Positions 1 through 64,000 of a DNA stretch of 64,000 nucleotides are shown here, piece after piece. Each line of letters starts with the position of its first letter. The first letter of the stretch is position 1. Made by a program: the position numbers and the translations under genes. Source of the DNA: Siderastrea siderea (Eukaryota > Cnidaria > Anthozoa > Scleractinia > Rhizangiidae). The notes under the pieces were generated by a model that worked only from the letters and a program-made list of their open reading frames with translations, was not told the origin of the DNA and ran no database searches. The stretch covers positions 57,701,899 through 57,765,898 of the forward strand of contig OZ034968.1 of the NCBI GenBank assembly GCA_964030785.1, in the 5' to 3' direction.

Positions 1-1017
1 GTGCACGGAACGTGACAACACCTCCTGCATATCTAAAGGATTTTGTATTCATGATGAGCACGATAAAAAGCTCAGTTACAAGAGCAGTAAATGCGGTAAG
101 CTTCTATGCAAAGCAAACAAAATTGCATACATTCATTCCACCTGATGGCATTGAACAGTGAACTGTTGACATCGTTTCCGTTTTGATGTATTTTCACCGG
201 ATAATTTGCCAATACATGTCCGATCAGATAGATAGAGTTATAGACAGCGGAAATTAAACCAGTGTTGACCGACAGAGTGGTTTCCAATGGTCCGTAATCG
301 TAGAACAACAGCTAAAGGTATCATTTGCTTATCCGCAATAACAACAAATGCAATTATCCTTATAGCCAATTTTACGGGAGCGCATATAACAGGTACGACT
401 AAGAAAGACACAATTGGTTGAAATGTGGCATAATTTTTTTAAATTAATTAATCATCCACTTACAAAGCCTAATATAGCACAGTCAAAGTAATCACAAATT
501 CCATATAGCAGGACTAAAATTGTCCATAAATAACAAATTGACAGGAATTGATTTGAACAATTTAATTAACTGAAAGAAGCCAAAAAGTGGTTTTTAAACC
601 ACTTTTTAAAAAACTAGCGGTAACTTATTTTGATATTCTCTTTAGTTAAAAACGAAAGCGTGGTGATTTTGGAAAGTTTATTTTTTTTATAGCCTTGAAT
701 GCTTTTTCAATATCCATTCACGGTTTCTTAATCATCCTACACTACGAAATTCCTTTTTTATTTTAAAATTATCGCTCATTGGCACTTCTCACATTCTCTT
801 TCAGGACAGAAAGCTCAAGGGCCTAAAGCCACTCAACACTGTAGCTGGTCAGCAGTCCTCTTCTACAGCCATGCGTAACACCACAACGACAAGCACTGTC
901 CAACCCCAGTCCCTCAGCACACTGGCATGTCGTTTTTCGGGATGTGTTTTAGAAAATGTGCTCGTTGAAACTTATCAAATGATCGCCATGTCTCGAAAAT
1001 TAAAAAAAAGTTTGTAA
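1..1017 (+). CDS. Secreted helical cytokine-like protein, copy A (3' part only)
   Basis: Partial gene cut by the left window edge. Exon 4 (1-95) ends at a gtaagc donor and exon 5 (805-1017) follows a tttcag acceptor; the intron is phase 0. The encoded segments match exons 4 and 5 of the complete copy B (4598-7016) almost residue for residue: predicted helix C, a Ser/Thr-rich loop and the helix D segment with its ACRFSGC cysteine pair. Near the end, copy B reads GTAG where this copy reads GCC. The 1-nt loss shifts the frame, so the tail becomes a short basic stretch ending at TAA 1015-1017, about ten residues shorter than in copy B. The intron is homologous to that of copy B but longer (709 versus 491 bp). 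Splicing is inferred from paralogue comparison. Whether the shortened product works is unknown. Confidence 0.6.
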
Positions 1018-4000
1018 ATTGATTAATGCCAGCATGGAATTCAAGGATGGACTAACGGTACCAGCCTTCGATTAAGACTTCCCTCACTTGAGTCTTTTTT
1101 AGCTTCTTGATTTGTTAGAGTTTTAATTATTTAAAGTATTTTAAATTGTAGTAGTATTAATTCATAGCAGCTATGATTCTGTTCTTTTTACATTGATATT
1201 CAATTCTCAGTTGAAGTATTTGTAAGAAATGAAATTATAGTTCACGTGAAAGCATTTCTGTTGTCGATGTCTCTTTGTGATAATTTTAGTTCCTCTGCCT
1301 AAGTGCCACGTTTCACAAAAAATTCGATTGTCACAGAAGCATCGAAAAGTGGTGGATCTAGGGGTAGCACCTAAGGGATCTCTACCTCCGACCCTCCCTG
1401 CCAATCTGTACTTGCTCAATCATTTACTTTTTATTTTGAAGTTAAAATCAATAAACAAGCACGGTGGTGACGGCAACAAGAATGCATGCTCAGTAAATCA
1501 AAATGTTCAATGAGCAAAACAGTGGTTCTGCGCTTACGTAATATGTCTGGTTACATTTTATGGCGTTCTTTACAGAACTAGTGGGAACGGAAACTTTCCA
1601 AATTGAAAAGTAGTTATGGAAGAACTGATCAGACCGTCTATAGAATTTAGCTCCTGGATACTGCAATTGGTTCAGCCACGTTGAAAATTTTGCCGAAACA
1701 ATCTAAATATCATTGATGCTTTCCTCTGCGTTACCTGCGTGATTTTTGAAAGGTCGGCCCTATTTACAGATGCTAATACCCCATTGATGATCTACTTCTC
1801 TTAAATCGTTTTTCGTGCTATTTTCGGGACATTCTGAAACCCTTTTTACGCGTAACAAGACAAAATTTGATGTTTTTTCGCGAGCTATTCTGAGTTTCTC
1901 TGCGGAAACAGACGAGCTCCTTTCGCTATGACTCTTCGGTATAGCTAAATTTAAGAAAATGTTTACTGCAAAAATTCCCTTCATTTCAAAATATATTGCT
2001 CTCATTTCAACGCTTCCTGGGTGAAATAAGGTGTTATGTCTTGTTGTCTGATTGCTGCTTATTACTTCAACGAAATAAAATATGGAGTATCAGTTATTAT
2101 GACAACAGTCCTTTAATATGAGCAATCGCCCAGCGGCCGTTCTGAATGGCTACACACCTAATACCAACTAGGCCACCAGATCATATCCAGCTAGTAAGAA
2201 AATTTCCTTTGAAAATGGAAGAATTAACAAGAACTTCATAAATTTGTTCACAATCGTGGGAATTAAGTTCACAAATATTGCATAGAACAATTTTTGTACC
2301 CAATCCCCTCGTATTTGATCGATTGAACTCGTATTGTTTTTGTCGAGTGTTATTTAACGTGCCTCTTCGTTTTGAATTCATGTTCATATACGACCAGTTC
2401 CAAAACGGAAATGATGACTTTTAAATATACCTCTTTACTCTATAATCGTTTGTGTATTTTGTCTGGCATGGTCCCATACGTACGGCAGAGATACGCTCTG
2501 TTTCTGATGGCTCACATATAATCACTCGAATTATTCTACCAGCTGATGAACACCTGAAGGATCGTCTACGTGATCGAACTATTTCTTCATTTTACCCCAC
2601 CTTTGTATTCATGCTCTTTACGCCTTTGGTCCCTTATTGCGACTAAAATTTCTCAAATGATATAGTTTGTCCAAATACCGGTTTGACGGGAAGAAATACA
2701 AAAGAAACTGTTGTACAGTGACATCATAACTAACTGCATGGTGCTCCACAAAGACGCGCAAAACATAAAACTCTGATATCAGTCAGAAAAGGCAGTCCGT
2801 CCCGCCGGCAGCTAGGGGTTCTTAATTTCTATTTGAATCGTTCGCTCTCTTTACTCCGATTCTAAGTAAAGGATAGTGCATCGACCAAAATAAGTATCCA
2901 CTCTGGTATGATTTCTGCCGAATAACCACGCAGAGGACGCTTCACAAATCCCTCTATCAAACGGGAATACTGCACTGGTCGAAACCATAACAGACGAAGT
3001 TCGAACTCTCCTTCACGTTTGACCACCACATCGAGCCCTTGTCAATCCTCTTCGCTTCACCGAGTTTGCATCTGCTTAAGTGTACATGGGAACGATGAGA
3101 TTTTGAACTCTCGCCAATTCGAAAGAGATAAATTCGCGGCAATTCCCACATAAGTTCACCGAGTTCAAACGAAAACTTAATATAGTTCCCTGCTATTACT
3201 GACTTCGATTGACCCATGCAGATAGACGGTTTGCATGCAAAATAATAACGGGTACTATCTTTTTACTCTCTCTCAGAGAGGCCAGCATCGATTATAATTA
3301 CATAATTTGTTATTTCGTATAGAATAACTCCCCTCTCCCGCGCTGTGTTAAACTTATAATAATGAGGTTCCAACATGATATGGTGTTATCCGTTTGAATC
3401 GCCTTGTTAATGTAAAGGGCTAAATCTATTTTTAATACTGCCTGTTAATTTAATTATTATAAAGTCATCGTCAAGGCTAAGCCAAGGAAGCAAATTCAAG
3501 CGTGAATCAAAGTGAGGTATACGATTGCTACTAAATGTTCGGCCGACTTTTGTGATGATTAAGTTTAGTACTTTTCACATAGAAACCAAAAACATGGGGT
3601 GTTTTCACTCTCGACATCTGTCTAATAAGAACCCAATTTGCAGGTTTGAATGTGTATTCACTAAATAAGGATGTGTCTTGAGGCACGTATTCTTCTTGGA
3701 AACACAAGGAAAGAAGAAGTTTAAGAACTCCTGACTGAAGAAAACCATCGTTTACTTACCTTCAAAGTTAGCACACATGGTCGAATTTAGCTCATGACAG
3801 TAGAAAACATTGAACAGGAAAAATGTCCCTTTCCACGTCGCTAGCATTTCGTTAGCATTATGTTGTACAGCCTTCCCGATTAAAATACAGTTTTGTCCCA
3901 TATCTGCGCCTCAAAAACTGTAACTACCAGCACATACAGAACAGTGATTGTCACTTCGATTACAAGTGAAAGAAGTGGAAATATAAGAAAGAATTATCAT

Positions 4001-4376
4001 ATCTATTGTTGAAAAGATTGTAATCAGAGGAACCCCACCCGAGTCTTAACAACGGATGTAGATCGACGTACCTGGATGAAACAGTTGGAAGTATAATAAT
4101 TAAATTCCTGTTCACTATCTTTAAAAATTTATAAACAATTAAGGAAAGCAATCCAATTTGTCATAATAGGAAGAATTGTTATAACGTTGTTGAGAAATGG
4201 AGCTAAACAATAAAAGAATTTTAGGACAATTTTGTAAACGTGCAGAACTTTGAGGCATTTTTTGGCTTTTAGGTTTTATTGATTTAAAAAGGTATACTAA
4301 AAAATGTCGGACTGAGCAGAAAATATCGAAATTGGGAAGTTGAACTTTAGGGGTAAATCTTGCCACCTGTCCTTGA
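1018..4376. other. Intergenic between copies A and B; duplicated flanks
   Basis: No supportable gene. The first 400 bp (3' flank of copy A) are homologous to 7017-7400 downstream of copy B. From about 2930, and clearly from 3540, the sequence is homologous to about 8000-9480 upstream of copy C. The flanks were therefore duplicated with the gene, in units of roughly 5-6 kb. Short open frames here are not shared between copies. Confidence 0.6.
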
Positions 4377-4505
4377 TGAGTCACAAGAAATTTGAACTCG
4401 ATCGGACGGTCCGTTTTCTACAGCCTACAACTTTTGCTCTGGGGAGAAAATTCTTAAATTAGTCCACAAGATGACAAAGCAGGAACTTCTTAAGAAATAT
4501 ATAAG
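4377..4505 (+). promoter_or_regulatory. Putative promoter of copy B (AP-1 site and TATA box)
   Basis: TATATAAG at 4498-4505 lies about 92 bp before the start codon. A perfect AP-1 consensus TGAGTCA is at 4377-4383. Both motifs and the A-rich leader between TATA and ATG are kept in the same order upstream of copy C (9383-9389 and 9482-9489). The conserved TATA and AP-1 sites suggest a regulated, inducible promoter, which is an inference. Confidence 0.5.
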
Positions 4506-4597
4506 GATGGAATCTTGGACAATTCACCATTCAAACTTAAAATCACAAAGTGTACTACACAAGAATTTCCAAGAAGAACAAGGAGGACTTAACTATA

Positions 4598-7016
4598 ATG
4601 GCAGGTAAGTGAATTCAAGTACAGTAAGGCATTCAGTGTGTCCTAATTAATGCTCTAACTCAAGAATAGTCTTCAGTCAGTACTAATCGGCATCTCCCAG
4701 CTTGAAGTTGATGTGTTATGTATTTCTTTCTTTTTGGCCTTTTTTTTGGGCTGCCTTGTTTTATTTTGTCTAAGGCTCACTGTCAGTCCCATGTGTTTGT
4801 TTACTTTACTGTTGTCTCTGTCTCTGATTTTCTGATATCGTCGTTTGCCATTTATTTTTATCACCAGTGTGTTTTTTGATTATTAGTTTTGTTTTAATGT
4901 TAGTTTCTATTATGGAGTAATTGATTTAGTAACAGAGTTCAGTTTGATTGCTATAGCGCGTAGCTTTCTGGAATTTGAACGTACTTTGTCCGAAAAAAAA
5001 ATATGCAAAGATACGTTCCAAGCTTTGAAAACTGTTTTCTACCAAAAAAAAAGATTTCGTGTTCATTTGCCTTACAAACTCTTCTAACAATTTAACTAGG
5101 AGTTTTTATTTTCAGTTTGCCAGCTAAACAATTTTGCCCTTAATTTTTATATTCGAGCTATTCAATATGAATTTCTCACTTCAAAGGACCCAACAAAACT
5201 CAAGATGGCGGATATGATATTTCATGACGTCACAAGTACTGAATACTAACTTCTCCTTTTTCTTTGTTTTTTTTTCTTAGATTTTCGAGTAACATTCCGC
5301 AGTATTTATTGTTTGGTACTGCTGTGCCTTTTGAATGTGTTTGACAATTTGCCTGTGCACGCCGGCTGTCACCGGACTCGATGCTCGGGAACATCCGGTC
5401 TCTACCGCGATTTCCGAAAAAGTATTGATGTTCTTTATGTATCTTCAAGACTCCTAGCTCGCCTAACATACAGGGCCCTAAACCACACAGTAAGTCGCAT
5501 TCTATAAATGATGTACAACGAATTGTTTCTGAATTGCACATTGTACATCGACAGAATGAAGTTTGCGTTCTTCTCTGTTATGCTACCGTTTCAATCTTTT
5601 TTCTTGCAGAAATTTGATTACAACATTATGGATTCCTGCAACCCTAGCTGCAGTTCTTTTGCTGATGAGGTGATGCAAGAAATGAATTTAACGAGATCCA
5701 GTTGGACTAATGCGTCGGTAAGACTAAGCCCTATTACTGCTGCTGTTAAGCGATGATGTAATGTCGTCAATTGTGTAAGCTTTGTTCCACTGTGGATGTC
5801 TGTGCAGATTACATATGAGAAACACTGAGATACGACATGACACTTACATACAGAGAGTTTTCAAAACTTCTTGCTCTTTTCCCATAAACGTGTATGTAAC
5901 TTAATTTTCGCCTCCTCGATGCCTTTTTTTTTCAAAAGAAATACCCAATTTAATTGGCACAAATAAAGTTTCGGTTTTTCCACTTTTCATAGCTGTTGAT
6001 GTTAATTGTTTTAATTGATGTTAGAGATCCTTTCACGGTTTCATTTTAGACGTGGCGAATTACTTAGATATAATGAACCAACACATTTCCTACCCTGTTT
6101 TTCAGATGAGCTCTGTTCTAGATTTCCACAGAAGAGTTTCCATCGGTTTCAGTCAACAGCTTACAGCATCACTAGCACAGCTATCACGTGCACGGAACGT
6201 GACAACACCTCCTCGATATCTAAGGGATTTTGTATTCATGATGGGCACGATAAAAAGCTCAGTTACAAGAGCAGTAAATGCGGTAAGTTACTATACCAAC
6301 ATGATTGCACACATTCATTCCAACTGATGGCATTGAACAGTTGACATCGTTTACGTTTTGATATATTTTCACCGGATAATTTGCCAATACATGTCGGATC
6401 AGATGGATAGAATTATAGACAGTTGGGACTTTGAGGGAACTCATAAACATTAATTATTTATCCACTTACTGAGCCTAACATAGCACGGTCAAAGTAATCG
6501 CGAATTCCATATAGCAGGACTAAATTTGATATGTCTATAAATAACAAATTGAAGGGAATTGATTTTAACAATATAATTAACTGAAAGAAGCCAAAAAGTA
6601 GTTTAAAACTAGCGGTAGCGCATTTTGATATATAGCGTGGTAATTTTTCAAAGTTCTTTTTATAGCTTTGAATACTTTTTCAGTATCACGGTTTTTTAGC
6701 TTTCCTACACTATGAAATACTTTTTCAATTTTAAAATTATTGCTCATTGGCACCTTCTCAAATTCTTTTTCAGGACAGAAAGCTCAAGGGCCTAAGGCCA
6801 CTTAACACTGCAGCTGGTCAGCAGTCTTCTTCTACAGCCATCCGTAACACCACGACGACAAGTACTGTCCAACCCCAGTCCCTCAGCACATTGGCATGTC
6901 GTTTTTCGGGATGTGTTTTAGAAAATTTGCTCGTTGAAACTTATCAAATGATCGTAGATGTCTTGAAAATTAAAAATAGTTTGTTAATGCCAGCATGGAA
7001 TTCAAGGATGGACTAA
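4598..7016 (+). CDS. Secreted four-helix, class I cytokine-like protein, copy B (complete)
   Basis: Five exons: 4598-4604, 5281-5489, 5610-5717, 6106-6282 and 6774-7016, all GT-AG, joining to 247 codons. Intron phases are 1, 0, 0, 0. Exon 1 holds only ATG-GCA-G, in good start context (A at -3, G at +4). Residues 1-30 form a signal peptide with a hydrophobic core (about 10-23), cleavage likely after HA30. The mature chain has Cys32, 37, 82, 86, 209 and 214 and five N-glycosylation sequons (N70, N98, N106, N139, N192). Four long amphipathic helices are predicted by eye: A 42-70, B 109-137, C 143-172, D 202-237, with long A-B and C-D loops, the latter Ser/Thr-rich. Layout, tiny first exon and phase pattern match what I know of vertebrate IL-6, EPO and GH genes. 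No sequence family was recognised, so the cytokine role is inference; a lineage-specific helical secreted protein is the alternative. Flanked by diverged tandem copies A and C. Confidence 0.75.
5201..5232 (+). promoter_or_regulatory. CRE plus YY1-like block in intron 1 of copy B
   Basis: CAAGATGGCGG (YY1-like) is followed by a perfect cAMP-response palindrome TGACGTCA at 5225-5232, about 48 bp before exon 2. The block is nearly identical in intron 1 of copy C (10456-10486), although much of the surrounding intron differs. It could be an intronic enhancer or alternative promoter. Motif identity is seen; function is inferred. Confidence 0.4.
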
Positions 7017-9382
7017 CGATACTAGCCTTCGATTAAGACTTACCTCCTTACTTGAGTCTTTTTTAGCTTTTTGATTTGTTAGATTTTTTATTATTAGAAG
7101 TATTTTAATTTGTAATGGTATTCGTAGCAGCTATGATTCTGTACTTTTTACATTGATATTCAATTCTCAGTTGAAGTATTTGTAAGAATTAAAATTATAG
7201 TTCACGTGAAAGCATCTCTGTTGTCTATCTCTCTTTGTGATTATTTCAGTTCCTCTGCTAAAGTGCAACGTTTCACACCAAATTCGATTGCCACAGAAGC
7301 GTCAAAAAGTGGAGGATCTAGGCGTAGTACCCAAGAAATCTCTATCCTCAGCCCTCCCTGCCAACCTGTACTTGCAATTGTGCTTTCAAAAATCACTTGA
7401 ATTTAAACTAATCTAGATGAAAAAGAAAAGTGAAGGAAAAATAACAGAGTGCACGAGGGCAATAGACAAAGTTAAAAGGAAATTAAATTTAATCGATTGC
7501 TTTAAATTCGAAAATTGCTTGTTATCATTCTTTGGCTTTGGAGTATCAAGAACGACTTGCAGGTTACCATTAGGACCCCCCCCCCCCTTCCCCCATCCAG
7601 AATTCCTGGATCCGTCCCTGCAAGTACTGCCCCAGTCAAGGGTAAAATTCTTGACTTAAGTCTTATTTCATAGCAATATGGATTCCTTGTTTTCAAATTT
7701 GATAAACGTAACATTCCGTTTATTTCCTGAAATCATAAGTTAGAAACTAATCATAAGTTGAAAGGAAAGAAAAACTTGCTCGAACTTTTTCTTCTGACTG
7801 ACAATACTTTCTCGAAATATGTTACTCTTGTGTGTCTGTATTGTTTATAATTTCACCGAAATCGGTGAAGATACGAGTTTACTTTGGAAATATTTTTCAT
7901 CCATCAGGAACTGATGATATGCAATATACATTTTGAGCTTATTGATCTTTCTACATTTTGTATAAAGTGATTGTTTACTTTACCCATACGAAACAGAAAA
8001 TGGACAGAGAATGCTTCACAAGTACCTAGTTCAAACTAGAACACAGAATCTCGGGAATCGACGGCAGACGGGATACAATATCTCCCCACCCTCGTTTGCC
8101 CGCTGACGGAATTTGTGTCAGTCTTGTCGTCTGTCAATCGCTCTCGGCCATTGTTATTGCTCTCACTGTGTTTTGAAAAATCTGCTGATTTCCTTGAAAA
8201 TCGATAAGATTACACCTTTAGCTAATTCCAGCCAGAGTATTTTCCTAACATCCTTCAAACAGTATAAGTTAGCAATACTTGTTCTCAGCTTGCTAATCAA
8301 ATGGGCGATATCTGCTAATTACGCTTACCCGAGGAAATTTTTATGTGGCGTTCCGTGTTTGCCCTTCGAATATCTAGGGCAAAGCTTATTGATATACAGC
8401 TGTGTATTAACATATAGCGGTACTGCCCGTTAATTAAATGGAATTTTCCGTACGTCAAGATTGTGCCAGAAAGTGCAATACAACCGTGAGAGTTAAATAC
8501 ACGAGTGTTAGCTGAACGGTTGACCAATGTCAAATGACGTTTCAGTGTCTTCGGGTGAGCTTAATTTAGTAAATTTGTCATCTAGAAACCCAAAACATGG
8601 GGAGTGTTTTTTTCTCCATTTCAGTCCAATAAAAAGCGCTTTTGCAGGGTAAATGTCTAAAAGTTGGCCTGGGTCTTGAATCACGTACTGGCGTACACAA
8701 GAAAGGGAATTGGAATGTTAAATATTACAAAATTCCTGACTAGTAAAGCCATTGCACGTTTACCTACCTTTAAAGCTAGCCCGCGTGGGCAAATGTAGCT
8801 CATGACAGCGGAGAACATTAAACAGGAAGATCAGAATGATTGCTCCTTTTCGAAAGCCGTTTGCATTCTGCAGTTTCTGCTGTACATAGATCCCGAGAAA
8901 AGCCGACTTCTGTTCAGTGTGTAAACCTCAAAATCCACTAATGCTATTGCATGTCCATAATGTTTGTAGTCGCTACACAGGGACGAAACAGAGAGAATTA
9001 TCATATGTATTGTCGAAATGATTATAATCAGTGGAACCCTACCCGAGTCTAAACAACGGAAGTAGATCGACGTACCTTGATGAAACAGCATGAAATATTA
9101 TTCCCGATTCCCTTCTAAGCTTTTTGAAAATTTATAAACAATTTAGGAAAGCGATCGGATTTGTCATAATAAGAGGAATTCAATGTAACATTGTTGAGAA
9201 ATTGGGTCAAACTATAAAATAGTTCTAAAATAACTTTATGGAGGTGTGGAGCTTTTAATTGTTTTCCTTTTAAAATTTTCTGACTGACAAAACCTTAAGT
9301 ATAATATCTTGAGGCTTTGCAGAAAGAATTGAATTTGGGAAGCTAAAGTTTAGGGCCAAATTCCAGTTGCCACCTGTCCTAA
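7017..9382. other. Intergenic between copies B and C
   Basis: Holds the 3' flank of copy B (7017-7400, homologous to 1018-1420), a C-tract near 7580, and the upstream flank of copy C (about 8000-9380, homologous to the region upstream of copy B). No gene is supported. Confidence 0.55.
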
Positions 9383-9489
9383 TGAGTCAGAAAAAAATTG
9401 ATCGGTTTTCGACAGCCTATAACTTTTAGTGTCGGGAAGAAAAATACAAGATGACAACTCAGCTGGAACTATTATCAGCGGTATATAAG
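9383..9489 (+). promoter_or_regulatory. Putative promoter of copy C (AP-1 site and TATA box)
   Basis: TGAGTCA at 9383-9389 and TATATAAG at 9482-9489 are in the same arrangement as upstream of copy B. The following leader is nearly identical to that of copy B up to the start-codon position. Confidence 0.45.
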
Positions 9490-10455
9490 ATTGGAATCTT
9501 GGACAATTTACCATTCAAACTTAAAATCACAAAGTTTACTACACAAGAATTTTCAAGAAGAAAACAGAGGACTTATTTATAACGGCAGCAGGTGTGTGTG
9601 TGTGAAGTACGCTAGGTTATTTTGTGTATTGTCCTAATTGCTCTATTTTACGAAAAGCCATTATTCAATACCAACAAGTATCTATCAGCTTCAATTTGAT
9701 GAGCCATTTGTTTATTTTTCTTTGGCATTTGACTTTGTTGGCCTTACTGTACTGTACTATCTTGTCTCACTGCTAGTGTTCTCTCAGCAGCGTGAGAGCC
9801 GTTTGCTAACTTCACTCGTATCTCTTTGGTCTACTACTGAGTTTGCTATAGTTGTCAGCATTTTAAGTCGCGGCGTGTTATTTTGAGTCTTTTTCGTTTC
9901 ATTCGGTTTTTACAACATTCAAAGAACTAAATTTCGTTTGGTATGGTGCTAAACTCAAGGCGGATTAGAAATTACCTAAACAGTGAAGTGGAATTCTAAT
10001 ATAGCGTATGTAATTTTAGTTACAGTTCAGCTTGATTTCTCTAACATTTTGTTTTATCCAACGTAATCTACTTTTTGTGCAATACATTTACAAAGTGCGT
10101 TAAAGACGGGCCATTTCATTTTTGAGGGGGATGTGGGCAATGTTTTTTGTTTTTGCCTGAATTTTTTTCCTGGATAAAAGCTGTATACAAGTATAGAATT
10201 GCCCTAATTTGCAAGGTATCATCAGTGTGCTTGGTTTCACTGTACACGATTTTTTTCCTTCTGCAAAAATTTTGCCGAGGGAAGGCAGGTGCACCTGGAC
10301 TTTCTCAGAATATATTGTTCGTTTTGCTTTCTGAAAGCCGTTTTTTTTTCATACAAAGAATTTTGAGAAACTTTTCCGGAAGTGTATTGCTTGAACTTTG
10401 CAAATTAAAACAATGTTTTATTTAGTACGATTTGAGTACGATAGAGACAAAATTC

Positions 10456-10486
10456 GAGATGGCGGATCTGATATTTCATGACGTCA
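10456..10486 (+). promoter_or_regulatory. CRE plus YY1-like block in intron 1 of copy C
   Basis: GAGATGGCGG followed by TGACGTCA at 10479-10486. It is the counterpart of 5201-5232 in copy B. Confidence 0.4.
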
Positions 10487-10659
10487 CAATTAAAGGCACT
10501 GAGTAACCGCTGTGCTGGTTTTAACCATTACAGTTTAATTGCTGTAAATATTTCAGGTAGTTGGTAGTTGCCAGTAGTAGGGACCTCGTTGGTCCCAAGG
10601 TGGTTGAAATGTTATCCTGGGGATAAAAAGCGAATCGAATTCACAGAGGGTCTTTGTTA

Positions 10660-10870
10660 AGCCCCTCTGACAATCTCAACACCAACCAAGCCAAACAAAT
10701 TCAACATTTCCATTCAAAACCATTCAGATTTGTTGAAATCGGCATGTTAAACGCATTTGGGTACCCTAAATGAATAGCTGGTGTTGAACAAAGTTCGATT
10801 TCCTTCAAACAGTCGTACAACAGGGTTGTATTAAACAATGTTGAATACAATGTCGAGGCCTTTAAGTGTA
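10660..10870. repeat. Interspersed repeat in intron 1 of copy C
   Basis: A segment rich in TCAACA / TGTTGAA words, including GGTGTTGAACAAAG. A related stretch with GGTGTTGAGCAAAG occurs at about 36380-36500. It is absent from intron 1 of copy B, so it is probably an interspersed repeat inserted after the copies separated. Confidence 0.35.
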
Positions 10871-11680
10871 ACTGCCGTCTTAGATTTTATCACCGTAAAG
10901 AACCAGGGAACAAGTTTAATTTACTCTATGATATCAACCCAGCTCTTTAGCCCTGAATACTAATTTCGAATTCTTTATTTTCTCTTTTCAGATTCTCCAG
11001 ACACATTCCACACTATTTATTGTTTGGTAGTGCTATCATGTCTTTTGGCTTTGTTTTACAATTCTCCTGGGCACGCCGGCTGTCTTCGGACTCGATATTA
11101 TGAAAGGTTCGGGCTCCTTCTGGAGTTGCTAAAAAATATTAAACTCCTGTTTTCATCTTCACGCAACATAGTTCGCTTAATACCTAGAGCCCTAACCCAC
11201 CCAGTAAGTTATGTTTTTATAAATATTTGATGTAACTTCTTGTTTTTTGTGAATCAGTAAATTGAGAAAATGGCTTTTGCGTTCTTACCGGCTTGATTAT
11301 GAGCTTATTTACTCGGTTGTATGAAATAACGTGTACCAGTGAAATATAAGGGTGCTTTAATTGCCTAATTCCGATCTTTCTTGCAGAAATATGACTGCAG
11401 CATTACGGAGTCCTGCAGCCCTTGTTGTAGTTCTGTTGCTGATGAGGTAACGCAAGAAATGAACCTATCAAGAACCAGTCGGTCTAACGCAATGATACGA
11501 TATTGTGGCGACTGTGGGCATAAACAAATAGATTATTTTCCCCAGTCCATCAGCACATTGGCATGTGATTTGTCAGGATGTGTTTTAAAAGATTTGCGCG
11601 CAGAGTCTTATGAAATGATTGAATCAAAAATGGTTGGTAAATTAAATACAAGAATGGAATTTAAGGTAGAGATAGACTGA

Positions 11681-14116
11681 CGATAACAAGTTTTGATTAT
11701 GACTTTGTTCTTTTACTTAATTTTTTGCCAACTTTTTAGATATAGCATTAAATTTATAATTTATATTCATTACAGCTATGATTCTGTACTCTTTGCATTT
11801 ACTAATAGGTTCGCATTTGAAGTCGGTTTTACTACAATTAAAACAGAAATGTATGTTAAAGTACTTTTGTTAGTTTTAGTGGCGCAAATTGACAGAGAAC
11901 ACTAATGGTATTTAAAATTTTCGTAGTATGTAGCACTGGAAAAACTGCGATTCGATGCCTTTTGTTCCGATGTTCAATTCTCAGTTGAAGTATTTGTTAC
12001 AAATAAAATTCAATTGAATGTAAAAGTACCTCTGTTGCCAATCTTTCTTGAAAAGTCTTTTTAACTTTATTACTCTAGTTGCAGATCTACGTTTTATGCA
12101 AAAATCGTAGGGCATTCATTATACTGAAAAATTCAATCTCAGTAAATTTTCCTGACTGTAAATGTTGTTTCACTTTATATATGTTGAATTTATTGTTGCT
12201 ATGTAATTATTATGAGGAGAAATTTGATGTTGGTATACTTTACAACCTAGACAATTTAAATATTTCAGAGAAAAATCTGACAAAATCGGAAAAATATGAA
12301 AAAAGTATTGAAACGAAGGAAATTATAATTGGTTTCGTATTTAAATTCGAATTGGAGAGGGAAGGTGAATAGAATATCTCTAGTACATTGAATTTTCAAA
12401 AATGATAAAACTACGTCAGGGTCCGCTGACTTGAAAAAAAAGATAAAGTTGTGGGAGTATTTCCAGTTTATTCATGTTTGCACGCTTAGAAAATATAGCA
12501 CAAAACCTTTCCTCTTTACATCTTTCTGTTTCTTAACTACGGTATTCTTGTTTTCCTTTGTTACCTTAGAATTCCTCTGAGCACAAGATTTTTGTCTTTT
12601 GTCTTTTTTGGCATCTAACAGAAAGGCTTAGATGTCATGACGCAGCTCAGACAGCTGGTGGAAAAGATGTTGACTAGATAAAAAATTAGGTGGCAGTACC
12701 AGCATCATTCCTCAGTGCAAATTGCCTTAGAAATTATCAAATTACTTATATCAGTGTGCTAACGATACTGAAGATACAAGCTGACAGTCGTCATGGATAC
12801 ATATCGCGCTAATTATGTTAAAATCCACTCGTGAGTACCTGCTCGAAAGTCGTTAATTATTCATTCGATTCCGAGTGAGTGTAGAGTGTGAAAACAGAAC
12901 CAGCGAAACATTGATGAGAGCTAGATAAGGTATTAGCAAACATTTCAACATCATGGGAAGGTATGGGTAGCGTTGAAAGCTCCAACACCACAATGTTCCA
13001 AGGTAAGATTTTCTCCCATACGCCAGCAGCAGTAATACATGCCTGCAATTTTGATTTCTGGCGTTTAAAGCGCACAGGAATTGCCAAACGATGTTCCAAG
13101 ACTTGAAAGTGTTTACAGTTACATTACAGTTTATTGCCGTAAAAATTTAAGCCAGACAATCGCGTCGAATAATGACATTTTGTAACCTTAGAATGTCCAT
13201 ACAACAAAATAAGTATACATTTTTAAAGGTAAAAACTTGACATCGTTAGGCTACCCTCTTATCCTGCAACTCAAGAAGTATTTTTTGACAGTTAGTTAAT
13301 TGTCTAGTTTTCATACCTTATGAATAACAATGAAGCTCTACGGCTTTAATGAATTTTTTTCCCCAGCCTCTAGTACGTTCATGAATCTTCACACGTTTGT
13401 GCTAAGTTATGGCAATGACATTGCAGGAGAAAACTATTCAATGACGACTTCATCAAGAATGCTCTTCTATGTCACAAGTCCATAGAGAAGTTTATACAAT
13501 ATTTCACCTGTATGCAAATATAAATCTTGTACTCGAGTAAAGTCACCTTAATGGTGATGAAAAATAATTTGAAATGACTTTTCATATCTACAGTGTTTCA
13601 ACATCATTTCGCTTGCGGGTAAATACAGTACTCTATTTAAGAGGTCTGGTCTATAACTTTGATGTCTTCCGCTTCGACCAAAAACCTTAAGAGCAATTGT
13701 TAGGAAAGTTTTTCTATAACCTTGAAGCGATATCTTTGTTCTTCTGTATTAAAGAAATTACATAAAAGTTGATCCCAGTCATATATGTCAAAATTGAAAT
13801 ATTTCTTCTTTCGCGATCCATTTGTTGCTAAAACACCTTTTCAGCTTTGGTTCAGCAATTATCCCGCTATTCACTGGTTCGTGCTCATTGTTAAGAATAA
13901 TTATCTGCCCCCACAGCACGAAAGCCTTTCAAAACAGTTCAGACAAGATAAAGCCATTAATTACATGTCAAACTAAAAACAATTGATGGAATATTTATTA
14001 GTGATGCGCTGTAATGATGAATGAAAGAAACGAATCAGAAAATTTTCTGATTGTTAATTCTACAGGTAGAAAAAAGCTCTTAGATCTCAGATGGTAACAA
14101 AAATTATATTTACATA
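11681..14116. other. Intergenic downstream of copy C
   Basis: The first 350 bp are a 3' flank related to that of copy B. Beyond that the sequence is A+T-rich with no clear gene, apart from one possible short terminal exon (12622-12681). Confidence 0.5.
12622..12681 (+). CDS. Possible short terminal exon of an unidentified gene
   Basis: A strong polypyrimidine tract and AG acceptor (ctaacag) precede 19 in-frame codons ending in TAA. They read as an amphipathic helix, GLDVMTQLRQLVEKMLTR. No matching upstream exon was found. It could be an alternative last exon for the cytokine-like copy C, or chance. Confidence 0.2.
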   Translation, partial: KGLDVMTQLRQLVEKMLTR

Positions 14117-14206
14117 CAGTCGAAACGCTCGTAAGCGACCAACTCGGATATTCAGAAAAGTGGTCGCAACTAGAGATGGTCGCTTACGCAAGGAGAGTTT
14201 CGACTG
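14117..14206. mobile_element. Short hairpin MITE
   Basis: Imperfect inverted repeat: CAGTCGAAAC-GCTCGTAAGCGACC on the left is answered by GGTCGCTTACG and GTTTCGACTG on the right, with about 35 bp between the arms. Confidence 0.5.
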
Positions 14207-14469
14207 AAAGTCCAATTTTAATACCAAAAATTACCCTGGATTTCAGCCAACAAAGGGTGAGGCCTGGAATTCAGGCTAATGCAAAGATGACTTGCCAAAG
14301 AGCTAGAAAAGTCAATATTTTTACGGTGTGTCTATTAGCGGAGTACTTATAGTGTAGTGACGTGACTTGTTGACGTCGCATTTTGTTCTCTTACCCGGCT
14401 TCACGTATGGGCGGCTCATGTCTATAAGATTATTATGTTGTGCTTACAGCAATTGCTATTTCTCTACAG

Positions 14470-14625
14470 TTGCTAAACATTCCAGTTTATCACCACCCTC
14501 TGAAGAGGATAAGAACATGTTACCAGGAATAAGCCCCACACCAAGCAGGAGAAGCGACAGATCCCATGATTCTGAGGGACACCTTTCGAACTCCAAGTTT
14601 GGGCATCTCAAGGAGGTCGTCAACG
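14470..14625 (+). CDS. Candidate orphan coding exon, Ser/Pro-rich
   Basis: A 156-nt open stretch between a ctctacag acceptor and a gtaggg donor, phase 1 at both ends, so it could be included or skipped without shifting frame. It encodes a polar, probably disordered segment rich in Ser, Pro and charged residues, with candidate phosphorylation sites (SPTPSRRSDRSHDSEG) and ending HLKEVVNG. Its composition looks coding compared with the surrounding microsatellite DNA. No partner exons were recognised on either side, and the protein family is unknown to me. Confidence 0.35.
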
Positions 14626-14906
14626 GTAGGGAAATGCTTTTTTTGACGAAGCTCCACCCTTTTTATAATCATGGTGACGATGACGACCAGTAATGACGAT
14701 GATCATTGAATGATGAGGCGATGTCGCAGATTATGATGATTACGGCGTGGTACAGCAGTGACCCGCCGCGACGTCTGAAACGGGTCTGTGATGATAACAA
14801 AGGCGATGACAGTGATGATGACGATGACTATTACCATGCACAACGCAAATAACAGAAAATAAGGAGACAGCTCTCCGAAGTCAAGGCCGACAGACAAGGC
14901 CGAAGT

Positions 14907-14935
14907 CGATGATGATGACGATGGGCATTATCGTC

Positions 14936-14998
<63 letters not shown>

Positions 14999-15004
14999 GT
15001 CATC
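14907..15004. repeat. GAT/ATC trinucleotide microsatellite that switches strand
   Basis: GATGATGATGACGAT is followed after 7 bp by its reverse complement and then an uninterrupted (ATC)n run to about 15000, so the left part can fold onto the repeat. More GAT/GAC units are scattered from 14670. Confidence 0.8.
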
Positions 15005-15950
15005 CCCACCACCATCAGTTAGTAAACCAGAAAAATAAATTGTAGTTGTAAAAAGATAAATAAACTAATACTAATAGCAGCAACTTTATTTAACATAATA
15101 ATTTTCTTTCCCCACTCACGATTAATTCTTTTATATCTCCTTCTACATGTATTCATTACATTTTTGTCGTCGAATACTCTTGTTGTGAGGGTTGGACCGG
15201 GTTTGCTGTGACTTAAAAAAAAATTCTCTGGGCTCGGTTGTTGAAAGGAGGATTAAGGTAACCCAAAATTGGCGACAATTTGTAATTCAGTCTTATGGCC
15301 AAACGATGAGGATTCCTACAAGTCCTTTTTGCCCAGAGTCTTGACTTTGGTTTCTTTTAAATGGCCGCTAAAATTATTTCCAAGTTAAAGATGCGAAACC
15401 ATGCGATAGGATACAGTAACTGAAACAAAAATTACAGAATAGGAAATGAACACAAACTAACTATAAACAACTGACAAAAAAGTACAGAAAATGACAAAAG
15501 CGGAATCAACGACGAAACTTACAAGATGAATGTGACGATAAAGACGAAGAAATTCCTTGGGAACGGCTACGAGAACGAACCAACTATTACATACATAATA
15601 ACAGACTAGAACGAAATTTTGGAACTGAACAAACTATCACACTAAGCAAAAATTAAGATGAGAGACTGTATATACAGTATACAAAATAAAACTAGCAAGT
15701 ACAAAAAAAAAACCCTAAAACAAAAGATGCTAATTAAAGAAAATGAAACAAAAGACCTATAAAAGAGTATTGAAACCCGAAACTTCTGGCGCCTACAGTG
15801 AGCAAAAGCTCCAAGAACATCATTAGGAGGATATCAGGTTTTTTTGTTTTTTTTTTCAACAGAAAACGAACGTTAACCGGTATAAGTTTTCAGTAATTTT
15901 TCCAAAAACATAAGAACATGCAAGTTGCAATCCATTCAATCCTAGCCATT
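15005..15950. other. Non-genic, A-rich stretch
   Basis: I see no gene. From about 15400 to 15780 the plus strand is very rich in A and in AAC/GAA words. No transposon ends were recognised. Confidence 0.5.
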
Positions 15951-16344
15951 CTCGGGGGGTCGGGGGGCACACAACAAAGTTTTATGCGAGGAGACTCCGC
16001 CCCGATGTCCAACCCCTTACCCTTTTATATACCATTTTTGACAGAAAAGGTACCCCTTTCGTATACCTTTCATAGAAAAATGGTACGCCTTTCACATACC
16101 TACTTAAGAACACTGCAGAGATGTTAAACAAGAGATGTTAAACAAAAAACAATATTATTATCTACTCGAAAATACAGGCCGTTTTAGATACCTAAATGAC
16201 AGATTTCCCTACCCTTTCATATACTACAGCTCGTGAAATCCCTACCCTTTTATATACCTGAAGCCTGAAAAAGGTACCCCTTTCGGGCGGAGCCTCCCCG
16301 AATAGGCAGTTATACAGAGTAGCCCCCCCCCCCCCCCCCCGGGA
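15951..16344. mobile_element. Non-autonomous inverted-repeat element with internal short repeats
   Basis: A G-tract with GGAGACTCCGCCCC at the left is mirrored by GGGCGGAGCCTCCCC and a 19-bp C-tract at the right. Inside are several degenerate copies of a TACCCTTTTATATACC-like unit in both orientations (about 16017, 16040, 16082, 16205, 16245). Confidence 0.45.
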
Positions 16345-16834
16345 GCCATTCGCAGCTAAACTTATCTTAGTTCTTGGTGCAAAAATACCAGCAGAGTATT
16401 CTTTAACAAAACCGGCTGATGGAACTGTTTCTGTTGGCGGACATTTGCGTTTTTCTTTATCTTGAACAATCTATAATTACGTTTTCACAAGAGAGAAGGG
16501 TGGTTTTCAAGTTCATAAAGCGTCAAACATATAAAATTAAGCGCTGTTTTAATGTTTGGCTTCAACAATAGGTCGCAATTAATGTTAGGACAAATATTTG
16601 AGTATTTTTAGGACGACCAGTGTTTGCCTGATGCAAGGTGTCGAAAGAATACACAAATGAACAGGCTAGTTTGAGAAACTAAAATTTCGGGAGTGTAAAT
16701 TTAGAGAAGCAGCAGAGAACTGGTTTTAATCCAGCCAATTTTGAATTGCTCAAACAGTTGTTTTCTTTCTTTGGGTAACAACGTTAATCGGCCGCCATTT
16801 TGAAGAGGGCGTAAAAAGAGAACCCGGGGTGGAC

Positions 16835-17699
16835 AATCGATTAAAACGGTTATTGATAGTATTCCATAATAATCAATAAAAATTGATTAATTGCATGGGA
16901 AATCGATAAAAGGATTTGTTGTGAGTAATCGAAATTTATCGATTTTTCAATTACTTTTAACGATTTTATCGAATTATGAGTATCGATTAACGAAAGAGCC
17001 ACGGACTGATCTCAATAAAAATAAACTCTGCCAAAAGGTCTTGGTAGCGGGAAACAAGTAATTAGTTTAAGATACAGCACAACACTTTTAAATTTGAAAG
17101 AAAACATGTTTCGGCATCCCTGATGCTATCCTGTCATTTTCATTCAACTCATGGATGCCTAAACATGCTTCCTTTCAAATTCAAAAGTGTTGTGCTGTAT
17201 CTTAAACTAAATAAACTTTGGTTTTGAGCACCCAGCAATCTTGTCCATCTGTTCTCTCTTATTTATGCTAAATCACTGCAAATTTTAATACCGGGTAAAA
17301 CAAAACAACGCCGGGCTTCCACTCAAAATGTTTTCTTCGGGGTTACTAAGAGTGTAGATAGCCGTGATGTCGCTTTTGCAAACATTCGACTGAAATACAA
17401 ATACAGTTTTAACTTGTGAACGAAGACACCGAAATCATTTTACTGGGTCACACGTTTTTTAAAAACAAAATCAATGTCGTAAATTAAAGACATGTACGAT
17501 CGACATCCATCGGTGAGGTCGATACTCCGGAAATCTGTGACACCTGTAACATCGATAAAAATAATTGCCAGAAGAGTTGTGATATCGACTTTTGACAATT
17601 GAACGATAAAAAAATCGATAACGTTTATTTAATTGTTATTGATAGTTATCGACTTATCGAAAGGTTTTGCGATATCGATTTTTATTAATTGCCCGCACC
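16835..17699. repeat. ATCGAT-rich repeat pair around a fold-back repeat
   Basis: Two blocks dense in ATCGATAA / TTATCGAT words (16845-16995 and 17575-17690) bracket about 580 bp containing the fold-back repeat at 17059-17213. The outer edges resemble each other in inverted orientation, so this may be one old element, but the match is weak. Confidence 0.3.
17059..17213. repeat. Fold-back repeat with about 55-bp arms
   Basis: The left arm (AGTTTAAGATACAGCACAAC at its start) is answered by its near-perfect reverse complement ending at 17213, with a loop of about 35 bp. The transcript would form a long hairpin. Confidence 0.7.
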
Positions 17700-17821
17700 G
17701 GGAAAGAAAAACCGAGAAGAGTCTGGGACGAGTTTGAATCAAATGAGCAGAAGTCCTCCAGCGGACTTTCCAAAACAGAGCAGTGTCATGCGCACTGTAT
17801 TGTGCGGTTTCACCTGTTTAC

Positions 17822-17894
17822 GCAATCTCGTTCCCAGAGTCCACGTTACCCTAGACCAGCGGTCGGGAACGAGGGACTCTGGGATAAAGCGTTT
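17822..17894 (+). repeat. 73-bp hairpin repeat, copy 1 (forward)
   Basis: By eye, a perfect reverse-complement match to 23612-23684 over 73 bp; similarity stops sharply at both ends. The unit is itself a hairpin, with CTCGTTCCCAGAGTCC near the left and GGACTCTGGGA near the right. Related units occur at 22463-22530 and 23378-23437. Confidence 0.7.
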
Positions 17895-17966
17895 ACCGGA
17901 AAACAAGAATCCTGTGATCGGTCAAACTGCGCAGGCGTCAGGTATTCGCACATCCGGTTTTACCAA

Positions 17967-18891
17967 ATGCAGTCACTAGTCCACGAGGCAATTGAGTTTT
18001 CCATGGAAAAATTGGGGATAAAAGTGTTAATGAAAGAGCAGTACGATGCCTTGTTAAAGAGCTATATGTGTAGAGAAAAGGTGTGCTGGAGGCATTGCCG
18101 ACAGGTTTCGGAAAATCGCTTATTCGATTTTACCCTCGATGTTCGATCACATTCGAAGCGGCCGTGGGGCAAGATTCTGTTGTTATCGTAGTTTCGCCTT
18201 TGAGCGCGTTTATGAGAGACCAGGTGCAAAAACTGGAAGGAGTGTTGAATGTGTGTGTCTTACAAAGTGTGGGAGAACAAGAAGGGGAAGGAAAGTCACC
18301 ATCCCGGAAGATATCAAGAAATGTTTGATGTTTGGGCACCCTGAAGTATTCGATTCGTGGACAACAAGAATGTTGCCAAAATGCTTACCGGTAAAGCGAA
18401 AGGGTGCAAGCCAATGTTGTGGACGAGGCTCATTTGGTTCTTGAATGGTATTTATATAATATATCTTTTCTTCTAGTCGTGTTGCTTTGTTTTCAAACTT
18501 GAAGTAACAGTGTGCATGTGTACAATGTACATTTTCAGAAGATTATGTTCACTGCAAATGCTAATAGTTTTTATGACTTATATTAAAACCATCTAATCAA
18601 AATAGACAAATTTCCTACTGAATGCGTTATTATTTGCAATCAAAACCGTTAAAAAGTCATGTTGTTTGATAAATAGACATCCTTGAATACATCTAATTGG
18701 TTCTCTGCTAGCTAGAAAATATCAAACCATTGTAATTTATATCCAAGGACTGTTACCACAAACTTGCTGCAGTGTACCTCACTGGCTAATAACTTGCAAT
18801 AGTTTTTTAGTCAGGCATTTATTGTATTTTTAAAATCTTTCATATGACCCCACAGACTGTACAGCTTTTACTTTTATCGTGCATAAATAAA

Positions 18892-18940
<49 letters not shown>

Positions 18941-20367
18941 CATTTTTTATCATTCAAACCGGTTAATAACTGGCTTGTGAAATGAAAGCAATCAGAAAGC
19001 GTAAATACCCAGAGAGAGGTTCTCATCCATGCAACTCATGTTTTCAGAGATTAAATAAAGAGCAACCCATGAAAAGAGAAAGATGGATGGGAAATGAACC
19101 ATTTTATGGGATGGTGTAATTCAGCCATTGCATAATTAGAAATTAAACATCACGTGGGACACAAATTTATATTTTTACCTTCTTTTCTGTTTTTTGTTAA
19201 GGGCCACATTTTGTCCAGCATATGGAAGAATAAGCCTGTTAACAAATTTGTTCCCATCTGAGTGTCACTACTGGCACTTACAGGCACAGCAACAGCAGCT
19301 ACAAAAAGTGGCATTGTAACTGCCTTAGGACTGTCCACCCCAGTAACAGTTGAGTGTAGTCCAAACAGGACTTACACCTCCCATGTGCGTCCTGATAGGG
19401 GCGATGACAAATTGGATAGAATTTTGCAGCCAATTGTTGCAGAACTCAAATCAAAGAGGCTGGAAATGCCCCTCACTCTTATTTATGGAAATCTAGAAAC
19501 AATTTCAGGCTGTTTCCTGTATTTTCCAATGAAATGGGCAAAGACCAATACCACCCTTCAGCAGAGCCTTCAGCAAAGAACAGACTTTTTACCATGTATC
19601 ATGCCCAATATTCCAAGCATGAGAGAAGAAAAATAGTAGATGAACTAGTAAATGGGAAATCAAGCCACCGTGTGTTGTTTGTGACTGTGGCATTTGCAAT
19701 TGGGATTGACTGCAATGACATTCACAGAATTGTTCACACTGGGGTAAGATACACGAGGTTGGGAGGGCTGGCAGAAATGGCCTTGCAGCTAGGGCTGACA
19801 CTTATTATTATTATGACATTCCAAACGCCTTTAAGAAACATACCAGAAGCCATGCAGTCCTATGTCCAGTCCAAGGAATGTAAAAGAAAAATTATTTTAA
19901 ATCATTTTGACCACAAGGTTCCAGACAATCAACCTCAAGATCACACATGCTGTGACTTTCACAGGCTACACTGTCAGTGTGAAAACTGTATGCTTGTGCA
20001 TACAGCTGAACAGGTTGAGGCACTCAGTGTTCAAGATGAGTCTGAGATGACCCTCACTGAACAGAATGAGGGTAACTCCCAATTATTTACTTCTGAGGCC
20101 AAACTTAAAATCAAACAAGACATGGAGAAATATAGATTTCAACTCCAAAAAGATATTGGGAGAAGCACTGTGCGCAATGTGGCCCTGTCCAGTGCGTTTC
20201 CGATTGAAATGATTTCTTTGGTCCTTGAACACTTGCCAGACCTTATCTCTGTACAAACGAAGGAATCCATCTTACAAGTGTACAGTAAAGATATGGCTGC
20301 AGATTTTTTCAGTATTATTCAGAAACACCTTCCCAAGAAGACGTGCAGTAGAATCTCCATAATGTGA
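17967..20367 (+). pseudogene. RecQ-like ATP-dependent DNA helicase, degraded
   Basis: Remnant of a RecQ-family helicase. Exon 1 runs from ATG 17967 to about 18447 with several frameshifts. It keeps the Walker A motif (ALPTGFGKSL, about 18093), the stretch VVIVVSPLSAFMRDQVQKLE, and motif II DEAH (18422-18433) in a different frame. After an intron of about 750 bp, the second part (from about 19202) keeps motif III as ALTGTATAATKS, then shifts frame near 19530. It continues through the helicase C domain (HRVLFVTVAFAIGIDC), shifts again so that motif VI reads EVGRAGRNG in another frame, and ends with a cysteine/histidine-rich zinc-binding-like stretch (HTCCDFHRLHCQCENC) and a C-terminal tail. At least four frame changes make it non-functional. 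A second RecQ-like fragment lies at 22625. Confidence 0.75.
18750..18940 (+). repeat. Retroelement-like tail with (TGTC)n microsatellite
   Basis: A segment ending GCATAAATAAAG runs into an uninterrupted TGTC tetranucleotide array (about 18892-18939). This is typical of the 3' end of a LINE- or SINE-type retroelement. It lies in the intron of the RecQ remnant. Confidence 0.5.
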
Positions 20368-21094
20368 ACCATCAGGGGAAACAAAAATAACAGTAATATT
20401 TCATTGAGAATTTTATGGAGCAGGGGTAACTAATAAGCAAATAACTGTAGTTTGAGTCATTTGGGAGTCCATGTTGTTATTGGGACCTTTTGAATGTTTA
20501 GTAGGGCTTAATTGCACCCCCACCCCCTCCACCAAAAAAATTGCCTCATTGGTGTGAAGTGCCTATTACACTGTAAGTTAGAGTGGAAAGTACTCATGTA
20601 CACTGTATCAGCAATATGTGATCCACTATGCAAGTGAAATTCCTCATTTTGTGAGACTGAAAATATAAATTTTATTCAGTTGACAAATTTAAAGTAATAC
20701 CAATAGTGATGTAACACAGTGAAGAAAGCTGATGCCCTAGGGAATGTATATTAATGTTTATGTTTTCTGAGATTAAACAAATCCTTCATCTAGAGAAATG
20801 ATCTCTTCGTCTTCCTGAGTCATCGCAGCTGTGTGGATTAGCTCTCTAGTCATTTCTTGTTTTTAGTTAACTAGGAGTGTAAAGCAAATATGTCTAGCTG
20901 ATCTAAAGGGCTCTTAGAAATGGAAGGGAAGCTTTGAAGACTCTTTCCTGGCTGATGTTCGAAGGGCTTTTGACTGCTGATAAGTTCAATCATTTCTTTG
21001 ATATCATCAGATGTACATGCATAAGTATGGCTTGCTGACTTGGGGAAATGTTGCTTTCCCTGTCATACTGCTTTGATGTTTTGTTTAGCAGTTA
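20368..21094. other. Non-genic spacer between convergent gene remnants
   Basis: A+T-rich 3' flanks of the RecQ remnant (plus strand) and of the minus-strand remnant. Nothing else is recognised. Confidence 0.5.
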
Positions 21095-22470
21095 ACTAGA
21101 AGAAGTGGATCTTTGAACTGCTTTGAGAGTTTTGTTCCCACATATTGCTTTCAGAACACCCTTATCATTCTTGACCATGTTCCATTTAAAGGTCATTGGC
21201 ACCACACAAATCGTTGCCCTGCCCACCTTTGGGGTTCACAAACTGACCATGAAGAATATGATGTGCCATGTGTTCACTGTAAAGGACCTATGACAAATGT
21301 TATAAAATGCATAGCCTCAAAGGCATATTTCATGCCCCTAGGCTGTGCCCTAAAATAAAACATGAGAAGTTTCCAGTTCCTTAGACTTTTTTCCCCATCA
21401 CCTTCTGTCTCTGTGTCATTCAACTGCATCAGAAGCAGTCTCAGCTACATGACCTGAAGTACATAGTTCATTCGCCGGTTTTCTTTTGAACTAATAGGAA
21501 TAGCAGAGACAGTGGATGGGGGCTCTACAGGTGGTGGTGCTTCAGTGATTCTCTTCCCATAGACTGCTACTAGTGTTCTTGGTCACAAGACTAACTTGAC
21601 CAACAGAGAATAATTCAGCTGCTTTATTAGGTTCAACATTAAAGCAACAAAAACAGGAATAAGATCTAGTGAATGGGATGTGATAGAATCTGACACCTTT
21701 CCAACACCAAGTACATCATAACCTCTTTGTCCTTCAGATTGTCTTTGGACCAGGAATACAACCTGTCCTATGGAAAAAGATAATGAAAATTAACGTTCAG
21801 TTGTTAGCAAAAAATAATGTTCTGTTTTACTTCGAAAGTGCAATCAGCAATAAATAGTGTTATAAATTTTATATTAATGTTACTTTGAAGTTGTAAGTGT
21901 ATTTTATATGTTTGAAGTATAAGAAAAGGGACAGTTTGGAATGTATAAAAAAATGAATTTGAAAATTATGCAAACAGAACAAGCTAATTTTTTAAATTGT
22001 GAAAGCATTATTTATATCACTGAGGACTTCCAGCCTCAAAAGATAAATCTGTGATGGCTGGGGAGGTGTTAATAATATTAGTTCGATAGCATGATGTTTA
22101 CCTCTCTTCGATTGTCATTGTTCTTCCGTCTTCGGACTCTGACTGGCTTTTTCCCTCTCTACAGCCTCAAGGGACTTTCTTGTTTTTCATGTGAAGCCAC
22201 AAACAAGTCCTCAAACAACCTCGCTCCCAGATTCAGAAAAGTGTTTTGCACGACTACAACAGCTGCTGCAACTTTCATTTCTCGGAAGTCCGTCACCATA
22301 CACAAAAACTAATCCGGTCAACTTTTCCAGAACATTTAAAAGGTTCTCGTTCTTAGATTTTTCCCCAAACAAATCTATCGCATGTCTTATAGGACCGGAA
22401 TTACAACATCTTCAAACGTACTGTAGTTCTACACCTCCAGGCAAAGCTTTCACTCTTTCATCATTCTCGT
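21095..22470 (-). pseudogene. Degraded ZAD-like / DUF6589-like protein, internally deleted
   Basis: Read on the minus strand. The 5' part (about 22470-22110) encodes AIDLFGEKSKNENLL, LEKLTGL and GDGLPRN, resembling the cysteine-containing N-terminal region of uncharacterised cnidarian proteins. It contains stop codons. The 3' part (21770-21095) follows a catag acceptor and encodes NWKLLMFYFRAQPRGMKYAF and EAMHFIT, then after a frameshift AHHILHGQFVNPKGGQGND and GNKTLKAVQ. This order of motifs resembles, from memory, the C-terminal half of DUF6589-type proteins common in cnidarian genomes and probably transposon-related. The middle of the protein appears to be missing. It lies tail-to-tail with the RecQ remnant at 17967-20367 and head-to-head with another RecQ fragment. 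Family naming is from recall; the coding traces themselves are visible. Confidence 0.45.
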
Positions 22471-22530
22471 TCCCAGAGCCTACGATCTGTCCTGTCAGCG
22501 GTGGGATCGTAGGGCTCTGGTATCAACCAT
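22463..22530. repeat. Hairpin repeat related to the 73-bp family
   Basis: Starts CTCGTTCCCAGAG like the 73-bp unit. Its stem differs (CCTACGATC paired with GATCGTAGG), so both arms changed together. Confidence 0.5.
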
Positions 22531-22531
22531 T

Positions 22532-22562
22532 ACCGGATGTCGTGAATTTCACGACATCCGGT
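22532..22562. repeat. 31-bp palindrome
   Basis: ACCGGATGTCGTGAA and its reverse complement are separated by one base, directly beside the preceding hairpin repeat. Confidence 0.8.
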
Positions 22563-22624
22563 AGCGCATGTCTAATTCGTTAAGGTGCTATTGCGCCTGC
22601 TCTGTTCTCGTCCGTGGAGCTCTG

Positions 22625-22861
22625 GGCATGACAATTCTGACAACAACTGAGAAATTTGAATTCCTATCGATCGAGTCGTGGTGCTTTATGGATCGACTAA
22701 AAGCTGTTCGGGACCCTCTTAATCTCCTGCAATTAGCGGAAAACCTGGAACTTTAAAAGGAACAAACTTAAGAAGCTGCCTTTCGTGCGGTAGTTGTTCA
22801 GAAGAACGATTGTCCCTGCATTTTGCTCACGGGTTTTGGATTTGTATCTTGCCTGATTAAA
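22625..22861 (+). pseudogene. Second RecQ-like helicase fragment (N-terminal)
   Basis: Decayed coding trace in the order expected just before and at helicase motif I: KEQ, EAAFRAVVVQKNDC, then LLTGFG where an intact RecQ has LPTGFGKS. Two in-frame stops lie at the start, and the Walker lysine is lost. A possible donor (AAAG-gtataa) follows at 22862. It is transcribed away from the minus-strand remnant at 21095-22470, so the two look like a former divergent gene pair. Confidence 0.35.
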
Positions 22862-23377
22862 GGTATAATTATTATTGCATTTGCGTTATATTGAATTGTA
22901 CAGTTATTTTATTACATTCGTCTGGTTTCTGTTGTATGAAAATGTCCACTGTGTATTTATTGTTTCGCCACCCCTAAACGCTCTACTGTATTACGTTTTA
23001 CCCCACGAAAATTTCCAGAAGCATTTGGCGCCCAAGTTTTTAAACCTCGACATCAAGAGGTCATTACAAAAGTTGATGAGACGGTTACATGTAAGTTTAT
23101 TTATGGACAAGCTGTAGTTTTGTAGAAAATGCTGTAGCGAGGAAAGAATCGCTGGCATTTAGTGACAATCTCAACACTTTGAATTCAAAATTTGGTCGCT
23201 TAATCTGCCCTAAGCCGCATTCTTTGCGTGGAAATTGATCAAGTCAGTATATTAATTAATGCCCTGATATCTGATTAATTCAATCGGAAATAAAACGTTA
23301 TGCGTAGAAGCCAAAAAATGTTTACGTTATTGCGCACACAGTTTGAATCGGCCAATCAAAAAAAATAAATTTTTGGC

Positions 23378-23437
23378 CGTTACCAGAGCTACAAGAGACG
23401 TAAATTTAAAAAAAGCCGCGTAGCTCTGGGGACGAGA
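23378..23437 (-). repeat. Third relative of the 73-bp hairpin family
   Basis: On the minus strand it begins CTCGTCCCCAGAGCTACGCG and closes with GTAGCTCTGG. It has the same terminal design as the other members with another stem sequence. Confidence 0.45.
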
Positions 23438-23611
23438 ATGCTCTTTCATTGGTATTTTGTCCGCCATTTTGGTCACAAGATTCCGCTGGAAAAGGTAACA
23501 CGGGCTCTAGGAACGGAGGCCAAATCTGGAAATCTGGGGACGAATTACAGCTACTTTCACTTCCGGTCCAACTGCTCATGCTCAGATTTCAGCCAATGAA
23601 AATGCGATCCG

Positions 23612-23684
23612 AAACGCTTTATCCCAGAGTCCCTCGTTCCCGACCGCTGGTCTAGGGTAACGTGGACTCTGGGAACGAGATTGC
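23612..23684 (-). repeat. 73-bp hairpin repeat, copy 2 (inverted)
   Basis: Perfect reverse complement of 17822-17894. Together the two copies bracket the RecQ / minus-strand-gene block. Confidence 0.7.
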
Positions 23685-24699
23685 TGTTTACGGTTCATTA
23701 TTTTGACTGAACCGTGAAAGTTCCTCTTGAATTTTGGCATCTGTCTGGCTTCGATACCAACTGGGAATGCCTTGAGAAATGGGTCAAGATTTAGGCAAAA
23801 CAAGCAGGCTTTTAAGTAAGTGGTCTTTATTAATTCCTGCGGTTTTCTGTTGAGGTGGCTGAGTCGCTCATATTGTGTGGTTTCAGGCATTCGACGCAAA
23901 GGAGGGAAGCGAGGACTCGAACGACCCAAGAACGAGCACATTTCTTCCCCGGGTAAGTGTGTTTCCCTTTTACCCGAGGAAGCCTCAGTTTACGTCTTGT
24001 TTTATGCGTTTAGGGTGAGACACCTCGCAAAAATTTATGGCTGCTTGACTGGTACTGATAATGTTACACAATGTAAAGTAAACTATTCTTACAACGTAAA
24101 AGCTTGTAGATTACGACTTTTTGTAAGCTTGAACTTAAGCTATAGATAGTTTAATGTTAAGCCTTGCACTTACCTGCAGTATTCTACGGCGACTGATATA
24201 AGCTTACGATTTTAAGCGATATAAGAGCGTATAGATTTTTACATTCGTATGTAGTAACTTGTTATGAAGACGTTTGGAATGTCCGTTTATAGAATACCTG
24301 CAGGGTGCCTAAAGTTCAAAACGTATTTTAAAAATGGAGCAAATTTGAATAAGTCTTCACACTAAATTCAAGGTTGGCACCAAGTGCCAAATTGTAAAAT
24401 CTTAAGCTTAGTTTTAAAATTGTCTCAAAAGAATGGAATAATATTAATTACCTAAACTGTTATAGTATGTTGCAACTTCCATTTTATAAAATATTGAAAA
24501 AGAAACGTTGCCTTAGGCATTTTATTTTACTATGTACGTACATGTATATGTACCTTTCATTTGACTGTTTACACTTGGGGTTTGTCAACAAAACAGACCT
24601 TCCCAAAAATCTTCCAAACATGTGCATTGCTGAGACAAAGTTTGCATCCTCCAGAATACATGTACAATGTACACGTGCCTGTGAAATTTTTAAGACTAT

Positions 24700-26272
24700 G
24701 GGGCTGTTTACATGGAGAGAGGAAGATCCTAGAAGGGGAAATGCAGAAATTTACATGCAGAAATTTTGGTCGGGTTGGTTACCAAGTGGAGAAGGAGAAG
24801 TCGGAATAAAAAAATATTGTTGGCCTTTAGCAGCTGAATGCCCGGTTGCTACAATGTTTGTTTTTCTGTCCCTAGTACTAGGATCGTCTGAGCAAAGGTA
24901 GTGTACATGGTGCTAGGATCTTCCTGACTCCCAGCTAGGAAGATCCTAGCGCTAGAAAGATCCTAGTGCTGGGGCCAAATACAACATTATTTTGCATGTG
25001 GCACTAGGATGGTCCACCTTCTACAGGCCTTCTGACAGGGTGCGCGGGTGCGGGACCGCACAATTTGGTCAAACCCGCACATTAACGCACAATTCCCAAA
25101 ACCCCGCAAAATCCCGCACAATACTGAAAGATTTGCTGAAACATTTAATTAAATCAGGACTCCTATTGATTACCAAGATTCCTAAAACGTTTTAGACTAT
25201 TTCCAGGCTATTTACCTTCCAAAACAATCGAGAAATCCCTCACTTTCCTCGATCGCTCGAGCGGATATAAAACGCAAGGCGTTCTTTCGTCACTCTGCGC
25301 GGCCTGGGCACTAGTGTCAGTTCGACCTACTTTTAGTCAACTTCAGTTATCGGGTTTTGTTTTCGAACGTACCGCTTCCTTGTTCAGTTAAATAATATGC
25401 CAGGAACAAAGAAGAAATACCGAAGAAATGAACCGTGGCACCGAAATGACTGTCACTGTTTCTGAATTATTTTCGCAAAGGACTGATCGAATTTGCGAAC
25501 TGACAAAGAAACTGAATCGTTAAACTTCGGTCGTCAGAAGAAAAACATACATGTAAACTGATCTGCATACTAGATTTGATTTTTTTCATTCAAGTGAAAG
25601 GCATTTTTATTCACGAAAATGCAAGTTCTACGATCTACTTGGTAAGTTGTTGAGGAAAACAAACGTGCCATCAAACACTGTATCAAATCACATTTAGCAC
25701 GCAATTTGCAAACATGTCGGGTTGTGTTTTTGCGGCTAACTTCGAAGAATTTGTGAACCTTTACGGGGAATTATTCACACTACATATTATTAATTTAAGA
25801 CAGCAAAACTACAGGGATTTTTTTATGAAGGAACTCGTTGAGATCGGAAATATTTTATACCGAAGTTTTATTTTGCTAAACGATCGAGTTTATCGTGCGT
25901 GTCACGCAACGTGATTTTGTTTATACAGACACAATTTTGAGTCAAACTACCCTTTGGTAAGAAAAAAAAGAGCCACAAATTGGCAACTACTGGGTATATT
26001 TCTATCGCCAAAGAAAGAAATTTAGTCGCATTTTTCATTTATACAGAATTTCCTCCCTGTCGGGTCTGGCTAGAACACTGGAGATTGAATATTTGGTTCG
26101 TCACAAGATTACGCAATCCCGCACAATTCCCCGCACAATCGACTTTTTTCCCCCGCACAATTTGCCCCCAAAATCCCGCACAATTTTAATTTTTCTCCCG
26201 CACCCTGTCAGAAGGCCTGCTTCTAGGATCTTCCTAGCACTAGGATCTTCCTCCCTCCATGTAAACAGCCCC
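24700..26272. mobile_element. Non-autonomous DNA transposon (outer element)
   Basis: Terminal inverted repeats: GGGGCTGTTTACATGGAGAG at the left, and CCTCCATGTAAACAGCCCC at the right end. Inside both ends are multiple copies of CTAGGATCTTCC in both orientations (24877-24970 and 26222-26252). It is interrupted by another element at 25024-26219, leaving about 377 bp of its own sequence. No clear target duplication is seen. Open frames inside read through the repeats and are not genes. Confidence 0.6.
25024..26219. mobile_element. DNA transposon nested in the outer element, 6-bp target duplication
   Basis: About 21-bp terminal inverted repeats beginning CAGGCCTTCTGACAGGGTG and ending with its complement. 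A CTTCTA direct repeat flanks it on each side (25018-25023 and 26220-26225). The subterminal regions are rich in GCACAATT / CCCGCA words, and a C-rich strand bias is visible at both ends. The 1196-bp interior holds no recognisable transposase. A solo end of the same family is at 33826-33928. The 6-bp duplication fits few superfamilies, so I leave it unclassified. Confidence 0.7.
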
Positions 26273-28298
26273 TACACGTATGCCTTCACTATTTTTCGAA
26301 GACATGACTCTCAGACTTGGCCATTGTTGCACCTTGCAGCAGTGTTGGTTTTACGCTTTCTGGTCATAATGTTTATTAAAAAAACTGAAGAAACAGTGAA
26401 TTTACAAAGAGTCATTTTGAAGGCTTGTCATTGTTGATCCTTGTTGCACACATGGCTTGAGTACTCTGAGTGTGAATTTATTGCTGAAAAAGCACGCTGC
26501 AGTATATAATTATACGTATCCCTTGACAGAAAATAAGAACATTTGATTTGGGGCTGAAAAACAGATACATTGTAGGTATCTTTTTTGCAATCTTATGTCA
26601 ATATTGTGTCCTAAAGAGAAAATTAAACAGTTTTTGGTGTTCTTGCATGTTTTTGTAGTTGACAATCCCTTTTAAAGTTGGATTAAAAATGCTTCAGCTT
26701 GTATTTTCATTTTGTAACTGCTCTGACAAATACAGTGTATCAAGGGAACAATTTATAATGAAATTATAGATTGCTTCTGCTGATATTTTTAATAACAATA
26801 TGAAATATTTGCATTGTACATGTACATGTAAATTTACATGTTCAAGTATGTCAAGATTATTTCCTTAAGTTAATTTGTTCCAAAAGGGGAGTTATATGTA
26901 TCATAGTTACTATATTTTTGCTACACTTTCGTTGTAGATAAATTTTTGCTTGATGTTGTATATGTCTTAGAAAATTGCCTCAGATGTTTTGTCATTCAGC
27001 TGTGCCGTTTGTTTTCTTGTCCTTATCTGCTTGTGTACATGTTCGAAGGTAGAGCAGTAATTAAAAATAATTTTCAATGAAAAATATGATTTCTGTGAAA
27101 AAATATCCATAAATTTGATTATCACTTGGGATTCTTGGTTTTTTTATTTGAAAGCTTAAAAATACAATGTACACTTGTAACATGGCTTTTACTTTTTTAT
27201 GGTTGTAGATCTCATTAAATTGAAAATTTTCTTAAGTTTCTTTTCTCTTAATTCATGTACATATGGGGATTGGGTATTTATCTGAACTGTTTACAGCCCT
27301 TTCAGAAAGTCTCGTACGTAAAATTAATGTAAAGTTGTATATCTTGAATTTTTTATGAGCCATACAGGAATTTTGACCACTCTTTCATGTCTCTGGGTTT
27401 GTTCACACCATTTTTTATCAAAAGAAAACAATGAATGACTGAATGAATGACTTAGTAAAATTTTTATTTCTGTAATGAAAACATATTGCAGTAGTTTTAT
27501 TTGAAAGCAGTTGTGGTGCCAGGGTACCACGGCCACTTACATGTAAATGTCTTCTTTAATATTCAAAATGTTTAAAGTATGACTGCACTTACACCTGCCA
27601 ACAATGTGACTGTAGGCATGAAAACATGTTACAGTCATGGTTTTATTTTTATGTGATAGTTAATGAGAGATGTTTTTTCTGACATCTAAAGGTTCATGCC
27701 ATAGTTTGAATCAAAGTACAGTGTTATAAAAAATTACAACATTTCTTTGTTTTATGACCAAAGCATTTGGAACTTTTTATCAAACAAACTGTACAATGTA
27801 CATGTCTCAAACAACGTCCTTAACAGATCTAGGTAAGAGGAATTGGTTCAATGACTACAAGTCATCAACTGGTGATAGACAAATACTGTACACATACTGT
27901 ATATGTATGTATTAGTGTTTGATACAGAATCTCCACAGAAGTCACCTTTAAAAGGTCAACAAAAATGCTTTATGGTTAACTATTTAATTGACAACAACTT
28001 CCTCTGTAGATAAATACAACTTAGGGACAAGTGACCGTTACACATGAATATACTGTACATGTCTGTCTGACTGACTCAGCCAAATCTACGTGTAGTATAC
28101 ATTCAGTGACTGTCTCACAGATGGAAGGTTGACAACAAAATGTTGACATTTGCTATCAATCTCAAGTCGATTTTCTTTTAAAAAGAAAACCTACTTTGTT
28201 TGTTTATTTTTGACCTGTATGTTGAAAAGATAGGGTCTTAGCCAGCCTGCAGTTTGTCGCTTTCTATGTTTTTTTGTATGTATGTATGTATTTTTGAT
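26273..28298. other. Non-genic, A+T-rich stretch
   Basis: No gene. Notable only for repeated ACATGTA / GTACATGTAC palindromes (for example 26817-26835 and 27538-27546). Confidence 0.5.
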
Positions 28299-28434
28299 CC
28301 GGGGGGGGAAGTCCCATGTGAGATGGGCGGGAATGCTCGTCGGAAAATTTGAATTAAAGCTTTTCTAAAACAGACGGAGAATGCGAGACGAGGAGCATCC
28401 ATGCACATTTCACATGGGAGTACATCCCCCGGGG
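28299..28434. mobile_element. Short MITE
   Basis: CCGGGGGGGGAAGTCCCATG at the left is mirrored by CACATGGGAGTACATCCCCC at the right; inner parts also pair (ATGCTCGTC with GACGAGGAGCAT). Total 136 bp. Confidence 0.6.
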
Positions 28435-28912
28435 AATTTATGTGGCACTATGTGGCACCAATCAGATTGAGGCTACTAAGCTAAGAGTACATTCTACCAA
28501 TGAAAAAGGTTAAGCTTACCGGCCATGTTGAATGTACATACACTGTATGAGGACGGAAACGATCAGCGCAAATGTGCTTTTCTAGTTTTTCCTCTCGAAT
28601 ATTGTGTTTTCATTGAAGGCTTGGTGTGGTGGAATTGATGGTAATTTCCTAAAGCTATTGTAAGGGCAGGTAAAATTGAACTTTGTCGTGACATACAGTG
28701 GAACATGAGTACATGACAAAAACAATTAACCTCGTTCCAAAAATAGACTTGTTGATGAGAAACTGTAATTTAATTTGTTCTTTTATGATTTGTGTTATGA
28801 AACAGCTGTTTTGGTTATGTACCTTTGAGCAAGATGTTGGTTGATAGATTGTATCCGTGCTTGGTATGGATAATTTTGACTGTACTTTGCAAGGTTTTTG
28901 AAACAGCTTTGT

Positions 28913-29219
28913 TTGGTAATTTGAAATTTATAGTGACGTGTTTATAAGATTGCAATTGCGTAAATTAGCTTGTTTATTCAAGCGTGTCAGTAGGTTTTTA
29001 AACCTGTTTTCTCTTCCCGTAATGTGGTTTAGTTTTAGTTTACGATGTTGTGTCCATGATTTATATCCACAGATTTTCCAGCCGACATAGAAATGATTTC
29101 GTTCTTGGTTTTATCATATACGGGAACATATGGTTTTTGAAATTTTTTAGTGACGTGTTTAAGATAGCAATTTGCATAAATCAGCTTGTTCAAGCGTGTC
29201 TGTAGGTTTTTAAACCTGT
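28913..29219 (+). repeat. Direct repeat of about 90 bp
   Basis: The segments at 28913-29010 and 29132-29219 share TAGTGACGTGTTTA, CAAGCGTGTC and GTAGGTTTTTAAACCTG in the same order, about 218 bp apart. Confidence 0.65.
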
Positions 29220-29495
29220 AATGTATACAGTAACATAGCAAGTTCACGGTACACGTAAGCTCGGAAACTTTGTTAACTGCAAAACCAAAATGTACTTTTG
29301 AATCATCTGGCAAAAGAATATGAAATACTCCCAGAAGGTGCGAATCGAAATTGTTCGAGAATTCCTTTAATACTGCGGGGCATTTTTTGGAGAACTTGGT
29401 GCCAAGCTGCTGGCCTTGTCATCTTAACACAACAAAAAGTGAAAAGTCCTAAAAAGTACAACAAATCACAGTTTACTTAAAGAAAACAAAATACC

Positions 29496-29554
29496 AGTCT
29501 GCATAGTCTGCGTAGTCTGCATGGTCTGCAGTCTGCACAGTCTGCAGTCTGCAT
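29496..29554 (+). repeat. AGTCTGC minisatellite
   Basis: Seven imperfect tandem copies of an AGTCTGCAT-like unit. Confidence 0.8.
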
Positions 29555-29877
29555 TTTAACATGACTCCAATGACTGTCCTCTCCTCAAATTATTATCTGC
29601 TACACTTGTTTCTTTCACATCTTGTTGTGACCTCGATTTATATTCTTCAGTAATATGCAGACAATCATTAGTTGACCTTAACTGAGGTTTCAGTTTTAGA
29701 TTTAATTTGAAATTTTTATGCAGTCATTTTGTTCTAGTGTCAGTTTGACTTTTTAGTCTGTAGCCTACTAGCCCAATGGTTGCTCTATCTCCAATTTTGG
29801 TCGAACTGGGTTTTTAGCGGGATGTTGTTTTGCATTCCAAGGGTATTGCTGAGTGAACGTAAAAGCTGTTTTAGGCT

Positions 29878-30554
29878 AGTTCAGATGCCGTACCTCTTAT
29901 GGGCCGTACCAAATACATTTCACTCCTAGGTCGTATTTAAGTGGCAAACTTTGCCGTACCCTGAGATTTTGGCTTGCCTATAATTGAAGGGCCCGGTGGA
30001 AAAAGGGCGTAAGTGACGATTTGAGGTTAAAATCGAAATTGCTCCTATTTAGCTGAACATTGGCACACAGGCTGGTTTTCATGTGAGGAACGCCGTTGCG
30101 CACTTATTTCTTGACCTGAGATCTAAAATTTGAAGAATTAGCGTATTACTTTTGCGTGAAAAGTGTTGTTGAACTGAACTCGCTCAAGTGATGCGTGAAA
30201 GATTTCTTTTGTTCTCTGCCTGAACTAAAACAAAGGAATTCAACCTAGAATCCGCGGTCCTGTTGTTTTCTTTGTGTCAGTTTTAAGCAAAAGTAATACG
30301 CTAATTCTTCAAATTTTAGATCTCAGGTCAAGAAATAAGTGCGCTACGGCGTTCCTCACATGAAAACCAGCCTGTGTGCCAATGTTCAGCTAAATAGGAG
30401 CAATTTCGATTTTAACCTCAAATCGTCACTTACGCCCTTTTTCCACCGGGCCCTTCAATTGAAATCTGTCGAAAAAACTCATTTGGACACCGTGCGACTG
30501 CCAGAAAACTACATACTACTTGGTACGGCACATGGGAGGTGCGGCATCTGAACT
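29878..30554. mobile_element. 677-bp fold-back element with long inverted arms
   Basis: Ends AGTTCAGATGCCG and CGGCATCTGAACT. Inner arms 29982-30155 and 30287-30461 are about 174 bp each and differ at about one position by eye. The outer parts pair less well. The central loop is about 130 bp. Open frames inside the arms are mirror artefacts. Confidence 0.7.
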
Positions 30555-31124
30555 GGGCTTTATGCACTCAGGTGCTCTTGTGGAATGGGAAGTATTTGCA
30601 AGAATAATCGCGTGTGTTGTTTTGTCCTTAGAGTATGCCTTAAAAATCGCAAATAAGCGAGGATAAGACTTGTCATTTCAACATAGGTCAAGCATGCAAT
30701 TCATGCCTATGTTTTATAACCAGCAACTACATGTAATTAAAATTGTTATGGATAATTAACTCCCTCATCTAAATTTGCAAAGGTCCTTAAAGTTGTAGTT
30801 TATTTCTGTTAAGGCTAATGCCCTATCATAATGATCTACATGTATCATGTCTATGGAGCAAGACTGAGACTTTTAGCTTTTCCCATTTGTTAAAAAGAAT
30901 CTGTACCATCACAATGAAGAGAAATACATGGATCAGTGAATACAGTCATACAGCTGTAACTACATGTGTACATTCAGATGTTTTGGCTTCAACTTTCTGT
31001 TTAAAATCAGTAACACTTATTTAATATTACAATGTACTATAAATGTATGAGTACAGACCAGTTCAAAAAAGTACATGTAGTTCACTCTCAGTATATTTAT
31101 CTTACTACCTTCTGCCCTTGTTAG

Positions 31125-34100
31125 ATCACAGCAGCACACAATCCAGTCTGCATTTTGGAGTAAGAGTTGAGGGTATTGAGGAGCTCATGTCAAGTACCAA
31201 ATTTTCAAGACAGGAGTTACAAAGAATGTACAGAGGGTTTAAAAATGTAAGTCAGAGATAGCACTAAGGAGTTTTTGCTCTGGGCCCTGGGACCCGTGAC
31301 AGGGTCCGACAAATATTATTTTTTGGCAAAACTTGTCCCTGGGCAAGTGGCATGCAAAAAGCACTAATTTTGCCCAGCAGGATGAGTTGGTTGTCCAATA
31401 TCACTTCTGAAAAAGTATACCGATTGGAGTTCATGGAATTTTATTTTAGGAAGTAAACGAGAGTAGTGTTATTTAAATAAAACAAAGTCAGCAAACTTGG
31501 ATTTGTAACTGATATTCTTTGTTAAAATGACTTTTCAACCTTTATTTTTGCTCGTTTTGCAAACGAACTGTAGCTTTTCCAAATGCTGCATCCTGTGGCA
31601 CATTGATACTGCCATTCTTCATCACACAAGCAACATGATTTGTGCTCTTAGCATGGGTGTAAAAGGAGATCCTTTTTGATCCTGTCACCACCTAATATTG
31701 GTGGACTCTGTGTGTCACTTATCGATGTTTGGCCACTTACAACAGATTCCAAATAGATTTGACACCTCAAACACTCCGCTCTGAATAAAGTGATAACCAG
31801 GGAAATTCCTTGGACCAGCTTGTTTGGAAAAGTCTTCGGCATCATACTTTTAACGTGAAATTTTGGTTTGCGCTTTGAACGTTTTTCAGAACTCGTGTGA
31901 GAACTCTCGGAACATTCTGTTACAAACTTCTCCATCTCTTTGCTCTTAAGACGGACGAGCACGTTGTCATTAGTATAGCAACCTGGCTTTTGTGGTCTTC
32001 GTGGAAGAACTGGGCATGAAAGTTATGAAGCAGTGTAAAATGGCAATCGAAACAGAGAAACGCGGAGGGACAAAACTCACCACATGTCCACGAAATGACC
32101 TTAGTTTATAGTACTTTAAAATGTTTCAGTAATCACTAAAAAGGGTAATAATCCAATAAGTATCATTTATTTGCATACACTAACTCGTCAGTCAAAAGCT
32201 ACAGCCAGGTGGGCTTCTTCGAAAAATAAAACACTTGCCCTGTAATTTGTCCGGGCTACCTATTTGTCGGACCCTGCCCTAAGTTTTGCTTGTTTGGGGT
32301 CCCAGGAGTTTTTTAGGGGTCCTTTATGATACTCTCCCCTCCCCCTCCCCCTCAAAAAATATATATGTATGTACATGTATATAATCTCGGTGATCTGTTT
32401 GGTGATTCATCTTTGATGGCGGGAAAATGTTTCAAGTCACTTTCAAAATGGCTGCCACCTGTGTCAAGGAGACTTGATAATATTGCAGGTACCAGGGTAA
32501 CCAGGATGTGTGGACAGTAGATGGTACATGAAAGTGCAGTGTCTGATAATCTTTCAGTGTTTTCAATGACAGTGAGGGTCAATGAGAAACAGTGGCTGGA
32601 AAACACAAACAGTGGCATTCCTTTAATTGACCTAATGCAATCACCTCCTTTCAGACCCATCAAAATGCTCAAAGTTTTTTTCCTGTTCTGATTTGTTTCA
32701 AAAAGCTGGTAGTGGAGAGAAAAGAAGAAAAAATTTTAAAAAATCAGATGACAGTTGGGATAAGGCTAAGGGGAAACCAGTCAAATTCCCACATGCCTGA
32801 GGCATGATGTCATGCATTCGTCCAATCAATATTCAGTTATCCGATTGAGTTTCATTTTGAATGTTTCATTCTTCACTTGAAAAGTGGATCATTGAATCAA
32901 ATTTAATGAAATCAATAATGCAATAATCAACTTCAAATTTTTAGGTAGGAATGCTTGACGTGGTTTCACTGTAACATTGCTCTGTCAGCCCTGTCATAAT
33001 GTGCCGACAGCCGACAATTTTGCCGTCTACAGACAATCTTTTTTCCGCTTGCTTCACACTGGAGTTCCTAAGGAACCTCCTAGCAGAGAGAACGACTCGG
33101 TCCTTGCTGCCTGCTTCTTCTGTTATGTTGCCTGCTACTACAAATCATTTTGACAGGGCTGCTCTGTTAACAGTAATAGCACAAATTAATTAAAAGGAAA
33201 GCATAATTTGTACACTCTACATGAAGATAGAGTATATTAATATAAACACCCAATTAATAACACTATGACTAAATGCATGTATTAAAACATGATCAAAGTG
33301 TGCCTTTAATTCAATGATTGTTACATTGTCAGGAATGTCCAAATGGAACAGTTGACAAAGATACATTTAAAAGAATTTACTCCCAGTTTTTCCCATATGG
33401 AGGTATGCCAATTCTTGTAAATGAGTGTTAGATATGGCATAAGAGCATAAGATCAAAAAATGAAGGATTCATTTAATTCAATTCACACCTGCCTAAGAAA
33501 AAGTTATTAAATTTGTGTAATTATGTAAGTAAAAAAGTAGAAAATTATACTTAAAAAGATAAAATATTCATTTGATTTAAGAATTCATTAAATTAATTAT
33601 GGATGCGAATGTAATTAAAAATTACTTGTGTGTGAACAAAGTGGTCATCACTTAAAATGGTAAATCAAAGTTACTTTTACTTTTACTTAATTGTTTACAC
33701 ATACACATTGCTTACACATTGACTGTATAGAACTGTGTTAATTTTACATGTACTTTTGTATTTTTTTGAATGATGGTTTAAAATCAACAGCAATATGATT
33801 TAATTAAATGTTTAAGCAAATCTTTCAGTATCGTGCGGGATTTTGCGGGGTTTTGGGAATTGTGCGTTATTGTGTGGGTTTGACGGAATTGTGCGGTCCC
33901 ACACCTGCGCACCCTGTCAGAAGGCCTGAATATCAGATCAGACGTTTAGCCTCATTCTTTATAAATAATATTCATGAACAGTGAAATTAATAGTGGATGT
34001 TGTATACAAACGTATTTTATGCTTCAATTTATACATACAGATGAAATTAGAAAATAAAAGCAAAACTTATGTGGTTTTCTATTGAACTATTATCAACTGA

Positions 34101-37100
34101 GAGAGGGTATTGAACACTGTAGTCATCGTAGACTGATAGTCTAAGATGAATTTTTAACACTGCCTGACTTAGCAGTACAATGTACAGATATCAGTGTATA
34201 ATTACTTGGGAATGCATAATACCATTCAGTGCATTAATTTTCTTTGTCCTTGTTGGCTACATGTAGATTCAAGCCTTTATGCAAATCATGTTTTCAATGT
34301 GTTTGACCAAGACAGAGATGGAAAAGTTTCATTTGAGGTGAGTCGGAGTAAAGCATTAAATTACAGTGCACGGTGTATATGTATGTGCATGAAAATTTTG
34401 ATATCATCATAAAATGATTTCTTTTTGCAGTTACTGATGTCCAGGCCATTGTCCCTAACAGCCAGCGGCTGGCAGAATTAACTGGCTACTTGGGTCGTTT
34501 GTGCCAGCTACTTTTGTGATATATATATATATATATTTTTTTTTAAGACAAATATTATTATTTTTCCCTTTACTGGCACAGATGCATGAAAATGAAACTT
34601 ATTTCCCTTTGCAGTTTATTGACTTAATAAACAAGTAAAATTGAAAAGTTACGATTACTTTTGGAACTGACATTATTGGAAATTTGTGCTCAAAATCAAA
34701 AGGAATTTCCTATCTGGGGACTTAAAATGTAAGACCCCCCTAGAAGGGATCGCCTTTGACGTTCGATAATCACTATCCGGCTACTTAGAAATTTTTGCCA
34801 GCTACTTGAAAAATTGTGGACAACCCTGGATGTCTGGCAATTATTGGGTTTTCTGTTTCTATACATGTACATGTTCGTGTGCACCATAAATAAAGTTCTA
34901 TGTACAAACTTTTGCACTTGCAACAACAACAACAACAACCATTTTGTTTTGCCAAATTAAATAGAAAAAATTACACTATAAACTAAATTAACTAAAATAG
35001 GCAAAAAACACTACCCAGAATAGAAGTAACTAAACGAGCACCCAAATTAGACAGAATATCCAGATATTACACTGTACATGTGCAGACTTGGAGATCTTAA
35101 TTTGTTATTCATACAGTCACACAATCATATAGTGCTGTATTATTCATGGACTAATGTATGATACTCACAGTAACTGACTTATTTTCAACAGGACTTTGTT
35201 ACCGGACTCTCTGTGTCTCTTTATGGTAGCAGAGAGGAAAAAATGAAGTGGGCATTCCAGTTATATGACCTGGATGGTGATGGACATATAACCAGAGAGG
35301 TATGATGGTGGTTGTACATGTAATATCTATTCAGTTATTCCAATATCATATATGAAATATCACTTCTCTTGTACATGTACATTGTAAGCTTGAATGTGTC
35401 AAGAAACAATAACCAGTAACAAATTTTTTACGAGAATCCACATCCTTAGCAAAGCCATTAACTAAATTGAGAGTTGATGCTGGTCCTGGCTCTGGGCTTA
35501 ACCCTTTAAGGTGATTCCATTCAATTGCATTGCGCATCCTTTCTGCGCATCATTTTTTGCGTGATTAGCGCGCGCACGAGCGTGTGCGCGTTCGGAACTT
35601 GATAGGTTTTCTATGGAAGCTGAGCTGTTCAGAGAAATAAATGGTCGTTTTCTCCTTAATGAACTCGGTGACCCCACTTTTTTATTCTATTTACATGTAT
35701 TTAAGGAAAATACGACTTTACATGATATATTCAACTTTGAAGAACTTTTCATTATTCAATTTTGAAATATTCCAGTTGATTCACTGTTACAGTCAGATTT
35801 TAGGCGTTTCGCTGGAACTGTGCAGACATTCAATTTGCCTATTATTTCAAATTAGTTTCATTGTTACGGCAATTTTAAGACGTTTTACTGTAACATTGTA
35901 CTTCTGTCATAAGAATAATGCTTATATTTCATTGCTACTTATAACTTTGTTGAAGTAATAAGTGTCTCTAGTACAAGGATAGGTTTTTTTAATATTGCTG
36001 TCTAAAGATAGCAAAGTACCTATATACTACAACCCCGTAGCATGAAATCAGCCATGGTGACCCCCACTTTTTATTTTATTTTTTTAATCTACTAGGGGTA
36101 ATTAGTAACTGTGCAAAGTTTCAACAAATTCTCATTACAACTTCTTTTTCGATAGAATCACCTTAAGCCATAATGGTGACTAAAATGAAATTTCTCCTTA
36201 CATTATTACCACTTCTTTATACAATCAAGTTATGAGAATAAAGAGAGTGAACACCTAGGATAAGATGTCTTGATATTTTAGACAAATTCTCCTTACTAGT
36301 TCCATAAGAAATGTATGGAGTACAGTAAGGAGAATATGCATTTTTATATCAGGGCATAAAGGGTTAAAGACCCTGGCCAAATGGATTCAACACTCCATTC
36401 AACATCATTGAATTTTGCAAGTTAAATGTGTTTGGGCAGCCTATCGAATGATGTAAAATGATGCTGACTGGTGTTGAGCAAAGTGCGACAAATTGCTTGA
36501 TGTAACTCTGTAGTGTGCTATCATCTCGTCCAGGGGGAGTAAACTTTTACAAGCCTCAGCCCTGTGGGCTGCCTGAGGCCCATACTTTACTTTACATGTA
36601 TTTTGTGCCCCCTACCCCTATTTAATGTAGAACCTCCCCCCAACCTAACTCCCACTTCCATTAAGCCCTCTTTAGCCCTCCTTTCCTTCGTTATGGTACA
36701 TTGAAGTTGTTCACTAGGAATGCATCCATCCATTTATACACTCGGATGTTTGATGCTGTAGGAGCTGGCAACAGTGGTTCATTCAGTACACTGTATGATG
36801 GGACTTGACTCCCTACCATCATCAACACATGGTGAAGAGATGAGTGTTGAGGAACAGGTCGAGAGACTGTTTGTGGTAAGACAGTACTGTTCGTTGTACT
36901 TGGTTTGCCGTATTTAAACAATAGAGTTCTTCTGTCGAAGGCACTATTGTGTGATAGGTTGCCCGAGGAAATTTGATGTTCACAACAAATATTAGGTTCT
37001 TATATGAAGTTTGAACATCAAATTTCCAAGGGAACCTATCACACATAGGGCCTGGGACAGAGGGACTCTATTGTTTTATTGTACAACGCTAAATTTTGAG

Positions 37101-39723
37101 CGAAAATGCCACAGGCAGGCCTTATGCGCTGATAGGCACCCGCTGAGGAGAGCCACTATCGCGTCACGTGATCGACTTCAACCAATTGGAGCACGCCAAA
37201 ATGTAGCGTGGTACTACATGACTGTATAATCATTGTTAGGGATATCGATTCAGTGTTTAGCACTTACATGTAGGCATCTCACCTAGGCTGACCAAATGTA
37301 CATTATGTGCAAGGTAGGAGGTGTCCTAACTCCATGGGAGAAGAGAAGGCTATTGACGTTTCAGTGTACAGTATAGAGGTTGCAAAATTTAAATCTCCCA
37401 AAGTTTGCATTATTATAATCAGTGCAAGTAATAAATGCATTTGTTTAATGTAGATTGAAAATAACTGAACAAAGCTTTATCATTAATTTACTTATTTTAT
37501 ATTTTGTTAGCTGATGGACACTAACCAAGATGGTGTTATTTCGGAAGAGGAATTCTTAGAAGGCTGTGAAAAGGTCAGAAAAAGTAGATGCTAGGGCTTG
37601 ACAGTGATAGTGAACTTACATGTACTGAAATACTGAAGTTAAATATGGCCACATATGTACTGTAGTGTGCATGGGTTAACGATAATAAGAATATTAACAT
37701 TGTAGAGGATAATGGGTTTTGAGGATCGTGGCAAGTGGTTTGAGCTTTGAGTAACTGTCAACTTATAACTGAACGATACTGTACTTGAACAGCTGTACAC
37801 TGCAGGTGATTCTACCGTGTATACAGTGGAATCACCAGTTGTGGTTAACGCTAGTCGTACAGTTACGTACATGTACATTCACAATTCGTTCTCGGACGTA
37901 GGATTGCATGAAGCAATTATAGGGGTTAGAGACATCCTACAAACATGACGAATGTCCAGCAGTGAAAGCACCTTGTGCTTTTGTCACTATTTTACTTCCC
38001 GGCAAAAGAGCTTTCCTCTGAGCTAACCTACTTACGTGAATATACATTTACATTTTGTCTCAAAATGAAGCTACTTGTGTAAAACGTAAATAGGGATATT
38101 ACATAAACATTGCAGTGATTCAAATTTTATGACAAGATTTAAAAGCTTCATGTACGTGTAACTGTAAAAAAAAGCTGCAGTTAATTAGAGGGAGAATAAG
38201 GTTAGTGTTAACTTAATGCTGTTGACTAGGTTTTGAAGATCAGTATTAAAAATGTAATAGCAAGAATATAACGTTCCTGTAGAGAACGGTTGTCTCCTGC
38301 GGGTAATTTTCTGAGTGGAAAAAACTGAAAATTAAAGTGGTAAGCGGTCGTTTCGCTTATTTGAGCAGTTCGCTAGCGCCTCACTGTACGTAAAATAATT
38401 TTGCTTCACCCCCCCCCCCCCCCCTTCCCCCCTCCAACTTCTCCTATTTCTCAACTCATAGTAGCTTAATTCTAACTGGAAAGAAAATGGCTAGCCTGTT
38501 CCAGGCGTTCAGATAGTGGAGCGCGAGCGAAAAAGAAATCGAGCGAAAGAGCGGAAGAAAAACCAGGGGAGACTGGGGAAGAGGACGTATCTGAACGCCT
38601 GGAACGGGCTAGAAAATGGCTTTTACCCGAATCCTTGCCAGGCTAGAGGAGGAATTAAACGTATTTTCGTTTGGCGCGATTTGCCACGTCTCTTGGTCAT
38701 GAATTGTGAAATAGCTGGAACGTGATTTGCCAAGTAAGCATGAGCGTTGATTTCCGTTATTATTGCCCGTGAAGCGAGTTTTGAGTTTCTAATTTGTCAT
38801 CAATTGTGATTTTGTAGCCAGCAAACGAAGTGTCGTGAAAGGTTATGAATTGGAATAGAAACGCGATGTGGACAGTACCCCACCCCCATCAGACTACGAG
38901 CGTAACTTAAAGTAATCAACGATCGTAATTTCTAAGCAAGCGGAAGCGCAAGAGAACCAGTTGCTGTGTTATCAGTGATAAAATCAGCATGTTTTCAGAT
39001 CCTTCTTAAGTTATACAGAAATTTTTCTACAGTCCAAAAGTGTTTACAAATAGTTTTTGTTTGCATTGGTCAACCAAAATAATGGTCGTACAAAATCCTG
39101 GGTTGGGGTCATCGTCAACGTGATTTTTTTGTGATTGTTTTTGTTTGTTTGATTGTTCGTTTTTCTTTCAAAACAACACCCAATCGAAAACCTTCCTTTG
39201 AGTTGCACATAAATCCACGCGATGACGACAGAAAAAGATCGTTCTACTTCTGGATGTTAAGGTCTCGCATATTGACCGGAGGCGAACTGACTTAAGGCTA
39301 TGGCGAACTGATAGTACAGTAGGCGAAACGACTGCATAAGAAAATCGAAGATCCGTAACCCGGATTCATGGTAATAATTAAAATAAAACGTTCTCTGGTT
39401 AAAACTTGTTTAAAAATCTGTAGACTTCGACAACCGTCCTGTTTTCTATCCGTTGAAGACAACAGGACGGTGGTCGAAAACTTATTTTTAAACAATAAAT
39501 TTTTAACCAGAGCACATTTAATTTCAATTATTGAAACGACTGCAGTTCCTTAAAGTTAAAATTAACAAATGTATCTGTTGATGTACGTTGTAACAAATGT
39601 AGAATTCCCGTTTCTGTGATTCCAAGCTGATAACCTATAATCATCTTCATTAAACTATTGTTAATTATTTTTCAGGATGAGTCAATTAAACAGAGTTTGG
39701 CAATGTTTGACTCCGTTAGGTGA
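31125..39723 (+). CDS. KChIP-type neuronal calcium sensor protein (5' exon not found)
   Basis: Seven exons: 31125-31246, 33333-33402, 34267-34337, 35192-35299, 36762-36875, 37511-37573 and 39676-39723 (stop TGA 39721). They join in frame to about 198 residues. Exon A encodes KFSRQELQRMYRGFKN. EF-hand 1 is the degenerate ECPNG loop typical of the NCS family. EF-hands 2 (DQDRDGKVSFE), 3 (DLDGDGHITRE) and 4 (DTNQDGVISEEE) have full calcium-ligand patterns. The C-terminal EGCEKDESIKQSLAMFD matches the family. Exon sizes of 70, 71, 108 and 63 nt, with a first exon one codon shorter than 125 nt, match those I recall for vertebrate KCNIP genes, so KChIP is preferred over frequenin. KChIPs bind Kv4 channels and tune their gating with calcium. 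The N-terminal exon, which decides membrane anchoring, lies upstream and was not identified. Exon F uses a weak gtcaga donor. At least five of the six introns carry MITE or fold-back sequence. Confidence 0.88.
31269..32314. mobile_element. Putative inverted-repeat transposon in the first KChIP intron
   Basis: The left end contains CTGGGACCC, then GGGTCCGACAAATA and GGGCAAGTG. The right end has their complements in mirror order (CACTTGCCC, TATTTGTCGGACCC, GGGGTCCCAG). The match is interrupted. The interior, about 1 kb, shows an unrecognised minus-strand open frame of 104 codons (31648-31962). Confidence 0.4.
33826..33928 (-). mobile_element. Solo end of the 25024-26219 transposon family, in a KChIP intron
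   Basis: On the minus strand it begins CAGGCCTTCTGACAGGGTG and follows the left 105 bp of the nested element closely, including the GCACAATTCCCAAAACCCCG stretch, then stops. Confidence 0.65.
34518..34536. repeat. (AT)n microsatellite in a KChIP intron
   Basis: Uninterrupted AT dinucleotides followed by a T-tract. A (CAA)n run is at 34921-34938. Confidence 0.8.
35502..36363. mobile_element. TTAA-flanked element in a KChIP intron (outer)
   Basis: Begins CCCTTTAA and ends TAAAGGG, flanked by TTAA at 35498-35501 and 36364-36367. This terminus and target choice are piggyBac-like. It is interrupted by a second TTAA element (35510-36162); its own length is about 205 bp. Confidence 0.55.
35510..36162. 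mobile_element. Second TTAA element nested in the first
   Basis: Inverted termini GGTGATTCCAT and its near-complement ATAGAATCACC, flanked by TTAA at 35506-35509 and 36163-36166. It sits inside the outer element after its first 8 bp. Total 653 bp, no transposase seen. Confidence 0.55.
36919..37073. mobile_element. Hairpin MITE 43 bp after a KChIP exon
   Basis: CAATAGAGTTCTTCTGTC at the left is mirrored by GACAGAGGGACTCTATTG. Inner arms GTGTGATAGGTT and AAATTTGATGTTCA are also mirrored. Total 155 bp. Confidence 0.65.
38491..38612. mobile_element. 122-bp MITE with 7-bp target duplication
   Basis: Termini CTAGCCTGTTCCAGGCGTTC and its near-complement ending GGGCTAG. AAAATGG flanks both sides (38484-38490 and 38613-38619). 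It lies in the last KChIP intron. Confidence 0.7.
39376..39530. repeat. Hairpin repeat just before the last KChIP exon
   Basis: CTCTGGTTAAAA and CGACAACCGTCCTGTT are answered in mirror order by AACAGGACGGTGGTCG and TTTTTAACCAGAG. It ends 145 bp before the final exon. Confidence 0.6.
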
Positions 39724-40187
39724 AGAGATAAAGCAACAACAAAGATGGAAATAACAATATAACATCTTTAAAAATATTATAATTAACGAAACAAAATCTA
39801 TGTTTTATTTCACCATACCGTATTTCTTTATTTAAGTCCCCGGAAGCTTAATTATATTAATGTTTGGCTATGTGGAAATACGGAAGGGTCAAGCCATTAA
39901 GAAACGTAATCGAGTTGTTAGTGATGACAAATGGTTCTACTTCTAGAGTACATTTATGTATTTAAATGATAGAAAATTCAAGAGATGGGAGAGGGCGTAT
40001 TTATTTTGAGATATTTATTAGGTATGTATTTTTTAGATTTTCTGATACAGGTACTTCAGAAGGGGGTGAATGTTAGAGGGAGGAGACAAAGCACCGTATT
40101 TCCTCTGTTTAGCCGCCGAGGGTGGGGCTTTTAAATTTTTGTACATGTGAATGGAGGGGGACTAACGTACGTAAGGAAGGGGACTGA

Positions 40188-40527
40188 AAGGCGTGTTAAC
40201 ACGTGCGATTTTTTATGTAACTTTTGTCGCACTTTTCAATGCAATTTTTGTCGCGCTCGAGCTCGCGATAAAAATCGCAAGTGTAAACAAGCGTAGATTT
40301 CAGTGCGAACTCGGTGCGATTTGTCGCCGCGATATCGCAGTGGTTTCGAACATGTTGAAAACTTGATGCACCTTGGCGGTGATCTTTTGGGAAATTGCAA
40401 TTAACATCGCACTCGAATCGCACAGAAATCCATGAAGTCGCTGCTAGTTTACACTTGTGACAAATTAAAGTTGCATTGGAGAGCGCGACAAAAATTGCAT
40501 CAAAAATTGCATGTGTAAACGGGCCTT
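40188..40527. mobile_element. 340-bp MITE with GTCGC-rich arms
   Basis: Left end AAGGCGTGTTAACACGTGCG, right end TTGCATGTGTAAACGGGCCTT (reverse complement related). Both subterminal regions contain TTTTGTCGCGCTC or its complement. Confidence 0.55.
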
Positions 40528-41655
40528 AATTAAAATTGTTAAAGGAAAGCGGGTTTATTTATTGTCATACTTACGATGGCGCTTATTAGAAGTGGGAGTT
40601 AACAAAGTAAAACAGGTAGATGAAATGCGGTGTTTTTGGTCTTGATCTGTACCTACATTGTTCTGTACGTTTGGGTGTCAGTTGTGGTCGGTGCAGAGAT
40701 AGCAACAACAAAATTATTATTATTATTGCACAATCATGTGCCTTTTTTAGATTGGATGGGAAAATGGCTTTCCTACAAGTGAAACATTTTTTTGAATTGT
40801 TTAATTGGTAAAGCGTTTTTTCAGCGGTTCCAGATTATACGGTGTTTTGGGGTATCTCGATTTTTTTTTATCAACATGGTGTTATTGGCGGATCTTTAGA
40901 ACCAGCTGTCTATGATTTGCTATTTTCATTTTCGTTTTATTTATGATATTTGTCTGATTTTTGTTTAAATAATTTTAACCGAAAAGCGCAGTCAGTACCG
41001 TCGTAAAGTAGTCTTTTTTAGCGAGTGACTTATCTCTTCCATGAAGGTGCATAGACAGCTAATAACTTAACAGGCATTATATGTCTTCTTTTTTAAACGT
41101 TTGATATTTGCCTCAGGAATATTCTTATTTACTGTCGATCATTGATTGCTGGTAGCGCAGAAATATTCAGGAAGGCGCAAACGCCATTCCCGTAGTCATT
41201 TTACAGTACTTGTGATCAAAGGTTTTTAACAGGCGGGTTTTGATTACTTGCAAGAGGGGATAAAGAAAAATGAAGACGGCTCTGTTGGTCGTCGTTTCAA
41301 TGCGGCCGTTTAGTCAGAACAGGGGGGCATCTTTATTTCAAAACCTATAAGTACGGTGTATTTAACATTGGCCACACTTATTTATGACTTTTATTTATAA
41401 TGAAATTAAATGAATTGATGTAAATAGATTGTAATCGTCCCGAGCTAAGAGACATAACTTAGCTTAATGCGACGTATTTGGTTATCGCCGAGGACGACAG
41501 AAGGCCGTTATTTATTGTCCTGGGAAGACATGATAAAAGTAAACGTTTGGACAGAAAGTAGCGTCTATTATATGTCTTTCTTGTAGATGTTACATCACTG
41601 TTATGTGTTTAAGAGCTCCTGCCTCTCCTTCAATCGCATTCATGGAGGTCTGGCT

Positions 41656-41887
41656 CAGTTGTTCAAAGAGTTGATAACTTTACCCAGTGGATAAGTCGCT
41701 CTCCAACGGAGCAATTTTCCTTCAATCAACACATTTAACCAGATTAGTGCAAGGCCACACACTTCATTGTAGATACACACATGCTCTTTTCATAAATCAA
41801 AGGGATAGGAAGAGATTTTCACAAATTTTATATCTGCTGGGTTACGGCTTATCCAGTGGACAAAGTTATCCGCTCTTTGAACAACTG
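41656..41887. mobile_element. 232-bp MITE
   Basis: CAGTTGTTCAAAGAG, GATAACTTT and CCAGTGGATAAG at the left are mirrored in full at the right end (41847-41887). An open frame across it is an artefact of the arms. Confidence 0.65.
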
Positions 41888-42050
41888 GAGTCTAGTTGGT
41901 CTGGGTGATGTCGCCGAAAAGAGCGAAGACTTAGATCAAATTTTACCAATCGACGAAGGTGAATGGTTTTATAACGAGTTTTTGAAAAAATCTAAAAAAA
42001 AAAAATCTATCACATTCATGGAGATTGGCAACACTCACTACAAAGGCGTC

Positions 42051-42506
42051 GCCTATTTCCCTTTCGTAAACGGTCGTTGCCATTTTTGACGGTCGATGCC
42101 ATCATTGGTAACCAAGCCTTTTGTCATGGTAGATGTAATATATGCTCTGGATTAAGTCACAATAAGGTAACAAATACATTTTTAAATAGTCTTAAAAAGA
42201 ACGAAGTTTAAGCCCAAGTTGAATTTACGTTAAAAGTTCTGGAAAGGGCTAGGGTCATCTATTATAGATGTATCAGTTATGAAAGACGGTTAATTATAAT
42301 ATATACTTTAATTTTTCGGAATTGTGGCGGATTGGCGTGGTAGTGTAGTGGTAAGGGAGAGAGATTAGCATAAGAAAGGACCGGGGTTCGAATCTGGGTT
42401 GTGAATGTCTTTCTTTTTAGTAGAAAAACTTTCAATAATAGTTCAAAAATTTTCTAAGTGTCTTAAAAATGGCAACGACCGTTTACGAAAGGGAAAATTG
42501 CAAAGG
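42051..42506. mobile_element. Inverted-repeat element enclosing a tRNA-derived sequence
   Basis: Arms of about 42 bp containing CCCTTTCGTAAACGGTCGTT, GCCATTTTT and AAAGGCGTC occur at 42051-42092 and, inverted, at 42463-42506. The 370 bp between them include the tRNA-like segment at 42325-42410. Confidence 0.5.
42325..42410 (+). repeat. tRNA-derived SINE head with RNA polymerase III boxes
   Basis: A box TAGTGTAGTGG (42341-42351) and B box GGTTCGAATCT (42385-42395), 33 nt apart, match the internal promoter of tRNA genes. The T-stem does not pair, so this is not a working tRNA. It is probably a SINE head or tRNA pseudogene. Confidence 0.55.
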
Positions 42507-42510
42507 CGTC

Positions 42511-44504
42511 TCTTGGTGTACTTTCTATAGAAGCCCTCGTTAAGACTGTACACCTGTCCTTCCGTCTGAATTTCAAATTTGTCCAGTTGCAATTTCTCAG
42601 TTATACATGCACTTAATGTACGTAATGGTTTTGTGTTAAAAATTCAATACAGGACGTTAAATATTACCTGTGTTATCATAAACACATTAGTGTCCTTTGT
42701 TTTCCTCCGGTCGCACTTTCACCGAAGTCGTCTTATCGTGTGTCGTTTCTTCCTTGTTCCCGCAGTTAAAGGGGACATAATAGTTGAAACAGGATGTGAT
42801 TTAAGAGAGAAGCCAGTGAGTGAAAAAGTTGTACACATAACCCAAACACCGCTTTTCACGCCGAGCACTTGGGTTTTTTCAGCAGACTGTTTTAGTGTCC
42901 ATCTATTCAGTATCACACCACCTTTAACCTTAAGTTTTACTTACATTACCTACATTTACGTGAAATCTCAGATACATGTCGTAGAGAGAAAAAAATCGGC
43001 TACAACGTTGAGAAAACAAAAACGGCATGCCCCTTCTCGCAATTCGTCCTGACAGGACTTCCTCCTTGGACTGCATAACGGGGTTTTTGATGGCGACATT
43101 GATGACCTCCCCCTCTTCCTCCCTTCCCCCCCCCCCCCCTTCCCCGAAAAAAGCAAAAAACCAAGGATAAAAAACTGTCCACCCCCTCCCCCTAAAAATT
43201 AAGTGGTCTGTCCCTAAATTTAGCAGGTTATGATCGGGCTCATATTCATCTACGTCTAATTATGGCAGGTGCTAATGGTCGTGTTGATCGAACAAGCGCT
43301 ACGTATAATTCGTTTATTCACTTGTCACCTGCCAAGAACATCATGACATACTGTTATCGTGCAGATACAAATAAAAGATGAGCGTAGCAATGACAACGAA
43401 GCTATTATAGTTTCTCGAGATTTGCATAGAGATTAGCTCTTTTGTGCCAACCGCAAACTGTAAACACAAGCAACTCTTTGCCTTTGAGAATTTTATGGAT
43501 CATCGCAGTACAAAATTTGACTATTGCTACAGTATGGTTGACCCTTGACAAACGTGATTATTCTAAGAAGAAATTGAGAGATGGTTGAACTGACAGAAAT
43601 GACCAATAGAATATTGTACCTTTTGAGAGTTTTAAATAAAACAGCATAGCCAAAATGTCATAGTTCGTATTGGAATAATCGATCGAATGAGATGTCCATT
43701 TGACGTTCCCATTTCGCGTGACAATACGATTGTAGCAAAACATACAATGTCAATTTTTGCGCTTCTGATTGGTGCAAAAAACATTTCATATGCGTTTGTT
43801 CAAACGGGTCGATATTTTACGGGGTTGTATTTGCTCTAAATGACGCAAGTATATTGTGGTTGTTTCTTTCGGCTGCCTAATTGGTAACCTGAGTTTGCCG
43901 TTTCAATTTCTTTATTCATTTCCAAATGCACTACTTCCGCTAGATAGCCAAAAAACAAGAGGTTTTTACTCAAGGCAGTGGTTTTCGTGCAAAAAGGATA
44001 AATGGTGTTCCTATTAAGTGATGGTAGACTTGTTTTGATGCCAATTCAAACAAACTCGACAAATAAACAGTACATTGGGGCCTCCTGATTTGCGTCTCAC
44101 ACGTTTGAAATATTTAAGTAACTGCCAGTGCCCTCTTGTAACCCATCGACGCTGTAATACTTTGCGTTTTTAATTGATGTGATTAGTTACGAAAACGTGC
44201 AAGAGGGAGCAATGACTATTCATAACGCTGCGATATTTTTGTTGGCCAATTTAGCCGTCAGTCACAATTCGCTCTTAATTCTTTTTCACTTGCATATTTT
44301 TGGAACGCTGTTTAATTAAGCTGGTGTGAAATACTGTTGACCTTTTTCCTGAACACACATCTCGCGATCCGTTTTTTTCAGCGGCCAAATCAGCAAGGTA
44401 TACTACGTATGGCCGACGCTTTCCTCAGCCGCAATCAAGATCGCTGACCATCAACTATCTTCCAGCGTCAACAAGAACGAACAGGACGGATTATCCAGCG
44501 CACA
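42511..44504. other. Non-genic region upstream of the class C receptor
   Basis: No gene is recognised. There is a C-tract near 43127-43142. Open frames at 42579-43052 and around 43000 have no coding features. The last 300 bp probably hold the receptor promoter, but I see no clear TATA box. Confidence 0.45.
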
Positions 44505-47333
44505 ATGTCGCGTTTTATGTTTGCGTTTTGGATTCTCGTGACCACGTCGAACAAAGGCCAGTCGACGAAAACAAATCATTCTGAACACTGCGCTAATCCG
44601 GGGCGGATTTCAAACCTGCAAGGCGACTTGATTCTCGGCGGGTTTTTCCCCGTCCACATTATTAAACCCACCGAAGGCACAAAGCAAGCGCATGACATCA
44701 ACCTTTATGGAATCAACTGGGTGGAAGCCATGTTGTTTACCATTCAAGAAATCAACCGCAACCATCATTTATTACCGTCTAATTTCACTTTGGGCTATGA
44801 CATTAGAGATTCCTGCAATAATGTCCCCGTGGCTTTGAAAGCTGCGTTGGATTTTGTACTCGATGCGGGCAATTCAAGCAGCGGAAATAACATGTACAAT
44901 AATTGTTCTACTCGGTATTGTAAATGCAAGAAAAAAGAGACTTTGATATCGGCCGTCATTGGAGCGGCTTCGTCACCGATATCAATAAGCGTCGCGAATC
45001 TTATAGGTGTAGACGACACCCCTCAGATCAGCTACTCGTCCACAAGCGTACTGCTTAGCGATAAGACCGTCTTTCCCTCGTTTTTTAGGACAATTCCGTC
45101 CGATACATACCAAGCGCAAGCCTTGGCCGATTTGTTGAAACATTTCGGTTGGACTTATGTGAGCATAGTTGCCTCTGATAATGCTTATGGCCGAGCTGGC
45201 GTTGATTCTCTGCGAACCGAACTTAAAAAGCGGGAAATTTGTATTGCCTTGGAGAAGATTTTCAATCCCTTGCTGTCGCAAGAGGAGCTTCAACGAATAA
45301 TCGAGTCACTGAAGAATGAACCAAAAGCCAGGGTGATCATCTTATGGTGTGAAAGGCCCAACGCGGTTGGATTCTTAAACGAAGCTTCGCGTCAGAGGCT
45401 TAGTGGCAAAACATGGATAGGAACAGAGACTTGGGGAGACGCGTACCAGCTTACAACGCTGGACGAAAACGTCGTGGGAGGAATGCTTGGAGTGTTGCCG
45501 CTGTTAAAGAAACATGCGGGATATGAGGAGTATCTTGGACGCTTACAGCCAAACAATACTGATTACAACCCGTGGATGTGGGAATATTGGACAAGCAGGT
45601 TCGGTTGCTTTACGCAGGACGCAGCGGAGAATCTTACGGCATCCAGTCGCAAGGCTCAAGAGGAAGAATATTACGTTTACACAACCAAGCAACCGAATGT
45701 GACCATACTGTGCTCAAAAAGCTTCTCCAAGCCAAGCACAGATTTGCTGCCTCGGAACAAGTACACAAATGTCATGGATGCGGTCTACGCCGTGGTTCAT
45801 GCGGTGAGTAACATCTTGAACTGCAAGGATGAAGAAAGCTTTCTCCAAGGAGGGAAATGCCCAAATGTTGTTGACTATTTAATACAACCAAGCGACATTG
45901 TGCGATTCTTGAAGAATGTGTCATTCGCGGGAAGGTCTGGGTCTCAGATCATGTTTGACAAGAATGGCGATCTCCTCTACGGATCTTACGCCATAAAAAA
46001 CCTACAACAATACAACGAGAAAGAGATGAAGTTTGAGGAGATCGGCATATGGAACGGCATCGATGGAAACCTTTCACTGTATAACAACTCTGAGATCATA
46101 TGGAACGGATGGACTTCAGAAAAACCCAAGTCAGTTTGCGCGGAGCCGTGTGGACCGGGATATTACCGTGTCCAGGGTAGTATCACATGCTGCTGGAAAT
46201 GTGTCTTGTGTGAGAAAGACTTTGCAAAATCAACCTATGGGCATGACGCTTGCACTAAATGCCAAGAGGGGTTTGTATCAAACGCGCAACGAACCAGCTG
46301 CGTGAAATTAAAATCTGACTATTTAGCGTGGAGTAACGGAGAGGGTATAAGCGCCACTGTGCTCAGTGTCATAGGCTTGTTCATATCCATCAGCGTTTTG
46401 GCCGTCTTCTACAAATACCGCGATACAGCCGTCGTAAAAGCATCCAATCGCGAGCTCTCGTTTGTACATCTCGGATGTATCGTGGCAATATTCGTGCTTC
46501 CGTTCGTGATGATCGGAAAACCGACAGTAGCTGGCTGTACCGTGCTGCCGTTATTCTTCGGAATCCCGTTCACTCTCTGCACCGCTATCATGTTGTTAAA
46601 GACGGATCGACTCTTGCGCATATTTAAAGCAAGATCGCGGCTGACCGCGGGCGGCAGTTATCTCATCAGCAACAAAATGCAGGCCATCGTTGCGGCTGTT
46701 ATGACGTTGGTCCCTGTTACCCTTACAACAATCTGGTTCATAGTCCATCCACCGGAGGTGATCGCCGAAGTTGACCTCTCACGAGAAGGCTGGCAGGTTC
46801 TCAGTTGTGGAGCATCAAACGAACTCTTAAACATTGTAATTCTAGGATACGTGTTGGTTCTAGCACTACTATGTACATATTTTGCTTTCAAAGCTAGAAA
46901 GCTCCCTGAAAACTTCAACGAAGCCAAGTTCATCTGCTTTGCTATGTTTGCGTTCTGTGTTTTCTGGCTCAGTTTCTTCCCGGCGTTCTATGACAGCACT
47001 GGTTCCACGCGTAACTTCGTGTTTTGCGTAGCCGTGCTCGGCTCGGGGTACGCCGTGCTGTGTATAATGTACGCTCCTAAGTTACGCGTTATTCTCTTTC
47101 ACCCTGAAAGTAACACTACGGAGGCTTTCAGAGCAACAACTATGGTCGCTATGAAGAAGGCTGGGGTAGTGGTATCCTCCAACAGTGCCACACCCCCTCG
47201 AATAACCCCTGTGCCCTCCCCTGTACCCTCGAGGCGGAATTCTCCTGACAGCGTCACGGTGGATGAAGGGAGAACGTCCGCCGTGAGTATTGGTCGAAGG
47301 ATTTTGCCATCACCTCAGCTAGGTCAACGATAA
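44505..47333 (+). CDS. Intronless metabotropic-glutamate-like class C GPCR
   Basis: A single 942-codon open frame. Residues 1-20 are a probable signal peptide. Residues 38-520 form the ligand-binding Venus-flytrap domain; 544-600 are the cysteine-rich linker (CCWKC, CEKD, CTKC); 613-857 hold seven membrane segments with the class C signature PENFNEAKFICFAMF at 801-815. Residues 858-942 are a Ser/Pro-rich cytoplasmic tail. Against mGluR1 as I recall it, the alpha-amino-acid contacts are kept (S157, T180, D200, Y228) and K419 matches the lysine that binds the ligand side chain. The arginine that binds the glutamate gamma-carboxylate is W72, and the aspartate contacting the amino group is E308. 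It should therefore bind an amino-acid-like ligand, perhaps not glutamate, and signal through G proteins at the plasma membrane. Lack of introns contrasts with the neighbouring gene and suggests retrocopy origin of the lineage. Confidence 0.92.
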   Translation: MSRFMFAFWILVTTSNKGQSTKTNHSEHCANPGRISNLQGDLILGGFFPVHIIKPTEGTKQAHDINLYGINWVEAMLFTIQEINRNHHLLPSNFTLGYDIRDSCNNVPVALKAALDFVLDAGNSSSGNNMYNNCSTRYCKCKKKETLISAVIGAASSPISISVANLIGVDDTPQISYSSTSVLLSDKTVFPSFFRTIPSDTYQAQALADLLKHFGWTYVSIVASDNAYGRAGVDSLRTELKKREICIALEKIFNPLLSQEELQRIIESLKNEPKARVIILWCERPNAVGFLNEASRQRLSGKTWIGTETWGDAYQLTTLDENVVGGMLGVLPLLKKHAGYEEYLGRLQPNNTDYNPWMWEYWTSRFGCFTQDAAENLTASSRKAQEEEYYVYTTKQPNVTILCSKSFSKPSTDLLPRNKYTNVMDAVYAVVHAVSNILNCKDEESFLQGGKCPNVVDYLIQPSDIVRFLKNVSFAGRSGSQIMFDKNGDLLYGSYAIKNLQQYNEKEMKFEEIGIWNGIDGNLSLYNNSEIIWNGWTSEKPKSVCAEPCGPGYYRVQGSITCCWKCVLCEKDFAKSTYGHDACTKCQEGFVSNAQRTSCVKLKSDYLAWSNGEGISATVLSVIGLFISISVLAVFYKYRDTAVVKASNRELSFVHLGCIVAIFVLPFVMIGKPTVAGCTVLPLFFGIPFTLCTAIMLLKTDRLLRIFKARSRLTAGGSYLISNKMQAIVAAVMTLVPVTLTTIWFIVHPPEVIAEVDLSREGWQVLSCGASNELLNIVILGYVLVLALLCTYFAFKARKLPENFNEAKFICFAMFAFCVFWLSFFPAFYDSTGSTRNFVFCVAVLGSGYAVLCIMYAPKLRVILFHPESNTTEAFRATTMVAMKKAGVVVSSNSATPPRITPVPSPVPSRRNSPDSVTVDEGRTSAVSIGRRILPSPQLGQR

Positions 47334-49308
47334 CTTTGTAGCTCTTTGCATTAAACTGAAGTACTAATTATAAGCTCTTGGCTGGTGACTTGTATATTTT
47401 AGTGTCTCAGCTAAATATCACCAACTGACAACTTTACACGTGTATTTTGAGGACGCGAAGTTTACCCGATAAAACGGTTTCATGGTTGCGTGTTTACTGT
47501 TAATGTAAATTGCGTGTTTACTGTTAATTTAAATGTTGATTGCAAATTCCAAGAATTCAGTGATCTGTCGCCATTCAAAACTACATGCGTCGCGGTATCT
47601 ATAGGTATGAGATTGTTAATGCCTTTAAGACATGGATTTTCTAAAGCTTCCATCTTTTGCATAAATAGTTGAGTCATCTCTAAGCCTTCGTTCCCATTAA
47701 TGCGGTTGTGTTGTCGGTCCACACTAAAACGATCGAAAACAGGGGTACACTCTGGTGTGGAGGGCAAAACCGGAGCTTTCCGAAAACGCTGACGTCACAT
47801 CTAATTACGCTAAAGCATCTTTTGATAGCCATTTTTCATTCCCTAGTGTGAGCGAAGATCTTTTTACCCATTTTCTGGGGCCTATGACATCTTTTATTTG
47901 GACATCTCCTGTCCTTGTTTCAGCAAGGGCGTATTGTTTAGTCTAAGGTCATACGCGCGAATGTCTGAACAAGTAGTCTTGTAGCTGCATCCTTTCTTCA
48001 TTTCACCGAACAAAAACACAGATAATAGGCAAAAATTGCTTTCCCTCCTCCTCACTTTATGCAAGGTTTCGAGGTCCTATAATTAAGCTGGCTGGCATTA
48101 ATAACGGGCCGGTTGAGGGAGTAGAATTCTCGAACTAAAAAATATCACGTTCGAATTTCAGTAGCAACTGAAAGTGTCTCAACAATTTTGTCCCACTAGG
48201 AGTATAGCTCCTAATTAAGAACTGCGGTTTGTTTATTTTCTGACCTTCAGTTCAGACGGTCCCTGGAACTTCATTCAATATAAACGAGAGTATTAAGTGC
48301 CAATATTTTTTTTTTGATTTAATGAAAAAATAGAGCAGTACTACCATCTGAAAGCGGATAAATAGAAATTCTCGTGGCTGTGAAGCATACATTGTGTTCT
48401 CTAGCTTGAATGCCACCTAGTGTAGAAAACTATGTTAGTTGGACTAGAATATTAAAATTCTTGTGTGTTTCCTATTTTAAATGAACTTGTGCATAAGCCA
48501 GTTACACAGTCCGATACTGACTACGAAACGATTTCGTGCTTGGAGTCAACAGTCACCTCAATCAACACAATAGGGAGCTTAGGCAAACACGACGGGGACG
48601 GCTGACGAAAACGTCAAAAAACAAAAGCTTTAATTAGCAAAACAATGACTCTACACGTGCGTTATTTTTGGTACATTTCTTTACCGTTCTGTGCACAACT
48701 ACAACGTGAAATGACCAAATTAATTAAACGTTTTGTGTGGAACGTGAACACAACGGCGGTGAATTTTCCTTTTTCTCCCTGAACTGTAACGCCGTCCTTC
48801 CAAATTTAGCTCCCGGATAGTTCTGCTACACTAGACAGATTGAATGATTTAGAAAAATCGCCAAGAAGTTTAAAAGACTGGGAAGTCATTTTTTAAGTGA
48901 CGTTTTCCTTGGCGTTGCCGTCGCGTTTGCTTAAGTTCCCTTTTGTCCTGAAAAAATAACCGCTGACTGATCATCCCTACAACCGTCTTGGCATGGGAAG
49001 GGAGGAGCACTTGAACGACATCGCAGCGATTGGGAATTAATTTCCAAGAGCATCGAAATACTTCCCAGGGAACATCTTACCGACTTTCTTGGGATTAAAG
49101 GACAGGCAGCAAAATTCGGCTTTGGCTGTTATAATCTTCAGCTCTACCGCTTATTGAAGACGAGCAGCGGATATAGACAGAAAATTCTGTCATTATCACA
49201 ATGGGAGTTAGAATTCCCCAGCCTGATTTCGAATAAAGGAACCAACAATCCCAATGTTTCTATCTTGTGCAGGGTTCGTAAGTCTCGAATGAGATAGACC
49301 CTTCCAAG
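47334..49308. other. Non-genic region downstream of the receptor
   Basis: Contains an ATTAAA 17 bp after the stop (a possible but very close polyadenylation signal) and a 24-bp unit repeated twice in tandem (47486-47533, GTGTTTACTGTTAAT core). No other gene is supported. Confidence 0.45.
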
Positions 49309-49678
49309 TTTTTTTCAACTTTTCACATGGACCAGTTAGCAAAAATCCATCAACACCACCGGAAGAGCGGAGCGCCTTAAAATCAGTCAAATTGCCAAGT
49401 TTGCGAGTGATAGGATGAAAACTAACAAAGATATGGCTCCACAAAGTCGCAAAATTTTGTAGACGTTTGTGTGGTTGAGGGGGGGGGGGGAGGGGACAAA
49501 GGTTGTCCCCGCATCCTACAAACGACTGTAAAATTTCGCGACTTTGCGGAGCTATATCTTCGCTCGTTTGTGACATATCACTCTCAAACTCGGTAAGTTT
49601 GCTAATTTTAAGGCGCTCTTTATAGAAGTATCGATGAATTTTCGCTAACTGGTCCTTGCCAAAAGTTGAAAAAACCTT
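49309..49678. mobile_element. 370-bp fold-back element
   Basis: Arms of about 170 bp: TTTTTTCAACTTTT, GGACCAGTTAGC and CGCCTTAAAAT on the left are mirrored on the right by AAGTTGAAAAAA, GCTAACTGGTCC and ATTTTAAGGCG. The arms are diverged and separated by a G-tract. A 190-codon minus-strand open frame across it (49208-49780) is explained by the repeat. Confidence 0.6.
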
Positions 49679-50063
49679 TGAGGGGTCCATTGGAATCACT
49701 CGACAGTTCTTCGGAAATCTTCGGATGATACTCCACACGGCTGTATCGGCTGATAAGAGGGACACCGTTGATACGATCAAAACCGAAAACCGGTAGCTGA
49801 GAAATGGCCTAAATTTTAACTGATAGCTGAGAATCCAGCACCACCATGTAGACCCTGTGATATGTAAACGGTTGCTTAAATTTTTAAAGAAATAAATGAA
49901 AGAAGTATCGTCCAGGGTATTAAACTCGGGAAAGGGGTTGTTTGAGGTAACTTGGACAACGTTTCTCCATATCGACTGGGGCTTCAGTACTCCCGAAACG
50001 GCTGGGCCGGTAGAAACGCCCTTTTGGCGCTTTTTAACCTACATAATGTTTTAACTTGGCCGT

Positions 50064-50830
50064 TAGGGGCCGTCGACATATTCACAAGTTCCCCGCTTAA
50101 CGTCCACTGGACGTTTGCGGGGGGGGGGGGGGTTAGGGGGAGTCGAGATTCGGACGTTAACGCGGGGCATTTCGAGCAAATACGAAATAATTAGTTCTTA
50201 ACCCTAGAAGTGCCACACAAGTCGACGTTCTCATGTTCGCTTTATTCATAAAGAAACTTGTCAAGTAGATCTGCCACTGAAAAACAATGCACTGTCGAAG
50301 AACATTTAGTTGATGAACATTACATTTCAGTGGTTTTCGGGGTCAGAATTACTTTTAAAACGGAAATCTTTGGACAGGAAACATGTTGAAAGAAAATGGC
50401 GGCTATATTCTCTTTTCCTTCGCATAAAAAGATGCCGAAACTTGGAACTTATCGATCACTCGAATTTCAGGCGAGAAGAAGGCGTTAAAAACATGACGGC
50501 CTGTTGCCAGTATTCGACCCTGGACGGCCAATGATCCTTTTTTTCCCGCAGAGAGCCGCGCAAAGGCACAAAGTGGACACAAAGATTTACTAAAACAAGT
50601 GCGAGGAACTGTCAGTCTTTTCAAATAATCTAAAGCACATCTACAAATAAAGTTTGTCATTTCACACATCAGTAGTCTCGCAAACTGTATTCACCCTCTA
50701 TTAAAAACGTCGCTCTAGGCGACGTCTGGAAGGTGAGAATTTTAAGTGGACGTTAAGGAGGAGGGGGGCGGGGTCTGACCTTAACATCCAGTGGACGTTA
50801 AGTAGGGAACTTATGAATATGTCGACGGCC
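50064..50830. mobile_element. 767-bp inverted-repeat element at the duplication edge
   Basis: Left end TTAGGGGCCGTCGACATATT and CTTAACGTCCACTGGACG; right end mirrored, finishing GTCGACGGCCCCTTA. A G-tract lies inside the left end. The duplicate copy (57980-58702) has the right end and interior but lacks the left terminus. Confidence 0.6.
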
Positions 50831-53734
50831 CCTTACTAGTTTGCTTTCACCGGAAGACGAGGAAATCACTTTCACCCCACAAGAAGTGTACTTGGGCATG
50901 GGTGCCTTCGCCAGTCGACACTGTTTGACACTTTGGAGCCAATTTTGACCGGTTTGGGTTTAGTATTCTTTCCGTCAATATTTTGATAGTCAAGCCATTT
51001 AACCAGCGAGAAAGTTTGACCTTTCGGGTAACTCTACCGTACTTCCCACGGCGGCTTTTGGTTATTCAAAGGAATTTACCTAGTAAGGAATTGCAATAGT
51101 TCTAAATTAAATAAATGTGAACAAAGATTATCAGCCTTTGGCGAGTTTCTAAGGAATTCTATTACTCGCCAAGTGGAATTCCTAGAAATGAAGAGGCCGG
51201 AAGTTAGTGTGCATATTCCGAGAAAACCTCTTTTGCTGTTATCTGATTGGCCAATGTATTCAAGTATGACTCAATATATACACTAGCATTAATTAACTTT
51301 TCACAGTTCTTTGCTTTTAGTTAAAAAAGGACATTTTGAGATTGATGCTTTCCTTGAATGAACAAAAGATGGATGCATATAAGGATGGAAAACATGATTA
51401 ATATCTGATCTCATGAGACTTCATCCAGTATTGACTGGTAAGTCAAACGTTTTGCGACTTCGACAGAAAATGCAACCATGCATCACCATGCATTCTAGCT
51501 TTAACCACGGAAAATTAAATAACTATGTGCGAGAGATATGTGCCCAACATAGAAGTTCTTGCCATCTCTCGTACGCTATGTCGCTTCGTATAATTTCTAT
51601 GGAAATTTTTGTTTAGTTTAATGAAAAAAGCTTTTGAAACTTCTACACTATTGTACTCTAAATTCCCAGAAAATGACCTTCACAATCTGGCGTCGGAATT
51701 TGGAGACAGAAATCATGGAAATTTCCGAGAAAATTAACTTCATGTCAATTGGTTCATTTTCAGGACACTGCCTGTATTTCGCTTACATCCCTCTGAAGCG
51801 ATTTTGTTCTGTAAACAAGCGTATTTAACGTATCTACGCTGGAGTGTGTTCGTCATCTCGTTCGAAAGTGAGTATATCGCGCTGGCTTCCACGTTGAATT
51901 AACAGGGCCAATCCACCGATGAATTAGGAAATATCAGTTTTCCTTTTTGCCGTACCCTTTTGTAGCCTTGGAAAGGCGTAGCTAACAAACTAAAACAAAT
52001 TAATCTACTCGGACTCTTTTGTAACTGAATATATTATTCAAGAGGAGAAACTTTTGGCAACTGGAATCTTGATAATCCTCGAAAGTTTACCAGGCGCTGA
52101 TGCATGCCTTTACGAACTACTAACATACTATTTTGTACCCAAACCGACGTTATCGCCGAATACAAAAAAGAAGTATAGCTTTTCCATGTTAAGAAAGTTC
52201 GAGGTCAACATTTTACCGAAGACAACTACACTTGTTCCATCACAACTGGATACAGTATATCTAGGACAATTTAGGACGTTTTCGTTCCGTTTATTTCCCT
52301 TAGTCATTTCAGTTTACTCACCGATATTTCGCTAATATTTCTCTACTTTATAGCCATTGTGTTCTATAAGCAATCGAGCTGATTATTTAAAACCAGATCC
52401 ACTTCAATTTCGGAGCAGGCATGTGTTCTTTATCTTGATCGATGATAGTGACAACTTCTGTAAATTTCGAATGGAATCGACTTGTTAGGGCCAGAAGTTC
52501 TATGGAAAAATTACAAACTCAACCAAAATCTTGAAACTGACATCGACACAACTTTTTTTCTAACCTTTTACAATGTTCTAGACTTGCAATGTCTTTAATC
52601 TGCATTCACATAAGAATGCGTTTTTCTAACACTGCGAAGGCAATGTTGGTGGCATTACACTGAATAGGCAGTGGCCTAGGTTTAGTTTTATGACTGTGTT
52701 GACATTCTGTTCGTCCTCCTCAAGGATTATTATGAACTACGCAGTTGACCAGGGCATCAGAATATCTTTACGCAGAGCCTAGTTATGCTTAAAAGAAGTA
52801 AATTAAATCGTTATGATCGCATAGTCTTCGGTCAGATTGAATTCGAAACGGAGTTCCTCAGTGCCTCCAGCCTCAATGACATGAAACTGGCTTTAAACAA
52901 AACAAGATTCATTTCAGGATTGTTTTATGAGAGCTTGAAGGCAGTTCTACAATTGTAGCTCAGGTCTACACTCATAGTGCAACAATGAAGTGTAATTCAC
53001 GTGGCATGGAGAGGAGGAAATAGATCTATGCCATTTGAAAATCTTTTCTCCGTGTACCTTTTAGCTGGCTCGGAGAAACAGTTCTTTCAATCTGTTTAAA
53101 TGAGAGAAATAACAAATGAGATGTCCTGGAAATATCAACACCGGAGAACAAGCTAAGCTGGGTTAGAATAAGAGAACAACTGAAAGCCATGGAACGTTTC
53201 TCACCAGTTTGAGAACATTCCCAAGATTTTTATGAGATCATTTCCGGTAACGTTTTTCATTATTTCCAGTGAATGCCAAAGACGATAATGGTATAAAAAT
53301 ATCCTAGGTTGTAATATAGCTGTCTAGTTGGAGGGGGATCTCAAGTCAGGTGGCTGGTCAGTTGAACACGTAAGCCAGCTGTCTGGCTGGCAAGAAAAAA
53401 ACAGCTTTTTTTCTGCTAGGTGGCAACAAAATTAACCACTCCGAGTACAGGATAGTATCTAATATCTATTTTCCAATCAAAGTACTTCATTCTTAATGTA
53501 TAATGTACGCAACGAATCCGCAAGTAATACCGTTCAAAGCTGTGTAAGAGGCAAACGTTGATTTTCATGAAGAACTTTCTATTTAGGAGAGGTAGTATAC
53601 TTTCAATTTTTTATTTAACTTGGTAGTTGTATTTTTGGATGGTTTTAGAAGGCTTATAATAATTCATGTGGCAAGGACATCACATTTAACTTCAGAGAGG
53701 TTAGAATTCATGACGAAGAGAGTAAAATGAATCA

Positions 53735-53839
53735 GGATTGTTTGACTGTCTGGCTCGTTGGATAGCTGGCCAGTTGACTGACTGACTGACTGACTGACTG
53801 ACTGACTGACTGGTTGGCTGACTGACTGGCCAGTTGACT

Positions 53840-53883
<44 letters not shown>

Positions 53884-54260
53884 TACTGACGGGCTAATTG
53901 GCTAAGTAGCCATCTGATTAACTTCCTGGTTGGCTAGCTGGCTGACTAACTGAATGGCTGACTGACTGACCAGCTAGCTGGCTGACTGATGGACTGTCAA
54001 AGCATCTGACTGGCTGACTGGCTGGCGTACCAACTTTGACAAGATTGACAAGATGGCTTTCTTACTGACTAGCTGTTTGGCAGGCTGGCTGAGTTAAGGA
54101 CTGACTGACTGACTGACTGACTGACTGACTGACTGACTGACTGACTGACTGTCTGACTGACCAGACTGTCTGTTTGTCTGAATGAATGACTGACTGGCTG
54201 TTTGGTTTATGCTGACTGACTGAATGACTGACTGACAGACTGAATGAATGAACAAACATA
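53735..54260. repeat. ACTG/GGCT imperfect tetranucleotide repeat (copy 1)
   Basis: Long runs of GACT, with GGCT and other variants keeping the 4-bp period. The counterpart at 61655-62135 has different run lengths. Confidence 0.85.
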
Positions 54261-55360
54261 AATGATCTTGAGCTAACTGTTGTGCGGCATCATATCATGT
54301 AATAAACGTTTACCGGCTTGTGGTCAGCGTATTTCAACGAACAAAGAAGTTGTCCTCTCTTGTTGTTCTAGAAATATCAAAGAGAGTTAGCATTTTAATA
54401 ATTATGTTCTTTTGAGTACAGTATCCTTGTAAAACACGTCTTCTTTTACTATTTGTTAGTAATCTAAATTAATCTGAAATCCCTTAATTCTAGACCGATA
54501 TTCTTTCTCCTGATGTAACGGGATATAAGAGGCACTAAGAAATAGCAGAAATAGCATAACTGTTGTGGTAATTTTTGTATACTTTATTTCTTTTTGTCTT
54601 ATAATTGTACTTGTTTTATATTGTCTGTTTTATGTTACCGTTTTTATAAGCTTAACCAAACGACACTTTGGAAAAGTTTTTAACTCGGTTTACCACCACC
54701 ATTACATTCTCAACAATCTCGCGGACACCGTCTACTAAAAGATGGATAAACAGAGTAATTTGTCTCACACTCACAGTTTCTACTCTTTTAAGAAAATTAC
54801 TGTTCTAGGGACAAGGAAGTATTACAAGGAACAAAAAAGAAAAACTTTGAGCGACTACCATGACATGTTCTAGTGATCGAGGCAATCTGTTAAATACCAG
54901 TTGACAACTAAATTTGTGGGTAAAGAACCGGAAGTTCATAATTATTCCGAGAAAATTGCATCTCGTTTACAACTGCTCATTTGCGTCATTGCCAGTTTAT
55001 TTAGTCTTTTGACATTTTCCAGTGTTATCAAATTGTGAGGATTTTAAACCTCGCGAAAAAACCTCTAATTCTAAAAACAATCAAAACTTGCAATCTATTT
55101 ACTCTGAAAAATCATAGCTAAATATGTAGCTATTATTCCACGAAATGTAGTTCTACATTAGTGCCCACGTGACTGTAAACGGATTTGTTTTATCACACAG
55201 ACAACCCGAGATAAAAAAAGAAACGCGCATAGCAGGAGAAACATTGGGTCTTAATAAATGAATCTAGTAAGAACTGTGTAGAGCCGAGACCGCTGATTCA
55301 GTCCGTAATTTTGCAGTTAAGTTCAGGATTAGGAAAATGTTTTCTGGGCTAGTAGATCGT

Positions 55361-56784
55361 TTCCCTGCTAGCAGAGGCCCCTTTTCCTTTGTATTCGCTG
55401 AGCTGACGGACGGGACGAAAAGGGACCTCTGCCATGGGTCGAAACTCTCTTTGATTCAACCGCCGTCCATGGTCGTGGACGGCGGTTTCCGAAACGCATG
55501 CTTCCTGTATTGTTTGCTGACCGTGACTTGAGCCCAGTGTATCTCGTGCATTCCTTTACAGTTATTCGGCTGTCAGTTAGTGAGCCCGCATAGTAACATG
55601 CCGTCCTGGAAAGAGAACTAAACTCGTGAAGAGTTACAACCGTTTTACTTTCTCTCGTTTTTGTTAACATGGACGACGGAAAGATAAGCAATCGGAAGAA
55701 GAAGCTCTAAGAAACACTCGACAAGTTAAGGAATGGAATTTAGAGCGAAGAAAACATCTGTCCAGGCGAAGGACAACCTTCCACCTCCAAAGATTTTGCG
55801 AGCTGCGGACTTTCTGTGAAATGCTCCAGCACTTCTACGAGTCTACGGTAGAGTAAATACACATTTGATTGTAAATTTGTATCGAAATCGCTTTTTTAAT
55901 TGAGGGATTCTTCTCATTCCTTACAGTTTTCGTAAAAGTTTTGAAAAACGTGCACAGTTCGCATCACCAAATGCTCTTCAAAATAACTTGCACATCGAGC
56001 AAAATCGCTTGCGCGTAGCTTCCTCGAAGAAAGAATTGAACGCGTTTGGTTTTAACAAATGTATTATTTAGAAAAGCTTACTGTCTCTCCTTCTGTGTAC
56101 ATTCATTCATTCATTCATAAAAAGTAGTAATCTGACCTAAACAGACAAATGCTCTGTTGTGGTTTGATTTCACGCGCGAGACAACACGAGAAATCTCTTG
56201 CGGAAATTTTCAAAATTTTGACTTTGAGATTGTATTTTTGGCTAATTCTTAATTGACAACTGGTGTATTTTATTTAAAAGTAAGAAATTTTAACTATTCT
56301 AGATCAAGTGAGTGTTGTTTTTTCGAACCTATAAATTGTCCTTTCGTACTGCACATGGGTTGTTTATTACCAACTGCTAATTTAGTGAAGCGATCACACA
56401 ATACGCAGCCTTCAATGGGTTAAATTCTCTTTGATTCCTGGAGTTGTGGTCATGATAAAAAAGCTTCCTTGTCCAGATAACTTGAAATTAATACCGCAGA
56501 TTAGACAACAACTATCTCTAGACGAACTGTCTACTTTTTTTAGGGTTTTGGTGAACTCGCCATTCATGACAACAAAACTGTGCAGGTGTTTTTTGGCGCG
56601 CTGGTTGAGAAAGGTGGGAGTCGTCAGCTGATTACGTGGTAAAAGCATCACGTGTCGTTTCGGTCGCTAAGTAACCGTGGCACATGCTCAACACAGTTCA
56701 TTTCGACCCATGGCAGAGGTCCCTTTTCGTCCCGTCCGTCAGCTCAGCGACTACAAAGGAAAAGGGGACTCTGCTAGCAGGGAA
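55361..56784. mobile_element. MULE-like non-autonomous transposon, 9-bp target duplication
   Basis: Terminal inverted repeats of about 83 bp, with only a few mismatches, starting TTCCCTGCTAGCAGAG. GTAGATCGT is duplicated at 55352-55360 and 56785-56793. Duplication copy 2 has a single site (GTAGATCGC near 63445) with no insert. Long terminal repeats and a 9-bp duplication fit Mutator-like elements. The 1424-bp interior has no recognisable transposase. Confidence 0.8.
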
Positions 56785-57403
56785 GTAGATCGTGTGCCAT
56801 TGGCTAATTTTTGCATGTATGAGATATTTCAGGTCAGTGTACCCAGAAAAAGACAGGAAGTTCAAACTATTTCTTAGAATCGTGTTTCCGAGAACTCCAT
56901 TCAATCTGCATCTGATTCGTTCCAATGGAAACGCAGACGTATTCATGATAGTCGTAATATCGGAAGTGTTAAGTTTCTCTCTGAAAAGGCTGTCCTTTCG
57001 GATTCTTCGCCACAAATTGGCTTTCTATTCCGTTTTAATAAAAAAGAAAACGAACAGTTGAATCTCAGTCTGATTGACTGCTCCAGTATGAACTTAGTAT
57101 GTGTCATCTCCCTGTAGCGATCTTCAGGGATTTGAAGGCATCTCTCAGTTAAACGCCAACTATTTACTACCATTTGGTCACTTGTTATTATTTTATACTT
57201 CGTAACTTTTGCATCCATGTCACAGCACACTAAAGGCACGGAATTTGTCTCAAGTGGCTAAGCACGAAATCCTCAACTCTCCGCTAGGATCAACAAACAT
57301 CCCCTACGATAAAACAACAAAACGATAAACTGAAGACAGGGATCAAGGAAAATGATCAGAGATGAATCCAACAATTTGCCCGGAAAACGCTCATAAGAAT
57401 TGA

Positions 57404-57931
57404 AGCCTCTGCAGGTCTTCGGCTGCAACCTCCAGCCAATCAGAGTTGAGGAACGACGAAACATCGCTAAAGAAACTCCAGGGTGATACTTCAGAGGAAA
57501 GAGGGAACCAAGACTGGAGTAAAAAACGAGGGAAGAGATTTTCACAAAATAGACGTGATGAAAATGAAAGTGTTGTAGAGAACACACTGCCACTGCAAAA
57601 GGATCTGAAGGACGGTGCAACGGTGAAAGAAAGCCTGAGCAAGGCTGGGGTTAAAAAGCAAGGAGAAACATTACCACGAAGTAGTGATACAAAGGAAGAT
57701 GTAGATAAAGCGGTGGACAACAATAACACACGAAAGGATAGTGCGACGGGAAAAGAAGTTGTAAAGCAAGATGAGACAACAACCCAAGACCAAAGACGCC
57801 CACTAAATAGAAGCAAAACAAAGAGAAGTGTTGACACTAACAATAACGACAAAATTTTGTTTCAAAGTGATCTACAGGGAGATTCAATTAAAATGGAAAG
57901 TGGGAGTCAAGATGTGCCAAAAAACCTATGA
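57404..57931 (+). CDS. Hydrophilic Lys/Asp/Asn-rich open frame, possible terminal exon
   Basis: Lies in the unique spacer between the two duplication copies. The frame is open from 57404 to TGA 57929-57931 (175 codons). An AG acceptor candidate (cctctgcag) lies at 57414 and there is no good ATG at the left, so it would be a downstream exon rather than a whole gene. The product is strongly charged and low in hydrophobics (for example SEERGNQDWSKKRGKR), so it is probably disordered. I recognise no family. Its length and biased composition favour coding over chance, but the antisense frame is also open for about 150 codons, which weakens the case. Confidence 0.35.
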   Translation, partial: SLCRSSAATSSQSELRNDETSLKKLQGDTSEERGNQDWSKKRGKRFSQNRRDENESVVENTLPLQKDLKDGATVKESLSKAGVKKQGETLPRSSDTKEDVDKAVDNNNTRKDSATGKEVVKQDETTTQDQRRPLNRSKTKRSVDTNNNDKILFQSDLQGDSIKMESGSQDVPKNL

Positions 57932-60900
57932 CAGACCGTAAACAGGTATACTGCATTGTCAGAAAAGGATGGTGCGTCATGGACGTTTGGGGGGGGGGGG
58001 GTTAGGGGGAGTCGAGATTCGGGCGTTAACGCGGGGCATTTCGAGCAAATACGAAATAATTAGTTCTTAACCCTAGAAGTGCCACACAAGTCGACGTTCT
58101 CATGTTCGCTTTATTCATAAAGAAACATGTCCAGCAAATCTCCCACTGAAAAACAATGTACTGTCGAAGAACATTTAGTTGATGAACCGCATTTCAGTGG
58201 TTTTCGTGGTCAGAACTACTTTTAAAACGGAAATCTTTGGACAGGAAACATGTTGAAAGAAATGGCGGCTATATTCTCTTTTCCTTCGTATAAAAAGATG
58301 CCGAAACTTGGAACTTATCGATCACTCGAATTTCAGGCGAGAAGAAGGCGTTAAAAACATGACGGCCTGTTGCCAGTGTTCGACACTGGCCGGCCAATGA
58401 TCCTTTTTTTCCCGCAGAAAGCCGTGCAAAGGCACAAAGTGGACACAAAGATTTACTAAAACAGGTACGAGGAACTGTCAGTCTTTTCAAATACTCTAAA
58501 GCACATCTACAAATAAAGCTTGTCATTTCACATATCAGTAGTCTCGCAAACTGTATTCACCCTCTATTAAAAACGTCGCTCTAGGCGACGTCGGGAAGGT
58601 GAGAATTTTAAGTGGACGTTAAGGAGGAGAGGGGGGGGGGGGGGGGTCTGACCTTAACGTCCAGTGGACGTTAAGTAGGGAACTTGTGAATATGTCGACG
58701 GCCCCTTACTAGTTTGCTTTCACCGGAAGACGAGGAAATCACTTTCACCCCACAAGAAGTGTACTTGAGCATGGGTGCCTTCGCCAGTCGACACTGTTTG
58801 ACACTTTGGAGCCAATTTTGACCGGTTTGGGTTTAGTATTCTTTCGGTCAATATTTTGATAGTCATGCCATTTAACCAGCGTCACCTGTTCGAGGAAAGC
58901 TTGCCTCCCTCATGTATTTCGGAGAAAGTTTGACCTTTCGAGTAACTCTACCGTACTTACCACGGCAGCTTTTGGTTATTCAAAGGAATTTACCTAGTAA
59001 GGAATTGCAATAATTATAAATTAAATTAATGTGAACAAAGATTATCAGCCTTTGGCGAGTTTCTAAAGGAATTCTATTACTCGCCAAGTGGAATTCCTAG
59101 AAATGAAGAGGCCGGAAGTTAGTGTGCATATTCGCAGAAAACCTTTTTTGCTGTTATCTGATTGGCCAATGTATTCAAGTATGACTCAATATATACACTA
59201 GCATTAATTAACTTTTCACAGTTCTTTGCTTTTAGTTAAAAAAGGACATTTTGAGATTGATGCTTTCCTTGAATGAACAAAACATGGATGAATATGAGGA
59301 TGGAAAACATGATTAATATCTGATCTCATGAGACTTCATCCAGTATTGACTGGTAAGTCAAACGTTTTGCGACTTCGACAGAAAATGCAACCATGCATCA
59401 CCATGCATTCTAGCTTTAACCACGGAAAATTAAATAACTATGTGCAAGAGATATGTGCCCAACATAGAAGTTCTGGCCATCTCTCGTATGCTATGTCGCT
59501 TCGTATAATTTCTATGGAAATTTTTGTTTAGTTTAATGAAAAAAGCTTTTGAAACTTCCACACTATTGTAGTCTAAATTCCCAGAAAATGACCTTCACAA
59601 TGTGGCGTCGGAATTTGGAGACAGAAATCATGGAAATTTCCGAGAAAATTAACTTCATGTAAATTGGTTCATTTTCAGAACACTGTCTGTATTTCGCTTA
59701 CATCCCTATGAAGCGATTTTGTTCTGTAAACAAGCGTATTCAACGTACCTACGCTAGAGTGTGTTCGTCATCTCGTTCGAAAGTATATCGCGCTGGCTTC
59801 CACGTTGAATAAACAGGACCAATCCACCGACGAATTAGGAAATATCAGTTTTCCTTTTTGCCGTACCGTTTTGTAGCCTTAGAAAGGCGTAGCTAACAAA
59901 CTAAAACAAATTAATCTGCTAGGACTCTTTTGTAACTGAATATATTATTCAAGAGGAGAAACTTTCGGCAACTGGAATCTTGATAATCCTCGAAAGTGTA
60001 CCAGGCGCTGATGCATGCCTTTGCGAAGTACTAACATACTATTTTGTACCCAAACCGACGTTATCGCCGAATACAAAAAAGAAGTATAGCTTTTCCATGT
60101 TAAGAAAGTTCGAGGTCAATAACATTTTACCAGAGACAACTACACTTGTTCCATCACAACTGAATAGAGTATATCTGGGACGATTTAGGAAGTTTTCGTT
60201 CCGTTTATTTCCCCTATTAGTCATTTCAGTTCACTTACCGATATTTCTCTACTTTATAGCCACTGTGTTCTATAAGCAATCGAGCTGATTATTTAACACC
60301 AGATCCACTTCAATTTCGGAGCAGGTATGTGTTCTTGATCTTGATCGATGATAGTGACAACGTCTGTAAATTTCGAATGGAATCGACTTGTTAGGGCCAG
60401 AAGTTCTATGGAAAAATTACAAACTCAACCAAAATCTTGAAACTGACATCGACACAACTTTTCTTTCTAACCTTTTACTATGTTCTAGACTTGCAATGTC
60501 TTTAATCTGCATTCACATAAGAATGCGTTTTTCTAACACTGCGAAGGCAATGTTGGTGGCATTACACTGAATAGGCAGTGGCCTAGGTTTAGTTTTATGA
60601 CTGTGTTGACATTCTGTTCGTCCTCCTCAAGGATTATTATGAACTACACAGTTGACCAGGGCATCAGAATATCTTTACGCAGAGCCTAGTTATGCTTAAA
60701 AGAAGTAAATTAAATCGTTATGATCGCATAGTCTTCGGTCAGATTGAATTCGAAACGGAGTTCCTCAGTGCCTCCAGCCTCAATGACATGAAACTGGCTT
60801 TAAACAAAACAAGATTCATTTCAGGATTGTTTTATGAGAGCTTGAAGGCAGTTCTACAATTGTAGCTCAGGTCTACACTCATAGTGCAACAATGAAGTGT

Positions 60901-61654
60901 AATTCACGTGGCATGGAGAGGAGGAAATAGATCTATGCCATTTGAAAATCTTTTCTCCGTGTACCTTTTAGCTGGCTCGGAGAAACAGTTCTTTCAATCT
61001 GTTTAAATGAGAGAAATAACAAATGAGATGTCCTGGAAATATCAACACCGGAGAACAAGCTAAGCTGGGTTAGAATAAGAGAACAACTGAAAGCCATGGA
61101 ACGTTTCTCACCAGTTTGAGAACATTCCCAAGATTTTTATGAGATCATTTCCGGTAACGTTTTTCATTATTTCCAGTGAATGCCAAAGACGATAATGGTA
61201 TAAAAATATCCTAGGTTGTAATATAGCTGTCTAGTTGGAGGGGGATCTCAAGTCAGGTGGCTGGTCAGTTGAACACGTAAGCCAGCTGTCTGGCTGGCAA
61301 GAAAAAAACAGCTTTTTTTCTGCTAGGTGGCAACAAAATTAACCACTCCGAGTACAGGATAGTATCTAATATCTATTTTCCAATCAAAGTACTTCATTCT
61401 TAATGTATAATGTACGCAACGAATCCGCAAGTAATACCGTTCAAAGCTGTGTAAGAGGCAAACGTTGATTTTCATGAAGAACTTTCTATTTAGGAGAGGT
61501 AGTATACTTTCAATTTTTTATTTAACTTGGTAGTTGTATTTTTGGATGGTTTTAGAAGGCTTATAATAATTCATGTGGCAAGGACATCACATTTAACTTC
61601 AGAGAGGTTAGAATTCATGACGAAGAGAGTAAAATGAATCAGGATTGTTTGACT

Positions 61655-61742
61655 GTCTGGCTCGTTGGATAGCTGGCCAGTTGACTGACTGACTGACTGA
61701 CTGACTGACTGGTTGGCTGACTGACTGGCCAGTTGACTGACT

Positions 61743-61786
<44 letters not shown>

Positions 61787-62135
61787 TACTGACGGGCTAA
61801 TTGGCTAAGTAGCCATCTGATTAACTTCCTGGTTGGCTAGCTGGCTGACCAACTGAATGGCTGACTGACTGACCAGCTAGCTGGCTGACTGATGGACTGT
61901 CAAAGCATCTGACTGGCTGACCGGCTGGCGTACCAACTTTAACAAGATTGCACACATGGCTTTCTTACTGACTAGCTGTTTGGCAGGCTGGCTGAGTTAA
62001 GGACTGACTGACTGACTGACTGACTGACTGACTGACTGACTGACCAGACTGTCTGTTTGTCTGAATGAATGACTGACTGGCTGTTTGGCTTAATGCTGAC
62101 TGACTGAATGACTGACTGACAGACTGAATGAATGA
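61655..62135. repeat. ACTG/GGCT imperfect tetranucleotide repeat (copy 2)
   Basis: Counterpart of 53735-54260, with shorter GACT runs. Confidence 0.85.
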
Positions 62136-62932
62136 ACAGACATAAATGATCTTGAGCTAGCTGTTGTGCGGCATCATATCATGTAATAAACGTTTACCGG
62201 CTTGTGGTCAGCGTATTTCAACGAACAAAGAAGTTGTCCTCTCTTGTTGTTCTAGAAATATCAAAGAGAGTTAGCATTTTAATATGTTCTTTTGAGTACA
62301 GTATCCTTGTAAAACACGTCTTCTTTTACTTTTTGTTAGTAATCTAAATTAATCTGAAATCCCTTAATTCTAGACCGATATTCTTTCTCCTGATGTAACG
62401 GGATATAAGAGGCACTAAGAAATAGCAGAAATAGCACAACTGTTGTGGTAATTTTTGTATACTTTATTTCTTTTTGTCTTATAATTGTACTTGTTTTATA
62501 TTGTCTGTTTTATGTTATCGTATTTATAAGCTTAACCAAACGACACTCTGGAAAAGGTTTTAACTCGCTTTACTTTATACCACCACCATTACATTCTCAA
62601 CAATCTCGCGGACACCGTCTACTAAAAGATGGATAAACAGAGTAATTTGTCTCACACTCATAGTTTCTACGCTTTCAAGAAAATTACTGTTCTAGACAAG
62701 GAAGTATTACAAGGAACAAAAAAGAAAAACTTTGAGCGACTGCTATAACATGTTCTAGTGATCGAGGCAATCTGTTAAATATCAGTTGACAACTAAATTT
62801 GTGGGTAAAGAACCGGAAGTTCATAATTATTCCGAGAAAATTGCATCTCGTTTACAATTGCTCATTTGCGTCATTGCCAGTTTATTTAGTCTTTTGACAT
62901 ATTCCAGTGTTATCAAATTGTGAGGATTTTAA

Positions 62933-63138
62933 CCCTTTCACTCCTAGACCAAGTTATAGGGAGATGATTTGTCACTCTAACTTTTTTATCTGGTGACAAA
63001 ACCCTATCGTGTTACCATTCAAATGAGACCTCTTTGGCAGAACTTTTGCATAGGACTATTTATTTCTTAGGATTTTACGAAACAAAATATGGAATTTTTG
63101 GTGAATTTTTTGCTTTGGCCACTTTAGGAGGGAAAGGG
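62933..63138. mobile_element. 206-bp TTAA element present only in duplication copy 2
   Basis: Ends CCCTTTCACTCCTA and TAGGAGGGAAAGGG, flanked by TTAA at 62929-62932 and 63139-63142. Copy 1 has one TTAA at 55044-55047 and no insert, which proves the boundaries. Termini and target are piggyBac-like. Confidence 0.8.
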
Positions 63139-64000
63139 TTAAACCTCGCGAAAAACCCTCTAATTCTAAAAACAATCGAAGTTTGCAATTTATTTAGTCT
63201 CTGAAAAATCAAAATATGTAGCTATTATTCCACGAAATGTAGTTCTACATTAGTGCCCACTTGACTGTAAACGGATTTGTTTTATCACACAGACAACCCG
63301 AGATAAAAAAAGAAACGCGCATAGCAGGAGAAACATTGGGTCTTAATAAATGACTCTAGTAAGAACTGTATAGAGCCGAGACCGCTGATTCAGTCCGTAA
63401 TTTTGCAGTTAAGTTCAGGATTAGGAAAATGTTTTCTGGGCTAGTAGATCGCGTACCATTGGCTAATTTTTACATGTATGAGATATTTCAGGTCAGTGTA
63501 CCCAGAAAAAGACCGGAAGTTCAGGGAAGTTCAGGGACCGGAAGTTCGGGAATCGTGTTTCCGAGAACTCCATTCAATCTGCATCTGATTCGTTCCAATG
63601 GAAACGCAGACGTATTCATGATAGTCGTAATATGGAAGTGTTAAGTTTCTCTCTGAAAAGGCTGTCCTTTCGGATTCTTCGCTTCGGATTCTTGGCTTTC
63701 TATTCCGTTTTAATGAAAAAGAAAACGAACAGTTGAATCTCAGTCTGATTGACCGCTCCAGTATGAGCTCAGTATGCGTCATCTCCCTGTAGCGATCTTC
63801 AGGGATTTGAAGGCATCTCTCAGTTAAACGCCAACTATTTTCTACCATTTGGTCACTTGTTATTATTTTTTACTTCGTAACTTTTGCATCCATGTCACAG
63901 CACACCAAAGGCACGGAATTTGTCTCAAGTGGCTAAGCACGAAATCCTCAACTCTCCGCTAGGATCAACAAACATCCCCTACGATAAAACAACAAAACAA

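What the first reader, a model, noticed from the sequence alone, without database searches (positions are those of the whole stretch)
4598..7016. Undescribed secreted four-helix protein with class I cytokine gene architecture in a cnidarian-like genome
Seen: five exons joining in frame, a 30-residue signal peptide, six mature cysteines, five N-glycosylation sequons, and four long amphipathic segments separated by two long loops. Exon 1 codes two residues plus one base (phase 1) and all other introns are phase 0. Exons map as signal plus helix A, A-B loop, helices B plus C, C-D loop plus helix D. Known: vertebrate IL-6, EPO and GH genes share a tiny first coding exon, a phase 1 first intron, phase 0 others, and the same exon-to-helix map. 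Inference: a pre-vertebrate long-chain helical cytokine family, in tandem copies with an AP-1/TATA promoter, perhaps immune-inducible.
Basis: partly seen in the sequence, partly recalled or inferred. Interest (0 to 1): 0.88.

Follow-up and report, generated by a model that had tools for sequence, protein, structure and literature searches.

The report
Orphan secreted protein, cytokine-like gene layout
A gene in what looks like an animal genome encodes a small, probably secreted and sugar-coated helical protein whose exon layout resembles that of vertebrate hormones such as erythropoietin and interleukin-6, but nothing in its sequence yet proves that it is their relative.

Summary
The gene is real as a sequence feature. 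Five exons (4598-4604, 5281-5489, 5610-5717, 6106-6282, 6774-7016) join with GT-AG ends in phases 1,0,0,0 into 247 residues with a signal-like start, six mature cysteines and five sequons. A diverged downstream copy aligns in blocks that stop near the predicted splice sites, and a partial upstream copy keeps part of exon 4 and exon 5. The downstream copy has lost its ATG and exon 4, so one of the three copies seen is degenerate.

Exon 4 alone models as two helices around a seven-residue break (pLDDT 76.5; their packing was not measured). A copy-1 chain models as helix, 31 residues of coil, helix, at low confidence (53).

No Pfam, PDB or protein-database relative was found beyond fragments of this family. 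Alignment to five verified human cytokines shows no exon-coherent homology.

Best reading: a secreted helical ligand with class I long-chain cytokine gene architecture. Cytokine-like function is plausible (0.47). Membership is not shown. Cnidarian origin was not tested.

The parts
4598..4604 (+). exon 1: ATGGCAG, two residues plus one base; donor GTAAGT, phase 1
5281..5489 (+). exon 2: signal-like start and proposed helix A; ends with the Thr of sequon N70
   Evidence: homologous block in copy 3; P0006, a database fragment with this exon
5610..5717 (+). exon 3: proposed A-B crossover with C82-x3-C86 and sequons N98, N106
   Evidence: dN/dS about 0.29 against copy 3
6106..6282 (+). exon 4: proposed helices B and C, short break with sequon N139
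   Evidence: AlphaFold2 of this exon: helices 2-29 and 37-58, pLDDT 76.5, pTM 0.38
6774..7016 (+). exon 5: proposed polar C-D crossover (N192), helix D with C209 and C214, stop
   Evidence: copy-1 counterpart modelled at low confidence
4377..4383 (+). AP-1-like TGAGTCA; also at 9383 before copy 3; count in the window is at chance level
4498..4505 (+). TATATAAG core-promoter candidate; the only other one in the window is at 9482 before copy 3 (2.24 expected by chance)
5193..5238 (+). intron 1 element with AGATGGCGG and ATGACGTCA, 91% identical to 10447-10492
7188..7193 (+). ATTAAA, possible poly(A) signal
3..95 (+). copy 1, part of exon 4 (window begins inside it), donor GTAAGC
805..1017 (+). 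copy 1, exon 5, with an earlier stop than the focal copy
9582..9591 (+). copy 3, exon 1 remnant: ATG reads ACG, 3-base insertion keeps phase, donor GTGTGT
10992..11203 (+). copy 3, exon 2, open
11387..11680 (+). copy 3, exon 3 fused in frame to the tail of exon 5; exon 4 absent
   Evidence: ORF P0005 in the protein database differs by one residue over its 73

Best explanation
The gene encodes a precursor that enters the secretory pathway, is N-glycosylated and released, and folds as a bundle of four long helices with two long crossovers (A-B and C-D) and one short B-C connection. It most likely acts as an extracellular signalling ligand: two faces of the bundle bring receptor chains together, as long-chain class I cytokines do. 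A candidate receptor type is the class I receptor-like CRLF3, reported from cnidarians to mammals and still without a known ligand. Shown here: the gene model on sequence and paralogue evidence, and two predicted helices in exon 4. Inferred: secretion, glycosylation, the full bundle, its topology, ligand function, receptor.
For: Gene model and phases 1,0,0,0. BLAST blocks with copy 3 cover exon 2, exon 3 and the end of exon 5, besides the upstream stretch and a short intron 1 element, while most intron sequence gives no block. Exon 3 synonymous excess, Fisher p 0.014. Two helices in exon 4. Helix-coil-helix for the copy-1 C-D stretch, low confidence. Amphipathic A and C. Mature exon sizes close to EPO, IL-6 and GH, with two parallels to EPO noticed after the fact: the sequon ending helix A puts its Thr in the last codon of exon 2 in both (N70, N24), and exon 3 carries C-x3-C in both (cytokine exon ends recalled). 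[quoted passage not shown]
Against: No profile or sequence match to any cytokine family (the only PDB hit, E 1.9, is a peptidoglycan-associated lipoprotein). Exon-anchored alignment scores are not significant. The one high shuffle z-score (EPO, 3.2 to 5.3 by setting) comes from an alignment that does not put the exon ends together. Helix D is not amphipathic against shuffles. No ATTTA element in the 3' UTR, a common cytokine mRNA feature by recall (copy 1 has one). Focal/copy 1 dN/dS of about 0.51 is not distinguishable from neutral. A survey traces IL6R only to Mollusca (PMC13203501, passages), and PMC6797617 (passage) places JAK and the cytokine receptor in Bilateria, so a dedicated receptor pathway in cnidarians is not established. 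Deep conservation is not shown.
Confidence: 0.47

Rival explanations
1. A fast-evolving, lineage-restricted secreted helical glycoprotein of another use (defence, reproduction, mucus or nematocyst content) whose five-exon 1-0-0-0 layout resembles class I cytokines by chance.
For: No relatives found outside fragments of this same family. Exon 2 evolves fast between copies (dN/dS about 0.88 from the values). A phase 1 intron near a signal peptide is common in secreted proteins (recalled). No exon-coherent alignment to any of the three cytokines with this layout.
Against: The joint match of tiny first exon, phases, exon 3 and 4 lengths, loop pattern, exon-end sequon and C-x3-C is more than one shared trait, though it was assembled after the fact and no chance rate was measured.
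Confidence: 0.36
2. A decaying tandem family: the focal copy is no longer, or was never, expressed as modelled.
For: Copy 3 lost its start and exon 4. The C-terminal end differs between focal copy, copy 1 and P0003. dN/dS focal/copy 1 not significant. No transcript evidence was available.
Against: All focal splice sites, start and frame are intact. The core promoter and leader are more alike between copies than the upstream average (86% against 72%; 50 of 2000 column shuffles reach this), although upstream stretches at 4001-4080 and 4121-4200 are about as alike.
Confidence: 0.1
3. A class II (interferon or IL-10 type) helical cytokine.
For: Fish type I interferon ORFs are also split by four introns (PMC4929537, passage read).
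Against: Those four introns are all phase 0 (same passage); here the first intron is phase 1. No Pfam match.
Confidence: 0.04

Closest known systems
Erythropoietin (EPO_TPO family)
   Same: Phases 1,0,0,0; exon 4 of 60 codons against 59 here; sequon whose Thr closes exon 2; C-x3-C in exon 3; sequon in the middle of exon 4 (position 28 of 60 against 31 of 59) (EPO exon lengths recalled).
   Different: No Pfam match; exon-anchored alignment p 0.26; EPO's C7-C161 pairing (recalled) has no counterpart at the C-terminal end; here two cysteines lie near the start of helix D; longer exon 5 (80 residues against 51).
Interleukin-6
   Same: Phases 1,0,0,0; mature exon sizes 41/38/49/55; close cysteine pair at the start of exon 3 (C-x5-C) (exon lengths recalled).
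   Different: Exon-anchored alignment p 0.10; different cysteine spacing; a 2026 survey of 18 metazoan phyla or subphyla reports IL6 only in vertebrates (PMC13203501, passages read).
Growth hormone / prolactin
   Same: GH: phases 1,0,0,0; mature exon sizes 31/40/55/65; one cysteine in exon 3 and three in exon 5 (exon lengths recalled).
   Different: Alignment p 0.41; no sequons in GH. Prolactin was not compared.
Unpaired (Upd) ligands of insect Domeless
   Same: Secreted invertebrate ligand modelled as a four-helix bundle (Upd2: PMC5385356, passages read).
   Different: Upd was not compared directly; no search listed it.

Membership tests
Class I long-chain helical cytokines | Tiny first coding exon, phase 1 then three phase 0 introns (EPO, IL-6, GH; recalled; not shared by LIF or CNTF, recalled) | tested here: met
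   compared
Class I long-chain helical cytokines | Secreted, cleavable signal peptide | tested here: inconclusive
   Hydrophobic stretch and VHA|GC at 28-30 read by eye; no predictor was run
Class I long-chain helical cytokines | Four long helices with long A-B, short B-C, long C-D connections | tested here: inconclusive
   B and C supported; C and D at low confidence; A by amphipathicity only
Class I long-chain helical cytokines | Up-up-down-down topology of the whole chain | not testable with these tools
Class I long-chain helical cytokines | Significant match to a curated cytokine family or a solved cytokine | tested here: not met
   Pfam; PDB sequences; five human cytokines
Class I long-chain helical cytokines | Binding to a class I receptor and JAK/STAT output | not testable with these tools
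   No binding data; no receptor search of the genome was possible (genome search did not complete)
EPO_TPO (Pfam PF00758, accession recalled) | Profile match | tested here: not met
   Not among the families listed at E up to 10, (the tool notes that its filters drop most matches above about 0.1)
Type I interferon (class II helical) | Four phase 0 introns in fish genes (PMC4929537) | tested here: not met
   First intron is phase 1

The most novel reading that the evidence does not exclude
This is a pre-vertebrate, possibly cnidarian, long-chain class I cytokine that shares descent with EPO, IL-6 and GH, with gene architecture conserved after the sequence has diverged beyond recognition, and it is a natural ligand of an early class I receptor such as CRLF3.
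Probability: 0.25. Interest if true: 0.92.

Novelty: new variant of a known kind. Interest (0 to 1): 0.6.

Why it matters
A published survey finds IL-6 itself only in vertebrates (PMC13203501), and the ligand of CRLF3, a receptor reported from cnidarians to mammals, is unknown (PMC6797617; passages of both read). A secreted helical protein with the class I exon layout in such a genome would give a concrete candidate for a missing ligand and would let the origin of the cytokine family be tested directly. If the likeness is chance, it is a caution against reading ancestry from exon phases alone.

Tried and rejected
Tried without result. The own-genome search (for further copies, receptors and JAK) did not complete in 13 of 13 attempts. 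The genome-contig scan gave 31 pattern stretches, none a relative; the viral-contig scan 20, none. The first script used a wrong exon 5 anchor that hit copy 1 and printed a meaningless long translation, and the second placed the exon 5 acceptor one base late; corrected.

Rejected. (1) Homology to EPO from the Smith-Waterman score (z 5.31, 0 of 500 full shuffles and 4 of 500 within-segment shuffles; six settings gave 2 to 33 of 3000 shuffles; EPO was the best of five cytokines tried). The alignment pairs the end of exon 4 (residue 167) with EPO residue 95 rather than 115 and the end of exon 2 with residue 19-20 rather than 26, and runs EPO helix C into the C-D stretch; the exon-anchored test gives p 0.26. 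Known relatives behave little better: EPO-GH p 0.20, IL-6-GH p 0.98, EPO-IL-6 p 0.017, so this test has little power either way. (2) Fold match from exon 4: Foldseek found 51 matches, all at E of 2.5 or more, none a cytokine by description among the 50 listed; a pair of helices is too plain to be diagnostic. (3) YidD and RPA14 Pfam hits (E 0.13, 0.31): far below cut-off. (4) AP-1 as evidence of immune induction: TGAGTCA is at chance frequency.

Paper searches: 10 of 10 used. 'Nematostella' with 'helical cytokine' gave one paper (an oyster study) and 'coral' with 'helical cytokine' five, none on a coral cytokine by title. I saw no report of a cnidarian class I cytokine among the titles and abstract openings shown (at most 20 per search; several searches held more papers than were shown). 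PMC6797617 does state, in a passage, that the four-helix bundle typical of class I cytokines was present in ancestors of cnidarians. Five papers were opened by term search for passages only.

Full report
Observation. Each intron begins GTAAG and ends AG; phases after exons 1 to 4 are 1, 0, 0, 0; the chain has 247 residues, eight cysteines (six after residue 30) and five sequons. Between 4500 and 5280 the pair ATG 4598 and donor 4605 is the only one found that reads into exon 2. There is no transcript evidence: of the seven database proteins found, six (P0001-P0004, P0006, P0007) are single exons whose frame runs on into intron sequence, and P0005 is the fused exon of a copy-3 type gene.

Paralogue evidence. 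A downstream copy (about 9482-11680) aligns with the focal gene in blocks 5239-5495, 5600-5713 and 6873-7177, close to exon 2, exon 3 and the end of exon 5; the other blocks are the upstream stretch 4000-4742, a short intron 1 element and part of the 3' flank. Global alignment gives 71% and 78% for exons 2 and 3 and 49% and 35% for introns 2 and 1 when counted over the longer sequence; counted over the shorter one the introns reach 74% and 72%, so this measure shows unequal lengths more than unequal conservation, and the exon contrast rests on the BLAST blocks. The copy's start codon reads ACG, and exon 4 with about half of exon 5 is gone, although the rest stays open for 168 residues. An upstream copy, cut by the window edge, keeps part of exon 4 and exon 5; the stretches holding them, introns included, are 88% and 84% identical to the focal gene. 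Profile searches of 1639 open stretches of the window found no further copy; the few other matches had E of 0.0024 or more, the best being intron-read rows of the profile itself. Selection: exon 3 against copy 3 has dN 0.19 and dS 0.68 (Fisher p 0.014 on rounded counts); exons 2+3 p 0.09; focal against copy 1, 5 synonymous and 8 non-synonymous changes, p 0.32. The copy-1 count covers 31 codons of exon 4 and the first 59 of exon 5; the divergent last codons were left out, which favours constraint. Constraint is therefore shown for exon 3 only.

Relatives. Pfam, PDB sequences (one chance hit at E 1.9) and the three allowed protein searches gave no named relative: 2 of 417, 4 of 561 and 3 of 18 candidates, seven distinct proteins, all fragments of this family. 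Identities to the query are 45 to 100%; P0004 and P0007 list the same longest contig length, 1,185,795 bases. They show that the family exists in other records, but not how far it reaches. The genome contigs and viral scans were negative; both collections are poor places to look for an animal gene.

Fold. The whole chain could not be modelled. Exon 4 alone gives helices 2-29 and 37-58 with a seven-residue break holding sequon N139 (pLDDT 76.5, pTM 0.38, four sequences). The output does not say how the two helices pack, so a hairpin is inferred. A copy-1 chain gives a helix over the C segment, 31 residues of coil, and a helix over the D segment (pLDDT 53.2, pTM 0.26), too weak to trust beyond secondary structure. 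Amphipathicity supports A and C, B less, D not. Together these fit helix A, long crossover, B, short loop, C, long crossover, D. An up-up-down-down bundle needs that loop pattern; the data do not prove the bundle.

Comparison with known cytokines. Only EPO stood out (local z 5.31, 0 of 500 shuffles; z 3.81, 4 of 500 when shuffling within segments; LIF reached 35 of 500, CNTF 96, IL-6 297, GH 434); the related pair CNTF-LIF has z 3.45. On inspection the alignment does not match the exon ends, and aligning exon to exon removes the signal (EPO p 0.26, IL-6 0.10, GH 0.41). I therefore claim no sequence homology. The architecture does agree: phases 1,0,0,0 and mature exon lengths 42/36/59/80 beside 26/29/60/51, 41/38/49/55 and 31/40/55/65 (cytokine exon lengths recalled; LIF and CNTF, with fewer exons by recall, were left out of this comparison). 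Two small parallels with EPO were noticed after the fact: the sequon at the end of helix A closes exon 2 with its Thr in both, and exon 3 has C-x3-C in both. If intron phases 0, 1, 2 occur at about 0.45, 0.30, 0.25 (recalled), phases 1,0,0,0 alone have a chance near 0.03, so phase agreement by itself is weak; the exon sizes add to it, by how much was not measured.

Regulation. TATATAAG occurs at 4498 and 9482 and nowhere else in 64 kb, a number that chance would give (2.24 expected). The stretch 4490-4604 is 86% identical between copies against 72% for 4001-4489 on average (50 of 2000 column shuffles reach this), but stretches at 4001-4080 and 4121-4200 are at 82 to 93%. An intron 1 element (5193-5238) with AGATGGCGG and ATGACGTCA is 91% conserved in copy 3. 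TGAGTCA is present before both copies but not enriched, and the focal 3' UTR has no ATTTA, copy 1 one. Immune induction is not supported by any of this.

Literature (passages read by term search, not whole papers). CRLF3, a class I receptor-like protein, is reported in all major eumetazoan groups from cnidarians on, though sparsely in invertebrates, with unknown ligand; the same paper says that the four-helix bundle, SHP, STAT and SOCS were present in ancestors of cnidarians and that JAK and the cytokine receptor may have been added in Bilateria (PMC6797617). [quoted passage not shown] the two disagree on JAK. Only two class I receptors were found in a sea squirt (PMC1963337, from the abstract opening; passages). 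Fish type I interferon ORFs have four phase 0 introns (PMC4929537). Insect Upd2 has been modelled as a four-helix bundle (PMC5385356).

Verdict. The gene model is well founded for a sequence-only case. The cytokine reading is a reasonable working hypothesis from architecture and local helix prediction, not a demonstrated membership.

Noticed in passing
44505-47333 +: Single-exon 942-residue class C receptor: ANF_receptor and 7tm_3 above Pfam cut-off, NCD3G just below it.
   Followed up: partly
19420-20367 +: C-terminal part of a RecQ-like helicase with a RecQ zinc-binding match, both just under their Pfam cut-offs.
   Followed up: no
5193-5238 and 10447-10492: Intronic element with AGATGGCGG and ATGACGTCA, 91% identical between copies; each motif occurs only at these two places in the window (0.21 and 0.31 expected). 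In copy 3 about 460 bases separate it from the exon 2 block.
   Followed up: partly
11387-11680 +: Copy 3 reading frame fuses exon 3 to the tail of exon 5 and stays open; P0005, a database cluster of five member sequences, differs from it by one residue over 73, so this odd form is probably not private to this window.
   Followed up: partly
6984-7016 and 1015-1017: The C-terminal ends differ: the focal copy reads ten residues further than copy 1 and P0003, and the residues just before also differ between focal copy and copy 1.
   Followed up: no
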